Shown in pieces: positions 1 through 64,000 of a stretch of 64,000 nucleotides of DNA. The translations under genes were made by a program, and so were the position numbers. The notes under the pieces were generated by a model that ran no database searches, was not told the origin of the DNA, and saw only the letters and a program-made list of their open reading frames with translations. The stretch lies in NCBI RefSeq assembly GCF_002954775.1, contig NZ_PJME01000003.1:248001-312000 (forward strand), given 5' to 3'. Origin of the DNA: Streptomyces geranii (GTDB lineage Bacteria > Actinomycetota > Actinomycetes > Streptomycetales > Streptomycetaceae). Each line of letters starts with the position of its first letter. Positions within the stretch are counted from its first letter, which is position 1.

Positions 1-1145
1 GGACCCGGGGCGCCCTGCGGCCCTTCCCCAAGGGGCACGTCATGGGCGTCCCCGGCAACGCCTCGGCCCTGTCCGGGGTCCTCTCGGACGAGGGGCTGGC
101 CCGGATCGGGCGGGACGCCGAACTGCCGCGCACGGAGGTCGGGGACGACGTGGCGGTCGGGGAGTTCGTCGCCGCGCGCCTCGGCCGCGAGGTCGTCGAC
201 CGGCTCGTCGAGCCGCTGCTCGGCGGGGTGTACGCGGGCGACGCCTACCGCATCTCGATGCGCTCGGCCGTGCCCCAGCTCTTCGAGGTGGCGAAGCGGT
301 ACGCGTCCCTCACGGAGGGCGTGCGCGGCATCCAGGACAGGACGGCCGCCGCCCCCCAGCAGTCCGGCCCGGTCTTCATGGGCATCCAGGGCGGTGTGGG
401 CCGACTGCCGCTCGCCGTCGCGGAGTCGGTCCGCGCGCGGGGCGGCGAGATCGTCACCGGGACACCGGTGACCGAGCTGCGCCGCAGCGGAGCGGAGGGC
501 TGGCGGATCGTCGCCGGTGAGCGCGTCCTGCACGCCGACGGCGTGATCGTCGCCGTACCCGCACCCGTGGCCGCCGAGCTGCTGCGACCCGAAGCACCCG
601 GCGCCGCCGCCGAGTTGGGCGCTGTCGAGTACGCGTCGATGGCCCTGATCACCCTCGCCTACCGCCGAGCGGACGTCGAACTCCCGGAAGGCAGCGGCTT
701 CTTGGTGCCGCCGGTCGACGGCCGCACCATCAAGGCAGCCACCTTCGCCTCCCAGAAGTGGGGCTGGATCGCCGACGAGAACCCGGACGTACTGGTCCTG
801 CGCACCTCGGTGGGGCGCTACGGCGAGACGGCGATCCTGGAGCGCGAGGACACCGACCTGGTCGACGTCTCACGCCACGACCTGCGCGAGGCCACCGGCC
901 TGGACGGCACACCCCTCGACACCCGCGTCACCCGCTGGACCGACGGCCTGCCCCAGTACCCGGTCGGCCACCACGCGCGCGTGACCCGCATCCGCGAACA
1001 CGTGGGCAAGCTGCCCGGCCTCGCCGTGTGCGGCGCCGCGTACGACGGGGTCGGCATCCCGGCGACCGTCGCGAGCGCCTACGCGGCAGTCGAGCGGCTG
1101 ACCGGTGCCCCGGTGCCGAGCGCCTCCGGCGGAGCGGGAGAATAG
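1..1145 (+). CDS. hemG: Coproporphyrinogen/protoporphyrinogen oxidase (HemY/CgoX type), 5' partial
   Basis: The reading frame is open from the first base, so the start lies outside the window; the visible part (about 380 codons) begins with a family motif, [13 protein letters not shown]. This FAD enzyme oxidises coproporphyrinogen III to coproporphyrin III in Gram-positive haem synthesis; older annotation calls it protoporphyrinogen oxidase. Family signs are the [13 protein letters not shown] segment, the [15 protein letters not shown] segment that covers the active site, and the C-terminal FAD-binding stretch [18 protein letters not shown]. The FAD-binding Rossmann N-terminus is missing because of the window edge. 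The stop lies 4 bases before chdC, which encodes a later step of the same pathway, so the two are probably co-transcribed. Confidence 0.92.
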
Positions 1146-1149
1146 GCGC

Positions 1150-1881
1150 ATGAGTGACGACGCCCCCACCACCGAGTCCGGCCGGATCCCGAACAAGGGC
1201 AAGCTGGCCAAGGACCTCAACGAGGTCATCCGCTACACCCTGTGGTCCGTCTTCAAGCTGAAGGACGTCCTGCCCGAGGACCGCGCGGGCTACGCCGACG
1301 AGGTCCAGGAGCTGTTCGACCAGCTCGCCGCGAAGGACGTGACCGTCCGTGGCACCTACGACGTCTCGGGGCTGCGCGCCGACGCCGACCTGATGATCTG
1401 GTGGCACGCCGAGACCGCCGACCAGCTGCAGGAGGCGTACAACCTCTTCCGCCGGACGAAGCTGGGCCGCGCCCTGGAGCCGGTGTGGTCGAACATGGCG
1501 CTGCACCGCCCCGCCGAGTTCAACCGCTCGCACATTCCGGCGTTCCTGGCCGACGAGACGCCCCGGAACTACATCAGCGTCTACCCGTTCGTGCGCTCGT
1601 ACGACTGGTACCTGCTGCCCGACGAGGACCGTCGCCGGATGCTCGCGGACCACGGCAAGATGGCCCGCGGCTATCCGGACGTGCGCGCCAACACGGTCGC
1701 CTCGTTCTCCCTCGGGGACTACGAGTGGCTGCTGGCCTTCGAGGCCGACGAGCTGTACCGCATCGTCGACCTCATGCGCCACCTGCGTGCCTCCGAGGCC
1801 CGGATGCACGTCCGCGAGGAGGTGCCGTTCTACACCGGGCGTCGTAAGGACATCGGCGAGCTGGTCGCCGGTCTCGCCTGA
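1150..1881 (+). CDS. chdC: Coproheme decarboxylase ChdC (HemQ)
   Basis: A 243-residue member of the chlorite-dismutase-like family. It oxidatively decarboxylates two propionates of coproheme to give haem b, the last step of the coproporphyrin-dependent pathway. Visible family features are [10 protein letters not shown], whose first Tyr (about Y145) fits the radical tyrosine, and the proximal haem ligand His (about H168) in MLADHGKM. Family length is normal. ATG 1150 was chosen over an upstream in-frame start at 1105, because 1105 lies inside hemG and adds a Pro/Arg-rich tail unlike the family. Pairing with the upstream oxidase is typical for Actinobacteria. Confidence 0.95.
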
Positions 1882-1893
1882 CGGCCGGTCGCT

Positions 1894-3540
1894 TCACGCG
1901 CCCTGGGTGGCCTTTCCGCCTGCGGTCTGCCGGGAGCGGCTGACCGGGGCCGCCGGGCGCGGCTCCGGGTGCGGCGCGCAGTCCGTGCCCCGCACCGGCA
2001 GCCGGCCCGTCAGCAGGTACGCGTCCAGGTGGGCGTTGACGCACTGGTTCGGGCCGCCCGCGATGCCGTGCGTGCCCGCGCCCCGCTCGGTCACCAGGGC
2101 CGAGCCGGGCAGCCGGCGGCGCAGTTCGAGGGCGCCCGCGTACGGGGTCGCGCCGTCCCGCTCGGCCGCCAGGATCAGTACCGGCGGCAGCTCGCCCGGG
2201 CCGGTGCGCACGTCGAGGGGGGTCTGCCGGGGCGCCTGCCAGTAGGCGCACGGCAGGTTCATCCACGCGTTGTCCCAGGTCTCGAAGGGCGCCGTGCGCG
2301 CGAGCCGGGTGTTGTCCCGGTCCCAGACCCGCCAGTCCGTCGGCCAGGACGCGTCGTTGCACTCGACGGCCGTGTAGACCGCGTTGCCGTTCTCCGCCTC
2401 CACGGCCGCCTCCGTCACCGGCGCCGCCTGGTCGATCAGCGGCTGCGGATCGCCCTTGAGGTAGGCGGACAGGGCGTGCGCGCGGTGCGGCCAGTAGTCG
2501 TCGTAGTACCCGGCCTGGAGGAACGCGCCCTGCAACTGGCCCGGGCCCACCTGCCCGCCGGCCGGCTCGGCGGCGAGCCTGGCCGCCGCCTTCTCGTAGC
2601 TCTGCAGTACGGCTTCCGGCGTAGCACCCAGGTCGTACACGTCGTTGTGCCTGGCCACCCAGGACCGGAAGTCCGCCCAGCGGGCCTCGAACGCGGCCGA
2701 CTGGTCGAGGTTGTTGCGGTACCAGATGCCGCCCGGGTCCGGGTTCACCACCGAGTCGAACACCATCCGCCGTACGTGCGACGGGAACAGCGTCGCGTAC
2801 AGCGCGCCGAAGTAGGTGCCGTACGAGGCGCCCATGAACGTCAGCCGGTCCTCGCCGAGGGCGGCGCGGATGACGTCCAGGTCACGGGCGTTGTTGAGGG
2901 AGTGGTAGTGGCGCAGCGCGTCGCCCGAGCGCTCGGCGCACCCGCGCGCGTACGCCTTCGCCTCGGCGATGCGCTCCAGCTTGTACGACTCCGAGGGGTG
3001 CAGCGGTGCCTGGGTGGGGCCCTTGAAGAAGTGCTTCGGGTCCTTGCAGGACAGCGGCGCCGACCGGGCCACCCCGCGCGGGGCGTAGCCGACCAGGTCG
3101 TACGCCCCCGCGATGCGCTTCCACTCCGGGATGACGCCGATCATCGGGAAGAACATGCCGGAGGCGCCGGGGCCGCCCGGGTTGTAGACGAGGGCGCCCT
3201 GGCGCTCCACCTTGTGCTCGGGGTTACGCGGGTCCCGGCCGGTCGCCTCCGCGCGGCTGACGGTGAGCTTGATCTGCTTGCCGTCGGGGTGCGCGTAGTC
3301 GAGCGGCACGGTGACGGTGCCGCAGCGCAGACTGTCCGGCAGTTCCTCCTCCGGTGGGCACTTCCCGAAGTCGATCCCGGTCGCCTCGGCGCGCGCCGCG
3401 GCCCGCACGGAGCCCCGGAACTCGGCCGAGCCGGGGCCGCCCGGGCGGTCGGGCAGGCCCGGGGCGCTGTCCGCGGGGGCGGCGGCCAGGGTGGTCAGCA
3501 GCAAGGACCCGGCAGCCGTGTACAGGGCGGCAGCTCGCAT
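1894..3540 (-). CDS. Secreted alpha/beta hydrolase, tripeptidyl aminopeptidase-like
   Basis: A 548-residue exported serine peptidase-like hydrolase, converging on chdC. A hydrophobic signal peptide covers about residues 1-26 (MRAAALYTAAGSLLLTT). The core has YNPGGPGASG for the oxyanion region, a nucleophile elbow GASYGTYFGALYA (GxSxG), and a C-terminal TAP-like region with ERDGATPY for the Asp and GTHGIAGG for the His. Streptomyces homologues release N-terminal tripeptides from proteins or cleave peptide precursors outside the cell. ATG 3540 is preferred over a start at 3564 because GAAGGGA sits about 7 bases upstream. The exact substrate cannot be seen. Confidence 0.9.
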   Translation of the reverse strand: MRAAALYTAAGSLLLTTLAAAPADSAPGLPDRPGGPGSAEFRGSVRAAARAEATGIDFGKCPPEEELPDSLRCGTVTVPLDYAHPDGKQIKLTVSRAEATGRDPRNPEHKVERQGALVYNPGGPGASGMFFPMIGVIPEWKRIAGAYDLVGYAPRGVARSAPLSCKDPKHFFKGPTQAPLHPSESYKLERIAEAKAYARGCAERSGDALRHYHSLNNARDLDVIRAALGEDRLTFMGASYGTYFGALYATLFPSHVRRMVFDSVVNPDPGGIWYRNNLDQSAAFEARWADFRSWVARHNDVYDLGATPEAVLQSYEKAAARLAAEPAGGQVGPGQLQGAFLQAGYYDDYWPHRAHALSAYLKGDPQPLIDQAAPVTEAAVEAENGNAVYTAVECNDASWPTDWRVWDRDNTRLARTAPFETWDNAWMNLPCAYWQAPRQTPLDVRTGPGELPPVLILAAERDGATPYAGALELRRRLPGSALVTERGAGTHGIAGGPNQCVNAHLDAYLLTGRLPVRGTDCAPHPEPRPAAPVSRSRQTAGGKATQGA

Positions 3541-3694
3541 TCGCGTATCCCTTCGGTGGGGCAACAGAAGGGATGTTTCGGGCGCCGGTGGGTGAAGGCA
3601 AGCACCGCCCGCCCGGTGTCGCCGCGAGCACTCCTATGCGCCCCCGCACACCTCCCGGGCGCCGGGGACGGCGGGGCGGCGGGGAGTGGGCCGG

Positions 3695-4513
3695 TCAGCG
3701 CAGGCGTTCGCGCAGGGTGGCGTCCAGGGGTTCGCGGTGTGCGAAGGCCGCGCGCAGATCGGGCTCGCCGACCGCGCGGACGCCCAGTACGGCGACGGAG
3801 GTGAGGTAGGTGCGTTCGTCGCCGGTGCCGTGGTGGCCGGCGGTCCGGGTGCGCCGGGACAGGGTGGTGAGCAGGCGCTGTCCGGCGGGTGACGCCCAGC
3901 GCGAGTAGGGGTGCACCTCGACGCGGGCGATGGCGAGGCAGCTCAGGCTGAGGACCAGGGGGAGCGCGAACCAGAGGGCGACCAGGTCGCGGGGTACGGA
4001 ACCGCGTCCCGGCAGCAGCAGCGCGACCGTGCCCAGCGCGACGACGGTCAGTGCGGCGGCCCGCACCTGGCGGACCGCGAAGGCGATCCCGCGCCGGGCG
4101 CCGTCGGGCACGGCCAGGCCCGCCGCGACGAGCCGGTCCGCGAGCCCCCGTACGGCCTCGGTGCCGGCCGCGGCCCGGCGTACCGGAGCGATGCGGGACT
4201 GGCCCTCCGGTCCGATGGCGCCTATCACCGACCGTTCCATCTCGTCGCGTCCGCTCGGGTCGACGACGGTCGCCCAGCCGGTGTGGGCGAGCAGCAGGCG
4301 CCGCTGGCGGGCCATCGACACCAGGGTGAGATCGGCGACCCGGGCCGGTCCGCCGGACAGGAAGGCGGCCTCGTACAGCGTCAGGTCGTGTCCGCGTCCG
4401 CCGGGGCCCGCGTCCGGATCGGCGGCCGTCGAGTGGACGGCGGCCAGACAGAGCCGGGTGCACGCCGTACCGGCGGCGATCCAGGCCAGCAGCAGGAGGA
4501 AGGACCAGAACAT
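3695..4513 (-). CDS. TIGR04222-type membrane protein
   Basis: A 272-residue protein with an N-terminal membrane helix (WSFLLLLAWIAAGTA), a soluble stretch with the LTLYEAAFLSGGPARVADLTL signature of TIGR04222 proteins, two central hydrophobic segments (about residues 130-180), and a C-terminal soluble tail. Function is unknown. As I recall the family, many members carry a Gly/Cys-rich tail and sit near DUF692 (MNIO) genes; this copy has the neighbourhood but ends at DATLRERLR with no such tail. ATG 4513 has only a weak ribosome site. It is the most distal member of a leftward run of related genes from about 8829. Confidence 0.75.
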   Translation of the reverse strand: MFWSFLLLLAWIAAGTACTRLCLAAVHSTAADPDAGPGGRGHDLTLYEAAFLSGGPARVADLTLVSMARQRRLLLAHTGWATVVDPSGRDEMERSVIGAIGPEGQSRIAPVRRAAAGTEAVRGLADRLVAAGLAVPDGARRGIAFAVRQVRAAALTVVALGTVALLLPGRGSVPRDLVALWFALPLVLSLSCLAIARVEVHPYSRWASPAGQRLLTTLSRRTRTAGHHGTGDERTYLTSVAVLGVRAVGEPDLRAAFAHREPLDATLRERLR

Positions 4514-4607
4514 GCCGTTGTTCTATGCGAAGGGTGCCGGGAACGCCATGGGCTTTCAGGATATGGACGAGGTATGGCCGATACGCGCCGTATGGGCGAT
4601 GGCCGGA

Positions 4608-5465
4608 TCAGGGCGCTTCGACAGCCTCGGAGGGCTCGGCAGCCCTTGCGGGCTCCGAGGGGTCGGTGGGCCAGGTCGGGTCCGCGAACTCCACGATCTC
4701 GCCGACCTCCGGGGGCGGGCCGGTCGCGGGCGGCGGCAGCGGATAGGTCGCGGCCGGGGAGGGTGTCACCGGGACGGCGGACGCGGGGGCGGGCACCGGT
4801 CCTGGCGGGGCCGGGGAGTTGGTGAGCGGCGGGGTGCTCGCGGCGGCCATGTCGTTGGCCAGGGCGTCGAAGTCGACGTAGCCCGTGGCCTCCAGGACCT
4901 GGATGTGGTCGAGGACGGTCCTGTTGGCGTCGTCGGCCAGCGCCCGGACCAGGGAGTTGCGGGTGCTCGCGCGGACCTGCGCGACGACCGAGAAGACCTT
5001 GCCGTGCGCCATCCGCAGCAGGTTGGCGAACTGGCGGTCGTACTCCTGGCCCTGGGAGGCGTCCATGGTGCTCAGCCAGCCGCGCTGCTGCTCGTTCGGC
5101 TGGTTGGGCAGTTCGATCCCGAGCCGCGAGGCCACGTCCCGGACCCGCTCGTCGAGAAACATGTGCCCCTCGATCAGATGGCGGCCCGCGATCCGTACGG
5201 CCTCGGTGGTGCCGCGCTGCTGGGCCTGCTGGCCGGCGGGCAGCTCCCACAGTCCGGCGAGCCGCACCTTGACGAGGAACTCGCGGTCGAGCGCGGACAG
5301 TGGCCCGAACCGGGTGGACACCGACTGGGCGTTGAGGACGTCCGCACCGGTCCCGGCGCGGTCCGTGTACGACCAGACCGGGAAGATCAGCGCGGCGAGG
5401 GTCGCCGCCAGCCCCGAGAGGATGAGCCCGGTGCCGCCCAGGCCGGGACGTTGGATGGATCGCAT
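4608..5465 (-). CDS. DUF4142 exported protein, paralogue 1
   Basis: A 285-residue protein with an N-terminal membrane anchor or signal (LILSGLAATLAALIFPVWSY). A DUF4142 helical domain (about residues 50-185, ferritin-like) contains LDREFLVKVRLAGLWELPAG and the end motif TVLDHIQVLEATGYVDFDALAND. A Pro/Ala/Thr-rich tail of about 100 residues follows. The molecular role is unknown; DUF4142 proteins are usually exported and helical. AGGAGG lies 10 bases upstream of ATG 5465. Two closely similar paralogues lie at 7285-8097 and 8218-8829, with the MNIO gene between, which suggests a common system. No cysteine is present. Confidence 0.8.
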   Translation of the reverse strand: MRSIQRPGLGGTGLILSGLAATLAALIFPVWSYTDRAGTGADVLNAQSVSTRFGPLSALDREFLVKVRLAGLWELPAGQQAQQRGTTEAVRIAGRHLIEGHMFLDERVRDVASRLGIELPNQPNEQQRGWLSTMDASQGQEYDRQFANLLRMAHGKVFSVVAQVRASTRNSLVRALADDANRTVLDHIQVLEATGYVDFDALANDMAAASTPPLTNSPAPPGPVPAPASAVPVTPSPAATYPLPPPATGPPPEVGEIVEFADPTWPTDPSEPARAAEPSEAVEAP

Positions 5466-5676
5466 GGTGCCTTTGCCTCCTGTTGCGGCACCGCACGCTA
5501 ATGCGCTTCGGGCACGAAGTCGGCATTCTACTCCGGGCCCTACGTCAACTGCCGTACGAGGGGGAAGGGCTGTGGGGGAGGGGGCGGACGCCGGATGGGG
5601 GAGCGCACGCCGCGTACAAACCACCTGAAACGCCAACAAATAGCCACCGGAGGTGAGATGAAGCCACCGCGCTGTT

Positions 5677-5701
5677 AACCGCCGCACAGTGCGCGGCGGT
5701 T
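5677..5701 (-). terminator. Hairpin after the MNIO gene
   Basis: A perfect 9-bp stem (AACCGCCGC / GCGGCGGTT) with a 7-base loop lies 15 bases past the stop of the DUF692 gene. It fits a terminator or attenuator between that gene and DUF4142 paralogue 1. There is no U-tract, which is common in Streptomyces. Confidence 0.55.
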
Positions 5702-5715
5702 GGGGGCGGGGCGGC

Positions 5716-7155
5716 TCAGCGGCGCAGCAGTACGCGGCGGGTGGCGCGGGCCAGCCGGGCCGTGGGGCGCTGGGAGCGCGGGGCCGGGCCCGAGCGGTCC
5801 AGCCACCACTCGCGCAACCGCCGTCGGCTGTCGGCGTCCGAGGGCTGCTCGCCGAGCAGCAGATGGGCGGCGAAGTCCAGCGCGTCGTGCCGGTAGCCGT
5901 CGGACATGGGGTGCCCGTGCGCGTACGTGAGGAAGGCGGGCCGGTAGCCGTCCCCGAGGATCTCGGGCAGCTCCGGCGCGACCTTCGCGACGACATCGGC
6001 CCGCTTCGCCCCGAGCGCCCGCGCCTGCACCCCGAGCCGCACCCGGTCGAACCCCTCCGGCACAGGCGTCCCCGCGACGAGCGCGGACAACAGGGCGGCC
6101 TGCGCGAGGGCGAGACGCTGCCGGACGGGTTCGTGAGCGGCGGCGGGGCTGTCGCCGGGGGTGGCGCCGTGGCTGTCGTCGACCGCATCGCCGGCCGGCG
6201 CCTGCGCGGCGATCGGTGCCTTCGGCGCGGCCGGGGTTTTCGGTGTGGCTGTCGCCGGAGCGTGCGTCTTGTCGGTCGGTGACTTCGGTTCGGGCTGTGC
6301 CGGAGTCCGGGTCCGGGTGGACGTGGCCCGTGCCAGGGCTCCCCGGATCGCCACCAGCTCCCGCTCCAGCTCGGTCGCCTCGGGGAAGTTGTCGTCCCGT
6401 TCCAGGAGGACGCCGGGTGGGCTCACCCGGGACGCCAGGGTCGTGAGGATGTCGAGGACCGCTTCCGGGACCGGGTGGGCGTGGCTGTCGTGCCAGACGC
6501 CGTCCCGTTCGAAGCCGCCCGCGACATGGACGTACGCGATGGCCTCCACCGGCAGCTCGGCCAGGGCCTTCGCCGGGTCCTCGCCCCGGTTGACGTGGTT
6601 CGTGTGCAGGTTGGCCACGTCGATCAGGAGTCGTACGCCTGTCCGGTCGGCCAGTTCGTACAGGAACTGCCCCTCGGTCAGCTCCTCGCCCGGCCAGGCG
6701 ATCAGCGCGGCGATGTTCTCGACCGCGAGCGGCACCGGCAGCGCCGCCTGGGCGATACGGACGTTCTCGCACAGGACGTCGAGCGCGTCCCGGGTGCGGG
6801 GGACCGGCAGCAGATGGCCGGCCTCCAGGAGCGGGGAGGCGGTCAGCGGGCCGCCCGCCCGGACGAACGCGATGTGCTCGGTGACCAGGGGCGAGTCCAG
6901 TGCCTCGGCGCGCTCGGCGAGTGCGGTGAGCCGGTCCTCGGCGGGGCGGTCCGCGCCGCCCAGGCCCAGGGAGACACCGTGCGGGACGACCGTGACACCG
7001 CGCTCGCGCAGGCGGAGCAGCGACTCGGGGAGATGCCCGGGGCAGAGGTTCTCGGCCACGGCCTCGACCCAGTCGATGCCCGGCATGGCCTCCACGGCGT
7101 CCGCGATCTCCGGCCGCCACCCGATGCCCGTACCCAGCCGCTCCGGTCGCTTCAT
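5716..7155 (-). CDS. DUF692 / multinuclear non-haem iron oxidase (MNIO) with C-terminal partner-like domain
   Basis: A 479-residue protein. Residues 1-280 form a TIM-barrel DUF692 domain whose likely metal ligands are present: H59 ([12 protein letters not shown]), E93-H94, E146 (AVENIAA), D179/N182/H184 ([14 protein letters not shown]), H210 (YVHVAGG), D223/H225 and E252 (LLERDDNF). Characterised MNIOs oxidise Cys or Asp/Asn side chains of ribosomal peptides or install thioamide or oxazolone groups. A Pro/Ala/Thr linker (about 280-360) leads to a C-terminal domain (about 365-460) with RLGVQARAL and FLTYAHGHP, which by eye resembles the DUF2063/BufC partner. ATG 7155 has a GAGAAGGGGA ribosome site; a start at 7188 is less likely. 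Neighbours are DUF4142 paralogues and TIGR04222. The substrate is unknown. Confidence 0.85.
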
Positions 7156-7204
7156 GGTCCGTCCCCTTCTCCGACCTGATCGGTCCACGGAGTGATGGCC
7201 CGGG

Positions 7205-7231
7205 CTCCCGGGAGCGAACCCTTCCCGGGAG
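7205..7231 (-). terminator. Hairpin between DUF4142 paralogue 2 and the MNIO gene
   Basis: A perfect 9-bp stem (CTCCCGGGA / TCCCGGGAG) with a 9-base loop lies in the 129-base gap upstream of the MNIO start. It may terminate or attenuate transcription coming from the DUF4142 genes. Confidence 0.4.
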
Positions 7232-7284
7232 ACCTTCAGAGCAACATTTGAGCTTCCGCCCGCCCCCTGTCCGCTTCCGCCCGC

Positions 7285-8097
7285 CTACGGGGTCGGGGTC
7301 TGGGTGGGGAGTGCGTTGGGGTCCGGGGCCTCCGGCCGGTTGGTGTTGATCGTGCCGGGTGTCGTCGGCGACGGCTTCGAGCTCACGACGACGTCGGTGG
7401 TCGGCTCCACCGCGGGCGCGACGGGCGGCACCACTCCGGGCGACGGCGGCGGCGGACCGGTCGGACTGGCGCTGGGCCCGGCGGCGTTCTCGGCGATCTT
7501 CTCGAAGTCGACCTGGCCGGTCTTCTCCAGGATCGTGATGTGGTCGAGCACCGTCTGGTTGGTGTCCGAGGCCAGTTGACGCACGAGCGTGTTGCGGGTC
7601 TGGTTCCGCACCGTCGCGACGACCGGGAGGATGTTGCCGTGTGCCTGCCGCAGGAGTTGCGCCCAGACCCTGTCGTAGTCCGCGGGCGAGGCCGCCGTCA
7701 TCTGGTCCAGGAAGCCCTGCTGCTGTGCGTTCGGCACGTTGGGGATCGGGACACCGAGCAACTGGGAGGCGTTCCGGGCCCGCTTGTCGAGGTCGTTGTG
7801 GCCCGTGATCAGGTGCTGGGCCGCCTCCCTGACGGCGGGATTGCTGGACTTCTGCATCGCCTGCTGTCCCGCGGGCAGTTCCCACAGCCCGGCCAGCCGG
7901 ACACGCACGATGAGTTCGCGGTCCAAGGGGGTCAGCGGTCCCCACTGGGTGTTCACCGTGTCCCCGGCGAGCGGGGCGGCTGCGGCCGTCGCGGCGTCGT
8001 TGCGGTGCGGGTACGAGTAGAACACGGGGTACGCGAGCGCGCCGACGGTGCCTGCGATGGCGAGGCCTACGAGGAGCGTGCCGTTCATGCGGGGCAA
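7285..8097 (-). CDS. DUF4142 exported protein, paralogue 2
   Basis: A 270-residue protein built like paralogue 1: an N-terminal hydrophobic segment (LLVGLAIAGTVGALAYPVF), a DUF4142 domain with LDRELIVRVRLAGLWELPAG and TVLDHITILEKTGQVDFEK, and a Pro/Thr-rich tail of about 75 residues. The start is set at TTG 8097, 5 bases after GGGAGG. The next ATG (8088) is 14 bases from that site, and in paralogue 3 the equivalent ATG is ATC while the TTG is kept. An annotation starting at 8088 would lose three residues. Function unknown; the gene probably works with the neighbouring MNIO and TIGR04222 genes. Confidence 0.8.
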   Translation of the reverse strand: MPRMNGTLLVGLAIAGTVGALAYPVFYSYPHRNDAATAAAAPLAGDTVNTQWGPLTPLDRELIVRVRLAGLWELPAGQQAMQKSSNPAVREAAQHLITGHNDLDKRARNASQLLGVPIPNVPNAQQQGFLDQMTAASPADYDRVWAQLLRQAHGNILPVVATVRNQTRNTLVRQLASDTNQTVLDHITILEKTGQVDFEKIAENAAGPSASPTGPPPPSPGVVPPVAPAVEPTTDVVVSSKPSPTTPGTINTNRPEAPDPNALPTQTPTP

Positions 8098-8217
8098 GGG
8101 AGCCTCCCGGGGGAAACCCAACTGGGCGTTGGGGACTGGTACGTGGCTGGTGGGGGACGTACGTGAGAAGCGGTCAGGACACCGAGCGGGCCCGGGCCGC
8201 CGTCACGTGTACACGAG

Positions 8218-8829
8218 TCAGATCAGGCCGTTGGCGATGGCGTCGAAGTCGACCGCACCGGTCTTCTCCAGCATCGTGATGTGGTCGAGCACGGTCTGGT
8301 TCGTGTCCGTCGCCAGTTGACGTACCAGCGTGTTCTGGGTCTGGTTCCGGATCGCCGCGACGTCCGGGAAGATCGTGCCGTGGGCCTTGCGCAGGATGCT
8401 CGCCCAGACCCGGTCGAACTCCTTGCCCGCGGGGGCTGCGTCCATCTGGGCCAGGAAGCCCTGCTGCGCCTCGTTCGGCTGGTTGGGCAGCTCCACGTTG
8501 AGCTGGGCGGCGACCTTCCGCACCCGCTCGTCCAGGTCGCCGTGGCCCACCAGCAGGTGGTCCGCCGCCTCCTTGACGGTGGCGCTGCTGGACTTGGCCA
8601 TCGCCTTCTCCCCGGCGGGCGCCTCCCACAGACCGGCCAGCCGGACGCGCACGATCAGACTGCGGTCCGAGGCGGTCAGCGGTCCCCACTGGGTGTTCAC
8701 CGTGCCGGCGGCCGTGTTCGACACCCCGGTGCCGGACCGGTCGGAGTAGGACCACACAGGGAACGCGAGCGCGGCCACCGTGGTGGTGAGGGCCGCGATG
8801 ACGAGGGCCGAGTGGTTGATGCGCGGCAA
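8218..8829 (-). CDS. DUF4142 exported protein, paralogue 3 (no tail)
   Basis: A 203-residue version of the same protein: an N-terminal hydrophobic stretch (ALVIAALTTTVAALAFPVW), then DUF4142 with LIVRVRLAGLWEAPAG and TVLDHITMLEKTGAVDFDA, ending directly after the domain. The low-complexity tail of its two sisters is absent. The TTG at 8829 follows GGGAGGCTCCT; there is no ATG nearby because the sister codon ATG is ATC here. The frame stays open upstream to 9042, but that stretch overlaps the 3' end of the opposing-context gene at 8915 and has no family similarity. It is probably the first gene of the DUF4142/MNIO block. Confidence 0.8.
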   Translation of the reverse strand: MPRINHSALVIAALTTTVAALAFPVWSYSDRSGTGVSNTAAGTVNTQWGPLTASDRSLIVRVRLAGLWEAPAGEKAMAKSSSATVKEAADHLLVGHGDLDERVRKVAAQLNVELPNQPNEAQQGFLAQMDAAPAGKEFDRVWASILRKAHGTIFPDVAAIRNQTQNTLVRQLATDTNQTVLDHITMLEKTGAVDFDAIANGLI

Positions 8830-8914
8830 AGGAGCCTCCCGGGGGAACCAACTGGTCGTTGGGCAGATGTTGCTTGGCCAGCGACAGGAGGTACGGCCGG
8901 GGACCCGGTGATGT

Positions 8915-9655
8915 TCAACGAAGATGTTTGAAACCTGTGCGTCCCAGGGGACGGTGGTCCGCCACGACGGTCGCCGAACCGGGCGCGATCTCCGTGAAAC
9001 CGGCATCGCGGACCAACGGCAGCCCGCTGCCGGTGAGTTCACGCCAGCGGTCCGGCTCCGCCGTCCGTACGGCGAGCGGGAAGCCGGCGTCCCGCCAGGC
9101 AGCCCGCGCCTCGTCCGACAGCTCCCACCACGCCAGCTGGGCGCCGTGCCCGGTCTGCGCCATCGCCTTGCCCGCCGACATGTCCAGCTCGGGGTTGAGC
9201 CAGAGCACGGGCACCGCCGGGTCGGGCCCGAGCGGCGGCTCCGGATCGTCCAGATCCGTGCCGGACACCTGGAGCCGGGCGAGATCCTTGGGCCAGCCGT
9301 CCAGCGGTACGGGCGGGAACACCCGCACCTCGGCCGACTTCCCGGTCACGGTGATCCCGTCCAGCGCCTCGGCCCGCCGCCACTCGGCCCCCCGAGCCCG
9401 CCGCACGACCTTGCGGATCCGGGCGTCCTGCCAGTCCCGCATGACCTGGGCCCACTCCCCGTCCCCGACGGCCCGCTCATCGGCGAGGATCACGAGCACG
9501 GCCCGCGCGGCGGTCTCCAGGGCGTCCGTACGAGCGGGCGGCGCCCCCTTCTCGATCCGCGCGACAAGGGGCAGAACGAACTGGGGCGCCTCGTCGCGCG
9601 ACGACGGCTCCGGCCGAAAAGGACTGTCCCCGGCTGACCTCTGATCATGGCTCAC
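8915..9655 (-). CDS. Peptidyl-tRNA hydrolase, PTH2-type
   Basis: A 246-residue protein. The C-terminal half holds the PTH2 signature: LDMSAGKAMAQTGHGAQLA, followed by a helix with WELSDEARAAWRDAGFPLAVR and a terminal strand with GSATVVADHRPLG. PTH2 enzymes free tRNA from prematurely released peptidyl-tRNA. The N-terminal half (LPLVARIEKGAPPARTDALE) is the extra region found in the long actinobacterial form. The start is set at GTG 9655; the frame is open to 9760, but that stretch is a dispersed intergenic repeat. The ribosome site is weak. The call rests on motif reading only. Confidence 0.72.
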   Translation of the reverse strand: MSHDQRSAGDSPFRPEPSSRDEAPQFVLPLVARIEKGAPPARTDALETAARAVLVILADERAVGDGEWAQVMRDWQDARIRKVVRRARGAEWRRAEALDGITVTGKSAEVRVFPPVPLDGWPKDLARLQVSGTDLDDPEPPLGPDPAVPVLWLNPELDMSAGKAMAQTGHGAQLAWWELSDEARAAWRDAGFPLAVRTAEPDRWRELTGSGLPLVRDAGFTEIAPGSATVVADHRPLGRTGFKHLR

Positions 9656-9668
9656 GAGGACCCACCCT

Positions 9669-9715
9669 AGGGGCGCGAGGAACTGCGCGACCAGCCACCT
9701 CGAACCCGCAGCCGC
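9669..9715. repeat. Dispersed Streptomyces intergenic repeat, copy A
   Basis: The segment contains GGGGCGCGAGGAACTGCGCG followed by ACCAGCC, then a gap and CCCGCAGCC. I recognise this from many Streptomyces genomes as a dispersed intergenic element. It fills the gap between the peptidyl-tRNA hydrolase and ABC genes. A second copy of the same family, with an extra stem, lies at 19792-19862. Function unknown. Confidence 0.55.
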
Positions 9716-9734
9716 GCCACGACAGAATGACCCC

Positions 9735-10646
9735 ATGCAAAGCGATCTACGCCTGACCAACGTGGGCCGCCGCTACGGCATACGCGGCCCCTGGGTCCTG
9801 AGACACATAGACCTGACCCTCGCCCCCGGCACCCTCACCCGCGTCGAAGGCGCCAACGGCACAGGCAAGTCCACACTCCTGCGCGTCCTCGCCGGCATCG
9901 ACACCCCCACAGAAGGCACCCTCACCGGCCGCCCCCGCACCACCTACGTCCCCGAACGCTTCCCCGCCCGACTCCCCTTCACCGCCCACGGCTACCTCAC
10001 CCACCTCGGCACCATCCACGGCCTTCCCCGTACGACCGCCGCCCGCGCCGCCGACGAATGGCTTGAGCGCCTCGGTGCAGCCGCCTACGCCCGCACCCCC
10101 ATGGCCCAGCTCTCCAAGGGCAGCAGCCAGAAGGTGGCCGTCGCCCAGGCCCTCCTCCCCGCCCCGGAGCTGCTCGTCCTCGACGAGGCCTGGACGGGCC
10201 TCGACACCGCCGCGCGGGCCGAGTTGGAGCGGGTCGTCGCCGAACTCACCGCGTCCGGCGCCTCGGTGGTGTTCGTCGACCACGACCCGGCCCGGCTCGC
10301 GGGGGCACCCGACGCGACGTACACCGTGACCGAGGGCGGCCTCAACCGCCGTACGGCACAAGCCGGTTCACCGGAACCCAGCGGCCCGCACCTGCTCGTC
10401 GAGGCGCAGGGCCCGCCCGGCGCGGAACCCCCGGCCGAGGCGCTGAGGTGGACGACGTCCAGGGCGGAGACCACGGCACCGGGCGGCCACCGCCTCACCG
10501 TCCCCCGGACCCACTCGGACGTCGTGCTCCGCGCCCTGCTCACGGCCAGCCCACCCTGGCACGTGGCGAGCGTCGACCCCGGAGCGCCCGCGAGGAACCA
10601 CACCACCGCACCCGCCCCGCTCACCACCGACGAAGGCCCCAGATGA
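9735..10646 (+). CDS. ABC transporter ATP-binding protein
   Basis: A 303-residue nucleotide-binding subunit. Walker A is GANGTGKST (about 39-47), the signature motif is LSKGSSQK, Walker B is LLVLDEAWTGLD, and the switch His lies in VFVDHDPA. The ABC core ends near residue 215; the last 85 residues form an extension rich in Pro/Ala. It is translationally coupled to the next gene (ATGA overlap at 10643), a small integral membrane protein, so the pair is likely an exporter. The substrate is unknown. No Shine-Dalgarno site is visible before ATG 9735; CAGAAT ends 6 bases upstream, which would fit a leaderless transcript. Confidence 0.9.
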   Translation: MQSDLRLTNVGRRYGIRGPWVLRHIDLTLAPGTLTRVEGANGTGKSTLLRVLAGIDTPTEGTLTGRPRTTYVPERFPARLPFTAHGYLTHLGTIHGLPRTTAARAADEWLERLGAAAYARTPMAQLSKGSSQKVAVAQALLPAPELLVLDEAWTGLDTAARAELERVVAELTASGASVVFVDHDPARLAGAPDATYTVTEGGLNRRTAQAGSPEPSGPHLLVEAQGPPGAEPPAEALRWTTSRAETTAPGGHRLTVPRTHSDVVLRALLTASPPWHVASVDPGAPARNHTTAPAPLTTDEGPR

Positions 10647-11314
10647 CCGCCCTCCTGCGCTACCAGGCCGCCCTCCTCGTGCGCTCGCAGCGCTGGCTGC
10701 CGCCGTTCATCCTGTACGCGGTCTTCCTGGCCGTCGGCGTGCAGGGCGGCCAGCCGGTGCTCGACTCGCTCGGGTACGCGGCGGCGGCCGTACTGCCGGT
10801 GGCCGCCTGGCTGGTGCGGATCTGCGCGGGCAACGAGCCGCCCGCCGCCCGCGCCGTCGTGGCGGCGGCCGTCGGTCCCGGCCGGGCCCACCTCGCGTGT
10901 CTCCTCGTGGCCTTGGCCGCCGCCGCGCTGCTCGGCACGGCCGCGACCGTCCTGGTGACCCTGATCAGCGACCCGGCGAGCGCCGATCACCAGGTCCGGG
11001 TGGAACCCCTCCCGGCCGGCGCCGCCGGACTGCTCGCCGCACTGGTGTGCGCCCTGCTCGGCACGGCCGTCGGCGCGCTCACGACCTGGCCCCTGCTGCG
11101 CTCACCCGGCCGCGCGGTGCCCGCGATGATGCTCGGCGTCCTGTTGGCCTTGGTGGTGGCGGGCTCCCCGGCCCAGTCGGCGATCACGTCCCTGGTGACC
11201 GGCTCGCGCGCGGGCACGGTTCCGGTGCCGTTGCTGCCGCTGGCCGGCGCGGCCCTGCTCACCGCGGCGGCGACCGCCACGGCCTGCGCGCTCACCGCCC
11301 GCCGCTCACCCTGA
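10643..11314 (+). CDS. ABC transporter membrane subunit
   Basis: A 223-residue hydrophobic protein with about six membrane segments, for example PFILYAVFLAVGVQGG, HLACLLVALAAAALLG and LAALVCALLGTAVGALTTW. No catalytic motif is present. It overlaps the ATP-binding gene by 4 bases (ATGA), which indicates coupled translation and a two-gene transporter. Its last 63 codons are repeated in tandem directly downstream (11316-11505). The longer open frame from 10448 lies inside the ATPase gene and is rejected. Confidence 0.85.
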   Translation: MTALLRYQAALLVRSQRWLPPFILYAVFLAVGVQGGQPVLDSLGYAAAAVLPVAAWLVRICAGNEPPAARAVVAAAVGPGRAHLACLLVALAAAALLGTAATVLVTLISDPASADHQVRVEPLPAGAAGLLAALVCALLGTAVGALTTWPLLRSPGRAVPAMMLGVLLALVVAGSPAQSAITSLVTGSRAGTVPVPLLPLAGAALLTAAATATACALTARRSP

Positions 11315-11315
11315 A

Positions 11316-11505
11316 GATGATGCTCGGCGTCCTGTTGGCCTTGGTGGTGACGGGCTCCCCGGCCCAGTCGGCGATCACGTCCCTGGTGACCGGCTCGCGC
11401 GCGGGCTCGGTCCCGGTGCCGTTGCTGCCGCTGGCCGGCGCGGCCCTGCTCACCGCGGCGGCGACTGCCACGGCCTGCGCGTTCACGGCCCGCCGCTCAC
11501 CCTGA
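11316..11505 (+). pseudogene. Tandem duplicate of the permease 3' end
   Basis: These 190 bases repeat 11125-11314 with six mismatches (about 97% identical); the copies start 191 bases apart. The copy begins at ATG ATG and could encode a 62-residue fragment (MMLGVLLALVVTGSPAQSA...), but 191 is not a multiple of 3, so it is not a readthrough extension of the intact gene. Three mismatches change residues (A to T, T to S, L to F). It is most simply a non-functional duplication remnant, though the open frame with an ATG could still be translated. Confidence 0.75.
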
Positions 11506-11631
11506 ACAGGCCGAGCGCTGCCCCTCCTGCCACTCACACACCGGGCAGAGCGTGCTGCCCTTCTGCGCCCGCGGATACTCGGTCGGCTCCCGGCACAGCA
11601 CGCACTCCGCGTACTCGTCCTCGTCGCTCAT
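11497..11631 (-). CDS. Small zinc-ribbon-like protein (44 aa)
   Basis: This short gene is on the minus strand. The product begins MSDEDEYAECVLCREP and has a CVLC pair and a CPVC pair 16 residues apart, then a last Cys near the end, so it looks like a one-knuckle zinc ribbon. It starts at ATG 11631, and codon usage is typical of the region. Its last three codons overlap the end of the duplicated permease fragment on the opposite strand. I know no function; short Cys4 proteins of this kind are often conserved in Streptomyces as hypothetical proteins. Confidence 0.65.
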   Translation of the reverse strand: MSDEDEYAECVLCREPTEYPRAQKGSTLCPVCEWQEGQRSACSG

Positions 11632-11659
11632 GACACCAGCGTAAGCCGGTCAGCACCGG

Positions 11660-12511
11660 TCATCGCCGGTCACCCGTGGCCCCGATCAGCTCGGACACCT
11701 TCACGAACCGGAACCCCCGCTCCCGCAGCACGGGCACGACAGCACGCACGGCCCGCTCGGTCGCCGGGGCGGCGCTGCTCGTGCAGTGCAGGACGACCAC
11801 CGACCCGGGCCGTACACCGGCCAGCACCTCCCGGGCCACCGCGTCGGCGTCCGTCGCGAAGGCGTCCCCGCCGACCACGTCCCACTGCACGGCGGTGACC
11901 CCGGTCGCGCTGAGCGCGCGCAGCGCCCGCCGGTCGTAACACCCGCCCGGGAAGCGGAAGTAGGGCATGGCGTGGTCCACCCCGACGGCCCGGAAGGCGG
12001 CGAAGGCCCGCTCGACGTCGGCCCGCATCCGCGCCTGCGAGTCGTCGATGGTCGGCAGTCCGTAGCAGTCGTCGGTGAAGGCGTAGTGGCTGTACGAGTG
12101 GTTGGCGACCTCGAACAAGGGGTCCCGCCCGATCGAGCGGGCCTGGGCCGGGTACTCCTCGGCCCACCGACCCGTCATGAACACGGTCGCCGGCACCTTC
12201 AGCGCCCGCAGCGTGCCGATCAGCCGGGGATTGTCGAACCGCTCACCCCGCGCCGCCCGCTCACCCTGCCCGGCGGTCATGTCGGCGTCGAAGGTGAGCG
12301 CGACGGTCTTCGCCGGGGTGTGCCGCGGGCCGTTCCGGAAGACGGGGGTCAGACCGGCGGGCCCGGGCGCGAGCGTGGGCGGACGGGAGGGCGCCGCGGA
12401 CGGGCGCGCGGGAGGGCGTTCGGCCCGCTGGGGGACGGGTGCGGTGCCGCACGCGGCGAGTGCGGCGCCGAGGACACAGGCTGCGGCGACTCGTCGTACG
12501 AGAGTGATCAT
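11660..12511 (-). CDS. Polysaccharide deacetylase lipoprotein (NodB domain)
   Basis: A 283-residue exported enzyme. A lipoprotein signal ends in LAAC (Cys21), followed by a Pro/Ala-rich linker. The NodB (CE4) domain has the metal and base motif TFDAD (D75, D77), the zinc ligands HSYSH (H138, H142), RFPGGCYD (motif 3) and a late VVLHC (motif 5). Such enzymes deacetylate N-acetylglucosamine residues in peptidoglycan or chitin-like polymers on the outside of the membrane. It starts at ATG 12511, where TACCTT ends 6 bases upstream, so the transcript could be leaderless. The gene stands alone. Confidence 0.9.
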   Translation of the reverse strand: MITLVRRVAAACVLGAALAACGTAPVPQRAERPPARPSAAPSRPPTLAPGPAGLTPVFRNGPRHTPAKTVALTFDADMTAGQGERAARGERFDNPRLIGTLRALKVPATVFMTGRWAEEYPAQARSIGRDPLFEVANHSYSHYAFTDDCYGLPTIDDSQARMRADVERAFAAFRAVGVDHAMPYFRFPGGCYDRRALRALSATGVTAVQWDVVGGDAFATDADAVAREVLAGVRPGSVVVLHCTSSAAPATERAVRAVVPVLRERGFRFVKVSELIGATGDRR

Positions 12512-12612
12512 CGTACGAAGGTAGAAATGCCGGAGTTGCCCGGTGGCCCGCCGCGAGGGCGAGCCGCCGGGATGTCACCCGCCCGGCCGTGACCCCGTAC
12601 CCCCGAGGTCGG

Positions 12613-13503
12613 CTAGGTGGCGAGCAGCCGGGCCCTGGACTCCGCCACGTCGAAGTCCGCCTTCGGGTACTGCGGGTCCAGCGCCTCCAGGTGCTCCAGG
12701 AGCAGTCGGCTGATCGCCCAGTTGCGGTACCACTTGCGGTCCGCCGGGACCAGGTACCAGGGCGCGGCCGTCGAACACCGCTCCAGGGCGATCTCGTACG
12801 CCTCCTGGTACGCGGGCCACAGCGCGCGCTCGTCGATGTCGCCGGTGTTGAACTTCCAGTGCTTGTCGGGGTTGTCGAGGCGTTCGAGGAGGCGGCGCCG
12901 CTGTTCGTCGTACGAGATGTGGAGGAAGCACTTCACCACGGTCACGCCGTCGTCGGCCAGGGATTTCTCGAAGCCGTTGATCTGGTGGTAACGGGTGGTG
13001 AGCTGGGCGCGGGAGACGAGTTCGCGGACGCGGGCGATCAGGACGTCCTCGTAGTGCGAGCGGTCGAAGATGCCGACCTCGCCGGGTTCCGGGAGGGCCC
13101 GTTTGATGCGCCAGAGGAAGGAGTGGCCCAGTTCCTCGCGGGTGGGGGCCTTGAAGGCCCTGATGCGGCAGCCCGAGGGGTTGAACAGGCCGATGACGTG
13201 CTTGACCGTGCCGCCCTTGCCGCTGGTGTCCATGCCCTGGAGGACCAGCAGCAGCCGCCGTCGGTCGCCCGCCGAACCGGCCGCCCACAGGCGCTCCTGG
13301 AGGTCCGCGAGCCGTTCGCCCAGCAGGACCGTGGCGGCGAGCCCCGCCGCCTTGTCGGCGGGCCCGCCCGGGGTGGCCCGGGCGTCGTACGCGCCGAGGT
13401 CCACGGGCCGCTCGCCGGGGACGCGCAGCAGCTCACTCAGCGGACGGTCGCCCGCCGGGACCCTGCTCTTCCCTGAGTCCTGTTTCGAGTCCTTCCTGGC
13501 CAT
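12613..13503 (-). CDS. ppk2: Polyphosphate kinase 2 (PPK2 family)
   Basis: A 296-residue protein. The P-loop is GMDTSGKGG (90-98), the Walker B/lid region is GIFDRSHYEDVL (D147, R148), and the later segments KHWKFNTGD and WYLVPADRKWYRNW are typical of PPK2. The enzyme transfers phosphate from polyphosphate to a nucleoside mono- or diphosphate; class and direction cannot be decided by eye. It overlaps the 3' end of the upstream slipin gene by 71 bases in another frame, with its own AAAGAGGT ribosome site before ATG 13503. The two are likely one transcript. Confidence 0.93.
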   Translation of the reverse strand: MARKDSKQDSGKSRVPAGDRPLSELLRVPGERPVDLGAYDARATPGGPADKAAGLAATVLLGERLADLQERLWAAGSAGDRRRLLLVLQGMDTSGKGGTVKHVIGLFNPSGCRIRAFKAPTREELGHSFLWRIKRALPEPGEVGIFDRSHYEDVLIARVRELVSRAQLTTRYHQINGFEKSLADDGVTVVKCFLHISYDEQRRRLLERLDNPDKHWKFNTGDIDERALWPAYQEAYEIALERCSTAAPWYLVPADRKWYRNWAISRLLLEHLEALDPQYPKADFDVAESRARLLAT

Positions 13504-14296
13504 GGGTACCTCTTTCCGTACTCGGCTGTCGCGGGGGTTGGGCGGCCCGTTCCAGGAAGCGGAGCAGCTCCACCGGGAAGGGCAGGACGAGTGTCGAGTT
13601 CTTCTCGGCGGCGACCGCCACCACCGTCTGGAGCAGCCGGAGTTGGAGGGCCGCGGGCTGCTCGGACATCACCCCGGCCGCCTCCGCCAGCTTCTTCGAG
13701 GCCTGCAACTCGGCGTCCGCGTTGATGATCCGGGCCCGGCGCTCGCGGTCGGCCTCGGCCTGGCGGGCCATCGAGCGTTTCATCGTGTCGGGCAGGGAGA
13801 CGTCCTTGATCTCGACCCGGTCGATCTGCACGCCCCAGCCCATCGCCGGACTGTCGATCATCAACTCCAGCCCCTGGTTGAGCTTTTCCCGGTTGGAGAG
13901 GAGATCGTCCAGGTCGCTCTTGCCGATGATCGACCGCAGTGACGTCTGTGCCATCTGCGAGACAGCGAACCGGTAGTCCTCGACCTGGACGAGCGCGTTC
14001 GCCGCGTCGATCACCTTGAAGTAGACGACCGCGTCGACCCGCACGGTGACGTTGTCCCGGGTGATCCCCTCCTGGGCCGGGATCGGCAGGGTGACGATCT
14101 GCATGTTGACCTTGTGCAGCCGGTCCACCAGCGGCACCACCATGGTGAACCCGGGCGGGCGCACGTCCCCGGCGAGCCGGCCCAGCCGGAAGACGACCCC
14201 GCGTTCGTACTGCTTGACGACCCGGGCAGCCGCCCCGACATAGACGAGCCCGGCGGTTCCGGTGGCGATCCCCGCGGCCAGCAGTTCCTCAAGCAT
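13433..14296 (-). CDS. SPFH/band-7 slipin (stomatin-like) protein
   Basis: A 287-residue membrane-anchored protein. An N-terminal hydrophobic anchor (GIATGTAGLVYVGAAA) precedes the band-7 domain, with QYERGVVFRLGRL, GITRDNVTVRVDAVVYFKV and the GWGVQIDRVEIKDVSLPDTMKR-type core, then a helical SPFH tail (ARIINADAELQASKKLAEAA). Slipins form oligomers and organise membrane microdomains. The C-terminal 24 codons overlap ppk2. GAGGGG about 10 bases upstream supports ATG 14296. No NfeD partner gene is present next to it. Confidence 0.9.
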   Translation of the reverse strand: MLEELLAAGIATGTAGLVYVGAAARVVKQYERGVVFRLGRLAGDVRPPGFTMVVPLVDRLHKVNMQIVTLPIPAQEGITRDNVTVRVDAVVYFKVIDAANALVQVEDYRFAVSQMAQTSLRSIIGKSDLDDLLSNREKLNQGLELMIDSPAMGWGVQIDRVEIKDVSLPDTMKRSMARQAEADRERRARIINADAELQASKKLAEAAGVMSEQPAALQLRLLQTVVAVAAEKNSTLVLPFPVELLRFLERAAQPPRQPSTERGTHGQEGLETGLREEQGPGGRPSAE

Positions 14297-14354
14297 GACG
14301 ACGACCCCTCGCAGCCGTCCCGTACGCGCCGATCGGCACGTTAATAAACGATAT

Positions 14355-14391
14355 GCCCGGTCCGGGGCTCGGGGCGAGCCTCGGACCGGGC
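14355..14391 (-). terminator. Terminator of the carbonic anhydrase-SulP operon
   Basis: A 17-bp stem with one G-U pair (GCCCGGTCCGGGGCTCG / CGAGCCTCGGACCGGGC) and loop GGG lies 20 bases past the sulP stop. It is followed by an AT-rich stretch on the minus strand (ATCGTTTATTAACG), which may also contain the slipin promoter. Confidence 0.75.
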
Positions 14392-14410
14392 AACCGTGGG
14401 GCGCGGGGGG

Positions 14411-15904
14411 CTACGGCGTCGCCGTCGTCACCCGCACCGGTTCGGTGTCGGCCGCGCTGTGCCGCTCCGCCCAGCTCTCCAGGGCCGTGCGGCAGGCGTG
14501 GTCCAGATGGTGCAGACCCGAGAGGTCCAGCTCGATCGGCCGGTCCTGGGGGAGCGCCTCCAGGCTGTCGAGGATCTTCGGCAGCCGCAGGAAGGTCGCG
14601 TTGCCCGACAGATGGGCCCCGATGGGTCCGGCGCCCTTGTCTATGACCTCCAGCTTCAGGTGCGAGGCCTCCCAGGCGGTCTTGCCCACCGACAGGGCGA
14701 GCCCGATCAGCACGCCCTCGAACATGTTCACGGACACGATCGCCACGGCCGTGACGACCAGGATCAGCGCCTCACCCCGGTGCTCGCGCCACAGCGAGGC
14801 GACCCCGCGCAGCGGGATCAGCTTCCAGCCCGCGTGGACGAGGATGCCCGCCAGCGCGGGCAGCGGGATCAGCGCCAGCGCGCCGGGCAGCAGCGCCGCG
14901 AACAGCAGCAGCCATACGCCGTGCATGACCCGGGACGCCTTCGTGCGCGCGCCCGCCTGGACGTTCGCCGAGCTGCGCACGATCACCGCGGTCATCGGCA
15001 GTGCGCCCAGCAGCCCGCACACCGTGTTGCCCGCGCCCTGCGCCATCAGCTCCTTGTCGTACCGGGTGCGCGGACCGTCGTGCAGCCGGTCCACCGCGGC
15101 GGCGCTGAACAGGCTCTCGGCGGACGCGATCAGCGTGAACGCCACCACCGTGCCGAGCATGCCCAGGCTCGCCAGTTCACCGAAGGCGCCGAGGCCGGGG
15201 AGCTGGACGGCGTCCAGCAGGCCCTTCACCTCGACGGTCGCCACCGGCAGGCCGAAGGCCAGGGTGACGGCGGTCGCCAGGACCACCGCGGCGAGCGCGC
15301 CCGGCACCGCCCGCGCCTTCTTCGGCAGCCGCCGCCACAGCACGAGCACGGCGACGGTGCCCGCGCCGACGGCCAGCGAGGCCAGTGCGCTGGTGCTCCC
15401 GACGGCCTTCGCGGCGGCCTCGGGCAGCCCGGCGATCTTGTCGAGCCCGGCGGCGGGCGCCTTCAGCCCGGCCGCCGCGTACAGCTGTCCGGCGATGATC
15501 ACGAGGCCGATCCCGGCCAGCATGCCCTCGACGACGGACACCGATATGGCCCGGAACCAGCGCCCCAGCCTGAGGGCGCCCATCCCGAGCTGGAGCAGCC
15601 CGGCGGCGAGCACGATCACCCCGAGGGCGGGCAGTCCGTGCTCCCGGACGGCCTCGAAGACCAGCACGGTGAGACCGGCGGCCGGGCCGGACACCTGGAG
15701 GCTGCTGCCCGGCAGGAGTCCGGTGACGATGCCGCCCACGATGCCGGTGACCAGGCCGAGTTCGGCCGGGACCCCGGAGGCGACGGCGACGCCCACGCAC
15801 AGCGGCAGGGCGACGAGGAACACGACGAGCGAGGCGGCGAAGTCCTGCCGCAGATGGGGGAACCTGGCCGGTTTGCCGAGGCCGGTCATGGCGCCGGCGC
15901 TCAC
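14411..15904 (-). CDS. SulP family anion transporter (probable bicarbonate uptake)
   Basis: A 497-residue membrane protein with 10-12 membrane segments (for example FLVALPLCVGVAVASGVPA and GLVTGIVGGIVTGLLPG), followed by a C-terminal STAS-like region (PIELDLSGLHHLDHACRTAL). SulP proteins carry sulfate, bicarbonate or dicarboxylates. Cotranscription with a beta-carbonic anhydrase directly upstream suggests bicarbonate. GTG 15904 overlaps the upstream stop by 4 bases (GTGA) and is chosen for coupling; ATG 15889 is a reasonable alternative, and neither has a good ribosome site. A strong terminator follows. Confidence 0.88.
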   Translation of the reverse strand: MSAGAMTGLGKPARFPHLRQDFAASLVVFLVALPLCVGVAVASGVPAELGLVTGIVGGIVTGLLPGSSLQVSGPAAGLTVLVFEAVREHGLPALGVIVLAAGLLQLGMGALRLGRWFRAISVSVVEGMLAGIGLVIIAGQLYAAAGLKAPAAGLDKIAGLPEAAAKAVGSTSALASLAVGAGTVAVLVLWRRLPKKARAVPGALAAVVLATAVTLAFGLPVATVEVKGLLDAVQLPGLGAFGELASLGMLGTVVAFTLIASAESLFSAAAVDRLHDGPRTRYDKELMAQGAGNTVCGLLGALPMTAVIVRSSANVQAGARTKASRVMHGVWLLLFAALLPGALALIPLPALAGILVHAGWKLIPLRGVASLWREHRGEALILVVTAVAIVSVNMFEGVLIGLALSVGKTAWEASHLKLEVIDKGAGPIGAHLSGNATFLRLPKILDSLEALPQDRPIELDLSGLHHLDHACRTALESWAERHSAADTEPVRVTTATP

Positions 15905-16491
15905 AGGGCTTCGAACGCGTCGGTGGCGGCGCGGTGTTCGCGTACGGCCCCGGTGTGGACCTCGTAGTACCAGCCGCGCAGCCGCAGTTCGCCCCTGGCC
16001 AGGCGTTGCTCGACGCACGGGTAGGAGCGCAGCCGGAGCAGCTGGGTGAGGACGTGGTTCTGGACGCCCGCCGCGACCGTCGGGTCGTCGGTGTCGGACG
16101 CGGCCGTGGTGTCGGGTTCACCGGCGGCGTGCGCGAGCCAGTCGCGTACGGCGGGTACGGCGGTGAGGTCGTCGCCGCGGACCAGGGCGCCGACGGCGCC
16201 GCAGTGGGAATGGCCGCAGACCACGATGTCGCTGACGCCGAGGACCTCCACGGCGTACTCGATGGTCGCCGCCTCGCCGGTGGGGCGGCCGGTGGCGTAC
16301 GGGGGGACGATGTTGCCTGCGGTGCGCAGCTCGAAGAGTTCGCCGGGCCTGGCACCTGTGATCAGGGCCGGGACGACCCTGGAATCGGAGCAGGTGATGA
16401 ACAGGACCTGGGGGGACTGGCCTTCGGCGAGCTTCGCGAACTCCTCGGGACGCCGGCCGAAGGTGCGGGCGTTGTCGATCAGGGGCTGCAT
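15901..16491 (-). CDS. Beta-carbonic anhydrase
   Basis: A 196-residue cytoplasmic zinc enzyme that interconverts CO2 and bicarbonate. Zinc ligands are C34 in TCSDSR (with D36 and R38 as the conserved dyad) and H94/C97 in CGHSHCGA. AGGAGGAG lies 9 bases before ATG 16491. The stop overlaps the start of the SulP gene, so the enzyme and transporter probably cooperate in inorganic carbon or pH balance. The open frame upstream to 16812 is a shadow. Confidence 0.95.
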   Translation of the reverse strand: MQPLIDNARTFGRRPEEFAKLAEGQSPQVLFITCSDSRVVPALITGARPGELFELRTAGNIVPPYATGRPTGEAATIEYAVEVLGVSDIVVCGHSHCGAVGALVRGDDLTAVPAVRDWLAHAAGEPDTTAASDTDDPTVAAGVQNHVLTQLLRLRSYPCVEQRLARGELRLRGWYYEVHTGAVREHRAATDAFEAL

Positions 16492-16529
16492 GTGGTGACT
16501 CCTCCTGGCGCGCTTCTGGGGCGCGTCGG

Positions 16530-16554
16530 ACGTACATGACAGTCGTACGTACAT
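16530..16554. promoter_or_regulatory. ACGTACAT direct repeat upstream of carbonic anhydrase
   Basis: Two copies of ACGTACAT at 16530-16537 and 16547-16554, 17 bases apart, lie 39-63 bases upstream of the carbonic anhydrase start. The spacing would put a bound factor on one face of the helix with a small shift. It is a possible regulator site; no known motif is recognised. Confidence 0.3.
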
Positions 16555-16600
16555 AAACGGTGGGGCGTGCTTGACAGTGCGTGTGGGGACGCCGTGGCTG

Positions 16601-16999
16601 TCAGCAGCGGAACACCTGGAGTGCTGCCGGGGTGTGCGCGGTCGGTGATCTGGGCGCCTGGTGGCGGGAGGTGACCGGGGCGCGCGGTTCGGGCGGGGCC
16701 GTGGGGTCCGCCACGAGGGCCGGGCGGCCGGGCGCCTCGGCAGCCGTATCGACGATTCGATGCCGGTCGCGGATGCGCAGGGGCCAGGCGGGGTCGTGGG
16801 GACGCCCGTCATTACCGCAGGTAACGTACTCGTCGCGGAGAGGCGCGGCCCTGGGTTTGTTTCTGGTCTCGGTCTTGGCCTCGGCGTGACGGGCCGTGTG
16901 CGCGGATGCGAAGGAAGCGGTGGGAGTGAAGAGCTGGAGGGCCAGCAGTGCGGCCGTGAGGAGCGAGATCACGGTCCGGACGGTGGTACCTCGGAACAT
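16601..16999 (-). CDS. Small secreted protein of unknown function
   Basis: A 132-residue product with a clear signal peptide (VISLLTAALLALQLFTPTASFASA, shown in part), then a hydrophilic mature part rich in Arg, Pro and Ala. It has two cysteines: one in YVTCGNDGRPHDPAWPLRIR and one as the last residue, which could pair. A strong AGGAGGGGGG site precedes ATG 16999. I recognise no domain. It lies alone between the carbonic anhydrase operon and zapE, with a 175-base upstream region. Confidence 0.75.
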   Translation of the reverse strand: MFRGTTVRTVISLLTAALLALQLFTPTASFASAHTARHAEAKTETRNKPRAAPLRDEYVTCGNDGRPHDPAWPLRIRDRHRIVDTAAEAPGRPALVADPTAPPEPRAPVTSRHQAPRSPTAHTPAALQVFRC

Positions 17000-17158
17000 G
17001 CGCCCCCCTCCTGGTGTCTCGCGGTCCCTCGCGCACGTCAACGGCTGGTCAATCGAAGGTCAAGAAACACGTTAACCCTGCGAAGTTCTTTGCAGCGTGA
17101 ACTTAGCGTTTCATGCTGAAGACAGCCTGAAAAGCGCTGGTGGGATGACGCGAACTGG

Positions 17159-17173
17159 CCCTTGACGCAAGGG
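17159..17173 (-). terminator. Small hairpin after zapE
   Basis: A perfect 6-bp stem (CCCTTG / CAAGGG) with a 3-base loop lies directly past the zapE stop. It is short, so only a weak terminator call is made. The rest of the 17000-17174 gap shows no other clear structure. Confidence 0.3.
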
Positions 17174-17174
17174 T

Positions 17175-18281
17175 TTACGACGGCTCCACGAGCCCCTTGG
17201 CGTCGCGGGCCAGCGCGGTGAGGCGGGAGATCGCGCGGAAGTACTTCTTGCGGTAGCCGCCGTTCAGCATCTCCTCGCTGAACAGCTGGTCGAAGGGCAG
17301 GCCGGCGGCGAGCACGGGCACTTCGCGGTCGTACAGCCGGTCGGCGAGCACGACGAGCCGCAGCGCCGTCGACTGGTCCGGAACCGGCTGGACGTCGGTG
17401 AGGCACACGGCCTTCAGACCGTCCGTGAGGGCGCCGTACCGGCTGGGGTGCACCCGGGCGAGGTGGTCGAGCAGCGCGGGGAAGTCGTCGAGCGACGCGC
17501 CCTCGGTGACGTACGCCGCCTTGGTGACCTGTTCCTCGGAGTACGGCGCCGGGGCCTGGGGCAGCCCCCGGTGGCGGTAGTCCTCGCCGTCGATGCGCAG
17601 GGCGCGGAAGTGGGCGGACAGGCCCTGGATCTCGCGCAGGAAGTCCGCCGACGCGAACCGGCCCTCGCCGAGCTTGCCCGGCAGGGTGTTCGAGGTGGCG
17701 GCGAGCGCGACGCCCGCGTCGACGAGCTTGCCGAGCAGGGTCGACACGAGGACGGTGTCGCCCGGGTCGTCCAGCTCGAACTCGTCGATGCAGAGCAGCC
17801 GGTGGCCGCTGAGCGTCCGCACGGTCTGCTGGAAGCCGAGGGCGCCGACCAGGTTCGTCAGCTCGACGAAGGTGCCGAAGGCCTTGAGCGCGGGCTCGGC
17901 CGGGGTGGCGTGCCAGAGGGAGGCGAGCAGGTGGGTCTTGCCGACGCCGTAGCCGCCGTCGAGATAGACCCCGCGCGGCCCGGCCGGCAGCTTGGCCGCC
18001 TTGGCCTTCCCGAACCCGAAGAACCCGCGCTTGCCGCCCCCCACGGCGTGCGCCCCGCCGAGCCCGCCGGCGAACCCTTCGAGGACCCGCACGGCCTCGG
18101 GCTGGCTGGGCTGGTTCGGGTCCGGGATGTACGTACCGAAGCGCACCGAGTCGAACCGCGGCGGCGGCACCATCTCGGCGACCAGCCGGTCCGCGGGGAC
18201 GTGCGGCTCGCGCACGCAGAGGGAGAGCGGGGCCGCGTCGGCTATCGGGCCGAATCCGGGGGTGGCTGGGGTGGTAGGCAC
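17175..18281 (-). CDS. zapE: ZapE/AFG1-type AAA+ ATPase
   Basis: A 368-residue protein. Walker A is GGYGVGKTHLL (about 109-119), Walker B is LLCIDEFELDD, sensor 1 is ATSNTLPG, and the C-terminal LFSEEMLNGGYRKKYFRA motif is typical of the actinobacterial form. In Escherichia coli ZapE acts on the Z-ring; in mitochondria AFG1 helps protein quality control. A Streptomyces role is inferred only. The start is GTG 18281; there is no Shine-Dalgarno site, but TAGCAT lies 8 bases upstream, which fits a leaderless transcript that overlaps the divergent reductase promoter. Confidence 0.9.
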   Translation of the reverse strand: MPTTPATPGFGPIADAAPLSLCVREPHVPADRLVAEMVPPPRFDSVRFGTYIPDPNQPSQPEAVRVLEGFAGGLGGAHAVGGGKRGFFGFGKAKAAKLPAGPRGVYLDGGYGVGKTHLLASLWHATPAEPALKAFGTFVELTNLVGALGFQQTVRTLSGHRLLCIDEFELDDPGDTVLVSTLLGKLVDAGVALAATSNTLPGKLGEGRFASADFLREIQGLSAHFRALRIDGEDYRHRGLPQAPAPYSEEQVTKAAYVTEGASLDDFPALLDHLARVHPSRYGALTDGLKAVCLTDVQPVPDQSTALRLVVLADRLYDREVPVLAAGLPFDQLFSEEMLNGGYRKKYFRAISRLTALARDAKGLVEPS

Positions 18282-18318
18282 GGTTCACCATGCTAAGGGC
18301 CGTGCCAGACTGCCTCGT
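18282..18318. promoter_or_regulatory. Compact divergent leaderless promoters
   Basis: Only 37 bases separate the GTG of zapE (minus) and the ATG of the reductase (plus). Plus strand: TTCACC 18284-18289, 16 bases, CAGACT 18306-18311, then 7 bases to ATG. Minus strand: TAGCAT (18295-18290), then 8 bases to GTG. Neither gene has a ribosome site, so both probably start at or very near the first base of the mRNA and compete for polymerase. Confidence 0.5.
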
Positions 18319-19155
18319 ATGCGACGCCTGTTCCCTGTGACCGAAGAGACAGTGGCCGGGGCCTCGGGAGGGGCCGTGGATGCCGGTGGGGGCGGTGGTG
18401 TGCCCGGGGGCTCCGGGGCGGGGGACCGGGAGTGGAGCCTGGACGAGCTGGCCGCCGCCTATGCCTACCCCGAGTGGGCGAACGGGCGGCCGGAGACCTG
18501 GCTGCGGGCCAACATGGTGTCCACGCTCGATGGCGCCGCCCAGCACGACGGCCGGTCCCAGCCCATCTCCTCCGACGCCGACATGCGGATCTTCGGCACC
18601 CTGAGGGCGCTGGCCGATGTCGTGCTCGTCGGTGCGGAAACGGTACGCCAGGAGGGGTACCGGCCCGCACGCGCGCGTGCCGAGTTCGCCGGAGCCCGCG
18701 CGGCGGCCGGACAGGCGGAGGCGGCGGCGGTCGCGATCGTCAGCGCGAGCCTGGAGCTGGACTTCTCGCTGCCGCTGTTCACCTCGCCGCTCGTGCCCAC
18801 GGTCGTCCTCACGGGCGCCGCCGCCGCTCCCGACCGCGTCGCCGCCGCCGAGAAGGCGGGCGCCCGGGTGCTCGTCGCCGGTGACGGCACGGGCGTCGAC
18901 CCGGCACGCGCCGTCCAGGCCCTGGCCGGCCTCGGGTACACCCGGCTGCTGGCCGAGGGCGGGCCCCGGCTGCTTGGACAGCTGGTGGCGGCCGGTGTGC
19001 TCGACGAGCTGTGCCTGACCCTCTCCCCGATGCTCAGCGTGGGGGACGCCCAGCGGATCTCGGGCGGGCCGTCCCTGACTGTTCCCCGGCGCCTCGAACT
19101 GGTGTCCTTGCTTGAGGAGGAGGGGTTCCTGTTCAGTCGCTACCGCCGCACATGA
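18319..19155 (+). CDS. Pyrimidine reductase family protein (RibD C-terminal domain)
   Basis: A 278-residue dihydrofolate-reductase-like fold. Motifs are RANMVSTLDGAA near the start of the domain, GTLRALADVVLVGAETVRQEGY for substrate and NADPH binding, and LLAEGGPRLLGQLVAAGVLDEL near the end (quoted in part). RibD C-domain proteins reduce the ribosyl chain of a riboflavin precursor, but stand-alone actinobacterial members have unknown substrates. The first 35 residues are Gly-rich. ATG 18319 is used; the longer open frame covers zapE on the other strand. Confidence 0.87.
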   Translation: MRRLFPVTEETVAGASGGAVDAGGGGGVPGGSGAGDREWSLDELAAAYAYPEWANGRPETWLRANMVSTLDGAAQHDGRSQPISSDADMRIFGTLRALADVVLVGAETVRQEGYRPARARAEFAGARAAAGQAEAAAVAIVSASLELDFSLPLFTSPLVPTVVLTGAAAAPDRVAAAEKAGARVLVAGDGTGVDPARAVQALAGLGYTRLLAEGGPRLLGQLVAAGVLDELCLTLSPMLSVGDAQRISGGPSLTVPRRLELVSLLEEEGFLFSRYRRT

Positions 19156-19221
19156 CGTCACGACATGAAGTGGAATCTGCCGTTCCGTTTGGCTTTCGCT
19201 GGGCACACTAAAACTCGCAGA

Positions 19222-19239
19222 CCCCGTGCGATCACGGGG
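19222..19239 (+). terminator. Hairpin after the reductase gene
   Basis: A perfect 7-bp stem (CCCCGTG / CACGGGG) with loop CGAT lies 66 bases past the reductase stop and 57 bases before the next gene. CAGGAT directly after it resembles a -10 box, so termination and a new promoter may abut. Confidence 0.5.
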
Positions 19240-19295
19240 CAGGATGGTTTCCGCAAGGGCCTACGGACGGCCCACGGAGGAGAAGGGCGCCTGTC

Positions 19296-19769
19296 GTGTT
19301 CACAAGCGTACTGATGATCGAGAAGGCCCTGACGTCCGCCGACGTGGAGTTCGTCACCACCTTGCACGGCGACGAGGACGTCGCCTTCCACGTACTGCTC
19401 CAGCCCCGCGGCGACCAGGCCGACCGGCTGCTGCGCGCCATCGACGACATTGCCCTCGGCGAGCTGGACGAGGCGGCGCACGAACGGGACACACCGGAGG
19501 GCAAGGACGCGGCGGCGCTCGGGGAGCAGGCGCTGGAGGTGTCGCTGGCGGCGCTCCGGGGGTCGGGCAACGAGGCGGAGGGGCGGATCGTCGAGGACCA
19601 TCCGCTGGATGCGCTTCGGGGGCTGGTGGACGAGGTCGAGGCGGACGAGGTGATCGTGCTGACCGATCCGCACTACGTGGAGGAGTTCTTTCACCGGGAC
19701 TGGGCTTCTCGGGCTCGGCACAAGGTGGGGGTGCCGGTGCTGAAGTTGTTCTCGCACAGCAAGGCGTAG
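19296..19769 (+). CDS. Conserved actinobacterial protein of unknown function
   Basis: A 157-residue acidic protein starting at GTG 19296, with GGAGGAGAAGGG upstream. It has no signal or membrane segment. The N-terminal half contains the strand-like VEFVTTLHGDEDVAFHVLL, and the C-terminal half contains DEVIVLTDPHYVEEFFHRDWASR, an alternating pattern that suggests a Rossmann-like or universal-stress-like fold. Databases often call it indole-3-glycerol phosphate synthase, but none of the TIM-barrel motifs of that enzyme are visible. It lies just upstream of murC, separated by a dispersed repeat. Confidence 0.75.
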   Translation: MFTSVLMIEKALTSADVEFVTTLHGDEDVAFHVLLQPRGDQADRLLRAIDDIALGELDEAAHERDTPEGKDAAALGEQALEVSLAALRGSGNEAEGRIVEDHPLDALRGLVDEVEADEVIVLTDPHYVEEFFHRDWASRARHKVGVPVLKLFSHSKA

Positions 19770-19791
19770 GGGGTCGCGGGGTAGTTCGTCG

Positions 19792-19862
19792 GGTGCGGGT
19801 CCGGTGGGGGCTGGTCGCGCCCCGCAGCGGAGCCGCAAATCGATACAGCCCCGCGCCCCCAG
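19792..19862. repeat. Dispersed Streptomyces intergenic repeat, copy B
   Basis: Read on the minus strand, this segment has GGGGGCGCGGGGCTGTATCG, then TTTGCGGCTCCGCTGCGGGG, then CGCGACCAGCC. It shares GGGGCGCG, GCGCGACCAGCC and a CCCGCA end with the copy at 9669-9715 and carries an extra inner stem. It occupies the gap before murC. This element family is common between genes in Streptomyces. Confidence 0.6.
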
Positions 19863-19945
19863 GGCGATGCGGTCGCCGCTCTTCGAGAAGCAATAGGCTG
19901 GCTCCTCGGAACGTCCGCCGTACGCACCACGCACAGGGAGAGATC

Positions 19946-21334
19946 ATGGCCCCCGGCCTTCCTACCGCCATGGAACGACCGCACTTCATCGGTATCGGTG
20001 GGGCCGGGATGTCGGGGATCGCGAAGATCCTTGCTCAGCGGGGGGCCTCTGTGGCCGGGAGCGATGCCAAGGAGTCCGAGACCGCTGTCGCGCTGCGGGC
20101 GCTCGGGGCGACCGTGCACATCGGGCATGCCGCCGGGCATCTTGCCGACGACGCCACCTGTGTCGTCGTCTCCTCCGCTATTCGCGCCGACAATCCCGAG
20201 CTGGCCCGGGCGGCCGAGCTGGGGATTCCCGTCGTGCACCGGTCGGACGCGCTGGCCCGGCTGATGGACGGGCTGCGGCCGATCGCCGTCGCCGGTACGC
20301 ACGGCAAGACGACCACGACGTCGATGCTCGCGGTGTCGCTGAGCGAGCTGGGGCTCAACCCCTCCTACGCCATCGGCGGCGACCTGGACGCGCCCGGCTC
20401 CAACGCCCTGCACGGCGACGGCGACATCTTCGTGGCCGAGGCCGACGAATCGGACCGCAGCTTCCACAAGTACGCGCCCGAGGTCGCCATCGTCCTCAAC
20501 GTCGAACTCGACCACCACGCCAACTACGCCTCCATGGACGAGATCTACGAGTCCTTCGAGACGTTCGCCGGCCGCATCGTGCCCGGCGGGACGCTCGTGA
20601 TCTCCGCCGACCACGACGGCGCCCGCGAGCTGACGCGGCGGCTGCCCGACTCCGTGCGCGTGGTGTCGTACGGGGAGTCCGCAGACGCCGATGTGCGGGT
20701 GCTGTCCGTCGTGGCCCAGGGGCTCAGGAGCGAGGTCACCGTCGAGCTGGACGGGGCCCCGCTCACCTTCACCGTCTCCGTGCCCGGGCGGCACTACGCG
20801 CACAACGCCGTCGCCGCGCTGGCCGCCGGTGTCGCGCTGGGCGTGCCCGCCGGGGAGCTGGCGTCCGCGCTGGCCGCGTACACGGGCGTGAAGCGGCGGC
20901 TGCAGCTGAAGGGTGAGGCCGCCGGGGTCCAGGTCATCGACTCCTACGCGCACCACCCGACCGAGATGACCGCCGACCTGGAGGCGATGCGGGCGGCGGT
21001 CGGGGACGCGCGCATCCTGGTCGTCTTCCAGCCTCATCTGTTCTCCCGCACTCAGGAGCTGGGCAAGGAGATGGGCGCGGCTCTGGCGCTCGCGGACGCC
21101 TCGGTCGTCCTCGACATCTATCCGGCCCGTGAGGACCCGATCCCGGGGGTCACCAGCACGCTGATCATCGACGCCGCGCGGGCCGCCGGTGCCGATGTGA
21201 CGGCCGTCTCCGACAAGGCCGAGGTGCCCGAGGTCGTCGCGGGAATGGCGAAGCCCGGTGATCTCGTTCTCACCATGGGCGCGGGTGACGTGACCGACCT
21301 GGGCCCGCTGATCCTGGACCGTCTCGCGCAGTAA
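19946..21334 (+). CDS. murC: UDP-N-acetylmuramate--L-alanine ligase MurC
   Basis: A 462-residue Mur ligase. It adds L-alanine to UDP-MurNAc in cytoplasmic peptidoglycan synthesis using ATP. It shows the UDP-binding loop GIGGAGMSG (16-24), the ATP loop GTHGKTTTT (117-125), the Mg-binding DESDRSF region, VELDHHANY, and YAHHPTEM in the C-terminal domain. GGGAGAG upstream supports ATG 19946; the open frame starting at 19226 includes an unrelated leader. It stands outside the dcw cluster, as is usual in Streptomyces, and msrB follows 14 bases later. Confidence 0.96.
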   Translation: MAPGLPTAMERPHFIGIGGAGMSGIAKILAQRGASVAGSDAKESETAVALRALGATVHIGHAAGHLADDATCVVVSSAIRADNPELARAAELGIPVVHRSDALARLMDGLRPIAVAGTHGKTTTTSMLAVSLSELGLNPSYAIGGDLDAPGSNALHGDGDIFVAEADESDRSFHKYAPEVAIVLNVELDHHANYASMDEIYESFETFAGRIVPGGTLVISADHDGARELTRRLPDSVRVVSYGESADADVRVLSVVAQGLRSEVTVELDGAPLTFTVSVPGRHYAHNAVAALAAGVALGVPAGELASALAAYTGVKRRLQLKGEAAGVQVIDSYAHHPTEMTADLEAMRAAVGDARILVVFQPHLFSRTQELGKEMGAALALADASVVLDIYPAREDPIPGVTSTLIIDAARAAGADVTAVSDKAEVPEVVAGMAKPGDLVLTMGAGDVTDLGPLILDRLAQ

Positions 21335-21348
21335 AGGGGCTGAGCTTC

Positions 21349-21756
21349 ATGTCGTACGACGTCGACAAGCCGGACGAGCAGTGGCGCGCGGAGCTGACTC
21401 CGGCCGAGTACAAGGTGCTGCGTCAGGCCGGCACGGAGCCCGCCTTCGTCGGTGAGTACACGGACACCAAGACGAAGGGCGTCTACTCCTGCCGGGCCTG
21501 TGGCGCCGAACTCTTCACCTCGGAGACGAAGTTCGAGTCGCACTGCGGCTGGCCGAGCTTCTTCGACCCGAAGGACACGGACGCGGTCGAGCTGATCGCG
21601 GACCGGTCCCACGGGATGGTGCGGACCGAGGTGCGGTGTGCCCGGTGCGGATCGCATCTCGGGCATGTGTTCGAGGGTGAGGGGTATCCGACCCCGACCG
21701 ATCAGCGGTACTGCATCAACAGCATCTCGCTGCGGCTGGCGCCCGAAGCCGGCTGA
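21349..21756 (+). CDS. msrB: Peptide-methionine (R)-S-oxide reductase MsrB
   Basis: A 135-residue enzyme that reduces methionine-R-sulfoxide in proteins. The catalytic Cys is C122 in RYCINSISLRL. Zinc is held by two CxxC pairs, C48/C51 (YSCRACGAEL) and C97/C100 (VRCARCGSHLGH). The substrate-pocket segment SHCGWPSFF is intact, and the recycling Cys is probably C66. It follows murC closely and is likely in the same transcript. Confidence 0.97.
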   Translation: MSYDVDKPDEQWRAELTPAEYKVLRQAGTEPAFVGEYTDTKTKGVYSCRACGAELFTSETKFESHCGWPSFFDPKDTDAVELIADRSHGMVRTEVRCARCGSHLGHVFEGEGYPTPTDQRYCINSISLRLAPEAG

Positions 21757-21795
21757 CGAGCGCCAGTTCGTGGCCAGGTTCGTCTGATCATCCGT

Positions 21796-22146
21796 TCATC
21801 GTTCGCCGGGCGGTCGGGGTGTCCCGCCGTCCGGCGTCGTGGTGCCGGGGGCGCTGCCCCGGCCCACCCGCACCCGCTCGCCGCCCACGTCCGGTTTCAG
21901 GTCGACCTGCACCTGATGCGTCGTCTGGCGGTCCACCGTGCCGCCGAGTTCGGCCGTGACCACGCCGATCCGCACCCCGCCCCGGCCCGTGCCTGAGCGG
22001 TGCACCTGCACCGAGAACGTCAGGTTCACGTTCTCCACGGTGAAGCCCAGTGCCCGGCCCTGCGCTTCCTCCCGGGCCTCCTCCAGCTCGCCCCGGACCT
22101 GACGGATCACTTCGGCCAGCCCCACGAACCCCGGTGCGTCCGGCAA
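21796..22146 (-). CDS. Trypco2-domain protein
   Basis: A 116-residue protein with the short form seen in trypsin-co-occurring domain 2 proteins: GLAEVIRQVRGELEEAREEA helix, then LGFTVENVNLTFSVQVHR strand pair, then VRIGVVTAELGG and a Thr-rich strand HQVQVDLKPDV, ending in a low-complexity tail. The proposed start is TTG 22146, 6 bases after GGGGAGG; an upstream TTG at 22161 lies across that ribosome site. It is divergent from a trypsin-like protease gene 70 bases away, the context that gave the domain its name. It may guide or be a target of the protease in a conflict or stress system; that is inference. Confidence 0.78.
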   Translation of the reverse strand: MPDAPGFVGLAEVIRQVRGELEEAREEAQGRALGFTVENVNLTFSVQVHRSGTGRGGVRIGVVTAELGGTVDRQTTHQVQVDLKPDVGGERVRVGRGSAPGTTTPDGGTPRPPGER

Positions 22147-22175
22147 CTCGTACCTCCCCAAAGCCTGTTACTCCA

Positions 22176-22210
22176 TTGCGCACCAGTATGCGCAACCGCC
22201 ACCGTATAGT
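22176..22210 (+). promoter_or_regulatory. Inverted repeat and -10 box of the protease-kinase operon
   Basis: TTGCGCA (22176-22182) and TGCGCAA (22189-22195) form a perfect 7-bp inverted repeat around a 6-base spacer. TATAGT (22205-22210) follows and ends 6 bases before GTG 22217. There is no Shine-Dalgarno site, so the mRNA probably starts at the GTG. The palindrome sits at about -40 to -20 of that start, so it could be an operator also serving the divergent Trypco2 gene. Confidence 0.55.
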
Positions 22211-22216
22211 GACGGT

Positions 22217-23962
22217 GTGGCTGCTGACGGGGGTATCCATACCAATTCGTCCTTGGAGACACCGCCCTGGGCGGTGCGCATCCGGCGGGCGAACGGGGAG
22301 ATCGCGGGCGCCGGCATTCTGCTGAGCCCCGATCAAGTCCTCACCTGCGCCCACGTGGTGGAGCGCGGCGTCGGGGTCACCGCCGAGTTCGTCGGGGCGC
22401 CCGGCCATGAGGTGCCCTCGGTGGCGGCCTGGGTGGACGGGGACGCGTATGTGCCGGAGAGCAGGGACGCCGACGGCGACCCCAGTGGCGATGTCGCCCT
22501 GCTGAGGCTGGCACACCCCAGGCCGGACGGGGATCCGGCGCGGCTGCACCGGTTGTCGGCGCCCAATCGTGCCGTGCGGATGTACGGCTTTCCGTACGAC
22601 CACAACGGCGGCATCTGGTTCCGGGCCACCGTCGTCGGGGGCTGCGGGCGGGACGGGCAGGTGCAGTTGAGCCCGACGAGCCGTGGGGAGCTGGCCAGTC
22701 CGGGCTGCAGTGGCTCCGGGGTCGTCGACAGCCGTACCGGTGAGGTCATCGGCATGGTGCTCACCGGGCTCCAGGACCGGCACGGGAACCTGTTCTCCTT
22801 CATGACCCCGGCCGAGACCATCGTCCGGCATCTGCCGCAGGTGGCCCGGTGGACCTCGGGGCGGACCGCTGTCGACGACCGGCTCAGGTCCACCCGTGAC
22901 GACGCCGCCGGGGCGCTGCTCGACGAGCCGTTCGCCCAGCGGCTCGCCGACTGGCTGCGGGACGACGGACAGCAGGTGAAGATCAGCCTCGTCCGCGCCG
23001 ACGACGCCGTCCGGGCCGCCACCCTGCGCCGCGCGATCACCCTCGCCGACCGGGAGTTACGCACCTCGGCGTCCGTCTGCCGCGCCTCGCACGACCCGCC
23101 GGGGACCGTCCCGTCGGCCGGTGGCCACGACCTGGCCGTGGACGCGGCCGGGCTGACCTCCGCCGGGATCGAGGAGCGGATCGCCGAGCGTACGGGCCTG
23201 TGGCAGCACCGGGCCGCCCCGCTGGCCGACCGGATCAGGGCCGCGCGGGTCACCCTCACCCTGGTCGTCGTCGGCGTCGACGAGGCCGTCGACCCGCTCG
23301 CGCTTCTGGACCTCCTGGAGATGCTCCGGGCCGAGGGCAGCCGCCTCCTCCTGGTCTTCCGCACCGCGGGCGCCGCCCACCGCCACGCCCTGTACCGACT
23401 GGTCGCCGCCCCCACGCGGGAGCGCCGCGCCCGGCTGGTCGCGCGGCTGGAGGAGGCCACCGGCCCGCTGGCCACCGCGCTGTACGAGCGCACGGCCGCC
23501 GTACGGACCGACGACGCCCGCCGCGCCCACGCGGACCTGGTCAGCGCCCACGCCGCCCTCGCGGACCTGACCCGGGCGGCGGGTGCCACGGGCGACGGCG
23601 GCCGGGGTCCCGACCTGGCACGGTACGAGCGGCTCGCCGAACGCGTGACGGCCGGGCTGGCCGCGACCATCGGCACCCTCGACCGGCTCCGCGACCGGCG
23701 CGACGAACTGCGCGGCCGGCTGCGGAGCTACCACGCGCTCCACCGGCAGGCCGCCAAGGGCGAGGAGGACCTGGTGGTGGACGCGCTCTATCTCCACGCC
23801 CACGAACTGCTGCGGGCCAGGCCCTGCGACATACCGGCCGTCGAGGCCGCGGTGGACGCCTACACGCGCAGGATCGAGCGCGGGGACAGGGCCGGGCAGG
23901 CCGATGGGGCGGGACGGGGAGACCGGGCGGCTCAGGACGTGGGCGGTGCCGCCTCGCCATGA
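22217..23962 (+). CDS. Trypsin-like serine protease with helical effector-associated C-terminus
   Basis: A 581-residue cytoplasmic-looking protein with no signal peptide. The trypsin-like domain (about 15-200) has an intact triad: H46 in LTCAHVV, D92 in GDVALLRL and S165 in GCSGSG. A middle region (about 220-390) has VKISLVRADDAVRAATLRRA and VTLTLVVVGVDEAVDPLALL, alternating strands and helices without a known motif. The last 170 residues are strongly helical with heptad character (LAATIGTLDRLRDRRDELRGR). It overlaps the PknG-like kinase gene by 4 bases. A protease in one operon with a kinase and a vWA protein suggests signal-controlled proteolysis. Confidence 0.85.
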   Translation: MAADGGIHTNSSLETPPWAVRIRRANGEIAGAGILLSPDQVLTCAHVVERGVGVTAEFVGAPGHEVPSVAAWVDGDAYVPESRDADGDPSGDVALLRLAHPRPDGDPARLHRLSAPNRAVRMYGFPYDHNGGIWFRATVVGGCGRDGQVQLSPTSRGELASPGCSGSGVVDSRTGEVIGMVLTGLQDRHGNLFSFMTPAETIVRHLPQVARWTSGRTAVDDRLRSTRDDAAGALLDEPFAQRLADWLRDDGQQVKISLVRADDAVRAATLRRAITLADRELRTSASVCRASHDPPGTVPSAGGHDLAVDAAGLTSAGIEERIAERTGLWQHRAAPLADRIRAARVTLTLVVVGVDEAVDPLALLDLLEMLRAEGSRLLLVFRTAGAAHRHALYRLVAAPTRERRARLVARLEEATGPLATALYERTAAVRTDDARRAHADLVSAHAALADLTRAAGATGDGGRGPDLARYERLAERVTAGLAATIGTLDRLRDRRDELRGRLRSYHALHRQAAKGEEDLVVDALYLHAHELLRARPCDIPAVEAAVDAYTRRIERGDRAGQADGAGRGDRAAQDVGGAASP

Positions 23963-26328
23963 TGTCGGCACCGCCTGAACCTCCCGAACCCTCCGAACCC
24001 CCCGAACCTCCCGAACCATCCGAGCCGTGCGGCAGGTTCGACTGCCCCGGCGGCCACATCATGGTCACGGGCTTCTGCGACACCTGCACCCGCATGCGGC
24101 CCGCCGCCCCGGCCCCGCTGCGGGCGGCGCCGGCGCGATCCGTCGCCGGGCGCGCGGAACCCTCGTACCGGCCGACCGCCCCGACCGCCCCGGCGGCCCG
24201 CGCGCTGGACCGTGACGGACTGCTGGTCCTGCCGCAGGTGCCCGCGCCGGAGCCGTCGGAGGCCGCCGGGACCGTCGCCCGGCCGCCCACCGGGGGCCGC
24301 CGTTGCGGGTTCGAGAACTGTCACGGCACCATCGGGGTCGCCCACGACGGAGGTCCGGCGCCCGACCACGGCTTCTGCGACCAGTGCGGCAAGGCGTACT
24401 CCTTCCGGCCGAGACTGCGCCCCGGCGACCGGGTCGGCGGTCACTACCGGGTGCTCGGGTATCTCGCGGCGGGCGGGCTCGGCTGGGTGCATCTCGCGGA
24501 GGACACCCGGGTGCCGGACCACCTGGTCGTCCTCAAGGGGCTGATCAACACCGGTGACGCCGCCGCCCGCCGGACGGCCGTCGAGGAGCGCCGCTCGCTC
24601 ACCACGCTCCACCACCGGGACATCGTCCGCATCGTCACGTACGTGCACCACCAGGCCCCCGGCGAGACGGAGGCCACCGGCTACATCGTGATGGAGTACG
24701 TCGGCGGCCGGTCCCTCGGCTGGATCAGGCACGCCTCCGACGCGGAACTCGCCCGGCTCTTCGGCGGCGCGTTCGAGTTCGGCCATGTGCTCACCTACGG
24801 CTGCAAGATCCTCGGCGCCCTGGAGTACCTGCACGACCAGGGCCTCCTGTACTGCGACATGAAGCCCGACAACGTCATCCACTACGGGCGCGAGATCAAG
24901 GTCATCGACCTCGGGGCCATCCGCCGGACCGACGACCGCTCCTCCAGCCTCGTCTACACCCCCGACTACGCACCGCCGAAGACCGAACGCGACGAACGCG
25001 GCTTCCAGGTCGACACCGACCTCTACACCGTCGGCAAGACCCTCGGATCCCTCGCCGTCCGCGCCACCCCGGCCGCCGGACTCGCCGCCCGCTCCTTCGA
25101 CGCGCTCGTCAGACGCGCCACCCACCCGGAACCGGCCGCCCGCTTCAGCTCGGCGGCCGAGATGTCCCGCCAGCTCTGGGAGGTGCTCCGGGAGCACCAG
25201 GCCCTGAGCGGACACGAGCCCTACCCGGAGCGCTCCACCCGCTTCGCGCCGACGGCCGCGCTCTTCGGCTCCGACCTCGGCACGGTCCCGTCCCTCGGCC
25301 ACTGGACCCGGCGCCCCGGCTCCGCCGGTCCTCCGGAACTGCCCATCGGCCCACCCGAACCCTGCGACGTGGCCCGCGCGCTGCCCGTCCCGATCCCCGA
25401 CCCCCAGGACACCGCCGCCGTACTGCTCGGCGGACTCGCCGCCGACAACCCGGAGCGCATTGCCGAGCAGGCGGAACGCAACCCGGCGCCGGCCACCCTG
25501 GAGACCGCGCTGTGGCTGAGCCGCGCCTACCTGGACGCGGGGGACGTCGACCAGGCCGACCGCTGGCTGGGCAGGGCACGCCGGCTGAGCCGCGAGTACG
25601 ACTGGCGGATCTTCTGGCACCAGGGACTGCTGCATCTGACGCGGGGTCAAGTGCGCAAGGCGGAGGGCGAGTTCGCCGCCACCTACGCCACCCTGCCGGG
25701 CGAGTCCGCGCCGAAGCTGGCCCTCGGCTACTGCGCGGAACACCTCGCCGCCGGGGAGCGGCAGACCGAGGAGTACTACGAGGCGGTCCGGCGCAGGGAC
25801 CGGACCCAGGGCAGCGCGGCTCTCGGGCTCGCCCGGATCGAGCTGCGCCGGGGCGACCGGCGGGCGGCCGTCGAGGTGCTCGACCGGATACCGACGACCT
25901 CCCGGCACTACGACGCCGCACGCGTCGCCGCGATCCGGGTGCTCACCGGACGGCTGCCCGGGTCCGGCCCCACGGCGGCCCAGCTCGGCGAGGCCGCCGA
26001 ACGGCTGCAGGGGCTCAGACGACCGCCGACCGCGCTGCACCTCGACGGCAGCGGGGCCTGGGACCGGCTGGTCACCGAGGTCCGGGAACACGCGCTCACC
26101 TGCCGTCCGCCCGGGGGATGGGGGCCGGACTTCCCCGCCGGGGAGCTGTTCGGGCCGACGGACACACCGAGGGCGCTGGGCGAGCTGCTCTCCCGCTCGC
26201 TGAAACGACTCGCGGACCAGGCGGGGAGCACCGACGAGCGCGGGGAGCTGCTGGACCGGGCGTACGCGACCCTCCCCGAGACGGCCGGCTTCCGGGAGCT
26301 GCTTCGGGGGTGGCGGCGTACGGCGTGA
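23959..26328 (+). CDS. pknG: PknG-type serine/threonine protein kinase with zinc ribbons and TPR domain
   Basis: A 789-residue protein with PknG architecture. A Pro/Glu-rich start is followed by two Cys4 knuckles (C24/C29/C40/C43 and C116/C121/C140/C143), then the kinase domain: Gly-loop AAGGLGW, ATP-site K193 in VVLKGL, D300 in LLYCDMKPDN, and D317 in VIDLGA. A TPR domain follows, with FPGE-like LPGESAPKLALGY and IPTTSRHYDAARVAAIRVL, which match mycobacterial PknG closely. Mycobacterial PknG phosphorylates GarA/OdhI to control glutamate metabolism. No FHA gene is in the window. The start ATG 23959 overlaps the protease stop (ATGA). Confidence 0.93.
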   Translation: MMSAPPEPPEPSEPPEPPEPSEPCGRFDCPGGHIMVTGFCDTCTRMRPAAPAPLRAAPARSVAGRAEPSYRPTAPTAPAARALDRDGLLVLPQVPAPEPSEAAGTVARPPTGGRRCGFENCHGTIGVAHDGGPAPDHGFCDQCGKAYSFRPRLRPGDRVGGHYRVLGYLAAGGLGWVHLAEDTRVPDHLVVLKGLINTGDAAARRTAVEERRSLTTLHHRDIVRIVTYVHHQAPGETEATGYIVMEYVGGRSLGWIRHASDAELARLFGGAFEFGHVLTYGCKILGALEYLHDQGLLYCDMKPDNVIHYGREIKVIDLGAIRRTDDRSSSLVYTPDYAPPKTERDERGFQVDTDLYTVGKTLGSLAVRATPAAGLAARSFDALVRRATHPEPAARFSSAAEMSRQLWEVLREHQALSGHEPYPERSTRFAPTAALFGSDLGTVPSLGHWTRRPGSAGPPELPIGPPEPCDVARALPVPIPDPQDTAAVLLGGLAADNPERIAEQAERNPAPATLETALWLSRAYLDAGDVDQADRWLGRARRLSREYDWRIFWHQGLLHLTRGQVRKAEGEFAATYATLPGESAPKLALGYCAEHLAAGERQTEEYYEAVRRRDRTQGSAALGLARIELRRGDRRAAVEVLDRIPTTSRHYDAARVAAIRVLTGRLPGSGPTAAQLGEAAERLQGLRRPPTALHLDGSGAWDRLVTEVREHALTCRPPGGWGPDFPAGELFGPTDTPRALGELLSRSLKRLADQAGSTDERGELLDRAYATLPETAGFRELLRGWRRTA

Positions 26329-26389
26329 GGCGCGATGGCAGTGCGGGCGGGGCGGCGGTCCGAGGACGAGGGCAAGGGGCACGGACACG

Positions 26390-27517
26390 GTGGACACAGG
26401 CACAAGTACGAGTACAGGCACAGACGCAGCCGTGAAGAGAGGTGTACCGGACGGGCGCGTGGCCGGTGACGACGAGCGCGGGCGGCCCACGGTCGGGCTG
26501 GAGATCAGTCAGTCGAAGTACCTGTCCGCCAAGGCGGACGAACCGCAGATGCACGCCATCCTGACCGTCCGGGTCGACGGCACGGCGGGCGGGGGAGGGG
26601 CCGGGCCCGTGCTCGCCCAGGTGCTGGCCGTGGACTGTTCCAGTTCGATGGCCTGGCCGGAGGAGAAGTTCCGCCACGCGAAACGGGCGGCCGTGGCGGC
26701 GCTGCGGATACTGCCGGACGGCACCCCGTTCGCGGTGGTCCGGGGCACGGAGGAGGCGACCATGGTCTACCCCGCCGCCCTGGAGACCCAGGACACCACG
26801 GTTATGGCGCGGGCGGACGCCCGGCAGCGTGCGGCGGCCGAGAAGGCCGTGAGCCGGCTGATCGAGGGCGGCGGAACCCGTATCAGTGCCTGGCTCGACC
26901 TGTGCCGTGACCTGCTGACGGAGCAGGACGCGCCGATCGGTCATGTCCTGCTGCTCACCGACGGCAAGAACCAGCACGACGAACAGGGGCCGCTGGAGGA
27001 GGTGTTGGAGGCGTGCGCGGGGCGTTTCGTGTGCGACGCCTGGGGCATCGGCGACGGCTGGGAGGGGCGCGGCCTGCTGAAGATCACCCGGCGGTTGCAC
27101 GGCAGCGCGGCCTCCGTGCGGGAGGACTCCGCGCTGCCGGGGGAGTACGAGAGACTGATGCACCGTCTGCTCACCAAGAGTGTTCCCGAACTGGTCATCT
27201 CCGTACGGCCCATGGCCGGGGTCGCGGTGCGCTACCTCAAGCAGGTCTTCCCGACCGAGGCCGAACTCCCTTGCGGCGCAGGGGAGGAGGGCGACGGGAC
27301 GCGGCGGTTCGTCACCCGGGCCTGGGGTGACGAGACCCGGCGCTACCAGCTGTGCCTCGCGGCCGACCCCGCCGGGCGCGGACTCGGGGAGGACCTCCAA
27401 CTCGCCGTCGTGGCCGCCGACATGCCCGGTGGCGAAGGGGTGCGGCTGCCGACGCCGCTGGCCTGTGTCGTGCACTGGACCGACGACCAGGAGCCGTCCC
27501 GGCACACCGACGTCTAG
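26390..27517 (+). CDS. vWA-domain protein, interrupted by an in-frame amber codon
   Basis: A 375-residue product. The von Willebrand A domain begins near residue 74 with the metal site DCSSSM (D82, S84, S86) and continues through VLLLTDGKNQHDE (MIDAS Asp). A C-terminal beta-rich region ends VVHWTDDQEPSRHTDV, then TAG. The frame stays open after this codon for 137 more codons with clear homology (see 27518-27931), so the gene looks recently broken or uses readthrough. GTG 26390 is the likely start; the ribosome site is weak, and GTG 26432 is possible. It lies 61 bases after pknG in the same operon. Confidence 0.82.
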   Translation: MDTGTSTSTGTDAAVKRGVPDGRVAGDDERGRPTVGLEISQSKYLSAKADEPQMHAILTVRVDGTAGGGGAGPVLAQVLAVDCSSSMAWPEEKFRHAKRAAVAALRILPDGTPFAVVRGTEEATMVYPAALETQDTTVMARADARQRAAAEKAVSRLIEGGGTRISAWLDLCRDLLTEQDAPIGHVLLLTDGKNQHDEQGPLEEVLEACAGRFVCDAWGIGDGWEGRGLLKITRRLHGSAASVREDSALPGEYERLMHRLLTKSVPELVISVRPMAGVAVRYLKQVFPTEAELPCGAGEEGDGTRRFVTRAWGDETRRYQLCLAADPAGRGLGEDLQLAVVAADMPGGEGVRLPTPLACVVHWTDDQEPSRHTDV

Positions 27518-27931
27518 GTCGCGCACTTCGAGCGGCACCAGCGGCTCGGTGAGGCCATCGCGGCGGCGACCGACGCCTACCGGGAGGGTGAACACGAGTC
27601 GGCGGAGCGGAAGTTGGGCGAGGCGGTGCGGCTCGCCCACGCCATGGGCGGTGCCGGGTCGCTCGACCGGCTGGCGCAGGTCGTGGAGATCGTCGACGCG
27701 GCGGCCGGGCGGGTCAGGATGCGGGCCGGGGTGGCCGCCATCGACTTCGAGCGGCTGATCACCGCGAGCAGCCACAGCACGTACGGGCCCGTGTCGGCCC
27801 CCGGCCGTGCCCCCACGAGCCCCGCGGGACCGGCCGGGGCCGTCGTGCCGTGCCCGGCGTGCGGGAAGAAGGCGTCGGTGACCGCGCGGTTCTGTCCTTC
27901 CTGCGGGCAGCGCCTCGGCGAGCGGCCATGA
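27518..27931 (+). pseudogene. Separated C-terminal part of the vWA protein (helical bundle plus zinc ribbon)
   Basis: Same frame as the vWA gene, directly after its TAG. It encodes VAHFERHQRLGEAIAAA, a helical repeat (ESAERKLGEAVRLAHAM, VVEIVDAAAGRVRMR), and then a four-Cys zinc ribbon CPACGKKASVTARFCPSCG. Related vWA proteins read ...QVAHYTGQ... here, so the stop probably replaces a CAG (Gln) codon through one C-to-T change. The fragment keeps good codon bias and overlaps the next start (ATGA), so decay is recent. A restart at TTG 27614 or elsewhere is possible but has no good ribosome site. Confidence 0.75.
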
Positions 27932-28854
27932 GCACCACCGGGCGGGACCTCACCCGCAGACTCCGGCTGCTGCTGGCCCTCGGGGCCGCCGCGACCCTCG
28001 TACTGTTCGGCGCGTACCGGGGTGTGCACGACGACACCGTGCCGCTGGCCTCGTCGAGCGCGCCGGGCATCCTGGCGGTCGACACCGCGCGGAACGCGCT
28101 CGGCAAGGCGCACCAGGTCGTCACCCGGAGCGGGGCGGTGGACGACGACACCACCGGCGAGTTCCACACCCAGATCTCGGTCGCGCACCAGAGCCTCGCA
28201 CTGGCCGCCTCGGAGAACGTCACCGGCCTCGCGGGCCGCCACACCCTGCAGACCGTCACCGGGCTGATCGCCGTCTACTCGGGCTGGGTCGAGCGGTTGG
28301 GCAAGGCGCGGCACAACCCTCGGCTGAGCGCCGTCTATCTGCACTACGCGAACCAGGTGCTCGGCCCCGGAACCGACGGGGACATCATGAGCCGCCTGGC
28401 GGACCTGCGGGACCAGAAGATGGCGGAGGCCGAGCGGCAGGCGTCCTTTCCCGAGCCGCTGTGGCTGGCCTGGAGCGCCGTCCTGGTGCTGGCCGTGGCC
28501 CTGTGCGCGGCGCTGGTGGAGGCGCAGCGGTTCGCACGGCGCCGGTTCCGCCACTCCGTGCACCCGCCGCTGCTCGCCGCGACCGTGCTGTGCGTGGCCG
28601 GGGTGGCGGTGCTGAGTTGTTTCACCCTGGAGGCGCACCGGGCGATGACCGGCGTCCTCGACCAACTCCGCACGCCGCAGCCGGCCGGCGAGGTCGCCAA
28701 GGTCGCCGGACAGGTGGAGGCCGGTATGGCGGACGCCGGTTTCTGGGCGGCGCTGTCCAGCTGGGTGCTGATCGGAGGGGTGTTGATGATGGCGCTGACG
28801 GTGGCGGGGCTGTGGCCGCGCATCGCCGAGTACCGCTTCGAGGGGTCGCGATGA
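27928..28854 (+). CDS. GlnX-like four-helix membrane sensor
   Basis: A 308-residue membrane protein. TM1 is near residues 12-28 (LLLALGAAATLVLFGAY), an outside domain of about 140 mostly helical residues follows, then TM2 (LAWSAVLVLAVALCAALVEA), TM3 (LLAATVLCVAGVAVLSCFTL) and TM4 (LIGGVLMMALTVAGLWP). This layout is that of mycobacterial GlnX, which passes a signal from the solute-binding protein GlnH to PknG across the membrane. It overlaps the vWA reading frame (ATGA) and the next gene (ATGA). Sequence similarity was not tested, so GlnX is assigned on topology and order. Confidence 0.78.
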   Translation: MSTTGRDLTRRLRLLLALGAAATLVLFGAYRGVHDDTVPLASSSAPGILAVDTARNALGKAHQVVTRSGAVDDDTTGEFHTQISVAHQSLALAASENVTGLAGRHTLQTVTGLIAVYSGWVERLGKARHNPRLSAVYLHYANQVLGPGTDGDIMSRLADLRDQKMAEAERQASFPEPLWLAWSAVLVLAVALCAALVEAQRFARRRFRHSVHPPLLAATVLCVAGVAVLSCFTLEAHRAMTGVLDQLRTPQPAGEVAKVAGQVEAGMADAGFWAALSSWVLIGGVLMMALTVAGLWPRIAEYRFEGSR

Positions 28855-30086
28855 GCCGACGGCCACGCCCCCGCACCCTCGGCATCGTCTGCGCCTGTCT
28901 GGTCCTGCTCGCGGCCGGTGTCGTCACCGGGGTGCACTGGGCGCACGACAGGGGTTCGGTGACCCTGCTCGCCAACTGGAGCAGCGCGGAGGAGAAGGCC
29001 TTCCAGGAGGTCATCGACCGGTTCGAGAAGGACAAGGGCATCGAGGTCATCTACGAGGGCAGCTCCGCCCTGAGCCAGGTACTGGCCGCCGACATCGCCT
29101 CCGGCACCCCGCCCGACGTGGCCATGGTCCCCGGCCCCGGCGAACTGCTGGCCTACGCGGCCCAGGGCAGGCTCCACCGGCTCGACGCCCTGTTCGACGC
29201 CGACCAGTACGACGACTTCTGGACGCCTCGACTGAGGCCACAGGGAGGCCTGGAAGGCACGTACTGGCTGCCGGTCAAGGCCAGTCTGAAGAGCATGGTG
29301 TGGTACTCGGGCATCCGGCGGGACCAGGTCGCCGAGTCCGCGGGCACGCCCCGCAACTGGTGTCTGGCCATGGGGTCCGGCGCTACCTCCGGCTGGCCGG
29401 GCACCGACTGGGTGGAGGACATCCTGTTGCAGCAGACGGATGCCAAGACGTACCGGAAGTGGGTGGACGGCAGCCTCGCCTGGACCCACGACAGCGTCCG
29501 CGCGGCCTGGACCACCTTCGGCGACCTGGTGGGCGCGGGCGACCTGGCACGCGTCGAGCGGGCGCTGAAGGACGACTTCGACAACGCCTGCGCCCAACGG
29601 CTGGAGCACCAGGGGTCGTTCAGGGCCGCCCACTGGCAGCAGCGGCCCGGCGGCGCCCGGTACGTCCACTCCGCCGACGTGTTCCCCGAGTCCGCCGCCG
29701 GGAACCGCTGGGAGGTCTCCGGCGACCTCGCGGTCATGCTCAACCCGACCGACGAGGCGAAGGAGTGGATCCGCTACCTCGCCGACCCCGGGACCCCGCT
29801 CCCGGGCCACACGGTGAACACGGCCGCCACCAGCCCCCACGACGGGAACTCGACGGAGGGCCGGATCGGCGCGACCCTCCGCGCACCGGACGAGACCCTC
29901 TGCTGGGACGCCTCGGACGCGATGCCACGCGCCACCCGGGACGCCTTCCACCAGGCGGTCCTCCGCTACCTCCTCTCCCCGAGGACCCTCGACGCCGAAC
30001 TGGCGGCCCTGGAACGACGACGCGTCGTCCCCCAGAGCACGCCAGGACTGCCCCCGGGCACCCCCCAACTCCCTGTCTGCAGCTAG
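28851..30086 (+). CDS. Extracellular solute-binding protein (GlnH-like role)
   Basis: A 411-residue protein. An N-terminal hydrophobic segment (LGIVCACLVLLAAGVVTGVHW) has no clear lipobox, so it is probably a membrane anchor or a cleaved signal. The mature part is a type of family-1 solute-binding fold: SVTLLANWSSAEEKAFQEVI, GTPPDVAMVPGPGELL and EGTYWLPVKASLKSMVWYS. No ABC permease or ATPase lies nearby; instead it ends a run with PknG- and GlnX-like genes, so it more likely senses a ligand than transports it. It converges on the GH65 gene with a 4-base overlap at the stops. Confidence 0.82.
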   Translation: MSRRPRPRTLGIVCACLVLLAAGVVTGVHWAHDRGSVTLLANWSSAEEKAFQEVIDRFEKDKGIEVIYEGSSALSQVLAADIASGTPPDVAMVPGPGELLAYAAQGRLHRLDALFDADQYDDFWTPRLRPQGGLEGTYWLPVKASLKSMVWYSGIRRDQVAESAGTPRNWCLAMGSGATSGWPGTDWVEDILLQQTDAKTYRKWVDGSLAWTHDSVRAAWTTFGDLVGAGDLARVERALKDDFDNACAQRLEHQGSFRAAHWQQRPGGARYVHSADVFPESAAGNRWEVSGDLAVMLNPTDEAKEWIRYLADPGTPLPGHTVNTAATSPHDGNSTEGRIGATLRAPDETLCWDASDAMPRATRDAFHQAVLRYLLSPRTLDAELAALERRRVVPQSTPGLPPGTPQLPVCS

Positions 30087-32908
30087 GGCTTGGCCTCGCC
30101 ACCCCGGACGGCCAGTTCCTCCAGGGCCGGCCGCTCGTCGGTGCCGTCGCCCCGCGCGGTGACCCGGACGTACCGGGCGCCCACCGGCGGGGTCAGCGTG
30201 CCCGCGACTCCCTCGGGCCGTACCGTCGTCCAGCCGTCGCCGTCCCGGGAGACCTCGACCGAGTGCGTGGCCGGGAGCGGGTCCCGCCAGCGCGTGGTGA
30301 CATGGGTGAGGCGTCGGGGGCGGCGCAGATCGAGGGTCACGGTCCCTTCGGTGCCGTCCGGCGACCAGAAGGTGGTGTCGTTGCCGTCCACCGCCGCCAC
30401 CGCGTAGGCGCCGGGCTCCTCGGTCGAGGCGCCGACCCGCGCGCAGCGCGCCAGGTTGTCGGTGGGGTCGCGGTCCGGGCGCCGGGTCTTGAGGACGGCC
30501 GGCGCGGACCCGCTCACCAGCCGGTCGCCGTCCGGCGACGCCACCCGCATCGGATCGCCGCCGGTCAGCCGGACGGTGGTCTCCTCGGGCCCGATCGCGA
30601 TGTCGAAGGTACGTCCCTGCCAGCGCAGCCCGTGCAGCGTCACCCCCTCCTTGAGCTGCGGCGGCAGCAGCGGGTCGAGCCGGATGCCGTCCTCGCGCCA
30701 GCGCAGCCCGGTCAGACCATGGGTGAAGGCTTGCAGGAAGCCGCCCTTGCCGGTCAGGAAGTCCTGGGCGGGCTGCCCGGCCAGCGGGTCCGACGCCCCG
30801 GCCTTCTGACCGCGCGCCTCGGCGAACAGCGCGTACGGATCGCGGGCGAACGGCCGGTAGGAGCGCAGCAGATAGGTGTACGTGGCGCAGCCGGGCGCAC
30901 CGATCTCGGCGGCGGCGACGGCGTGCACCGAGTCCGTCATGGCCGGGCCGTCGGGGTCGCTGCGCCGGGCGTAGTAGTCGAGCGTGCGGGCCTTGCGCGC
31001 ACTGTCCATGGGCCATTCGAGCGGGTGGATCAGCAGCACGGTGTCGGCCTGCTTGATCGGCTTCGTGCCGTCGTACCCCGCGTACTGGAGGTAGACGCCG
31101 CTCTTGTCGTCGTAGGGGATGCGCAGCCCGTCGGCGATCCTGGTCCACTCCTCCGGCACCGCCTCGCCGAGCAGCTGTCCGGCGCGGACGGCGTGGCGCA
31201 GGGCGACCGCCGCACCGGCGTTGGTGAAGACGCCGTCGTCGACGTCGTTGCTGTACTCGTCGGGCCCCGCCACATGGTTGATCGAGTACGAGCCGTCGGC
31301 GTTCGCGGTGACCCGGCTCGTCCAGAAGTCCGCGATGCCCCTCAGCAGTGGCCAGCCACGGCCGCGCAGCCAGGCCCTGTCGCCCGTGACCAGGTAGTAC
31401 TGCCAGGCGGCGAGGGAGATGTCGCTCTGCAGATGGTTCTGCATCCGGCAGTGGTCGGGGTCCACGCTGTGGCACTCGGCGGCCAGCTCGCCGTCGGCGC
31501 CGCTGGTCCACGAGTAGAACAGGCCCCGGTGACCGAGCCGGGCGGCGTTGGCGCGGGCCGCCGGCATCGTCCGGTGGCGGTACTCCACGATCGTCCGCGC
31601 CGACTCCGGGTGGAAGGCAAGCAGCCCCGGCTGGATCCACGTCTCGGCGTCCCAGAAGACAAGCCCCGCGTAGTTGTCGCTGGTCAGCCCGACCGGCGAC
31701 ACGCTGGTGGCGGTGCCGGGCCGGGTGGCCGACAGCACCCCGTACAGCGCGGACCGCAGCCAGGCCTGGACGTCCGGCCGCCCGGGCACCTCGATGCCGC
31801 CGCGCCACAGCTCGTTCCAGGCCCTGGCGTGCGCGCCGAACAGCGTGTCCCAGCCGCGCGCGGCGGCCCACCGGGAGGCGTCCAGCGCGGAGCGCTCCGG
31901 CTGACCGGACGTCAACTCCGTATCCACACCGACGTACTTGACGAACTCGTACGACCGGCCGGGCTCGACCTCGACGGTGGCGGACTGGCTCTCCGAGCCG
32001 ACGTCGGCGGCCCGTCGGTCGGACCGGGGTCCTTTGAGGGTCCCGGAGTCGTCCGGGACGGCACGGGTGGCGGCGCCGCCGAGGACGAGGGTGGAGGCGA
32101 TCGCGCCGGCCACCTCCGTGCCGTCGGTGCGGAAGGCGAGGCCGATGGTCCGGCCCGCGCCGCCCGGCCGGGGGCCGCCGCCGGTCCTGGTGATCCGCCG
32201 CGCCCCGGCGCCGTCGAGGGTGTCGGTGACGGTGGTCCGGCCGCGCCAGTGGGGGACCATGCGCAGCCGTACGGTGCCCACGTGCGGGTTGTCGCGGTCG
32301 GTGGTGACGTCGTAGACCAGGTCAGTGGCCCGACCGTCGGCGGACGTCCAGGTCAGGGACGTACGGACGAGTCCGCAGCGCTGGAACAGGGTCTGGCGGT
32401 ATCCCGAGATCGCGGCGGCGGGCGTCCGCGAGGTGAAGGTGTCCCCGCCGACGCCCACGGTGAGCGTCGACCAGGTGGGGAGGGCGGCGGCGACCTGGAA
32501 CCCCTTGGCCACGGCCGGGTCGCGGGCGTACAGGCCCGCGGCGAAGGAGCCGTCGTAGGCCGGGGTGTAGAGGGGCCAGCCGGTCCGCTCGCCGGTCGCG
32601 TCGTAGCCCATGCCGTTGGGGGGAACGCGCTGGCCGAGGAAGCCGTTGGAGACGTAGGCCCGGTAGGGGTTCGCCCGGTCCGGCCGGGTGGTCGAGGGGG
32701 CCCAGGCCGGGTCCCCGGCGTCCTGGAGACAGGGCCGGTCGGGCACACCCGTGGCAGCCGCCCGGGGCGCTTGCGCGGCGGGGAGGGTCAGGGCGGGGAC
32801 GAGTGCCGTCGCCAGGGCGAGCAGACCCACGACAGCGGGCGACATCAACCGGCCGTCACGCGGACGCCCGGCGGCTCGGCCCCTGGCAGGGCGGATTCGT
32901 GGTGGCAA
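30083..32908 (-). CDS. Secreted GH65 glycosidase with C-terminal discoidin domain (acid trehalase-like)
   Basis: A 941-residue exported protein. A signal peptide with an Arg-rich head is followed by AVVGLLALATALVPALTLPA. The GH65 N-terminal super-sandwich domain covers about 60-330, and an alpha/alpha barrel follows with FWDAETWIQPGLLAFHPESA and the catalytic acid E551 in NHVAGPDEYSND. A short C-terminal sandwich leads to an F5/8-type C domain (about 800-940). GH65 includes trehalases and disaccharide phosphorylases; secretion favours hydrolysis, perhaps of trehalose. The start is uncertain: TTG 32908 has GAAGGGA 5 bases before, while ATG 32845 gives a shorter head. Confidence 0.85.
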   Translation of the reverse strand: MPPRIRPARGRAAGRPRDGRLMSPAVVGLLALATALVPALTLPAAQAPRAAATGVPDRPCLQDAGDPAWAPSTTRPDRANPYRAYVSNGFLGQRVPPNGMGYDATGERTGWPLYTPAYDGSFAAGLYARDPAVAKGFQVAAALPTWSTLTVGVGGDTFTSRTPAAAISGYRQTLFQRCGLVRTSLTWTSADGRATDLVYDVTTDRDNPHVGTVRLRMVPHWRGRTTVTDTLDGAGARRITRTGGGPRPGGAGRTIGLAFRTDGTEVAGAIASTLVLGGAATRAVPDDSGTLKGPRSDRRAADVGSESQSATVEVEPGRSYEFVKYVGVDTELTSGQPERSALDASRWAAARGWDTLFGAHARAWNELWRGGIEVPGRPDVQAWLRSALYGVLSATRPGTATSVSPVGLTSDNYAGLVFWDAETWIQPGLLAFHPESARTIVEYRHRTMPAARANAARLGHRGLFYSWTSGADGELAAECHSVDPDHCRMQNHLQSDISLAAWQYYLVTGDRAWLRGRGWPLLRGIADFWTSRVTANADGSYSINHVAGPDEYSNDVDDGVFTNAGAAVALRHAVRAGQLLGEAVPEEWTRIADGLRIPYDDKSGVYLQYAGYDGTKPIKQADTVLLIHPLEWPMDSARKARTLDYYARRSDPDGPAMTDSVHAVAAAEIGAPGCATYTYLLRSYRPFARDPYALFAEARGQKAGASDPLAGQPAQDFLTGKGGFLQAFTHGLTGLRWREDGIRLDPLLPPQLKEGVTLHGLRWQGRTFDIAIGPEETTVRLTGGDPMRVASPDGDRLVSGSAPAVLKTRRPDRDPTDNLARCARVGASTEEPGAYAVAAVDGNDTTFWSPDGTEGTVTLDLRRPRRLTHVTTRWRDPLPATHSVEVSRDGDGWTTVRPEGVAGTLTPPVGARYVRVTARGDGTDERPALEELAVRGGEAKP

Positions 32909-33217
32909 CGGTGTCCCTTCAACTGCGGTCCGCCCAGAGGTGGATACGGACGCGGATGCGGATGCGGATTGCGGCGGACGAGCTACCCACTTCATCCCTC
33001 AATGGGGTTTTGTGGGGCGAATCATGACATGGGTGGAGGAGGGTTCCGTCCGTGGACGGGCGGGTGGTGGGGGGAGTGCGGCAGCGGCCGAGGGCGTGTG
33101 GAGGCGAGGCGCGTCGCGCCGGCGGCAACTCGCCGACGAACGGGAACACGCTCAACCTGCCCTGCGGACCGGGATACTTGGGTTTTCGCACGGCAAGGAA
33201 ACCAGGGGAGCGGACAG
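32909..33217. other. Divergent intergenic region
   Basis: These 309 bases lie between the divergent GH65 and FAD oxidoreductase genes. They hold three tandem GCGGAT units (32952-32969) and a short AT-richer patch around 33000-33025, but no clear promoter pair, hairpin or small gene could be recognised. Confidence 0.5.
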
Positions 33218-34633
33218 GTGAACTCTGCGGTGGGCGCGGGCAGTTGGGGCGAGGGCGGCGGTCGGGGCGGGCGGCACGCGGTCGTCGTGGGCGGGAGCCT
33301 CGCGGGGCTGCTCGCGGCACACGTCCTGGCCGGACACGCCGACCGGGTGACCGTCGTCGAGCGCGACCGGTTCCCGGACGGCACCGGCGCGCGGGCCGGC
33401 GTACCCCAGGGCCGCCATCCCCATGTCCTCCTGCAGGGCGGGCAGTTGGCGCTGGACTCGCTGCTGCCCGGCTTCCTCGCGGAGCTGGGCGAGGCCGGGG
33501 CGCCACGGGTGGGCCTGCCGTCGAACCTCGTGCTGTGGCAGCAGGGCCGCTGGATCCGGCGGGTGCCTCCGTCGACCCACATCTACACCGGTTCCCGGGC
33601 CCAGTTGGAGGGCCTGGTGCGGCGGCGGGTGCTCGCCAACCCGGTGATCAGCGTGGTCGAGGGCAGTGATGCCGTCGGGCTCCTCGGCGACGCCTCGCGG
33701 GTGCGGGGCGTGCTGCTGCGGGACCGCTCCGAGGGCGCGGGCGCCGAACAGCGGTCCCTGGCAGCCGACTTGGTCGTCGACGCCTCCGGCAGCGGCACCA
33801 AGGCACCGCAGTGGCTCGCCGCGATCGGCGCCGGGGCCGCGCACGAGGAGACCATCGACACCGGGATCGCGTACGCCTCCCGTGTCTACCGGGGCAAGGA
33901 CGGCGCCCTCGGCGACGGGACCCTCGGCTTCTACGTCTACCCGAACCCCGACCACGTCCACGCGGGCGGCGCGCTGCCGCTGGAGGACGGCAGCCACCTG
34001 GTCATCATCTCGGGGCTGCGCGGCGACGAACCGCCCACGGGGGACGCCGAGTTCGAGACGTACGCCAAACGGCTGGGGCATCCGCTCCTCGACCGGTGGA
34101 TCGAGTCGGCCGAACCACTCTCGCCGGCGTTCGGCTACCGGCGGACCGGCAACGTCCGCCGCCGCTACGACCTGGCCGACCGCCTGCCCGCCGGATTCCT
34201 CGCCACCGGCGACGCCCTGTGCACCTTCAACCCGATCTACGGACAGGGCATGGCCGTCGCCGCGATGAGCGCGGTCGCCCTGCGCGACGCCCTCGCCGAC
34301 CGGCGCCGTACGCCCACCACCCGCCGGGTGCAGCGGGCGCTGCTCGGGGCGTCCCGGCTGGCCTGGGACATCTCCGCCGGGGCGGACCGCAGGATGCCGG
34401 GCGTGGTCGGCAACGCGGTGGTCGCCGACAAGGCCGGGGACCGCGTCGCGGAGTGGTATCTGGGCCGGGTCACCGAACGGTCGCCCGGCGACCCCGTCGT
34501 GGGACGCGCCTTCCGTGCCGTACTGACCCTCTCCGAGCCGGTCACCGCCCTGTTCGCCCCCGCCGTCGCCCGTGCCGTGCTCCTCGGCCCGCCGTCGCCG
34601 ACCCCGGCCGAGCCGCAGGAGGCACCGGAGTAG
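33218..34633 (+). CDS. FAD-dependent oxidoreductase (monooxygenase/dehydrogenase-like)
   Basis: A 471-residue flavoprotein. The dinucleotide fold begins with VVGGSLAGLLAAHVLA and VTVVERDRFP; a second FAD motif is GDALCTFNPIYGQGM near residue 340. RAGVPQGRHPHVLLQGG is typical of group-A monooxygenase and geranylgeranyl-reductase relatives. The substrate is unknown. The start GTG 33218 has GGGGAG 8 bases before; a very long open frame extends far upstream in the same phase but covers the GH65 gene on the other strand and is not real. A strong bidirectional terminator follows. Confidence 0.85.
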   Translation: MNSAVGAGSWGEGGGRGGRHAVVVGGSLAGLLAAHVLAGHADRVTVVERDRFPDGTGARAGVPQGRHPHVLLQGGQLALDSLLPGFLAELGEAGAPRVGLPSNLVLWQQGRWIRRVPPSTHIYTGSRAQLEGLVRRRVLANPVISVVEGSDAVGLLGDASRVRGVLLRDRSEGAGAEQRSLAADLVVDASGSGTKAPQWLAAIGAGAAHEETIDTGIAYASRVYRGKDGALGDGTLGFYVYPNPDHVHAGGALPLEDGSHLVIISGLRGDEPPTGDAEFETYAKRLGHPLLDRWIESAEPLSPAFGYRRTGNVRRRYDLADRLPAGFLATGDALCTFNPIYGQGMAVAAMSAVALRDALADRRRTPTTRRVQRALLGASRLAWDISAGADRRMPGVVGNAVVADKAGDRVAEWYLGRVTERSPGDPVVGRAFRAVLTLSEPVTALFAPAVARAVLLGPPSPTPAEPQEAPE

Positions 34634-34684
34634 CCGGGGGAGCAGGGGGAGCAGGGGGAGCCGGGCGTCTGAGGAAACGCACGT

Positions 34685-34715
34685 GGGGCCCTGCCGTGTC
34701 GTACGGCAGGGCCCC
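34685..34715. terminator. Strong bidirectional terminator
   Basis: A perfect 13-bp stem (GGGGCCCTGCCGT / ACGGCAGGGCCCC) with loop GTCGT lies between convergent genes (FAD oxidoreductase and the lipoprotein at 34728). It can serve both. Confidence 0.85.
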
Positions 34716-34727
34716 GGTGCTTTCCCG

Positions 34728-35135
34728 TTACGACGTGCAGACGTCCTTCAGCCGGTCGGCCGCCGCGTCGATCTTGCTGGAGTCGGGGCTCGTGTCGCCG
34801 TTCAGGATCGACCTGTTGTAGTCGTCTATCGCCTTGTCCAGGTCGTCGACCGCCTTGTCGACCTTGTTGTCGTCCGTCTCCTTGTTGATCTTGTCGAGGT
34901 TCTTGTCGATGGTGTCGATGGAGTCGTCGGTCTTGGACGGGTCCTTCACCGCGTCCCAGCCCGCCTCGTGGATCGCCTTGATGCTGTCCGAGATCGAGTC
35001 GGCGTTGCTGATGCAGCCCAGCGAGTTGTCGAGGTCCTCGCAGCCGGTCAGCAGCCCGGCGGTGAGTGCGACGGCGGCGACGGTGGTGACCATGGCGGCG
35101 GTACGACGACGTCCACGGCGGAGGTACGAGGGCAT
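34728..35135 (-). CDS. Small lipoprotein of unknown function
   Basis: A 135-residue lipoprotein. The signal runs through AAMVTTVAAVALTAGLLTGC, with Cys32 as the lipid site. The mature part is highly charged and helical, with Asp/Lys-rich repeats (SIDTIDKNLDKINKETDDNK, VDDLDKAIDDYNR) that look like a coiled coil, and cysteines in SLGCIS and KDVC that could pair. No domain is recognised. AAGGGA precedes ATG 35135. A run of short direct repeats lies upstream. Confidence 0.75.
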   Translation of the reverse strand: MPSYLRRGRRRTAAMVTTVAAVALTAGLLTGCEDLDNSLGCISNADSISDSIKAIHEAGWDAVKDPSKTDDSIDTIDKNLDKINKETDDNKVDKAVDDLDKAIDDYNRSILNGDTSPDSSKIDAAADRLKDVCTS

Positions 35136-35170
35136 GGCAGGGGTCCCTTCACTTCGTTTCGTTGGCTTGA

Positions 35171-35237
35171 GCGGCAGAGCGGCAGAGCGGCAGAGCGGCA
35201 GAGAAGCTGTGAGGTGGAGAAGCTGTGAGGTGGCGAG
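35171..35237. repeat. Short tandem repeats upstream of the lipoprotein gene
   Basis: Four copies of GCGGCAGA in a row (35171-35202) are followed by two copies of GAGAAGCTGTGAGGTGG-type units up to about 35237. They lie in the gap between two minus-strand genes. The likely origin is replication slippage; the number of units may vary between strains. Confidence 0.7.
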
Positions 35238-35248
35238 GCTGAGAGGCT

Positions 35249-35632
35249 TCAGTAGCCGGCGGGGGCGCGCTTCTTGCGGCCCGAGACGAGACCGCCCGCC
35301 GCGCCCAGCGAGACCAGGCCCATGCCCGCGGCGGTCGCGATGCCCTTCACCCCGTCCATCGTGAGGTAGCAGAACGCGGCCACCCCGCCGTTGAACAGGA
35401 ACAGGAACCAGAGGGTGGACGGCTTCGACAGGAAGGCCTTGATCCTCGGCTTCTTGGCGATGCGCGAGCCGGCCAGCAGTGACACGGCGATGCCGGCGTA
35501 GGTGGCGATGCTCTTCTCCGTGCCGTCCAGGACGGCTCCCGAGGCGGTGCTCGCGGCGAGGCCGCCGACGAAGAACGACCAGAGCAACAGGTTGGCGATG
35601 AACGACTTCACGGCGGCGAGCAGCGACTTCAC
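35249..35632 (-). CDS. Small integral membrane protein
   Basis: A 127-residue protein with about four hydrophobic segments (LLLWSFFVGGLAASTASGAV, IATYAGIAVSLLAGS, LWFLFLFNGGVAAFCYLT, GMGLVSLGAAGGLVSG) and a basic C-terminus (GRKKRAPAGY). No family is recognised. GTG 35632 is chosen for its AAGGAAA site and because upstream residues to 35725 are charged and atypical. It is likely independent of the divergent cyclase gene. Confidence 0.65.
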   Translation of the reverse strand: MKSLLAAVKSFIANLLLWSFFVGGLAASTASGAVLDGTEKSIATYAGIAVSLLAGSRIAKKPRIKAFLSKPSTLWFLFLFNGGVAAFCYLTMDGVKGIATAAGMGLVSLGAAGGLVSGRKKRAPAGY

Positions 35633-35745
35633 GGGAGTTTCCTTCGGGGCCTGGGGACGTTGTCGGTCTCTTCTGATCTCTTCCGATCTCTGCCGACTAC
35701 GATCCCGTCGCCCGCTCGCCGCCACGAGGGACCGTTCTCCCGAAT

Positions 35746-35771
35746 GGATGGTGTAGCCCGCTACACCATCC
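35746..35771. promoter_or_regulatory. Perfect 12-bp inverted repeat (operator candidate)
   Basis: GGATGGTGTAGC and GCTACACCATCC form perfect arms with a 2-base spacer. The site lies between the divergent membrane-protein and cyclase genes, about 36 bases upstream of the cyclase -35 box. The short spacer favours protein binding over an RNA hairpin. Confidence 0.55.
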
Positions 35772-35806
35772 GCCCCGTCCTGCCCGTCCTGCCTCCGATC
35801 ATTTAA

Positions 35807-35835
35807 TTGACCGGTCGGTACACAATACGTAGCAT
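35807..35835 (+). promoter_or_regulatory. Promoter of the cyclase gene with TetR-like site
   Basis: TTGACC (35807-35812), a 17-base spacer and TAGCAT (35830-35835) make a good vegetative promoter. TTGACCGGTCGGTACA overlaps the -35 box and resembles TetR-family operators built around ACCGGT. The start codon is about 50 bases downstream. Confidence 0.6.
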
Positions 35836-35892
35836 GCAGGTGCAGGCGGTCGAGGCGGTCGACGAGGACCGGCGCCAGGAAGAAGGATGACC

Positions 35893-36942
35893 ATGACGAC
35901 GAAGCGTTGGAAGCAGCGTCCGCCGGGTTCGACCTGGGGCGACTGGGGCGAGGACGACGAGCTGGGCCGGATCAACCTGGTCACGAAGGAGAAGGTCCTC
36001 CAAGGCGTGCGCGAGGTCGAGCACGGCATCGCCTTCAGCCTCAGCCTCCCGCTGGACTATCCGGGCGGCTCGGCCATGAACCAGCGCCGCTACCCGCCGA
36101 TCCTGCGCCCCACCGAGGACCTCCAGCACAACCAGGACGTCTTCTACAACATCAAGGCGAGCGAGCACTTCTCGCCCGACCTGATCGACGTCTGGTCCGA
36201 CGACGTGGTCACCTTGTGGCTCCAGTACTCCACCCAGTGGGACGCCCTCTGCCACCAGGGCGCCGAGTTCGACGCGGATGCCGACGGCGTCAACGAGGCC
36301 GTCTACTACAACGGCTACCGCGCGGGTACGGACCTGGTCGGGCCGCAGGACGACGCCAAGGGCGACGGCAGCGGCAGCCTCGGCTTCGCCCGCCACCTCG
36401 GCCTCGAACACATGGCGGAGCACGGGGTGCAGGGCCGCGGTGTCCTCATCGACATCGCCCACCACCTCGGCACCGGCTACCAGGCCGTCAACTACCGGCA
36501 GCTCCGCGAGATCATGGACGCCGACAACGTCACCGTGGAGCCCGGCGACATCGTCCTGCTCCACACCGGTTTCGCCACCCAGATCCTCAACTGGAACAAG
36601 AACCCCGACCCGGTCGCGATCCACCAGACCGCCGCCTACCTCGACGCCCACGACCCCGAGATCCTCCTATGGATCACCGAGTCGCAGCTTGCGGGCCTGG
36701 TCGCGGACAACTACGCGGTCGAAGGCGTGGGTGTGGGCAACGAGACGGGACCCCACTCCCTCCTCCCCATCCACCATCTCTGCCTGTTCAAGCTGGGCGT
36801 CCCCCTCGGCGAACTGTGGAACCTCGGCCCGCTCGCCGCCTGGCTCCGCGAACACAACCGCAGCCGCTTCCTCCTCACCGCACCCCCGCTCAACCTCCCC
36901 GGCACCCAGGGCAGCCCGCTCACGCCCGTCGCCACCGTCTGA
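35893..36942 (+). CDS. Cyclase-family (kynurenine formamidase-like) hydrolase
   Basis: A 349-residue metal-dependent hydrolase of the cyclase fold. The metal motif is the long actinobacterial form YSTQWDALCHQG, with later GRGVLIDIAHHLG, VEPGDIVLLHTGF and LPIHHLCLFKLGVPLGE. Members open amide or lactone-type bonds in catabolism. The start is set at ATG 35893: AGAAGG touches the first ATG (35887) but is 6 bases from the second. An SDR gene follows after a hairpin, so the two may act in one pathway; the substrate is unknown. Confidence 0.85.
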   Translation: MTTKRWKQRPPGSTWGDWGEDDELGRINLVTKEKVLQGVREVEHGIAFSLSLPLDYPGGSAMNQRRYPPILRPTEDLQHNQDVFYNIKASEHFSPDLIDVWSDDVVTLWLQYSTQWDALCHQGAEFDADADGVNEAVYYNGYRAGTDLVGPQDDAKGDGSGSLGFARHLGLEHMAEHGVQGRGVLIDIAHHLGTGYQAVNYRQLREIMDADNVTVEPGDIVLLHTGFATQILNWNKNPDPVAIHQTAAYLDAHDPEILLWITESQLAGLVADNYAVEGVGVGNETGPHSLLPIHHLCLFKLGVPLGELWNLGPLAAWLREHNRSRFLLTAPPLNLPGTQGSPLTPVATV

Positions 36943-36956
36943 CGGTGCCGAAGTCG

Positions 36957-36996
36957 TTCGGTGCGGGTCGGGATCCTGCCCCTGACCCGCACCGAA
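36957..36996 (+). terminator. Intercistronic hairpin between cyclase and SDR genes
   Basis: A perfect 13-bp stem (TTCGGTGCGGGTC / GACCCGCACCGAA) with a 14-base loop lies 15 bases past the cyclase stop and 31 bases before the SDR start. It could lower expression of the SDR gene relative to the cyclase or protect the upstream mRNA. Confidence 0.55.
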
Positions 36997-37027
36997 CTGG
37001 TACGAGATCACTTTCATGGAGGACGGA

Positions 37028-37789
37028 ATGCCGTCAACACCCGCCGGGAGCGCCGACGTCGCCGGCCGACGCGTCGTGATCACCGGGGCCGGCCGTGGTC
37101 TGGGCCGGGTGCTCGCGCAGGCCTTCGACGCGGCCGGAGCCCGGCTGGGGCTCGTGGCCCGTTCCGAGGACGCGCTCAAGGAGGTCGCCGGGACGCTCCA
37201 GGGCGACCCCCTCGTCCTCGCGGGCGATGTGCGCGACGAGGGCTTCAACGAGTCCGTCGCCGAGGCCATGGTCGAGCGGTACGGCGCTGTGGACGCCTGG
37301 ATCTGCAACGCCGGGGTCTCGCCCGGGGTCGCCGCCGTGACCGACACCAGCGCGGATGCCTGGCGGGAGGTCATCGACGTCAACCTGACCGGGACGTTCC
37401 TCGGAGCCCGGGCGGGCGCGGCCGTGATGGGCGCCGGCGGCCGGATCATCGTCACCGGTTCCGTGCTCGGCGACCGGCCCAAGGGCGGCCTCGCCGCGTA
37501 CTCGGCGTCCAAGAGCGGCGTCCAGTCCCTGGTGGGGGCGCTGGCCCAGGAGCTGGGGCCGCGCGGGATCACCGTCAACACGGTGGCCCTCGGCTGGTTC
37601 GACACCGGGCTCGGCGCACACTGGCGGCGCAGCGCGGAGCGCGACAGTGGCATCGTCGAGCACACGGCACTGGGCCGCTGGGGCACCCCCGACGACCTCC
37701 CCGGCATCTACCTCTTCCTGGCCTCCGAGTCCTCGGCCTATGTCACCGGTACGACGATCACGGTCGACGGCGGCTACTCGCTGCTCTGA
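37028..37789 (+). CDS. SDR family NAD(P)-dependent oxidoreductase
   Basis: A 253-residue classical short-chain dehydrogenase. The cofactor loop is TGAGRGLG (19-26), the structural motif is NAG (94-96), and the catalytic residues are S145, Y158 and K162 (YSASK). The C-terminal TITVDGGYSLL is typical of the fabG-like subgroup. GGAGGA 5-6 bases before ATG 37028 decides against ATG 37016, which lies in the site. The substrate is unknown; pairing with the cyclase-family hydrolase suggests a small catabolic route. Confidence 0.9.
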   Translation: MPSTPAGSADVAGRRVVITGAGRGLGRVLAQAFDAAGARLGLVARSEDALKEVAGTLQGDPLVLAGDVRDEGFNESVAEAMVERYGAVDAWICNAGVSPGVAAVTDTSADAWREVIDVNLTGTFLGARAGAAVMGAGGRIIVTGSVLGDRPKGGLAAYSASKSGVQSLVGALAQELGPRGITVNTVALGWFDTGLGAHWRRSAERDSGIVEHTALGRWGTPDDLPGIYLFLASESSAYVTGTTITVDGGYSLL

Positions 37790-37807
37790 CCGGATGTCGC
37801 CCACCAC

Positions 37808-37845
37808 GAAGGCCTGTTGACGCCGGGGGACGTCAACAGGCCTTC
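37808..37845. terminator. Bidirectional terminator between SDR and GH42 genes
   Basis: A perfect 15-bp stem (GAAGGCCTGTTGACG / CGTCAACAGGCCTTC) with an 8-base loop lies in the 64-base gap between convergent genes. Confidence 0.88.
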
Positions 37846-37853
37846 GGTTGTGC

Positions 37854-39998
37854 TCAGTTGGCGGTGAACACCCGTACATCCCAGGCGCCCAGCTCCACTT
37901 CGGCGCCCGCCGGGACCGGACCGCCGCCGTTCAGTACGTCCGTCAGCTCGGCCGGCGCCGGTACGCGCACCGGCTCCCAGCCCCAGTTGTGGACGATGTG
38001 CACGCGCCGCCCGTCCTCCGCCGTACCGGTCGTCGCCGTGACCGACTCCGGCAGTTCGCCCCAGGCACTGCGGGCGGCCGGGGTCAGCCAAGTGGCCAGC
38101 TCCCGGGCCAGGTCGCGGCCCGGGACCGTACCGACGTACGTCACCTGCCCCGCGCCGTGGCGGCGGGTGGTGACGGCCGGCCAGCGGCCGAAGTGCGGGT
38201 GCTCGTACGTCACCAGCGGCTCGGCGTCCGTCACGGTGAGACCGTCGGCCCAGTGCGACGCCGTGGCGCCCTCCGGGAGTCGGAGCGGGCCGCCGGGCAC
38301 CGAACGCACCGGTATCGCGTCGGTGAGGTTGCTGAACTCGTCGTAGGTGACGCCCGCCGCGTCCACCAGCCGCCCGGGGGCGGGTTCGTGGCGGGCCCGG
38401 GCCTCGTGGTCGGCGTACGCCGTGCGCGGGCCGAGGACCAGATGGCCGCCCGCGTGGGCGTACGCGGCGAGCCAGTCGAGGGTCGTGTCGTCGACGACGT
38501 ACAGCGCCGGGACGACCAGGACCGGGTGCCGGACCACGGCCTCCTCGGGGGACAGGCCCGCGCGTTCGCCGCGCGGGTCGTGGAGCTGGCGGGCGTGCAC
38601 GATGCGGACCTGGCGGCCGGCGTCGAAGGCGCCCCGGTAGAACGGGTCGAAGATCCGCTGGTAGGCGGTGTCGTCGGGGCCGCCGTCGGCCGTCGCGAGC
38701 GGCGGGTACTTCTGCATCAGCCACTTGCTGGGCGTCGAGTAGACCAGCGTGATGTCGGCGTCCGGTTCCAGACCGGCGACCAGCGGGCCCGCCGTGTCGA
38801 ACTCGGCGCCCAGCCGGGCCAGTTCGGCGAACGTCCGGCCGGGCCGGCCGCTGTGCGGGAGGACGCCTCCCCAGTAGGTCTCGGCGCCGAAGTGCAGGGT
38901 GTGCCAGTGCCAGTACTCGATCATCCTGGCCCCGCGCCCGACCAGCGCCCAGGCGGCCTGGCGCCACTGGCCGTCGTACGCGGGGCGGTTGTGCCACGGC
39001 TCGCCGATCGACGAGGCGTTCGTCTCGGTGACCAGGAACGGGGCCTGCTTGGAGGAGAACATCCAGTCGGCGGTCTGGTAGAGGGACCAGACGCCCGTCG
39101 TCCGCCAGCGCTGCGCGTGCGCGTCCGGCGTACGGTCGGGGAGCGCGAGGCCGTCCTGCATGACGTAGTACGGGTTGCCCGAGGCGATGTCGAGCCGGAC
39201 GGTCAGCTCCTCGTCCTCCACCGCCGGGCGGGTGTAGGAGATGCAGGTGGTGACGAACTGGTCCGGGTTCGCGTACTCCCGGACGATGTCCGCCTGCCAG
39301 CCGATGAACTCGGTGACCTGGAGGGCCTGGAACTCCCGCCAGGCCACGTCGTACTGGGGCTGGATGTTGCCGTCCGGGGTCCACAGGTCGGCCCAGGTGG
39401 ACAGCCGGTGCGACCAGTAGACCAGGCCCCATTCGCGGTTCAGGGTCTCGACGTCCCCGTACTTCGCCCGGAGATGGTCGACGAAGCGCTCGAACACGCC
39501 CCGGTTGTGCAGGAGTTCGTTGCCGGGTTCGTTGTCGACCTGGAAGCCGATGACCGCCGGGTGGCCGGCGTACCGGGCGACGATCTTCCGGATCACCCGC
39601 TCGGCGTGGAAGCGGAACGCGGGGTGCGTGAAGTCCACTTCCTGCCGGGCGCCCCAGCCGATCCGCTGCCCGGTGGCCCGCTCGCCGGTGATCTCCGGGT
39701 ACTGCCGGGCCAGCCACGGCGGCACGGCGTACGTCGGTGTCCCGAGGACCACGGCGATACCGCGCTCATGGGCGCCGTCCAGCACCGGCTCCAGCCAGTC
39801 GAGGTCGAAGTGCCCGCTCTCCGGCTCCCACGTCGACCACACCGACTCGCCGACCCGGATCACGGTGAACCGGGCGTCGGCCATCAGGTCGAGGTCCGCC
39901 TTGAGCTGTTCGCCGGGACGGTAGTCGGGGCCGTGGGTGGGCTGGTACTCGTGGTAGTACGCGGCGCCGAAGAGGACGCGGGCGGGCAGAACCGCCAT
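37854..39998 (-). CDS. GH42 beta-galactosidase
   Basis: A 714-residue cytoplasmic glycosidase. The TIM-barrel A domain has the acid/base E157 in QVDNEPGNE and the nucleophile E325 in LVTETNAS. The trimerisation B domain follows (about 400-600, with LVVPALYVVDD), and then a small C-terminal sandwich. It would release galactose (or arabinose) from beta-linked oligosaccharides. GGAGG lies 8 bases before ATG 39998. It is the last gene of a leftward sugar operon with a LacI regulator, a solute-binding lipoprotein and two permeases. No signal peptide is present, so the substrate is imported first. Confidence 0.95.
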   Translation of the reverse strand: MAVLPARVLFGAAYYHEYQPTHGPDYRPGEQLKADLDLMADARFTVIRVGESVWSTWEPESGHFDLDWLEPVLDGAHERGIAVVLGTPTYAVPPWLARQYPEITGERATGQRIGWGARQEVDFTHPAFRFHAERVIRKIVARYAGHPAVIGFQVDNEPGNELLHNRGVFERFVDHLRAKYGDVETLNREWGLVYWSHRLSTWADLWTPDGNIQPQYDVAWREFQALQVTEFIGWQADIVREYANPDQFVTTCISYTRPAVEDEELTVRLDIASGNPYYVMQDGLALPDRTPDAHAQRWRTTGVWSLYQTADWMFSSKQAPFLVTETNASSIGEPWHNRPAYDGQWRQAAWALVGRGARMIEYWHWHTLHFGAETYWGGVLPHSGRPGRTFAELARLGAEFDTAGPLVAGLEPDADITLVYSTPSKWLMQKYPPLATADGGPDDTAYQRIFDPFYRGAFDAGRQVRIVHARQLHDPRGERAGLSPEEAVVRHPVLVVPALYVVDDTTLDWLAAYAHAGGHLVLGPRTAYADHEARARHEPAPGRLVDAAGVTYDEFSNLTDAIPVRSVPGGPLRLPEGATASHWADGLTVTDAEPLVTYEHPHFGRWPAVTTRRHGAGQVTYVGTVPGRDLARELATWLTPAARSAWGELPESVTATTGTAEDGRRVHIVHNWGWEPVRVPAPAELTDVLNGGGPVPAGAEVELGAWDVRVFTAN

Positions 39999-40056
39999 GA
40001 AGTCAACCTCCAGGAAGGAAAGGGGAGTTGGGCAACCCGGTTGGCCGGGTGGGCAG

Positions 40057-41001
40057 TTACTGCTTGACCCCGCCGGTGGCCAGGCCGCTCTGCCAGTACC
40101 GTTGGAGCATGAGGAAGGCCACGACGAGCGGGATCACCGAGATCATCGACCCGGTCACGACGAGCGCGAGCATGTCGCTGCTGGCACCCGCCCCGCCGTT
40201 CTGCGCCTGGGCGGCCCAGGAGGAGAGCCCGAGCGTGATCGGGTACAGACTCGAGTCGTTGAGCATGATCAGCGGCAGGAAGTAGTTGTTCCAGGTCGCC
40301 ACCAGCGTGAACAGCAGCACGGTCACCAGACCCGGGGCCAGCAGCCGCAGCACGATCAGGAAGAAGATCCGGAACTCCCCGGCCCCGTCCATCCGGGCGG
40401 CTTCGAGGATGCTGTCGGGCACCGCGTCCTGCGCGTAGACCCGCATCAGATACAGCCCGAACGGGCTCACCAGCGAGGGCAGGATGATCGCCCACGGGGT
40501 GTTCACCAGCCCGACCTTCGCGAACAGCAGATAGGTCGGAATGGCGAGCGCCGTCGCCGGCACCATGACCGCGCCGAGTACGAGGTTGAAGGCGGCGCCG
40601 TTCCCGCGGAACCGGAACTTGGCGAACCCGTACCCCGCCGCAGCCGCCAGCAGCGCGGCGCCGACGGCGCTGACACCGGCGTACAGCAGGGTGTTGAGCA
40701 GCCAGTGCAGGAAGACGCCGTCGTCCTGGGTGAAGGTATCGCGGATGTTCGTCAGCAGCTGCGGGGCGTCGTCGAACCACAGGCCGAAGCTGTTGATCAG
40801 GCCCTGGGTGCTCTTCGTCGACGCGATCAGCAGCCAGACGAGGGGGAGGAGGAAGTAGGCCAGCACCGCCAGCATGGCGATCGTCAGGGGCGTGCTGCGG
40901 CGGCGGGACGGGCGCCCGCGTCGTTTGCCGTTCCCGGTGGCTTCGGGTGCCTTGTCGGACGTGGGAACGACGTTGCTCGCGGGGGGAGTCGTGGTGGTCA
41001 C
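40057..41001 (-). CDS. Carbohydrate ABC transporter permease (MalG-type)
   Basis: A 314-residue inner-membrane protein with six membrane helices. The EAA loop that contacts the ATPase is EAARMDGAGEFRIFFLIVLR. The N-terminal 40 residues are hydrophilic and basic. The start GTG 41001 overlaps the stop of the MalF-type gene by 4 bases. No ATPase gene is in the operon, so a shared MsiK-type ATPase is expected, as known for Streptomyces sugar importers. Confidence 0.93.
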   Translation of the reverse strand: MTTTTPPASNVVPTSDKAPEATGNGKRRGRPSRRRSTPLTIAMLAVLAYFLLPLVWLLIASTKSTQGLINSFGLWFDDAPQLLTNIRDTFTQDDGVFLHWLLNTLLYAGVSAVGAALLAAAAGYGFAKFRFRGNGAAFNLVLGAVMVPATALAIPTYLLFAKVGLVNTPWAIILPSLVSPFGLYLMRVYAQDAVPDSILEAARMDGAGEFRIFFLIVLRLLAPGLVTVLLFTLVATWNNYFLPLIMLNDSSLYPITLGLSSWAAQAQNGGAGASSDMLALVVTGSMISVIPLVVAFLMLQRYWQSGLATGGVKQ

Positions 41002-41879
41002 GCGGGCCTCCTGCGGTTGGCGGTGAGCAGGAAGGCGTACGAGATGACCACGATGACCAGGCCGAGGAGGAAGGAGACCGCAGCCGCGTAGTTGATCTGC
41101 TGGCTGGTGAAGGCGAGCGTGTAGGCGTAGAGGTTGGCGGTGTACGAGCTGTCGATGACGTCCGGGACGATCTTCATCAGCAGGCTGGGCTCGTTGAAGA
41201 GCTGGAAGCTGCCGATCACCGAGAAGAGCAGGGTGAGCGTCAACGCGGGCCGCAGCGCCGGGATCTTGATGGACCAGGCGATCCGCCAGGAGCCCGCGCC
41301 GTCCAGTGCGGCGGCCTCGTACAACTCGGTCGGGATGGTCCGCAGGGCCGCGTACAGGATGATCATGTTGTAGCCGACGAACTCCCAGGTGACGATGTTC
41401 GCGAGGCTGCCGAGCATCCAGCTGTCGGTGAGGAAGTGCGGGGCCGGCAGGCTCAGTTTGTCGCTGAGCTGGGCGAACGGGCCGAAGTCCGGGCCGTAGA
41501 GGTAGCCCCACATCAGGGTGGCGACCACGCTCGGCACGGCGTACGGCACGAAGATGCCCAGCCGGATCACCTTGGCGAGCCGCAGCAGGCCGCTGTCCAG
41601 CGCGAGCGCGAAGAGCAGGGCCAGCAGCAGCATCACCGGGACCTGGATCACGAAGAAGGTCGCCACCCGGACGACACCCTCGCGGAGTTGGGGGTCCTTG
41701 ACCGCGGCGAGGTAGTTGTCCAGGCCGACGAACGACGTGCCGCCGACCAACTTCTCCTGGAACAGGCTCAGATAGGCCGCGTAGCCCAGCGGGGCGAGGA
41801 AGAGCAGGAGGAACAGGACCATGAAGGGGGCGATGAACAGCGGGCCCGCCGACCGTGGTCGTGCGAGGAGTCTGGACAT
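40998..41879 (-). CDS. Carbohydrate ABC transporter permease (MalF-type)
   Basis: A 293-residue permease with six membrane helices (for example LFIAPFMVLFLLLFLAPLGY) and the EAA loop YEAAALDGAGSWRIAWSIKI. It overlaps the solute-binding gene by one base (TGATG) and the MalG-type gene by 4, so all three are co-translated. It forms the channel of the importer together with the second permease. Confidence 0.93.
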   Translation of the reverse strand: MSRLLARPRSAGPLFIAPFMVLFLLLFLAPLGYAAYLSLFQEKLVGGTSFVGLDNYLAAVKDPQLREGVVRVATFFVIQVPVMLLLALLFALALDSGLLRLAKVIRLGIFVPYAVPSVVATLMWGYLYGPDFGPFAQLSDKLSLPAPHFLTDSWMLGSLANIVTWEFVGYNMIILYAALRTIPTELYEAAALDGAGSWRIAWSIKIPALRPALTLTLLFSVIGSFQLFNEPSLLMKIVPDVIDSSYTANLYAYTLAFTSQQINYAAAVSFLLGLVIVVISYAFLLTANRRRPA

Positions 41880-43267
41880 CAGGTGGCCGCCTTCACCGTG
41901 AAGCCCTGCTTCTTGGCGAACGTGGTGATCCGGGTCTGCCAACTGGCGAGCGCGGCGACGGTGTCGGTCTTGCGGGCCAGTGACAGGCCGACGGTCTCCG
42001 TCCAGTCGGTGGCGACCTGGTCGAGGAAGGGCGGCCACTGGAAGGAGGGGTCGACCTGGGCGCTGATGCCGGCGAAGACCTCGTTGACCTTCTGGCCGCC
42101 GTAGAAGGCGGGGGTGGCGCCGCTGAAACTCGCGTCCGCGAGCAGGGCCTTGGTGGCGGGGAAGAAGAACTGCTTCGTCGCGAACAGCTTCGCGCTCTCG
42201 GGGTCGCTGTTGAGGAACTTGGCGAATTCGGCGGCGGCGATGGGGTTCTTGGTGGAGCGGATCACGGCGGTCGTCGAGCCGCCCCAGTTGCCGGCGCTCG
42301 GCTTGGCGGCGTCCCACTGCGGCATCGGGGCCGCCCGCCACTTGCCCGCGGTGTCCTTGGCCGAGCCGGAGAGGAAGGCCGGGCCCCAGGCGCCGACGAT
42401 CCAGGTGGCGTACTTGCCCTTGTTGAGCGCGGCGTACCAGGAGTCCGTGAAGTCCGGCTCGACGCCGATGACGCCCTCCTGGGCGAGGGCGCCCCAGAAC
42501 GCGCCGAGCTTCTTGGAGACCGCGTCGTCGACGCTGATGGTGATGTCGCTCTTGCCGGAGGTGACGTACGGCTTGGACCCCGCCTGCCACAACAGGCCGT
42601 GCCACGCGGCGACCTGGTTCGCGGCGAGGTTGGTGAGGTAGACGTCCGGGTCGGCCTTGTGCAGCTTGCGCGCGGCCTCGGCGAACTCGTCCCAGGTCTC
42701 GGGGACTTCGATGCCGTGCTTGTCGAAGATGTCCTGCCGGTACAGCATGCCCATCGGGCCGGTGTCCTGCGGGATCGCCCACACCTCGCCGTCGCTGCCG
42801 CTGACCTGGCTCCAGGTCCAGTCCACGAACTGGGACTTGAGGGCGGAGGCGCCGTACGGGCGCAGGTCCAGCAGGCTGTCGGTGATCGTGAAGGTCGGGA
42901 TCGCCTGGAACTCGATCTGCACCAGGTCGGGGGCGCCGCTGCCGGCCTTGAGCGCGGTACGCAGCTTGGTGTACTCCGGGGTGCCCTGACCGGCGTTGAC
43001 GGCCTTGACCTTGATCGCCGGGTACTTCTTCTCGAACAGGGCGATCTCGGCGGCGATCTCCGGGACCCACGTCCAGAAGGTCAGCTCGGTCGGGGTCGTC
43101 ATCGCCTTGTCGATGTCGGCCTGGCTGACCGGCTTAGACGAGGACGAGCCGCTGTCGGAGCCACCCCCGCCGCAGGCGGTGAGGGCCGCGCCGAGCGAGG
43201 CGGCACCGGCCGCGGTGAGCAGGAGACGGCGGCTGAGGGCAGCGGGGGAGGCGGGGATTCTGGGCAT
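41879..43267 (-). CDS. Carbohydrate ABC transporter solute-binding lipoprotein
   Basis: A 462-residue family-1 binding protein. The signal has a twin-arginine-like head (SRRLLLTAAGAAS) and a lipobox LTAC (Cys32), followed by a Ser/Gly linker. The mature part shows LTFWTWVPEIAAEIALFEKK, GAPDLVQIEFQAIPTF and GAWGPAFL, typical of maltose/cellobiose/xylobiose-type binders. Clustering with GH42 suggests uptake of beta-galactosides or related oligosaccharides. Confidence 0.93.
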   Translation of the reverse strand: MPRIPASPAALSRRLLLTAAGAASLGAALTACGGGGSDSGSSSSKPVSQADIDKAMTTPTELTFWTWVPEIAAEIALFEKKYPAIKVKAVNAGQGTPEYTKLRTALKAGSGAPDLVQIEFQAIPTFTITDSLLDLRPYGASALKSQFVDWTWSQVSGSDGEVWAIPQDTGPMGMLYRQDIFDKHGIEVPETWDEFAEAARKLHKADPDVYLTNLAANQVAAWHGLLWQAGSKPYVTSGKSDITISVDDAVSKKLGAFWGALAQEGVIGVEPDFTDSWYAALNKGKYATWIVGAWGPAFLSGSAKDTAGKWRAAPMPQWDAAKPSAGNWGGSTTAVIRSTKNPIAAAEFAKFLNSDPESAKLFATKQFFFPATKALLADASFSGATPAFYGGQKVNEVFAGISAQVDPSFQWPPFLDQVATDWTETVGLSLARKTDTVAALASWQTRITTFAKKQGFTVKAAT

Positions 43268-43317
43268 GGTGGACTCCGGCCAGGACGAAAGGACGTGATG
43301 GGAGGACTGGGGGAGGC

Positions 43318-43338
43318 GGCAGGTGGGGCTGACCTGCC
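43318..43338 (-). terminator. Hairpin between lacI and the solute-binding gene
   Basis: A perfect 7-bp stem (GGCAGGT / ACCTGCC) with a 7-base loop lies 45 bases past the regulator stop and 51 bases before the binding-protein start. It could attenuate regulator readthrough or stabilise the downstream message. Confidence 0.35.
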
Positions 43339-43382
43339 TCTTCAGGGGTGTGGCTGCGGTGCTGGTGCTGCGGTGGGTGCGG

Positions 43383-44426
43383 CTACCGGTGGGGCGGGGG
43401 TGCGGTGGAGGACCGTACGACGAGGTCGACCGGTGGGTCGCTCGGCGGCAGCGGGTCCGCGTCCGGGTTCTCGATGGCGTGCAGCAGGCGTTTGAGGCCC
43501 TCCTGCGCCACCGCGTCGAACGGCTGCCTGACGGTGGTCAGCGGCGGGGTGACGTAGGCGGCGACCGGGATGTCGTCGAACCCGACCACGCTCACGTCGT
43601 CCGGCACCCGCCGTCCGGCCTCCGCCAGCGCCCGGATCAGTCCGATCGCCATGTCGTCGTTGGCGGCGAACACGGCGGTCACCGAGGGATCGGCGGCGAG
43701 CCGGCGGCCCGCCGCGTAGCCGGAGGCGGCCGACCAGTCGCCCTCGACGACGGGCGGCTCGGACGCGCCATGGGCGGCGAGGGCGGCCCGCCAGGCGGCG
43801 AGCCGGTCCCTGGCCGCGAACCAGCGCGGCGGTCCGGAGAGGTGATGGACCGTCAGATGGCCGAGATCCAGCAGGTGTTGGGTGGCGGCCCGGGTGAGCA
43901 GATCCGCCCCGCCGCCCGAGGTGACCGGGTGGGCGGTGGCGAAGGGCGAGGGCGCCCCGATGACCAGGACCGGTACGTCGACGGACAGCTCCGCCATGCT
44001 CGTGCCCTCGTCGATCGGCTCGGAGACGACGATGCCGTCCACCCCCTGTTCGAGGAGCGAGCCGACGGCGCCGGCGACGCCCGCCGGGTCGCCCTCGACC
44101 GTGTTGACGACCCGCAGCGCGTACCCGGTGTCCCGGACGGCGCGCTCGATGCCCATCAGCAGTGACGCGGGCCCGTACAGGGCGGTACCCAGCGTCACCA
44201 CGCCGATCGACCTCGTCCGCCCGGAGGCGAGCGCCCGGGCCGCGTTGTTCATCCGGTAGCCGAGGTCTTCGGCGGCCTGGAGAACCCGGCGGCGTACGTC
44301 CTCGGAGACGTACCGCTCGCCGTTGAGGACCCGGGACACGGTCTTCTGGGAGACACCCGCGAGCCGTGCCACGTCGACACTGCGGGGCGTCGACGAGGCC
44401 GCACCCCGTCCTGTCTGTCGTGTCAC
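43383..44426 (-). CDS. LacI-family transcriptional regulator
   Basis: A 347-residue repressor. The helix-turn-helix is at about 16-37 (VDVARLAGVSQKTVSRVLNG), with the hinge MNNAARALASGRT. A periplasmic-binding-like effector domain follows, containing GVVTLGTALYG, TAVFAANDDMAIGLIRAL and VSVVGFDDIPVAAY. It starts at GTG 44426 with GAGGAG about 6 bases upstream. It is the first gene of the transporter/GH42 operon and has three tandem palindromes just upstream, so autoregulation with sugar induction is likely. Confidence 0.94.
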   Translation of the reverse strand: MTRQTGRGAASSTPRSVDVARLAGVSQKTVSRVLNGERYVSEDVRRRVLQAAEDLGYRMNNAARALASGRTRSIGVVTLGTALYGPASLLMGIERAVRDTGYALRVVNTVEGDPAGVAGAVGSLLEQGVDGIVVSEPIDEGTSMAELSVDVPVLVIGAPSPFATAHPVTSGGGADLLTRAATQHLLDLGHLTVHHLSGPPRWFAARDRLAAWRAALAAHGASEPPVVEGDWSAASGYAAGRRLAADPSVTAVFAANDDMAIGLIRALAEAGRRVPDDVSVVGFDDIPVAAYVTPPLTTVRQPFDAVAQEGLKRLLHAIENPDADPLPPSDPPVDLVVRSSTAPPPHR

Positions 44427-44446
44427 GGCGACTCCTCGCGGATATC

Positions 44447-44488
44447 TGACTGCGCTGTCATGACTGCGCAGTCATATCTACGCAGTCA
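44447..44488. promoter_or_regulatory. Three tandem 14-bp operator-like units
   Basis: TGACTGCGCTGTCA (44447-44460, one mismatch from symmetry), TGACTGCGCAGTCA (44461-44474, perfect palindrome) and TATCTACGCAGTCA (44475-44488, right half kept) lie head to tail without spacers. The CG-centred symmetry is that of LacI-family operators. They start 21 bases upstream of lacI and probably cover its promoter. Confidence 0.75.
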
Positions 44489-44559
44489 GACGGGGCACGT
44501 CAAGGGTTCGCGCAATCCCGGCGTAACTTTCCTGACTCGGACAGCGCTGTCGCACCGGT

Positions 44560-44602
44560 GTCGTACCAGGGTCGTACGGCGGCCCTACGACCCCGGTACG
44601 AC
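44560..44602. promoter_or_regulatory. Large inverted repeat in the lacI/M20 intergenic region
   Basis: GTCGTACCAGGGTCGTA and TACGACCCCGGTACGAC form a 17-bp stem with one A-C mismatch and a 9-base loop. Each arm contains two GTCGTA-like units. A further palindrome GACAGCGCTGTC lies at 44540-44551. The location upstream of divergent genes suggests protein-binding sites; insulation by an RNA hairpin is also possible. Confidence 0.5.
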
Positions 44603-44708
44603 AGCGCCGGACACCCCTCCGCCGGCCGGGCGTCCATGATCCGACCGCTTTCTGGGTAGCTACGGGGTTTGCCGCGTCGTAGCGCCGTCGTCCCGAGGAG
44701 AGCCGCCC

Positions 44709-45863
44709 GTGTCCCTGCCCGACATCGAGTCCCTGGCCCGTACCGCACTGCCCGAGATGACCGACGACCTGCGCACCCTCGTCGAGCACGAGACCCCCAG
44801 CGACGACAAGCAGCTGCTGTCCGCCGGGCTCGCCGCCATCGAGGACTGGGCGCACCGGCGCCTCGGCCCACCGGACGAGACCGTGCGGCATGACGGCGGC
44901 GAGCACGGAGACGTCCTGGAACTCCTCCACCGGGGCACCTCGGACACCGAGGTGCTGCTGCTCGCCCACTACGACACCGTGTGGCCGGCCGGCACCCTCG
45001 CCGAGTGGCCGTTCACCGTGACGGACGACGGCCGGGTGAGCGCGCCGGGCGCCTTCGACATGAAGTGCGGCCTGGTGCAGGCCGTTTGGGCGCTGCGCCT
45101 GCTGCGCGAACGGAACCTGCCGCGCCCGACGGTACGGCTGCTCCTCAACGGCGACGAGGAGATCGGCAGCCCCTTCTCCCGGCCGCACATCGAGCGGCTC
45201 AGCGAGCACGCGGCGGCCACACTGGTGTGCGAACCGGCGGCGGGACCGGACGGCGACCTGAAGACGGCCCGCAAGGGCGTCGGCCTCTTCGAGGTGGCCG
45301 TGGCGGGCGTGGAGGCCCATGCGGGCCTGGACCCCTACGGCGGCGCGAGCGCCGTGCACGCCCTCGCCGAACTCGTCACGCGGATCGCGGAGTTGGGCTC
45401 ACGCGAACACGGCACGACGGTCAACGTCGGTGTGATCAGCGGCGGTACGGGACGCAACGTCATCGCCGGACACGCCCGCTGCGGGATCGACGTACGCATC
45501 GCCGACCCCGCCGAGGCGGTCCGCATCGACACCGAACTGGCCGCCCTCACGGCCTCCGACCCCCGGGTACGGGTGACCGTCTCCGGCGACTGGAACCGCC
45601 CGGCGATGGTGCCGACGCCGGCCTCCCAACTCCTGTTCAAACAGGCGCAGTCGGTGGCGGCGGGGCTCGGTCTGACGGTCCGTGAGACGGGCGTGGGCGG
45701 GGCGAGCGACGGCAACTTCGTCTCCGCGCTGGGCCGCCCGGTCCTGGACGGCCTCGGCCCGGTGGGCGGGGGCGCGCACGCCCGCGGCGAGCATGTGCTG
45801 CTCGAACACGTGCCGGCCCGTACGGCGCTGCTGGCGGGGCTGCTCGTGGCCCACGGGGAATAG
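44709..45863 (+). CDS. M20-family metallopeptidase (glutamate carboxypeptidase-like)
   Basis: A 384-residue zinc peptidase without a signal sequence. Metal ligands fit H87 and D89 (LLAHYDTVWP), D117 (FDMKCG), E150/E151 (NGDEEIGS), with a later Glu in VCEPAA and a C-terminal His in GGGAHARGEHV. The dimerisation domain lies at about 190-300 (GVEAHAGLDPYGGASA). Such enzymes release C-terminal Glu or hydrolyse N-acyl amino acids. GAGGAGAG precedes GTG 44709. It is divergent from the lacI operon. Confidence 0.92.
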   Translation: MSLPDIESLARTALPEMTDDLRTLVEHETPSDDKQLLSAGLAAIEDWAHRRLGPPDETVRHDGGEHGDVLELLHRGTSDTEVLLLAHYDTVWPAGTLAEWPFTVTDDGRVSAPGAFDMKCGLVQAVWALRLLRERNLPRPTVRLLLNGDEEIGSPFSRPHIERLSEHAAATLVCEPAAGPDGDLKTARKGVGLFEVAVAGVEAHAGLDPYGGASAVHALAELVTRIAELGSREHGTTVNVGVISGGTGRNVIAGHARCGIDVRIADPAEAVRIDTELAALTASDPRVRVTVSGDWNRPAMVPTPASQLLFKQAQSVAAGLGLTVRETGVGGASDGNFVSALGRPVLDGLGPVGGGAHARGEHVLLEHVPARTALLAGLLVAHGE

Positions 45864-45917
45864 CCGGCCCCGCACGTACGCTGGAGGAGCAGTCGGCTCT
45901 AGTGATCGGGGACCGGG

Positions 45918-46121
45918 ATGACCTACGAAGCGCAGACCACGGAGAGCGTCAGGGCCACGGAGACCGCCGGGACCGCCGAGGCGGTGCGGCACACGCGCTT
46001 CGGGCGACTGCCCGAGCGGATCCGCCTGGAGGACATGACCGCCGGGCAGCCCGCCTCGGTGCCCGACCCGGCGCGGAACGCGTACAACGAGGACGAGTGG
46101 ACGGTCCGGTACTGCCTGTGA
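45918..46121 (+). CDS. Small protein of unknown function (67 aa)
   Basis: A short polar protein, Thr/Ala-rich at first (TTESVRATETAGTAEAVRH), then a more conserved-looking RFGRLPERIRLEDM and the end YNEDEWTVRYCL with a single Cys next to the last residue. No domain is recognised. It starts at ATG 45918, with only a weak ribosome site, 54 bases after the M20 peptidase, and is followed by a strong terminator, so it is probably the last gene of that transcript. Confidence 0.6.
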   Translation: MTYEAQTTESVRATETAGTAEAVRHTRFGRLPERIRLEDMTAGQPASVPDPARNAYNEDEWTVRYCL

Positions 46122-46128
46122 CGAACGA

Positions 46129-46162
46129 AGGGCGGGCCGCCGGGTGTCCGGCGGCCCGCCCT
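46129..46162. terminator. Strong bidirectional terminator
   Basis: A perfect 15-bp stem (AGGGCGGGCCGCCGG / CCGGCGGCCCGCCCT) with loop GTGT lies between the convergent small-protein and GT39 genes. Confidence 0.9.
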
Positions 46163-46179
46163 GGGGGGACGGGGATCGA

Positions 46180-48378
46180 TCAGCTGACGTCGGAGGCGTC
46201 CAGGCGGTAGAGGCCGCTGCTGGTCGACGTGGACGTCGAGGTGGACGTGGACGTCGACGTGGAGGTCGATGAGCTGCTCGTCGAACCGGTGCTGTACTCC
46301 GAGGAGTCGACTGCCGTGCCGTGCTCCTTCACCCAGTTCGCGATCTCGGAGCTGGTGCCCTGGCCGCTGTCGCTGCTCACGATGATGTAGTGCAACTTGC
46401 CTGCCTTCACCAGGCTCTTGAGCTTGGCCAGGGTCATCGCGTTGTCGCTGCCCGACCAGCCGCCCATCGAGATCACGGGCTGGCCCGACTCCAGGATGAT
46501 CGAGGACGCCGTCTGGTCGGTGGCCACCGCCAGCAGCCAAGTGGCGCCGTCCTGGTGCTTCTTGAGGTACGTGATCATGTCCGACGACACCTGGGTGCCG
46601 CCGCCCATCCCACCGCCACCGCCACCGGCGGTTCCTCCGCCGTCACCGCTCGGACGGGTGCCCGACTCGGTGCCCGCCTCCGCCGAACTCCCGCTGGAGG
46701 ACGAGGTGTTGCCCGACGGGGGCGTCCCCATGGACTGGCCGTCGCTCTCGCTCGTACCGCTGCTGCCGCTCGTACCCCTGGAGCCCTGCGGAGCACCGCC
46801 GCCGCCACCCATGCCGCCGCCCATTCCGCCGCCTGTGCTGGGGCCGGCCGTCGGGTTGGTGCCGTTGGTGCTGGAGGTCGCGGCCGAGACCGAGTAGGCG
46901 GCCGGTCCTGCGAGCAGGGCGACCACCGCGGCCAGTGCCGCGATGCCCATCAGACGGTGCCGCTTGCTGAAGCGGCCGATCAGCAGGCCCGCGACGGACA
47001 GGGTGCCTGCCACCGCCACGATGATCTCCGCGACCGTGTACAGGGTGCCGGAGCCCGACACCCGCTGGAGCAGGACGACCGCCCAGATCGCGCTCGCCGC
47101 GATGGCCAGCGGGAGCACCCAGGCCCACTTCGCCGCCGTACCCTCACGGAAGGCGCGGTAGAGCATGACCCCGCCGGCGCCCGCCAGGGCCGCGATTCCG
47201 GGGGCCATGGCCGTGACGTAGTACGGGTGGAAGGTGCCCTCGGCGAGGGCGAAGGTCAGGTAGTGCAGGACGAACCAGCCGCCCCAGAGCAGCAGCGCCG
47301 CGCGCTTGGCGTCCGTACGGGGGGCACGGCCGCGCAGGACCAGGCCCGCGATCAGGGCGATCAGTGCGAAGGGGATCAGCCAGGAGATCTGGCCGCCCAT
47401 GATCTCGTTGAACATGCGGTAGACGGACGCCGTACCGCCGAAGCTCGCGCCGTTGCCCGCCGAGCCGACCGACGAACTCGCCCCGAAGATCCGGCCGAAG
47501 CCGTTGTAGCCGATGACCAGGTCCCAGACCGTGTTGTCGGTCGAACCGCCGATGTAGGGGCGGGAGGAGGCCGGGATCAGGTCGACGACCACCATCCACC
47601 AGGCCGAGGAGACCACGAGGGCCACCGTGCCGACGGCCAGGTTGCGGATGCGCCTGCCCAGGCTCGCGTTCGCCGCCCAGAGGTAGACCAGGAAGAAGAC
47701 CGGCAGGACGACGTACGCCTGCATCATCTTGGTGTTGAAGGCGAAGCCGATCGCCACGCCCGACCAGACCAGCGGCATCAGGCGTCCGGTGCGCACCGAC
47801 TTCATCAGGGCCGCCGCGCCCAGCAGCATCAGGAAGACCAGGATCGGGTCCGGGTTCGTGTCCCGGGTGATCGCCACCGTGATCGGGGTCAGGGCGAGGG
47901 CCAGGGACGCGATGGTCGCCGCCACCGGGCCGAAGTCGCGCTTCACCATGCGGAACAGCAGGGCCACCGAGGCCGTGCCGACCGCGACCATCGGCAGCAT
48001 CAACTGCCAGGTGCCGTAACCGAATACGCGGGCCGACAGGCCCATCACCCAGAGCGCGAAGGGGGGTTTGTCGACGGTGATGAAGCTGCCGGAGTCCAAC
48101 GCCCCGAAGAAGAAGGCCTTCCAGCTCTTCGTGCCGCTGTACACGGCCGCGTCGTAGAAGGTGTTGCCGGTGATGGAGGAGAGGTTCCAGGCGTACAGCG
48201 CCGTGGCGAGGATCAGGATTCCCCAGAGGGTGGGGCGGGTCCAGGCCGGGTCCTCGGGGGCGCCGGTGAACAGGCGTTTGGCGCGGGCCGCGAGACCGCC
48301 GCCGGAGGCCGGGGGTTCGGCGCGGTGGTGGGGCGCGGGTGCGCTGTCGCGGGTCGGCGGCGGGGCGAGGGTCGTCAT
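46180..48378 (-). CDS. GT39/ArnT-like membrane glycosyltransferase
   Basis: A 732-residue integral membrane enzyme with about 11-13 helices. The first outside loop has TFYDAAVYSGTKSWKAFFFG and the acidic DKPPFALWV motif typical of GT39/ArnT-type transferases that use polyprenyl-phosphate sugars. TRDTNPDPILVFLMLL and HPYYVTAMAPGIAAL are also family-like. A Gly/Ser-rich stretch (about 540-640) precedes an outside domain and a Ser/Thr dipeptide run near the end. It overlaps the GT2 gene (ATGA), which should supply the lipid-linked sugar. The acceptor (protein or wall glycan) is unknown. Confidence 0.9.
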   Translation of the reverse strand: MTTLAPPPTRDSAPAPHHRAEPPASGGGLAARAKRLFTGAPEDPAWTRPTLWGILILATALYAWNLSSITGNTFYDAAVYSGTKSWKAFFFGALDSGSFITVDKPPFALWVMGLSARVFGYGTWQLMLPMVAVGTASVALLFRMVKRDFGPVAATIASLALALTPITVAITRDTNPDPILVFLMLLGAAALMKSVRTGRLMPLVWSGVAIGFAFNTKMMQAYVVLPVFFLVYLWAANASLGRRIRNLAVGTVALVVSSAWWMVVVDLIPASSRPYIGGSTDNTVWDLVIGYNGFGRIFGASSSVGSAGNGASFGGTASVYRMFNEIMGGQISWLIPFALIALIAGLVLRGRAPRTDAKRAALLLWGGWFVLHYLTFALAEGTFHPYYVTAMAPGIAALAGAGGVMLYRAFREGTAAKWAWVLPLAIAASAIWAVVLLQRVSGSGTLYTVAEIIVAVAGTLSVAGLLIGRFSKRHRLMGIAALAAVVALLAGPAAYSVSAATSSTNGTNPTAGPSTGGGMGGGMGGGGGAPQGSRGTSGSSGTSESDGQSMGTPPSGNTSSSSGSSAEAGTESGTRPSGDGGGTAGGGGGGMGGGTQVSSDMITYLKKHQDGATWLLAVATDQTASSIILESGQPVISMGGWSGSDNAMTLAKLKSLVKAGKLHYIIVSSDSGQGTSSEIANWVKEHGTAVDSSEYSTGSTSSSSTSTSTSTSTSTSTSTSSGLYRLDASDVS
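46216..46272. repeat. Ser-Thr-coding hexanucleotide repeat
   Basis: About nine imperfect 6-base units (on the minus strand TCSACS) code for alternating Ser-Thr near the C-terminus of the GT39 protein. Length change by slippage would stay in frame for whole units. Confidence 0.6.
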
Positions 48379-49220
48379 GACGCGTACTCCAAGCTGGGGG
48401 CGGGGCTGCTGCTGGTGACGTGCTGGGGTGCGCCTACGGGGCGCTGCGCGGGTACGCGACGCGGTACGGGAATCCGGGTGCGGCCGGTGACGCCGGCGCG
48501 CAGCATCCGGCGTACGCCTCTGAGGTCGTCGAGGGCGGTGCGGACGATGTCGACCCGGCTGTCGGGGTCGTCGACCCAGTCGACCGGTACTTCGTGGATG
48601 CGCAGGCCGTTGCGCTGGGCCAGGACCAGCAACTCGGTGTCGAAGAACCAGGCGTTGTCCTCGATGTGCGGGGCCAGCGCCCGGAAGACGTCCGTGCGGA
48701 CCGCCTTGAAACCGCACTGGGCGTCCGAGAAGCGGGCCGCGAGGCCGAGCCGCAACAGGGCGTTGTACGAGCGGGAGATGAACTCGCGCTTCGGGCCGCG
48801 CACCACGTCGGACTGGCGGTGCAGGCGGCTGCCGATGGCCACGTCGCTGTGGCCGGACAGGAGCGGGGCCACCAGCGGGAGGAAGCCCGCGAGGCCCGTG
48901 GAGAGGTCGACGTCCATGTACGCGACCACGTCGGCCGTGGAGTTCCGCCACACGTGCTTCAGCGCGCGGCCCCGGCCCTTCGCGTCCAGGTGGACCGCGT
49001 GGACGTGCGGGAGGCGGAGCGTCAGGTCGGTCGCGACCTGCCAGGTGGCGTCGGTGCTGGCGTTGTCCGCGACCGTGATGCGGAACGGGAACGGGAAGGA
49101 GGCTTCGAGGTAGGCGTGGAGACGGCCGATGCTCTCGGCGAGTACGTGCGCCTCGTTGTACACCGGCACCACGATCTCGACCGAACGCTGCCGGACGCCC
49201 CTCGCGTTCGTTTCGTTCAT
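48375..49220 (-). CDS. GT2 polyprenyl-phosphate glycosyltransferase (GtrB/DPM1-like)
   Basis: A 281-residue GT-A enzyme. The nucleotide-sugar site is VEIVVPVYNEAHVLAESI, the metal motif is MDVDLST, and DAQCGFKAVRTDVFRAL plus WFFDTELLVLAQRNGL are the usual acceptor-side motifs. It transfers glucose or mannose to polyprenyl phosphate on the inner membrane face. No membrane helices follow the catalytic domain, so it is the soluble DPM1 form. Coupled to the GT39 gene, it likely feeds that enzyme. The ribosome site before ATG 49220 is weak. Confidence 0.92.
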   Translation of the reverse strand: MNETNARGVRQRSVEIVVPVYNEAHVLAESIGRLHAYLEASFPFPFRITVADNASTDATWQVATDLTLRLPHVHAVHLDAKGRGRALKHVWRNSTADVVAYMDVDLSTGLAGFLPLVAPLLSGHSDVAIGSRLHRQSDVVRGPKREFISRSYNALLRLGLAARFSDAQCGFKAVRTDVFRALAPHIEDNAWFFDTELLVLAQRNGLRIHEVPVDWVDDPDSRVDIVRTALDDLRGVRRMLRAGVTGRTRIPVPRRVPAQRPVGAPQHVTSSSPAPSLEYAS

Positions 49221-49331
49221 GCCAGTGACGATCGGGGCCGTATCTGGGGCGACCCTGAGGCGACTCTGAGCGAGGAATGAGAATCAGCGGACTCACAGGT
49301 TGCCCACAGGGGCGGCCGGTGACACGTGATC

Positions 49332-49937
49332 TCAGGCTGTGTGCGCGCTCCCACCGCCCGCCGCCGCGGACGCGATCAACTGGTCGATCAGCGCGATCAG
49401 GACGTCCCGGCACGACTCCCGGTCCCGGGCGTCGCACAGCAGCACCGGGGTGCGCTCCGGCAGTGCCAGGGCCTCCCGGATCTCGTCCGGCTCGTACGGA
49501 TGTTCCCCGTGGAAGCCGTTCACGCCGACGACGAAGGGGATGTCCCGGCGCTCGAAGAAGTCGATCGCCGCGAAGCTCGACTCCGGCCGGCGCACGTCGA
49601 TGAGGACCACGGCCCCCAGGGCGCCGATCGCCAGGTCGTTCCACATGAACCAGAAGCGCTGCTGGCCCGGCGTACCGAAGAGGTAGAGGATCAGCTCGTG
49701 GCTGAGGGTGATGCGGCCGAAGTCGAGGGCCACGGTGGTGGACTTCTTCTCCTCGATGCCGTCCAGGTCGTCGATGCCGAGGCCGGCCGCGGTCAGCGGT
49801 TCCTCGGTGCGCAGGGGCACGATCTCGCTGACCGAGCCGACCATCGTCGTCTTGCCCACGCCGAAGCCGCCGGCGATGAGGATCTTGACCGTGTCGGGCG
49901 CCGAGGTCCCGTTCGCGGTCGCGCTAGAGCCGGCCAA
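49332..49937 (-). CDS. cvnD: Conservon GTPase CvnD
   Basis: A 201-residue Ras-like GTPase of the MglA/CvnD group. The P-loop is GGFGVGKTT (23-31), switch region TTVALDFGRI, and G3 FGTPGQQRF. The starting TTG 49937 overlaps the cvnC stop by 14 bases, with AGGGA in range. It is the last gene of a cvnABCD conservon; such sets form membrane-linked switches that resemble eukaryotic receptor-G-protein modules and affect development or antibiotic production. Confidence 0.93.
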   Translation of the reverse strand: MAGSSATANGTSAPDTVKILIAGGFGVGKTTMVGSVSEIVPLRTEEPLTAAGLGIDDLDGIEEKKSTTVALDFGRITLSHELILYLFGTPGQQRFWFMWNDLAIGALGAVVLIDVRRPESSFAAIDFFERRDIPFVVGVNGFHGEHPYEPDEIREALALPERTPVLLCDARDRESCRDVLIALIDQLIASAAAGGGSAHTA

Positions 49938-50280
49938 GGCCGTCCCTCACTTTCTGGAGCAGGTCCATGTCCGTGGTGCGCGAGATCTGCCGCGGGGACT
50001 GGGCGGTGATCCGGCCCGCCTCCAGCAGATCGCACAGCATGATGACGACCACGCTCACCGGCAGGTCCAGATGGGCCGCCAGCTCCGCCACCACGACGGG
50101 ACGTGCGCACAGCCGCAGGATCCGAGCGTGCTCGGGCTGGGGCCGCTTGCCGCCGTCGGGCTGCGGCTCCACCGCCGTCACCGACGTGATCAGCGTGAAG
50201 TCGGCGCGGCTGGGCCGGGTCCGCCCGCCGGTGAGCGTGAACGGCCGTACGAGACGGCCGGCCGCGTCGCTTCCGCTCAC
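49924..50280 (-). CDS. cvnC: Conservon protein CvnC (DUF742)
   Basis: A 118-residue protein with the DUF742 signature LVRPFTLTGGRTRPSRADF at the start and a winged-helix-like part (LCARPVVVAELAAHLDLPVS, DLLEAGRITAQSP). It is thought to link the CvnB/CvnD switch. GTG 50280 begins just after the cvnB stop; a GTG at 50337 inside cvnB would add 19 Arg/Ser-rich residues and is less likely. Confidence 0.9.
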   Translation of the reverse strand: MSGSDAAGRLVRPFTLTGGRTRPSRADFTLITSVTAVEPQPDGGKRPQPEHARILRLCARPVVVAELAAHLDLPVSVVVIMLCDLLEAGRITAQSPRQISRTTDMDLLQKVRDGLGRL

Positions 50281-50281
50281 C

Positions 50282-50707
50282 TCACTCGCCGGCCGCGCCG
50301 ACGACCCCCGCGCGCGGGGCCGCGCTGAGGTGCTCACCGATCTTCTTCACCAGCATGTTCATCTGGTACGCCACCACCCCGACGTCCGCTCCCTGGCTGG
50401 TCAGCACCGCGAGATGGGCGCCGGGACCGGCCGCGGTGAGGATCAGGTAGCCGTTGCGCATCTCGATCAGCGCCTGGCGCACCGGACCGCCACGGAAGTC
50501 CATGCTGACGCCCTTGCTGAGGCTCATCAGCCCGGACGCGGTCGCCGCCAGCCGCTCGGCGTCGTCGCGCAGGAACGCCGTGGACCTGCTGACGACCAGT
50601 CCGTCCTCGGAGAGCACCACGGCGTGGTTCACCTCGGCTACCCGGTCCACGAGTCCGGTGAGCAGCTGGTCGAGCTCGGTGTGCGTGGCGGGGGTGGGGC
50701 GTGTCAT
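50282..50707 (-). CDS. cvnB: Conservon roadblock/LC7 protein CvnB
   Basis: A 141-residue roadblock-fold protein (LLTGLVDRVAEVNHAVVLSE, DGLVVSRSTAF, GYLILTAAGPGAHLAVL). The MglB-like role is to modulate the CvnD GTPase. AAGGA is 8 bases before ATG 50707, which rules out ATG 50722. Confidence 0.93.
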   Translation of the reverse strand: MTRPTPATHTELDQLLTGLVDRVAEVNHAVVLSEDGLVVSRSTAFLRDDAERLAATASGLMSLSKGVSMDFRGGPVRQALIEMRNGYLILTAAGPGAHLAVLTSQGADVGVVAYQMNMLVKKIGEHLSAAPRAGVVGAAGE

Positions 50708-50721
50708 TTCTCTGTCCTTCA

Positions 50722-53166
50722 TCAGCGGTCTGCGGGCGGAGTCGAGGTGACCGGAGTGCCTGCGTCGGGGAGCGGTGCGTCGGGTTCCTGGGGCGAGTCG
50801 TCCTCTCCATGGTCGTACTGCTCTTCGGCGTCGTCGTCACGGGCCTGGAGGGTGCCGCGCTGGAAACCGGAGAGCGAGGAGGCCGCGCGCTCCGCCGAGA
50901 ACTCGTCCGACGCGTCCTCGGCCGTGCCCTCGGGTTCGGTGTCCTCCCGCAGCTCGGCGGCCAGACTGGTCTGCGGTACCCGGCGCGGCAGCGGCGCGGG
51001 ACCGCCCTTGCGCGCGGCGCCGCCCGGCTCGGCCGGACGCTCACCGCCGCGGCCCGCCCCGACGAGCGCGGCCGGGCGGGCCGCGGGACCCGTCTCGGCG
51101 GTCCGGACCCGGGCCGCGACGGGCTGCGGCTCCCGGTCCCGGACGCGCTCGTGCGCCGAACGCTCCGCGAGGGCCGGGGCCGGCGCCTCGGCGGACTCGT
51201 CCTCGGCGGCCGAGGGATCCGTGTCGGGCACGGCGAGTTCACGGACTACGACATCGTGCGGGACCAGCACGATCGCGGTCGTACCGCCGTACGGCGAGGA
51301 GCGCAGCGTGACCTGGATGCCGTGCCGGACGGCGAGGCGGGCGATCACGAACATGCCGAGCCGCAGGTCGTCGGCGAGCGCGACCACGTCGAACTGCGGT
51401 GCCTGGGCGAGGTGTTCGTTGAAGGACGCGTAGTCCTCCTCGGACATGCCGAGCCCGCGGTCCTCGACCTCGATGGCCAGCCCCTTGGCGACCATCGCGG
51501 CCCGTACGCCGACCGGGCTGGGCGCGGGCGAGTAGGCGGTGGCGTTGTCGATCAGCTCGGCCAGCAGATGGATGACGTCGGCCACCGCGGGCGGCGCGAG
51601 GTACACGTCCTCCTCGGTCTGTACCTCGACCCGCTGGTACTCGGCGACCTCGCCTACGGCGCTGCGCAGGATGTCGATCAGGGCGACCGGCTCGGTCCAG
51701 CTGCGGCCGGGGCGTTCACCGCTGATGATGACCAGGTTCTCCTCGTAGCGGCGCAACTGGCTCGCCGTCGAGTCGAGTTCGTACAGCCCCTTGAGGATCT
51801 CCGGGTCCTGGTGGGCGCGTTCGAGCGCGTCCAGCTTGGTGAGCTGGAGGTTGACCAGGTTCTGGCTCTGCCGGGCGATGCCCAGGATGACCTTCTGGAA
51901 CCCGCGCCGGGTGTCGGCGAGTTCGACCGCGGTGTGCACGGCGGTGCGCTGCGCCGCGTTGAACGCGTGGGCCACCTGGCCGAGTTCGTCGTGGCCGTAG
52001 TCGAGCGGCGGGGTCGCCGACTCGACGTCGACCTTCTCGCCCCGGTTGAGCCGCGCGACCACGTCCGGCAGCCGCTCCTCGGCCAGGCCCAGGGTGGCCA
52101 TGCGCAGGCCGCGCAGCCGGCGGGACAGCGAGCGGGTGATGCGCCAGGACAGGATGATGCACAGCAGCAGCCCGCCGAGCCCGCCGGCGCTCAGTGAAGC
52201 GGCCTTGATCAGCAGTGAGCGTGCCTCGTCGTCGCTGCGGCTGAGCAGCCCCTGGGTCTCGTCATGGATGAGCGAGCCGTACTGGACGCTCAGTTCGTCC
52301 ATCGCGGCGGTCCACTGCTTCTGCTTGTCCGGCAGTGTGATCTTCCGGTCGGCGCCGCCGCCGGGCGTGCCCGACGTGAGCACCTCGTCCTCGATGGAGG
52401 TCAGCGTCTTCCAGGCCGAGCCTTGCAGGATCGCCTCGGTACGGGTCTTCGCCGTGCCGCTCAGGGACTGGACCAGCTCGTCCTCGACGACCCAGCGCCG
52501 GGCGCTGACCAGCCGGACGTAGGTCTCCCACTCCTGCTGGTCGAAATGCCCCGAGGGCCAGGCCAGCATGAGCTGCGAGTCCTCCTGGGCGACCAGTTCG
52601 GCCGCGTGCTCCAACTGGACGAGAGGACCGGCCTGTGAGGTGAGGTCGCCGTCGTCGACCTGGGACAGTTCCTGGAAGGAGTGGATCTGGTCGGCGATGA
52701 TCGACGAGTACTGGTCCAGTACCTGTTGGGCGGAGATGTCGGTGAGCCTGTCGACCTGACCGCGGTAGTACTCCAGGCTGCCCGCCGCCGCGATGACCGA
52801 GTACATCCGCTCCCCGATCCGGTCGGGGGCCTCCTGGATGGCCTTGGCCCGGCCGACCAGTTTCGCGACCGCCTTGTCCGTCTCCGCGCGCTGCGCGTCC
52901 AGGGCGGAGCGGTCACCTCTGGGCGAGGCCAGCCACACGGCCGACAGGGTGCGTTCCTTCTGCAACGCGAGCGTGGCCTCGGTGCCCATGGCACCGGTCG
53001 ACTTGCTCAGCTCCGTCTGGTCCCGCAGCCGCAGGCCCTCCGAGAACATCTGAATCGTCGTCACACCCCACATCGCGGCGAGGATGACGCTGGGCACCAG
53101 CGCGAGCAGGATCAGCGAGAGACGTATGGAGCCGAGACGGCGCCGGGCACCTTTGCGTGGAGGCAT
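50722..53166 (-). CDS. cvnA: Conservon sensor kinase-like CvnA (NIT-HAMP-HATPase)
   Basis: An 814-residue membrane sensor. TM1 is near 17-37 (LSLILLALVPSVILAAMWGV), an outside nitrate/nitrite-sensing-like (NIT) helical domain covers about 55-300, TM2 follows (ASLSAGGLGGLLLCIILSW), then HAMP (ATLGLAEERLPDVVARL), a helical linker and a HATPase domain with N-box AELIDNATAYSP and G-box VEDRGLGM. The C-terminal 200 residues are low-complexity and acidic. ATG 53166 begins MPPRKGARRRLG. A canonical phospho-acceptor His is not obvious, as is usual for this class. A sugar-binding lipoprotein gene lies directly upstream. Confidence 0.93.
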   Translation of the reverse strand: MPPRKGARRRLGSIRLSLILLALVPSVILAAMWGVTTIQMFSEGLRLRDQTELSKSTGAMGTEATLALQKERTLSAVWLASPRGDRSALDAQRAETDKAVAKLVGRAKAIQEAPDRIGERMYSVIAAAGSLEYYRGQVDRLTDISAQQVLDQYSSIIADQIHSFQELSQVDDGDLTSQAGPLVQLEHAAELVAQEDSQLMLAWPSGHFDQQEWETYVRLVSARRWVVEDELVQSLSGTAKTRTEAILQGSAWKTLTSIEDEVLTSGTPGGGADRKITLPDKQKQWTAAMDELSVQYGSLIHDETQGLLSRSDDEARSLLIKAASLSAGGLGGLLLCIILSWRITRSLSRRLRGLRMATLGLAEERLPDVVARLNRGEKVDVESATPPLDYGHDELGQVAHAFNAAQRTAVHTAVELADTRRGFQKVILGIARQSQNLVNLQLTKLDALERAHQDPEILKGLYELDSTASQLRRYEENLVIISGERPGRSWTEPVALIDILRSAVGEVAEYQRVEVQTEEDVYLAPPAVADVIHLLAELIDNATAYSPAPSPVGVRAAMVAKGLAIEVEDRGLGMSEEDYASFNEHLAQAPQFDVVALADDLRLGMFVIARLAVRHGIQVTLRSSPYGGTTAIVLVPHDVVVRELAVPDTDPSAAEDESAEAPAPALAERSAHERVRDREPQPVAARVRTAETGPAARPAALVGAGRGGERPAEPGGAARKGGPAPLPRRVPQTSLAAELREDTEPEGTAEDASDEFSAERAASSLSGFQRGTLQARDDDAEEQYDHGEDDSPQEPDAPLPDAGTPVTSTPPADR

Positions 53167-53373
53167 CGTCGTCCTAGGGCGATCAGCGGTGGGCGGAAGT
53201 GACAGGTGACAAAGGGAAGGCGAGTGGTGACGGAAGCGGAACACGGCTGGGTCCGCAGGATGCTATCCGTACAAGTGAACGTACGCACCGTGAGCCCCCA
53301 AAGCTTGGCGCAGCCGTTGTACGACGGTTGCCGCGCGCGGCGATGGGGAAACGGGGCGGAGGGCGATGCGGAA

Positions 53374-53397
53374 CACCCGTTCAGGGCCTGACGGGTG
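53374..53397 (-). terminator. Hairpin after the binding-protein gene
   Basis: CACCCGT (53374-53380) pairs with ACGGGTG (53391-53397), and CAG pairs with CTG inside, leaving one bulged T and a small loop. It lies 11 bases past the stop of the gene at 53408, so the lipoprotein and cvnA are probably separate transcripts. Confidence 0.5.
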
Positions 53398-53407
53398 CTC
53401 AGGGCGC

Positions 53408-54427
53408 TCAGCGGGTGCCGTCGGCCGCGAACCTGGCCACGTCGGCGATGTTCTGCTTGGTGACGAAGGCGGGCCCGGTCAGCACGGGCGCCGAACCGCC
53501 GCCGCTGAAGTTGCCGTTGGACCTGTACAGCCAGATCGAGTCGACCGCGAGATAGCCCTGCAGATAGGGCTGCTGGTCGACGGCGAACTGGATGTCGCCG
53601 CTCTTGACCGCGCCCACGATGTCGTTGTCGAGGTCGAAGGTGGCGATCTTCGCCTTGCTGCCCGACTCGTCCACCGCCTTCACCGCCGCGAGCCCGAACT
53701 GGGCGCCCAGCGTGACTACTTCGTCGATGGTCGCGTCCTGGTTCAGCCGGGCGGCGACGACCTGGGTCACGGTGTCCATGTCGGTACCGTCCACATACAG
53801 GTTGTCGGTCTCGCCGGCGAACGTCTTCCTCACCCCGGCGCAGCGCGCCTCCAGGGCGACGTTCCCCTGCTCGTGGATCACACAGAGGGTGTGCTTGACC
53901 TTGAGGGTGTCCAGCTTGTCCCCGAGCGCGCGGCCCGCGGTGGACTCGTCCTGGCCGAAGAACGACATCAGCCCGGCCGAACGCCATTCGTCGATACCCG
54001 AGTTGAGCCCGACCACGGGTATCCCCGCCGCCCTGGCCTGCGCGACCGCGCTCTTCATCGCGTCCGGCTTGGCGAGGGTCACGGCGATCCCGTCGACCTT
54101 GTCCTCGACCGCGTCGCGCACCAGCGCGGCCTGGGCGGCGGCATCCGGATCGCTCGTGTACGTCAGCTCGACGTCGTCCTTGGCCGCGGCGGCCTGCGCG
54201 CCCTTGCGCACCCGCTCCCAGAAGGCATCGCCCTTGGCCCCGTGGGTGATCAGGGCGACCTTGATCCGTCCGGTGCCGGCACCGGCGGTGCCCTCGCCGG
54301 AGTCCGACCCGTCGGACCCGGAGCCCGAACAGCCGGCCGCGAGCAGGCATACGGCGGCCAGGGCGGCGGCAACTGCGGTGCCCCGGACGGATCGTGCGGA
54401 ACCGGTAGAGGCAGGGGGTGTGTTCAT
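53408..54427 (-). CDS. Orphan sugar-binding lipoprotein (ribose-type periplasmic-binding fold)
   Basis: A 339-residue lipoprotein. The signal ends in LAAGC (Cys33), followed by a Ser/Gly/Asp linker. The binding fold shows IKVALITHGAKGDAFWERVR, DKVDGIAVTLAKPDAMKS, AGIPVVGLNSGIDEW and FDLDNDIVGAVKSGDIQFAVD, as in ribose/autoinducer-2/galactose binders. No permease or ATPase gene is nearby; the neighbour is the cvnA sensor gene. It may feed a ligand signal into the conservon, or serve a transporter elsewhere. Confidence 0.88.
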   Translation of the reverse strand: MNTPPASTGSARSVRGTAVAAALAAVCLLAAGCSGSGSDGSDSGEGTAGAGTGRIKVALITHGAKGDAFWERVRKGAQAAAAKDDVELTYTSDPDAAAQAALVRDAVEDKVDGIAVTLAKPDAMKSAVAQARAAGIPVVGLNSGIDEWRSAGLMSFFGQDESTAGRALGDKLDTLKVKHTLCVIHEQGNVALEARCAGVRKTFAGETDNLYVDGTDMDTVTQVVAARLNQDATIDEVVTLGAQFGLAAVKAVDESGSKAKIATFDLDNDIVGAVKSGDIQFAVDQQPYLQGYLAVDSIWLYRSNGNFSGGGSAPVLTGPAFVTKQNIADVARFAADGTR

Positions 54428-54766
54428 GGGAGTGCGGCACCTCGCAGCGCGGCCGAGGAGGGGGAAGGGAGCGGGACGACAGAGGAGTGGGTACGGCGGA
54501 ATCTGCGCGATCGTCGGCCGACGTGCACTGACTGTCCGACTTTCGCTGGGGCGGAGCCAATCGGATGTGACGCCTGGTAGTCAAGTGAGCAACCAGCTGG
54601 AACCGGCGTTCACGAGCCGTTTCGGGGTGTGCCCGGCGCGTGTGATCCCCCTCGGTCGGTCCTGGGCAGTGTCAGAAGGATTGCCGGTACGGAGGGGTAA
54701 GGGAAGGGGAAAAGGGACCTCCGGTTCCTGTTCGGCGCGCGGCGCGCGGGGGGCGGGGGTGGGCTC
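54428..54766. other. Intergenic region upstream of the orphan binding protein
   Basis: These 339 bases precede the divergent lipoprotein gene. No convincing gene, palindrome or promoter could be picked out by eye. A purine-rich run near 54690-54750 is the only compositional oddity. Confidence 0.4.
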
Positions 54767-55139
54767 GTGGCGGATCGGTCAGGGGATGCGGGACCCGGGG
54801 ATCGCCATGTCGTCGGTTGCGCGCAGGCCGGACTGCCATGGGCTGCCTGGATCGCCTTCCAGTTGGACAGGTCGGGGCAGCGGACGGCGATGGCCCGCCT
54901 GGACCGGCCCTTGGGCGCGTCTCCGGCCGAGGTGCTGCGGGGGCTGCTGGGTGAACCCGGGCGCATTCCGCTCGTGCTGGACGACTGGTGCGCCGGGTGA
55001 CGCCGCCGGCCCGCTGGAGCGCGAGACGCTCGGGCCGCTCGGCGAGGCGCTGGGGGAGAGCAGTCCGTTCACCCTGGCGGTGCGCCGGGGTGAACGGCCC
55101 AGCTGGGACTTCGAACCGCAGCCGGAGCGAACCCGACCC
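54767..55139 (+). pseudogene. Possible frameshifted remnant gene
   Basis: A GTG-started frame encodes about 77 residues with good codon bias (GLPWAAWIAFQLDRSGQRTA, LGASPAEVLRGLLGEPGRIP, VLDDWCAG) and stops at 55000. A second frame, shifted by one base, continues with equally coding-like DAAGPLERETLGPLGEALGE and SSPFTLAVRRGERPSWDFE until it runs into the opposing methyltransferase gene. This looks like one gene with a single-base indel near 54990. No family is recognised, so the call is tentative. Confidence 0.35.
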
Positions 55140-55160
55140 CGGACGCGGTCACCGTCCTCG

Positions 55161-55976
55161 CTACGGCTTGCGGGCCACCGCTCCGTACATCGCGATGTCC
55201 TCGTCCCTGATGCCCTCGCCGCTCTCCGCGTCCGGGTGCCACTTGTGCACCTGGACGATGCCCGGCTCGACCAGCTCCAGGCCCTCGAAGAACTCCTCCG
55301 CCTCCGGGAAGGTCCGCAGGCGCATCGGCATGTTGCGGGCCTTGTACTCGCGGGCGACCCGGCCCACCTCCTCGGGGGCGAACTCGGCGGTGCCGATGGA
55401 CATCGCCAGGTAGCTGCCCGAGGGGAGGGGCTCCAGGAGGCGGCGGACGATGCCCACCGCGTCGTCCTCGTCCAGGACGAAGTGGACGATCGCGATCACC
55501 GTGAGCGCGACCGGCTTCGTCAGGTCCAGGGTCTCCCGGAAGTCGGGCGAGGCGAGGATGTCCTCCGGGTGCTGGAAGTCCGCCTCGATGTACGCCGTCC
55601 GGCCCTGCGGGGTGCTCGCCAGCAGCCCCTGGGAGAGGGTGAGGACGATCGGGTCGTTGTCGACATAGACCACCCGGGACTCGGGGGCCACCGACTGCGC
55701 GATCTCGTGCAGGTTGGGGGAGGTCGGGATACCGGTGCCTATGTCCAGGAACTGGCGTATCCCGGCCTCCTTGGCCAGATAGGCCACCGCACGGTTCATC
55801 CAGTCGCGGTTGGCCTTCATGTGGATCGGCAGGGCGGGCCACTCGTGCGACATGGCGTCGCCCGCCTCCTTGTCGGCGGGGTAGTAGTCCTTACCGCCGA
55901 GGATGTAGTCGTAGATCCGCGCGGAGTGTGCGTTCTCCGTGTCGATCCGGTCGGCCGGCCATCCGTTGTCGGGCAC
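55161..55976 (-). CDS. SAM-dependent methyltransferase, DUF574 family
   Basis: A 271-residue protein of the large Streptomyces DUF574 (PF04672) family. Signs are the N-terminal SARIYDYILGGKDYYPADKE, SAM-binding FLDIGTGIPTSPNLHEIAQ, VVYVDNDPIVL and the C-terminal LVEPGIVQVHKWHPD. The methyl acceptor is unknown; these genes often sit beside XRE-DUF5753 and DUF397 genes, as here. The start GTG 55976 has GGGAGGGG just upstream; the frame is open to 56027, with GTG 55994 a second option. Confidence 0.88.
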   Translation of the reverse strand: MPDNGWPADRIDTENAHSARIYDYILGGKDYYPADKEAGDAMSHEWPALPIHMKANRDWMNRAVAYLAKEAGIRQFLDIGTGIPTSPNLHEIAQSVAPESRVVYVDNDPIVLTLSQGLLASTPQGRTAYIEADFQHPEDILASPDFRETLDLTKPVALTVIAIVHFVLDEDDAVGIVRRLLEPLPSGSYLAMSIGTAEFAPEEVGRVAREYKARNMPMRLRTFPEAEEFFEGLELVEPGIVQVHKWHPDAESGEGIRDEDIAMYGAVARKP

Positions 55977-56041
55977 GCCGCCCCTCCCATTCACGTGTGA
56001 GTCTGAGTCAAGTCTCAGTAGAAACAAGGCAGTTCAGTTCA

Positions 56042-56296
56042 TCAGAGCAGGAAGTCTGCTGCACCCGCCTTCACACCGGCCAGGAAACTCGTCATCTCTC
56101 TCGGGGTGAAGACCAGGGCGGGGCTGTCGGGATCGGTGGACTGGCGGACGGCGACCCGGCCGTCGGCGAGCTTCATCACTTCGACGCAGGCGCCGCCCGC
56201 GTCGTCGCTCCACGGCTTGGACCAGCCCCGGGAGCCGAGTTCACGGGCGGGCATGCCGTTTCGTACCGGGTGGTGGGGGTGGGTGGGGTGGTGCAT
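56042..56296 (-). CDS. DUF397 protein
   Basis: An 84-residue protein. The DUF397 core has SRGWSKPWSDDAGGACVEV, then VAVRQSTDPDSPALVFTPRE and the end helix SFLAGVKAGAADFLL. These small proteins pair with XRE-DUF5753 regulators in WhiJ/AbaA-type developmental loci and are thought to antagonise them. ATG 56296 starts just past the stop of the regulator gene. The N-terminal MHHPTHPHHP is His-rich, which is unusual. Confidence 0.92.
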   Translation of the reverse strand: MHHPTHPHHPVRNGMPARELGSRGWSKPWSDDAGGACVEVMKLADGRVAVRQSTDPDSPALVFTPREMTSFLAGVKAGAADFLL

Positions 56297-56297
56297 G

Positions 56298-57173
56298 TCA
56301 GAGCTCCTTGCGAATCGCACCGAGGACGGCCTCGGTCTTTCTGGCGGGCGCCGACTGCGCGCCCAACCGGTCCAGAGCCTCGCGATAGACGACGACGTCG
56401 TCGCCCTTGTCGAGATACACCGCACCGACCAGACCGCTCAGATAGACGATGTCCGGCAGCTCGGGTGCCCTGAAACGGAAGAGATGGAACGCCCCGGCCC
56501 GCATCGCGGGATGCGGGCCGTTGCCGAACGGCATGATCTGCAAGGTCACATGAGGCAGCGCGTTCATCGCGATCAGATGGTCGATCTGCGCGCGCATCAC
56601 CTCCGGACCGCCGACCGGCCACCGCAGCACGGTCTCGTCCATCACGATCCACACCCGCGGTGGTGCCTCGCGGGTCAGCAGTTCCTGGCGCCGCAGCCGC
56701 AGCGCCACCCGGCGGTCCGTCGCCTCCGACGAGGCGTGCGGATTGCCGGCCCCCAGCAGTGCACGCGCGTAGTCCGCCGTCTGGAACAGGCCGGGCACGA
56801 ACTGCGATTCGTACGCGCGGATCTGCAACGCCGCCTGTTCCAGGCTCAGATACGCGGCGAACCAGTCGGGCAGTACGTCCCGGTAGTTGTGCCACCAGCC
56901 GCGCTTGTTCGCCTCGCGCACCGACTTCAGGAAGGTGTCGATCTCCTGCTGGTCCGCCACCCCGTACGTCTGCAGCAGTTTCTCGACGTCCGGCAGGCGC
57001 AGCCGGGCCACCTTGGCGGCTTCCATCCGGCGGATCGTGGAGTGGCTGACACCGATCGCCACCCCCGCGTCCTCGAACGTGAGACCGGCGCGCGTCCGCA
57101 GCTCCTCCAGCTGTCTGCCGAGGATCATGCGCAGGACGGAAGGGGCGCCGCCCCAGTCGGTCTCCGCGGTCAC
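56298..57173 (-). CDS. XRE-family regulator with DUF5753 domain (WhiJ-like)
   Basis: A 291-residue regulator. The helix-turn-helix is at about 18-70 (RTRAGLTFEDAGVAIGVSHS, TIRRMEAAKVARLRL), followed by the DUF5753 sensor-like domain (YESQFVPGLFQTADYARALL, VMDETVLRWPVGGPEVMRAQ). WhiJ-like proteins repress development genes until relieved by the DUF397 partner. The start GTG 57173 has GAGGGGG upstream. It is divergent from the ATP-binding protein gene, completing the AbaA-like set. Confidence 0.93.
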   Translation of the reverse strand: MTAETDWGGAPSVLRMILGRQLEELRTRAGLTFEDAGVAIGVSHSTIRRMEAAKVARLRLPDVEKLLQTYGVADQQEIDTFLKSVREANKRGWWHNYRDVLPDWFAAYLSLEQAALQIRAYESQFVPGLFQTADYARALLGAGNPHASSEATDRRVALRLRRQELLTREAPPRVWIVMDETVLRWPVGGPEVMRAQIDHLIAMNALPHVTLQIMPFGNGPHPAMRAGAFHLFRFRAPELPDIVYLSGLVGAVYLDKGDDVVVYREALDRLGAQSAPARKTEAVLGAIRKEL

Positions 57174-57466
57174 GCCTACCCCCTCACGCCGGGCTCAGGG
57201 TCGCAGTCTGTCACGATCATTTTTCGACGGCAGCAGCATGCACCCCAAAAAATGCAAATTTCAACTTGCTGGTTGCGAGCCGTTGTTGTCAGGTGTCACA
57301 GTGTTCGTACCTTCCCGGAAACGGTGAACGACGAGTCCGAATGGCCCTGTTGGGGGAGAAGGGGCCACAACCTGCGCTGATTCGATGCGGGTTGACCTGC
57401 TCGTCGCTCACATCGGGACGGTGTCGCACCGGCCAGGGTGCACAGGCAGACGAAAGGCGAACGGCG
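57174..57466. promoter_or_regulatory. Divergent control region with AT-rich near-palindrome
   Basis: In an otherwise GC-rich 293-base gap, 57220-57271 is AT-rich. GCAAATTTCAACTTGC (57254-57269) is symmetrical at 12 of 16 positions and resembles the TTGCAA/AACTTGC-type sites of XRE-DUF5753 regulators. CAGACT at about 57212 on the minus strand may be a -10 box for the regulator gene. Confidence 0.45.
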
Positions 57467-58408
57467 ATGGCTCCGCCCTCCCTCCCCCAGCCACTCGGCC
57501 GACTGCCCAGGGACAGGCTCGCCGGCCCCTCCGAGTACTCGAATCGTCACTCTCCGCAGTCGGAAATGTTCGCCCTGCCCGCGACCCCCGCCTCCGTCGG
57601 CGCGGCCCGCCGCAAGGTGCGCGAACTCCTGGACTCCTGGAACGTCGGCGACGACACCACCGACAACGCCCTCCTCGTGACCTCCGAACTCGTCACCAAC
57701 GCCCTCACCCACACCGCCAGCGAGCGGATCGTGTGCCGACTGCGCCTGTCCGCCGGGCGGTTGCACGTCGAGGTCGAGGACGAGAACCGCGCCGGGACCC
57801 TGCCCGCCCAGCGCATACCCGGCCCCGACGAGCAGTGCGGACGCGGACTCCTGCTGGTAGGCATCCTCAGCAGCGACTGGGGCGTCCGCGACGCCCCGCA
57901 CGGCTCCGGACGTATCGTCTGGGCCGAACTCCCGCACGAGCAGGCCGACTTGGCGGACGCGGGCAGCAGCAACGGCACGGGCAGCAGCAACGGCGCGGGC
58001 CCCGGCCCCGGCCCCGGCCCGGCCCCGGATCCGGTGTCCTCGGTCGAGGCCGTCTCCTCCGCCTCCGCTACCGCTACCTCCTCCTCCGTTTCCGTCGAGA
58101 CCGGCGAAGTCGTCGACGCGCCGGCTCCCCTCGCCGCCGGCGCCCCCGCCGAGAGCGCTCCGGCCGAGCCGCGCCCAAACGTCACCTCACCCGCCACCCC
58201 GGCCCCCGCCCCGGTCAGACCCGCCCCCGCCTTACCCCCGGCTCCCCCCGCCGCCCACGCCGCTCAGGTCGCCGCATCCGGCCCCTGGCAGCCGTCGGCC
58301 CCGCACCGCACCCGGCCCGTCCCCCACTCGGCCGAAGGAATCGCCTCACATGGACCGTATGGATCAGCAGGAACGACAGGACCGCACCACCCGTACTCCC
58401 GCTCCTGA
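57467..58408 (+). CDS. HATPase_c anti-sigma-factor-like ATP-binding protein
   Basis: A 313-residue protein. The GHKL ATPase domain (about 35-165) has SVGAARRKVRELLDSW, N-box NALLVTSELVTNALTH and G-box CGRGLLLVGILSSDWGV, as in SpoIIAB/RsbW-like serine kinases. The last 145 residues are Pro/Ala/Ser low complexity. In AbaA-type loci this protein accompanies the XRE regulator and DUF397 protein. The target sigma or anti-sigma partner is unknown. ATG 57467 follows GAAAGG. The 3' end overlaps the next gene by 59 bases. Confidence 0.88.
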   Translation: MAPPSLPQPLGRLPRDRLAGPSEYSNRHSPQSEMFALPATPASVGAARRKVRELLDSWNVGDDTTDNALLVTSELVTNALTHTASERIVCRLRLSAGRLHVEVEDENRAGTLPAQRIPGPDEQCGRGLLLVGILSSDWGVRDAPHGSGRIVWAELPHEQADLADAGSSNGTGSSNGAGPGPGPGPAPDPVSSVEAVSSASATATSSSVSVETGEVVDAPAPLAAGAPAESAPAEPRPNVTSPATPAPAPVRPAPALPPAPPAAHAAQVAASGPWQPSAPHRTRPVPHSAEGIASHGPYGSAGTTGPHHPYSRS

Positions 58409-59042
58409 CCCACGCCCGCCGTACAACTCCCACGGACCGCACGGCCAGGCCCCCCAGCCAACGGTCACCCAGTCACCGGCCACCCGGCCATCGGTCATCA
58501 AACCACCGGTCACCCAGCCCCCGGCCCCGGCAGCCCGTACGCCGTACCCGCCCCGCACGCTCCCGCTTCCCCGCACGTCCCCACCGCTCCACGCACCCCC
58601 GGCCCCCAAGCCCCCGCGCGAACACCCCGGTCACCTCGGCCATCCCGGCCACTCCGCGCACCCCGGCCTCGCTGTAGACCTGTCCCTCCCCACCCCCCTC
58701 GGCTGCGACGCCATAGGCACCCCCCGTGCCCACGGCCGCCGCATCATGGACGGTCTGCCCCGCGTCGGCTGCGTCTACGCCGACGACCAGCGCTGGTGGT
58801 GGATCGTGCCGTCCGGCTCCCACCTCGGCGTCACCTGGCCGTCGAGCACCCGCTACGTCATCGGCGCCCAGCTCGCCGACCCGTCCTGGACCCGTACCCG
58901 GCCGCCGTCCCCGTCGGTCCGGCCCCGGCTGATCCACAGCCCCGAGGGCGACTCCCCGTACACCCCGCCGATACCGCTGTACGTGCTCGTCTGCCGACTG
59001 GCCGGCAGCGTTCCCAGCTGGTCGCCCGGCGCCGGCGGCTGA
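58350..59042 (+). CDS. Conserved protein of unknown function with Pro/His-rich head
   Basis: A 230-residue protein. About 120 residues of Pro-, Thr- and His-rich low complexity (HPGHLGHPGHSAHPG) lead to a compact C-terminal domain of about 100 residues: LGCDAIGTPRAHGRRIMDGL, GCVYADDQRWWWIVPSGSHL, TRYVIGAQLADPSWT and PLYVLVCRLAG. No family is recognised. GAAGGA lies 11 bases before ATG 58350, which is inside the previous gene, so expression is probably coupled to the ATPase gene. Confidence 0.75.
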   Translation: MDRMDQQERQDRTTRTPAPDPRPPYNSHGPHGQAPQPTVTQSPATRPSVIKPPVTQPPAPAARTPYPPRTLPLPRTSPPLHAPPAPKPPREHPGHLGHPGHSAHPGLAVDLSLPTPLGCDAIGTPRAHGRRIMDGLPRVGCVYADDQRWWWIVPSGSHLGVTWPSSTRYVIGAQLADPSWTRTRPPSPSVRPRLIHSPEGDSPYTPPIPLYVLVCRLAGSVPSWSPGAGG

Positions 59043-59061
59043 GCCCGCCAACTCCCTTGCG

Positions 59062-59092
59062 GATCCCCTGAGGCGAAAGGCCTCGGGGGATC
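59062..59092 (+). terminator. Terminator after the AbaA-like block
   Basis: A 13-bp stem with one G-U pair (GATCCCCTGAGGC / GCCTCGGGGGATC) and loop GAAAG lies 20 bases past the stop and runs into TTGACGG. Confidence 0.8.
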
Positions 59093-59104
59093 TTGACGGC
59101 AGAA

Positions 59105-59120
59105 ATGTTACCGGTAACAT
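59105..59120. promoter_or_regulatory. LacI-type operator upstream of the MFS-GH35 genes
   Basis: ATGTTACCGGTAACAT is a perfect 16-bp palindrome with the CG centre of LacI/GalR operators. It lies 12 bases downstream of a possible -35 box TTGACG (59093-59098) and 70 bases before the MFS start, so a bound repressor would block polymerase. The regulator gene is not in the window. Confidence 0.75.
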
Positions 59121-59189
59121 CGATGCCGTCCCCGCATCGGCGCGAGGACGAGTCAGCCGCGTTCTCGACCACAGGTGACGGGAGTCCAC

Positions 59190-60440
59190 GTGACCGATCG
59201 ACCGACGGGACGTCCGGCGGGGCAACCGGCGGTCACCGAACCACCGCGGACCACCCCCACCGGCCCGGAGACCCCCGCCTTCACCCCTGTCTTCAGCCCC
59301 GTCGCCGTCGTCGCCTCCTGCCTCGGCTTCGTCCTGATCGGGGTCGTCCAGGCCCTGTACGGCCCGTCGATCCCGGCCCTCCGCGAGGAGTACGGGCTCT
59401 CCCCGTCCGCCGCCGGTCTCGGACTGAGCGCCCACTTCGCCGGTGGGGTCGTCGGGGTGCTGCTCTTCGACCGGCTGCACGCCCGGATCGGCAACCGGCG
59501 CGTCCTCGGCAGCTCGTACGTCCTGATGGCCGCCGGTGCCGCGGGCTTCGCGCTGGCGCCGAACTGGCCCGTCGCGCTCGCCGCCGCCCTGCTCGCCGGG
59601 CTCGGCTTCGGCGGTATCGACTACGGCCTCAACCAGCTGTTCGCGGTCGGCTTCGGCACCCGCTCGACGGCGATGCTCAACATCCTCAACGCCCACTTCG
59701 GCGTCGGCGCGATCCTCGGTCCGGCGCTGATCGGCGCGGTCGGCTCGGAGCACTATCCGGCCGTCTTCCTCGCCTTCTCGCTCGCCAATCTGCCCCTCCT
59801 GTTCTGTCTCCGGGGCGTACGGGAACACGTACCGCGGCCGACCGGCGCCCCCGAGTCCGGCGCCCCCGGCAGACCCGGCGGGCCCGTGCTCGCCCGCAGT
59901 CTCGGCTCCGTACTCGGCGTCTTCGTCACCCTCTACGTCCTGCACGTGGGCATCGAGGCGGGCGTCGGCGGCTGGGAGCCGACCCACCTGGAGACGGTCG
60001 GCTACGGCGCCGGAGCCGCCGCCACGGCCACCTCCGTGTACTGGCTGATGATGACCGCCGGCCGTTTCCTGGCCGCGCCGCTCGCCCTGCGCTTCTCACC
60101 CCAGTCGATCATCGCGGTGTCCTGCGCCGGGATGACCGTCTGTCTGCTGCTGGCCGCGATACCCGGCCTCGCCCCCTACGCCTACGCGGGCGTCGGCCTC
60201 TTCATCGCGCCGATCTTCCCCACCGGGCTGCCCTGGCTCAACCGGGTCGCCCCGCAGGCGCGCAGGGCCGGTGCGGTCGTCATCGCCGCGTCGATGGTCG
60301 GGGGAGTGGCCGCGGGACCGGCTCTCGGCAAGGCCATCGAATGGTCCGGCGTACGGGCCGTGCCGCTGATCCTCGGCGGCGTCTCGGCCCTGTGTCTGGC
60401 CGCCACGGCCTGGCTGATCCGGGCCACCCGGGCTCGCTGA
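59190..60440 (+). CDS. MFS transporter
   Basis: A 416-residue major-facilitator protein with about 12 helices. The first is VAVVASCLGFVLIGVVQALYG; the loop 2-3 motif is DRLHARIGNRRVLG; and GLGFGGIDYGLNQLF plus APIFPTGLPWLNRV are typical of fucose/galactose-type and related sugar carriers. The N-terminal 35 residues are polar. GGGAG is 5 bases before GTG 59190, preferred to GTG 59175. Two GH35 genes follow, so it probably imports a galactoside or a sugar released from one. Confidence 0.9.
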   Translation: MTDRPTGRPAGQPAVTEPPRTTPTGPETPAFTPVFSPVAVVASCLGFVLIGVVQALYGPSIPALREEYGLSPSAAGLGLSAHFAGGVVGVLLFDRLHARIGNRRVLGSSYVLMAAGAAGFALAPNWPVALAAALLAGLGFGGIDYGLNQLFAVGFGTRSTAMLNILNAHFGVGAILGPALIGAVGSEHYPAVFLAFSLANLPLLFCLRGVREHVPRPTGAPESGAPGRPGGPVLARSLGSVLGVFVTLYVLHVGIEAGVGGWEPTHLETVGYGAGAAATATSVYWLMMTAGRFLAAPLALRFSPQSIIAVSCAGMTVCLLLAAIPGLAPYAYAGVGLFIAPIFPTGLPWLNRVAPQARRAGAVVIAASMVGGVAAGPALGKAIEWSGVRAVPLILGGVSALCLAATAWLIRATRAR

Positions 60441-60515
60441 GCCCTGCTCCGTCCTCGCTCACCCACCACCTCCAGCGAACCGACTGGAATCCACGACCCG
60501 AAGGGAAACCCCCGC

Positions 60516-62276
60516 ATGCCCGCCCTGACAACGACGTCCGACGGTTTCCTGCTGCACGGCGAGCCGTTCCGGATCATCTCCGGTGCGATGCACTACTTCC
60601 GAGTCCACCCCGACCAGTGGGCGGACCGGTTGCGCAAGGCCCGGCTGATGGGCCTCAACACCGTGGAGACGTACGTCCCCTGGAACCTCCACCAGCCCGA
60701 GCCCGGCACCCTCGCCCTCGACGGCATCCTCGACCTGCCGCGCTATCTGCGGCTGGCCAAGGCGGAGGGGCTCCAAGTCCTGCTGCGGCCCGGCCCGTTC
60801 ATCTGCGCCGAGTGGGACGGCGGCGGGCTGCCCTCCTGGCTCACCACCGACCCCGGCATCCGGCTGCGCTCCAGCGACCTCCGCTTCACCGGCGCCATCG
60901 ACCGCTACCTCGACCTCCTCCTGCCGCCCCTGCTGCCGTACCTCGCCGAGTCCGGCGGTCCCGTCATCGCCGTCCAGGTGGAGAACGAGTACGGGGCGTA
61001 CGGCACCGACACCGCGTATCTCGAACACCTCGCGGAGGCCCTGCGCTCGCGCGGCATCGGGGAGTTGCTCTTCACCTGCGACCAGGCGAACCCCGAGCAC
61101 CTCGCCGCCGGAAGTCTCCCCGGGGTGCTCACCACCGGCACCTTCGGCAGCAAGGTCGGTGCCTCGCTGGAGCAGTTGCGGGCGCATCAGCCCGAAGGGC
61201 CCCTGATGTGCGCGGAGTTCTGGATCGGCTGGTTCGACCACTGGGGCGAGGAGCACCACACCCGGGACGCGGCCGACGCCGCCGCCGACCTGGACCGGCT
61301 GCTCTCGGCGGGCGCGTCCGTCAACATCTACATGTTCCACGGCGGCACCAACTTCGCCTTCACCAACGGCGCCAACCACGACCACGCCTACCAGCCCATG
61401 GTCACCTCCTACGACTACGACGCCGCCCTCACCGAGAACGGCGACCCCGGCCCCAAGTACCACGCCTTCCGCGAGGTCATCGCCCGGCACGCGCCCGTCC
61501 CCGACGAGCCGGTGCCCGCGCCCAGCGTCAAACTCCCGCCCACCGCAGTCGAGTTGGGCCTGAGCGCGCCGCTGCTGCCCCATGTCGGCCTCCTCGCCAA
61601 GCCCGTGCGCACCGAGGAACCGGCGACCATGGACGAGCTGGGGCTGCGCGCCGGGTACGTCCTCTACCGCACCACCGCCCCCCTCGCGGGCGACGGCCTG
61701 CTGCACTTCGCCGGCGGGGTCGGCGACCGGGCCCAGGTGTTCGTCGACGGCGCCCCCGTCGGCGTACTCGAACGCGAGCGGCACGACGAGAGCCTGCCCG
61801 TCCGGATTCCCTTCGCCGGAGCGGCACTTGACGTCTTGGTCGAGAACATGGGCGGGGTCAACTACGGGCCGCGCATCGGCTCGCCCAAGGGACTCCTCGG
61901 GGCGGTCACCTTCAACGGCGCCGAACTGCGCGGCTGGGACAGCCACCCCCTCACCCTCGACGACCTCAGCGCGCTGCCCTTCGCCCCCGTCGACGCGACC
62001 CCGGCCGCCCAACCCGCCTTCTACAAAGGCACGTTCGAGGTCGAGACGCCCGCCGACACTTTCCTGTCGCTGCCCGGCTGGACCAAGGGCCAGGCCTGGA
62101 TCAACAACTTCCACCTCGGCCGCTACTGGAACCGGGGCCCGCAGCGCACCCTCTACGTGCCCGCGCCCGTACTGCGCCCGGGCGCCAATGAGTTGGTGCT
62201 CCTGGAGCTGAACGCCACCACCTCCACGCGGGTCCTGCTCACCGACACCCCCGACCTCGGCCCGGTGAAACCGTGA
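60516..62276 (+). CDS. GH35 beta-galactosidase
   Basis: A 586-residue enzyme without a signal peptide. The barrel has acid/base E158 in VQVENEYGAYG and nucleophile E234 in MCAEFWIGWFDHW, with the start motif ISGAMHYFRVHPDQWADRL. Two galactose-binding-like sandwich domains cover about 340-586 (LLHFAGGVGDRAQVFVDGAP, WTKGQAWINNFHLGRYW). It removes terminal beta-galactose from oligosaccharides inside the cell. The MFS transporter precedes it and a second GH35 gene overlaps its stop (GTGA). Confidence 0.94.
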   Translation: MPALTTTSDGFLLHGEPFRIISGAMHYFRVHPDQWADRLRKARLMGLNTVETYVPWNLHQPEPGTLALDGILDLPRYLRLAKAEGLQVLLRPGPFICAEWDGGGLPSWLTTDPGIRLRSSDLRFTGAIDRYLDLLLPPLLPYLAESGGPVIAVQVENEYGAYGTDTAYLEHLAEALRSRGIGELLFTCDQANPEHLAAGSLPGVLTTGTFGSKVGASLEQLRAHQPEGPLMCAEFWIGWFDHWGEEHHTRDAADAAADLDRLLSAGASVNIYMFHGGTNFAFTNGANHDHAYQPMVTSYDYDAALTENGDPGPKYHAFREVIARHAPVPDEPVPAPSVKLPPTAVELGLSAPLLPHVGLLAKPVRTEEPATMDELGLRAGYVLYRTTAPLAGDGLLHFAGGVGDRAQVFVDGAPVGVLERERHDESLPVRIPFAGAALDVLVENMGGVNYGPRIGSPKGLLGAVTFNGAELRGWDSHPLTLDDLSALPFAPVDATPAAQPAFYKGTFEVETPADTFLSLPGWTKGQAWINNFHLGRYWNRGPQRTLYVPAPVLRPGANELVLLELNATTSTRVLLTDTPDLGPVKP

Positions 62277-64000
62277 CCCACCACTCCCTCCGGGTCCCCG
62301 CGCCCGCCGGGCCCCCGCTCACCGGCCACCTCCCCTTCGCCGACGCGCCGGGCGTCCCGGACCCGATCGGGGTGACCGGCCGCTGGTTCACCCGTGGCGG
62401 ACGCCCCTGGTTCCCCGTCTCCGGCGAGTTCCACTACTCCCGCTACCCGGCGGGGGAGTGGGAGGAGGAGCTGCTGAAGATGAAGGCGGCGGGCATCACC
62501 GCCGTTGCCAGCTATGTCATCTGGATCCACCACGAGGAGATCGAGGGCCGGGTCCGCTTCGACGGCGACCGCGACCTGCGCCGCTTCGCCGAACTCTGTG
62601 CCCGTCACGGCCTCGACCTCATCCCGCGCATCGGCCCCTGGAGCCACGCCGAGGTCCGCAACGGCGGCCTCCCTGACTGGCTGCTCACCCGCACCACCGC
62701 GCCCCGCACCGACGACCCCGACTACCTGGCACCCGTACGCGGTTGGTTCGCCGCGATCGCCGAGCAGTTGACGGGGCTCGACCGCGCGCACGGCGGCCCG
62801 ATCGTCGCCATCCAGATCGAGAACGAGCTGTACGACCAGCCGGACCATCTCCTCAGCCTGAAGCGGATCGCGCAGGAGGCCGGGCTGAGCGCACCGCTCT
62901 GGACCTCCACGGCCTGGGGCGGGGTCCGACTCCCGCCCGACGAACTGCTTCCGCTCTACGGCGGCTACACCGAGACCTTCTGGACCGACTGGGACGGCGG
63001 CTGGTCCGACACCTGCCGCAAGCACTTCCTCTTCACCCACCAGCGCGACGACGAGGGCATCGGCGCCGACCTGCGCCCGACGACCGTACGGGGCGGCGAG
63101 CCCGCGCCGACGACCGGCCGATTCCCCTGGGCCACCTGCGAGTTGGGCGGCGGAATGGCCGTGGCCTACCACCGCCGCCCGCAGGTCGACGCCGCCGACG
63201 TCGGCGCGCTCGGGCTCACGAAGATCGGGTGCGGCTCGGTCTGGCAGGGCTACTACATGTTCCACGGCGGCACCAACCCGGTGGGCGAACTGACCACCCT
63301 CCAGGAGTCCCACGCCACCGACTACCCGAACGACCTGCCCGTCCTCACCTACGACTTCCAGGCACCGCTCGGCGAGTACGGCCAGTACCGGCCCTCGTAC
63401 GACGAACTGCGGCTCCAGCACCTGCTGTTGGCGGACTTCGGCGAGCGCATCGCGCCCATGGAGTCCGTGCTGCCGGAGCAGGCGCCCGCCGGACAGGACG
63501 ACCGGGAGACCTTGCGCTGGGCCGTGCGGAGCGACGGCGACTCCGGCTTCCTGTTCGTCAACAACCACCAGCCGCACGAACCGTTGCCGGACCACCCGGA
63601 CACGTCGTTCACCGTCGACCTCCCCGGCGGCTCCGAACTGACCCTCCCCAGCGCCCCGGTGACGGTCCCTCAAGGGGCCTACTTCTGCTGGCCATTACGG
63701 CTCGACGTGGCCGGGCTTCGCCTCGACTGGGCCACCGCCCAGCCGGTGTGCACGGTCGACGCGGGCGGACGTACCGTCCTCGTGCTCGCCGCCACGGACG
63801 GCGTTCCCGTCGAACTCGCCCTGGACGTCAGCACGTTGAGGTACGTCCACACCCCGATGGGCAAGGTCGTGTCCGCCGACGGACGCTTCCTCGTCACCGG
63901 ACTGCGGCCCGGTACCGATGCCCTCGTCGAGGTCGGCACCCCGGACGGCGGACAGGTCGGCCTGCTGGTGCTGGACGCGGCGACCGCCCGTACCGTCTAC
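62273..64000 (+). CDS. Second GH35-type beta-galactosidase, 3' partial
   Basis: GTG 62273 overlaps the previous stop (GTGA) and the frame is open to the window edge (576 residues so far). The barrel has VSGEFHYSRYPAGEWEEELL, acid/base E185 in IQIENELYDQPD and probable nucleophile E290 in WATCELGGGM, then YMFHGGTNPVGELTTLQES. From about 400 on, beta-rich domains begin (GFLFVNNHQPHEPL, LDVAGLRLDWATAQPV). It differs strongly from the first GH35 and is the longer, plant-like or bacteroidal-type layout. The two enzymes probably split different galactoside linkages. Confidence 0.9.
   Translation, partial: MTHHSLRVPAPAGPPLTGHLPFADAPGVPDPIGVTGRWFTRGGRPWFPVSGEFHYSRYPAGEWEEELLKMKAAGITAVASYVIWIHHEEIEGRVRFDGDRDLRRFAELCARHGLDLIPRIGPWSHAEVRNGGLPDWLLTRTTAPRTDDPDYLAPVRGWFAAIAEQLTGLDRAHGGPIVAIQIENELYDQPDHLLSLKRIAQEAGLSAPLWTSTAWGGVRLPPDELLPLYGGYTETFWTDWDGGWSDTCRKHFLFTHQRDDEGIGADLRPTTVRGGEPAPTTGRFPWATCELGGGMAVAYHRRPQVDAADVGALGLTKIGCGSVWQGYYMFHGGTNPVGELTTLQESHATDYPNDLPVLTYDFQAPLGEYGQYRPSYDELRLQHLLLADFGERIAPMESVLPEQAPAGQDDRETLRWAVRSDGDSGFLFVNNHQPHEPLPDHPDTSFTVDLPGGSELTLPSAPVTVPQGAYFCWPLRLDVAGLRLDWATAQPVCTVDAGGRTVLVLAATDGVPVELALDVSTLRYVHTPMGKVVSADGRFLVTGLRPGTDALVEVGTPDGGQVGLLVLDAATARTVY

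Follow-up and report, generated by a model that had tools for sequence, protein, structure and literature searches.

The window analysed here, a stretch of 64 kb from Streptomyces geranii, carries five leftward genes in a row, three for DUF4142 proteins, one for an MNIO enzyme and one for a TIGR04222 membrane protein. All five were found where a first-pass annotation had placed them, with profile scores over the cut-offs (Table 1). Two flanking genes had been overlooked, a PTH2-like ORF on one side and a TAP-like hydrolase on the other. The PTH2-like protein was considered as a member of the system and rejected, since its gene still adjoins that of TAP in two genomes lacking the cassette (L185 and L186). 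The similar signal region described for the DUF4142 paralogues corresponds to near-identical DNA upstream of #2 and #3 which, judging from the start context, probably begin at TTG, and the reading that none of the three contains Cys was confirmed. For comparison, 150 genomes of the genus were sampled, in which 81 MNIO loci were examined, together with a further 80 loci of named Streptomyces and with 35 loci fetched from 40 MNIO-positive genomes outside the genus (G168, G186, G373, G392 and G432 being omitted).

Table 1. Genes of the MNIO locus and candidate substrate gene elsewhere in the same genome.
Feature	Position	Strand	Profile match and remarks
TAP-like alpha/beta hydrolase (flank)	1894..3564	-	PF08386 95 bits
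TIGR04222 membrane protein, tail-less paralogue (T0)	3695..4513	-	TIGR04222 151 bits, cut-off 43; CxRLC at first membrane helix
DUF4142 #1 ('post' type)	4608..5465	-	PF13628 68.9 bits, cut-off 27; N-terminal membrane anchor, Pro-rich tail with TYPLPP, no Cys
MNIO with fused C-terminal PME-like partner domain	5716..7155	-	PF05114 253 bits, cut-off 25
DUF4142 #2 ('pre' type)	7285..8097	-	PF13628 69 bits; likely TTG start, membrane anchor, Pro-rich tail, no Cys
DUF4142 #3	8218..8829	-	PF13628 67.7 bits; likely TTG start, no tail, no Cys, 62% identical to #2
PTH2-like ORF (flank)	8915..9760	-	PF01981 33 bits; start unsettled
Candidate trans protein	G000:C26:49860-50150; L336:3861-4151		96 aa

MNIO enzymes are a family known for the oxidation of peptide cysteines. 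The enzyme is present in 141 of the 150 genomes of the genus, and in the window it consists of a catalytic TIM barrel (residues ~6-275), a Pro/Ala-rich linker and a C-terminal PME-like domain (~340-479) that had also escaped the first-pass annotation. PME-type 2 partners are DUF2063-like domains encoded immediately behind the MNIO gene. The second domain of the window's enzyme had no match in Pfam or NCBIfam, and the matches listed in a fold search with the MNIO model covered the barrel only, none of them the partner domain. It is present in all 81 loci of the genus, fused to MNIO in 75 of them, and it was found in 31 of the 35 loci outside the genus; many other actinobacteria encode it separately, and in 24 of those 35 loci a homologous ORF of its own follows a short MNIO. 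The model (pLDDT 69.5) matches the TIM-barrel fold of TglH/MbnB, with a Z of 23.9 to 8hi7_B and 7dz9_A. Residues H59, E93, H94, H114, E146, N147, D179, N182, H184, H210, D223, H225 and E252 are invariant in 81/81 MNIOs of the genus; in a set of 30 closer relatives H184 is only nearly so, with one exception or more. Metal ligands in the family are conserved His/Asp/Glu residues, which are presumably among these positions.

The TIGR04222 proteins linked to MNIO are of two types, one with a Cys tail (Tc) and the other its tail-less paralogue (T0). A Cys-rich tail is present on the linked protein in 46 of the 81 loci of the genus, including a frameshifted one (L048, from genome G119) that was counted as tailed; a shortened tail with a single Cys (L038) was counted as absent, and two of the named loci (L259 and L296) show a Tc-type N-terminus truncated by the contig end. 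The motif W[CW][AGS] occurs in 41 of 47 cis Cys tails. Outside the genus, 32 of 35 loci have a Cys-tailed ORF within 6 kb of MNIO. By contrast, none was found at that distance in the 35 loci of the genus without Tc, the window's included, nor anywhere in the 64 kb, so that the absence of a Cys-rich precursor from the locus was borne out. A survey of the neighbourhood for small Cys-rich ORFs produced no credible conserved one; those that appeared conserved look like frames overlapping neighbour genes or the T0 N-terminus. The TIGR04222 protein of the window lacks the tail, as had been described, but retains C18, C22 and C192, which are conserved among its orthologues.

The missing cis precursor in 35 of 81 loci could mean that MNIO is a relic there, or that it has a non-peptide role. 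We measured its selection by pairwise dN/dS (NG86, pairs with dS of 0.2-1.0, DUF4142 paralogues pooled), in a group from which four loci without a tail were omitted and to which the 80 named loci were added. In the window's group with these named relatives the median for MNIO is 0.132, the lowest among the five gene families of the locus, so in loci without a cis Cys tail the enzyme shows no relaxed selection. This value is below that in tailed loci, an unspecific decrease that PTH2, TAP and TIGR04222 show too. With the His/Asp/Glu set invariant and the partner domain kept in all 81 loci, a relic or a non-peptide role is very improbable.

A second possibility is that MNIO modifies the linked proteins themselves, either at non-Cys residues of DUF4142, such as the Tyr of TYxLPP, or at the CxRLC of T0. 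A DUF4142 gene lies within 6 kb of MNIO in 43/81 loci of the genus and within 5.5 kb in 60/80 named loci, some of them cut by contig ends, and near MNIO in 0/35 outside loci, of which some are also cut short. The linkage, first seen in a single locus, is therefore conserved within the genus and exceeds chance. The tail motif of DUF4142 #1 is similar in many orthologues, no family of the tailed loci is under stronger constraint than DUF4142 (median dN/dS 0.145), and MNIOs acting on Tyr and on homocitrulline have been described in print. Of 115 sequences classed as T0, 99 have the CxRLC, and in two genomes without MNIO the second Cys of this motif is Val. Against this, the Tyr is replaced by Phe or His in some tails, and some T0 proteins of MNIO-positive genomes lack one Cys of the pair, for which reason CxRLC was discarded as the target. 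Several MNIO loci have no DUF4142 and some have no TIGR04222, two genomes (G023 and G045) keep MNIO with neither detected (the TIGR04222 search covering the best 17 candidates per genome), and DUF4142 relatives occur in genomes with no detected MNIO (G008 and G089). These data weaken the earlier proposal that MNIO acts on DUF4142 or on a membrane partner, and we consider modification of the linked proteins unlikely. DUF4142 and TIGR04222 behave as dispensable partners and are less likely as substrates.

The other earlier suggestion, that the substrate is encoded elsewhere, led to a candidate. The window's genome has an unannotated gene for a membrane protein of 96 aa that crosses the membrane once and bears a WWAG motif and a Cys-rich tail of SSCGGG repeats; it belongs to a family of ~80-100 aa whose gene usually adjoins an aminotransferase gene. 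Starts of the small genes were picked by a script requiring a Shine-Dalgarno-like motif. In an alignment of 27 of the 30 fetched sequences (L370, L371 and L366, the last from G002 and with a single W, were omitted) both W and three Cys are invariant. WW is found in 65 of the 66 MNIO-positive genomes read. An Arg-rich stretch follows the helix, which hints at a cytosolic tail. By a profile search that scored the best 36 candidates per genome, the protein was found in 27/35 genomes without Tc and 33/46 with it (p 0.62). When the orthologous place was also read, in all eight genomes without Tc that the profile had missed and in part of those with Tc, the figures rose to 35/35 (29 read) and 38/46, a contrast that is not evidence by itself because search effort was unequal; resolved cases alone give 35/35 and 38/41 (p 0.24). 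Both genomes with neither TIGR04222 nor DUF4142 detected carry the trans protein. Against it, a scan of the own genome for the tail pattern, with matches listed in part, gave no excess over the control (158 vs 153), and the protein was not demonstrated in 27 of the 141 MNIO-positive genomes. The genome with the frameshifted cis tail has none detected, G096 and G055 keep MNIO and Tc with no WW tail at the orthologous place, and G043 has WW with a single Cys.

A different unlinked protein could also be the substrate, for instance a TIGR04222-like one encoded near a carboligase-like gene (L003:1207-1818), or one that was not found. The former has in the window's genome a Gly/Ser tail with one Cys, and homologues in 31/150 genomes of the genus, and the tail-pattern scan covers candidates among the matches listed, which leaves room for another such protein. 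This protein near the carboligase-like gene is patchy and its tails hold 0 to 6 Cys, several of them none, so it cannot explain the near-core conservation of MNIO and was rejected as a universal trans substrate. Overall, another unlinked substrate seems quite improbable.

The genomes without MNIO bear on the small WWAG protein as the substrate. In six of these nine, the orthologous place holds a small gene with a decayed tail, having 0-2 Cys and no WW. Two more have an intact tail and no detected MNIO, G102 (6 Cys) and G008 (at least 3 Cys), in fragmented assemblies of 1420 and 740 contigs, and the 15-kb PTH2 contig of G102 has no MNIO on it. In G089 the sole aminotransferase match is 52% identical and a nearby Gly-rich small ORF is not in divergent arrangement, so this genome was assigned neither to the decayed nor to the intact cases. 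Tail decay goes with MNIO absence over 76 genomes (Fisher p 1e-5, phylogeny ignored, G089 left out); a separate test counting G089 as decayed gave p 1.7e-6. The decayed tails fall in two clades, few independent losses lie behind them, and an independent-pairs test, on a tree from which six short or paralogous rows were dropped and in which G002 counted as having the trans protein, was not significant. A Cys-less match in G138 (L402) was rejected as a decayed orthologue, as it lies away from the aminotransferase gene and the true counterpart was read elsewhere in that genome. A substrate encoded elsewhere is thus supported, though unproven, by a candidate in all 35 genomes of the genus whose MNIO locus has no cis tail and by its decay in most of those without MNIO. 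A distant precursor, which as the sole substrate would count against local ones, now looks likely.

From the distribution and orthology of the small protein, the W motif common to both kinds of tail, the decay in most MNIO-less genomes and the unrelaxed MNIO, we infer its role as substrate, the chemistry, the metal and its topology as follows. The MNIO-PME fusion would modify Cys in the Gly/Ser/Cys tails of membrane proteins, the older target being a linked Cys-tailed protein, often TIGR04222, to which the genus adds the unlinked small protein with W-W-A-G and SSCGGG. Of these two targets, only the unlinked one would remain in the window's group. The tail would be held by the C-terminal domain close to its W motif while the barrel, which would contain iron, oxidises Cys to a membrane-tethered ligand for a soft metal, probably copper, with the exported DUF4142 bundles serving as accessory metal-binding proteins. 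We find it somewhat probable that MNIO-PME is a RiPP-type maturase of such tails and that the unlinked WWAG protein is its remaining target here. Only tentatively do we extend this to a near-core maturase of the genus that acts in trans on undescribed small membrane-anchored proteins, turning a cytosolic Cys tail into a tethered metal ligand, with W-x-A-G as a recognition site common to cis and trans and with tail decay following enzyme loss. If true, this would provide a target for the MNIO of 141/150 sampled genomes, and suggest that the DUF4142 proteins are part of the same metal-handling system. The usual place to look for an MNIO substrate is next to the gene of the enzyme. In this case the adjacent genes do not seem to encode the right partners, and the scan for tail patterns, the orthologues and the genomes without the enzyme together direct attention to a small protein that is unannotated and encoded elsewhere.

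A literature search combining MNIO, Streptomyces and cysteine-rich found no publication; DUF4142 with DUF692 appeared only in a database paper, and work on DUF4142 with Streptomyces appears unrelated. The nearest clusters are those of TIGR04222 and MNIO with PME-type 2 partners (Antoine et al. 2025, PMC12452194), which have in common with the locus a TIGR04222 membrane protein, a PTH2-like neighbour ('adjamnio-II') and a partner-like domain after MNIO. Here, in contrast, that domain is fused, the linked TIGR04222 is tail-less, the Cys tail is on an unlinked small protein, and DUF4142 genes are present, a name with 0 occurrences in the main text of that paper. As for the putative metal-binding role of DUF4142, the model of #2 is helical and its best match is the copper-binding protein CopM/DUF305 (TM 0.75-0.79 on target), and His is conserved; this match of the predicted fold has a Foldseek E of 2.5e-3, with none at 1e-3. 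Bufferins and oxazolins also have a Cys-rich precursor, and their maturases BufB/HvfB are the closest named MNIO models by score, although the enzyme of the window reaches 175 bits with MNIO_BufB (NCBIfam NF050167), below the equivalog cut-off of 310, and in the candidate a single membrane helix precedes the SSCGGG repeats. Precursors encoded apart from an MNIO are mentioned in print, as would be the case of the small WWAG protein.

The leftward run of three DUF4142 genes, an MNIO (DUF692/PF05114) gene and a TIGR04222 gene described in the first-pass annotation lies entirely on the minus strand at window 3695-8829, and is listed below with the genes that adjoin it. As had been stated, Cys is absent from all three DUF4142 proteins and TIGR04222 lacks a Cys tail, and the survey for Cys-rich ORFs proposed there, run over the 64 kb of the window at G000:C2:248001-312000, gave zero Cys-tailed ORFs. 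The linkage is kept elsewhere, in such a way that at least one DUF4142 gene was found within 5.5 kb of MNIO in 60 of the 80 loci from named Streptomyces relatives, and the order PTH2-D-D-MNIO-D-T0-TAP (D, DUF4142; T0, tail-less TIGR04222 paralogue) in five of them (L225, L226, L228, L241, L302). Near-identical DNA, TTCCCCCGGGAGGCTCC, immediately precedes DUF4142 #2 and #3 at their likely TTG starts (window 8098-8119 and 8830-8851, minus strand). Further on, an ABC permease-like ORF has its end repeated in tandem (10448-11505, plus strand), the last ~60 residues of ORFs 10448-11314 and 10897-11505 being almost identical.

Genes of the MNIO locus in the window
Gene	Position	Strand	Remark
PTH2-like ORF	8915-9760	minus	first in transcription order
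DUF4142 #3	8218-8829	minus	
DUF4142 #2	7285-8097	minus	
MNIO	5716-7155	minus	
DUF4142 #1	4608-5465	minus	
TIGR04222	3695-4513	minus	
TAP-like hydrolase	1894-3564	minus	last in transcription order

Within the genus, PF05114 was found in 141 of 150 genomes and TIGR04222 in 131. The loci of 80 MNIO-positive genomes and the window were annotated with profiles built in this analysis. A TIGR04222 protein with at least three Cys in its tail follows MNIO (Tc) in 46 of these 81 loci, counting L048, the locus of genome G119, where it is out of frame; it is missing from 35, and in these no Cys-tailed ORF was detected by the scan used outside the genus. DUF4142 lies within 6 kb of MNIO in 43. In a class-wide sample, 66 of 296 genomes were MNIO-positive, 40 of them outside the genus, and 35 of these 40 loci were examined: a Cys-rich-tailed ORF was present near MNIO in 32 (17 matched by our TIGR04222 profile), and DUF4142 was found in none. 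We infer that the Cys-tailed protein, MNIO and the partner domain form the older unit, to which DUF4142 and T0 were added later.

The partner domain, residues ~340-479 of the window MNIO, occurs in each of the 81 genus loci, fused to MNIO in 75, as an ORF of its own in five (L076, L042, L043, L067, L039) and in a different frame in L048. In this last locus one frame runs through the partner domain and TIGR04222, with the Cys tail out of frame, reflecting either an assembly error or a true frameshift. Outside the genus the domain was found in 31 of 35 loci, in 24 as a separate ORF, mostly of 115-180 residues, behind a short MNIO; since at least two such loci (L213, L219) carry it in frame with MNIO, the fusion is not restricted to the genus. 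The model of the MNIO barrel (mean pLDDT 69.5) matched TglH and MbnB with Z 23.9 and rmsd of 3.3 and 2.7.

In a tree of MNIO built by a quick method, the window falls within a 35-row group (support 90, unstarred), 33 members of which have no Cys-tailed protein. The other two, L089 and L090, retain DUF4142-MNIO-Tc-DUF4142-T0-TAP, so either one loss followed by a regain or several losses took place in the group. Over the whole tree the cis-tail label needs at least four changes, against a shuffled mean of 26.5. Median pairwise dN/dS in the window's group plus the 80 named relatives was 0.132 for MNIO, 0.173 for PTH2, 0.304 for TIGR04222, 0.366 for DUF4142 (paralogues pooled) and 0.404 for TAP. 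In tailed loci MNIO had 0.212 and DUF4142 the lowest value, 0.145. MNIO shows no sign of relaxed selection where the cis precursor is missing, and the claim goes no further because PTH2, TIGR04222 and TAP values are likewise higher in tailed loci.

Two possibilities had been raised for the substrate, one encoded elsewhere or the neighbouring DUF4142 proteins or a membrane partner. Regarding the second, many MNIO loci have no DUF4142 and some no T0, and in G023 and G045 MNIO is present with neither TIGR04222 nor window-type DUF4142 detected. PTH2 and TAP seem to be flanks, because they are adjacent in the MNIO-less genomes G088 and G138, with no DUF4142, MNIO or TIGR04222 between. The motif CxRLC stands at the first membrane helix of T0 (window 4440-4513, minus strand) in 99 of the 115 sequences counted as T0, and in two MNIO-less genomes Val replaces its second Cys. 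As modelled, DUF4142 #2 is a helical bundle (core pLDDT >90), whose best solved matches were the copper and silver forms of CopM; DUF305 came among those that followed. The best Foldseek E was 2.5e-3, with no match at 1e-3, and TM was 0.75-0.79 on the target. Across 33 rows H95 and H100 do not vary, and H153 and H186 hardly do. CopM is reported to have a role in copper resistance (PMC4335983), and the modelled fold suggests that DUF4142 may bind copper.

The other possibility, a substrate encoded elsewhere, is probably the correct one. When the window's own genome was scanned for Cys-Gly codons lying close together, the pattern matched 158 times vs 153 for the reversed control. Nine stretches, chosen by eye among the matches listed, were read, and one contained a 96-aa ORF (G000:C26:49860-50150) with a good ribosome-binding site, encoding a single membrane helix, an Arg-rich stretch, SWWAGG and then SSCSGGSSCGGGSSCGGGGGGC. 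Relatives were found in 35 of 150 genus genomes by single-sequence search and in 104 by profile, including a Cys-less match in G138 located elsewhere. Of 30 fetched rows 27 were aligned, and neither the two W nor three of the Cys vary among these 27. Of the 37 loci fetched, 34 contain an aminotransferase gene. Nothing in Pfam or NCBIfam matched above its cut-off, the weak match to CtaJ scoring 17 bits vs a cut-off of 43. W[CW][AGS] occurs in 41 of 47 cis tails of the genus. A stricter tail scan of 1.1 Mb of named MNIO loci gave zero such tails, which are therefore uncommon. Four loci (L353, L366, L440 and L461, from G108, G002, G010 and G006) have at least two adjacent small WWAG-Cys genes. 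A second TIGR04222-like protein of the window's genome (L003:1207-1818, minus strand, contig C6), adjoining a carboligase-like gene, has one Cys in a Gly/Ser tail; its homologues, in 31 of 150 genomes, have 0-6 tail Cys.

The 96-aa protein is uncharged before the helix and Arg-rich after it. Charged residues of membrane proteins follow the positive-inside rule, by which its tail would be cytosolic, on the same side of the membrane as MNIO. TIGR04222 tails are predicted to be extracytoplasmic in PMC12452194.

This trans protein was read in 66 MNIO-positive genomes, with WW in 65 (a single W in G002) and only one tail Cys in G043. Combining profile matches and places read, it was detected in 35/35 genomes that lack a cis Cys tail (29 of them read) and 38/46 with one, a contrast that is not evidence because search effort was unequal, the profile alone giving 27/35 and 33/46. 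A cis or trans Cys tail is present in 80 of the 81 genomes, the exception being G119 (cis tail out of frame, trans place unread). MNIO was undetected in nine of 150 genus genomes. In six of them the small gene divergent from the adjoining aminotransferase has decayed, with no WW, no SSCGGG repeats and zero (G138, G088), one (G105) or two Cys (G047, G050, G145). The trans tail is intact in G102 and G008, both fragmented assemblies; in G008 a DUF4142 domain stops ~500 bases short of a contig end, leaving MNIO as a possible next gene, but in G102 MNIO is absent from the entire 15-kb PTH2 contig. G089 entered neither count. Tail state differed between MNIO-less and MNIO-positive genomes with a Fisher p of 1e-5 (76 genomes, phylogeny ignored); on the aminotransferase tree, however, the six decayed tails belong to two clades, and a paired test was not significant.

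The window MNIO and its locus are of a known kind, in an unusual variant with a fused partner and DUF4142 neighbours. Clusters joining DUF4142 to MNIO were not found in the literature covered, including the available part of PMC12452194, in a search not aimed at the trans-protein family. Precursors encoded away from their MNIO have already been proposed for bufferins, and the second domain of the window MNIO fits in position and size the PME-type 2 partners described in PMC12452194.
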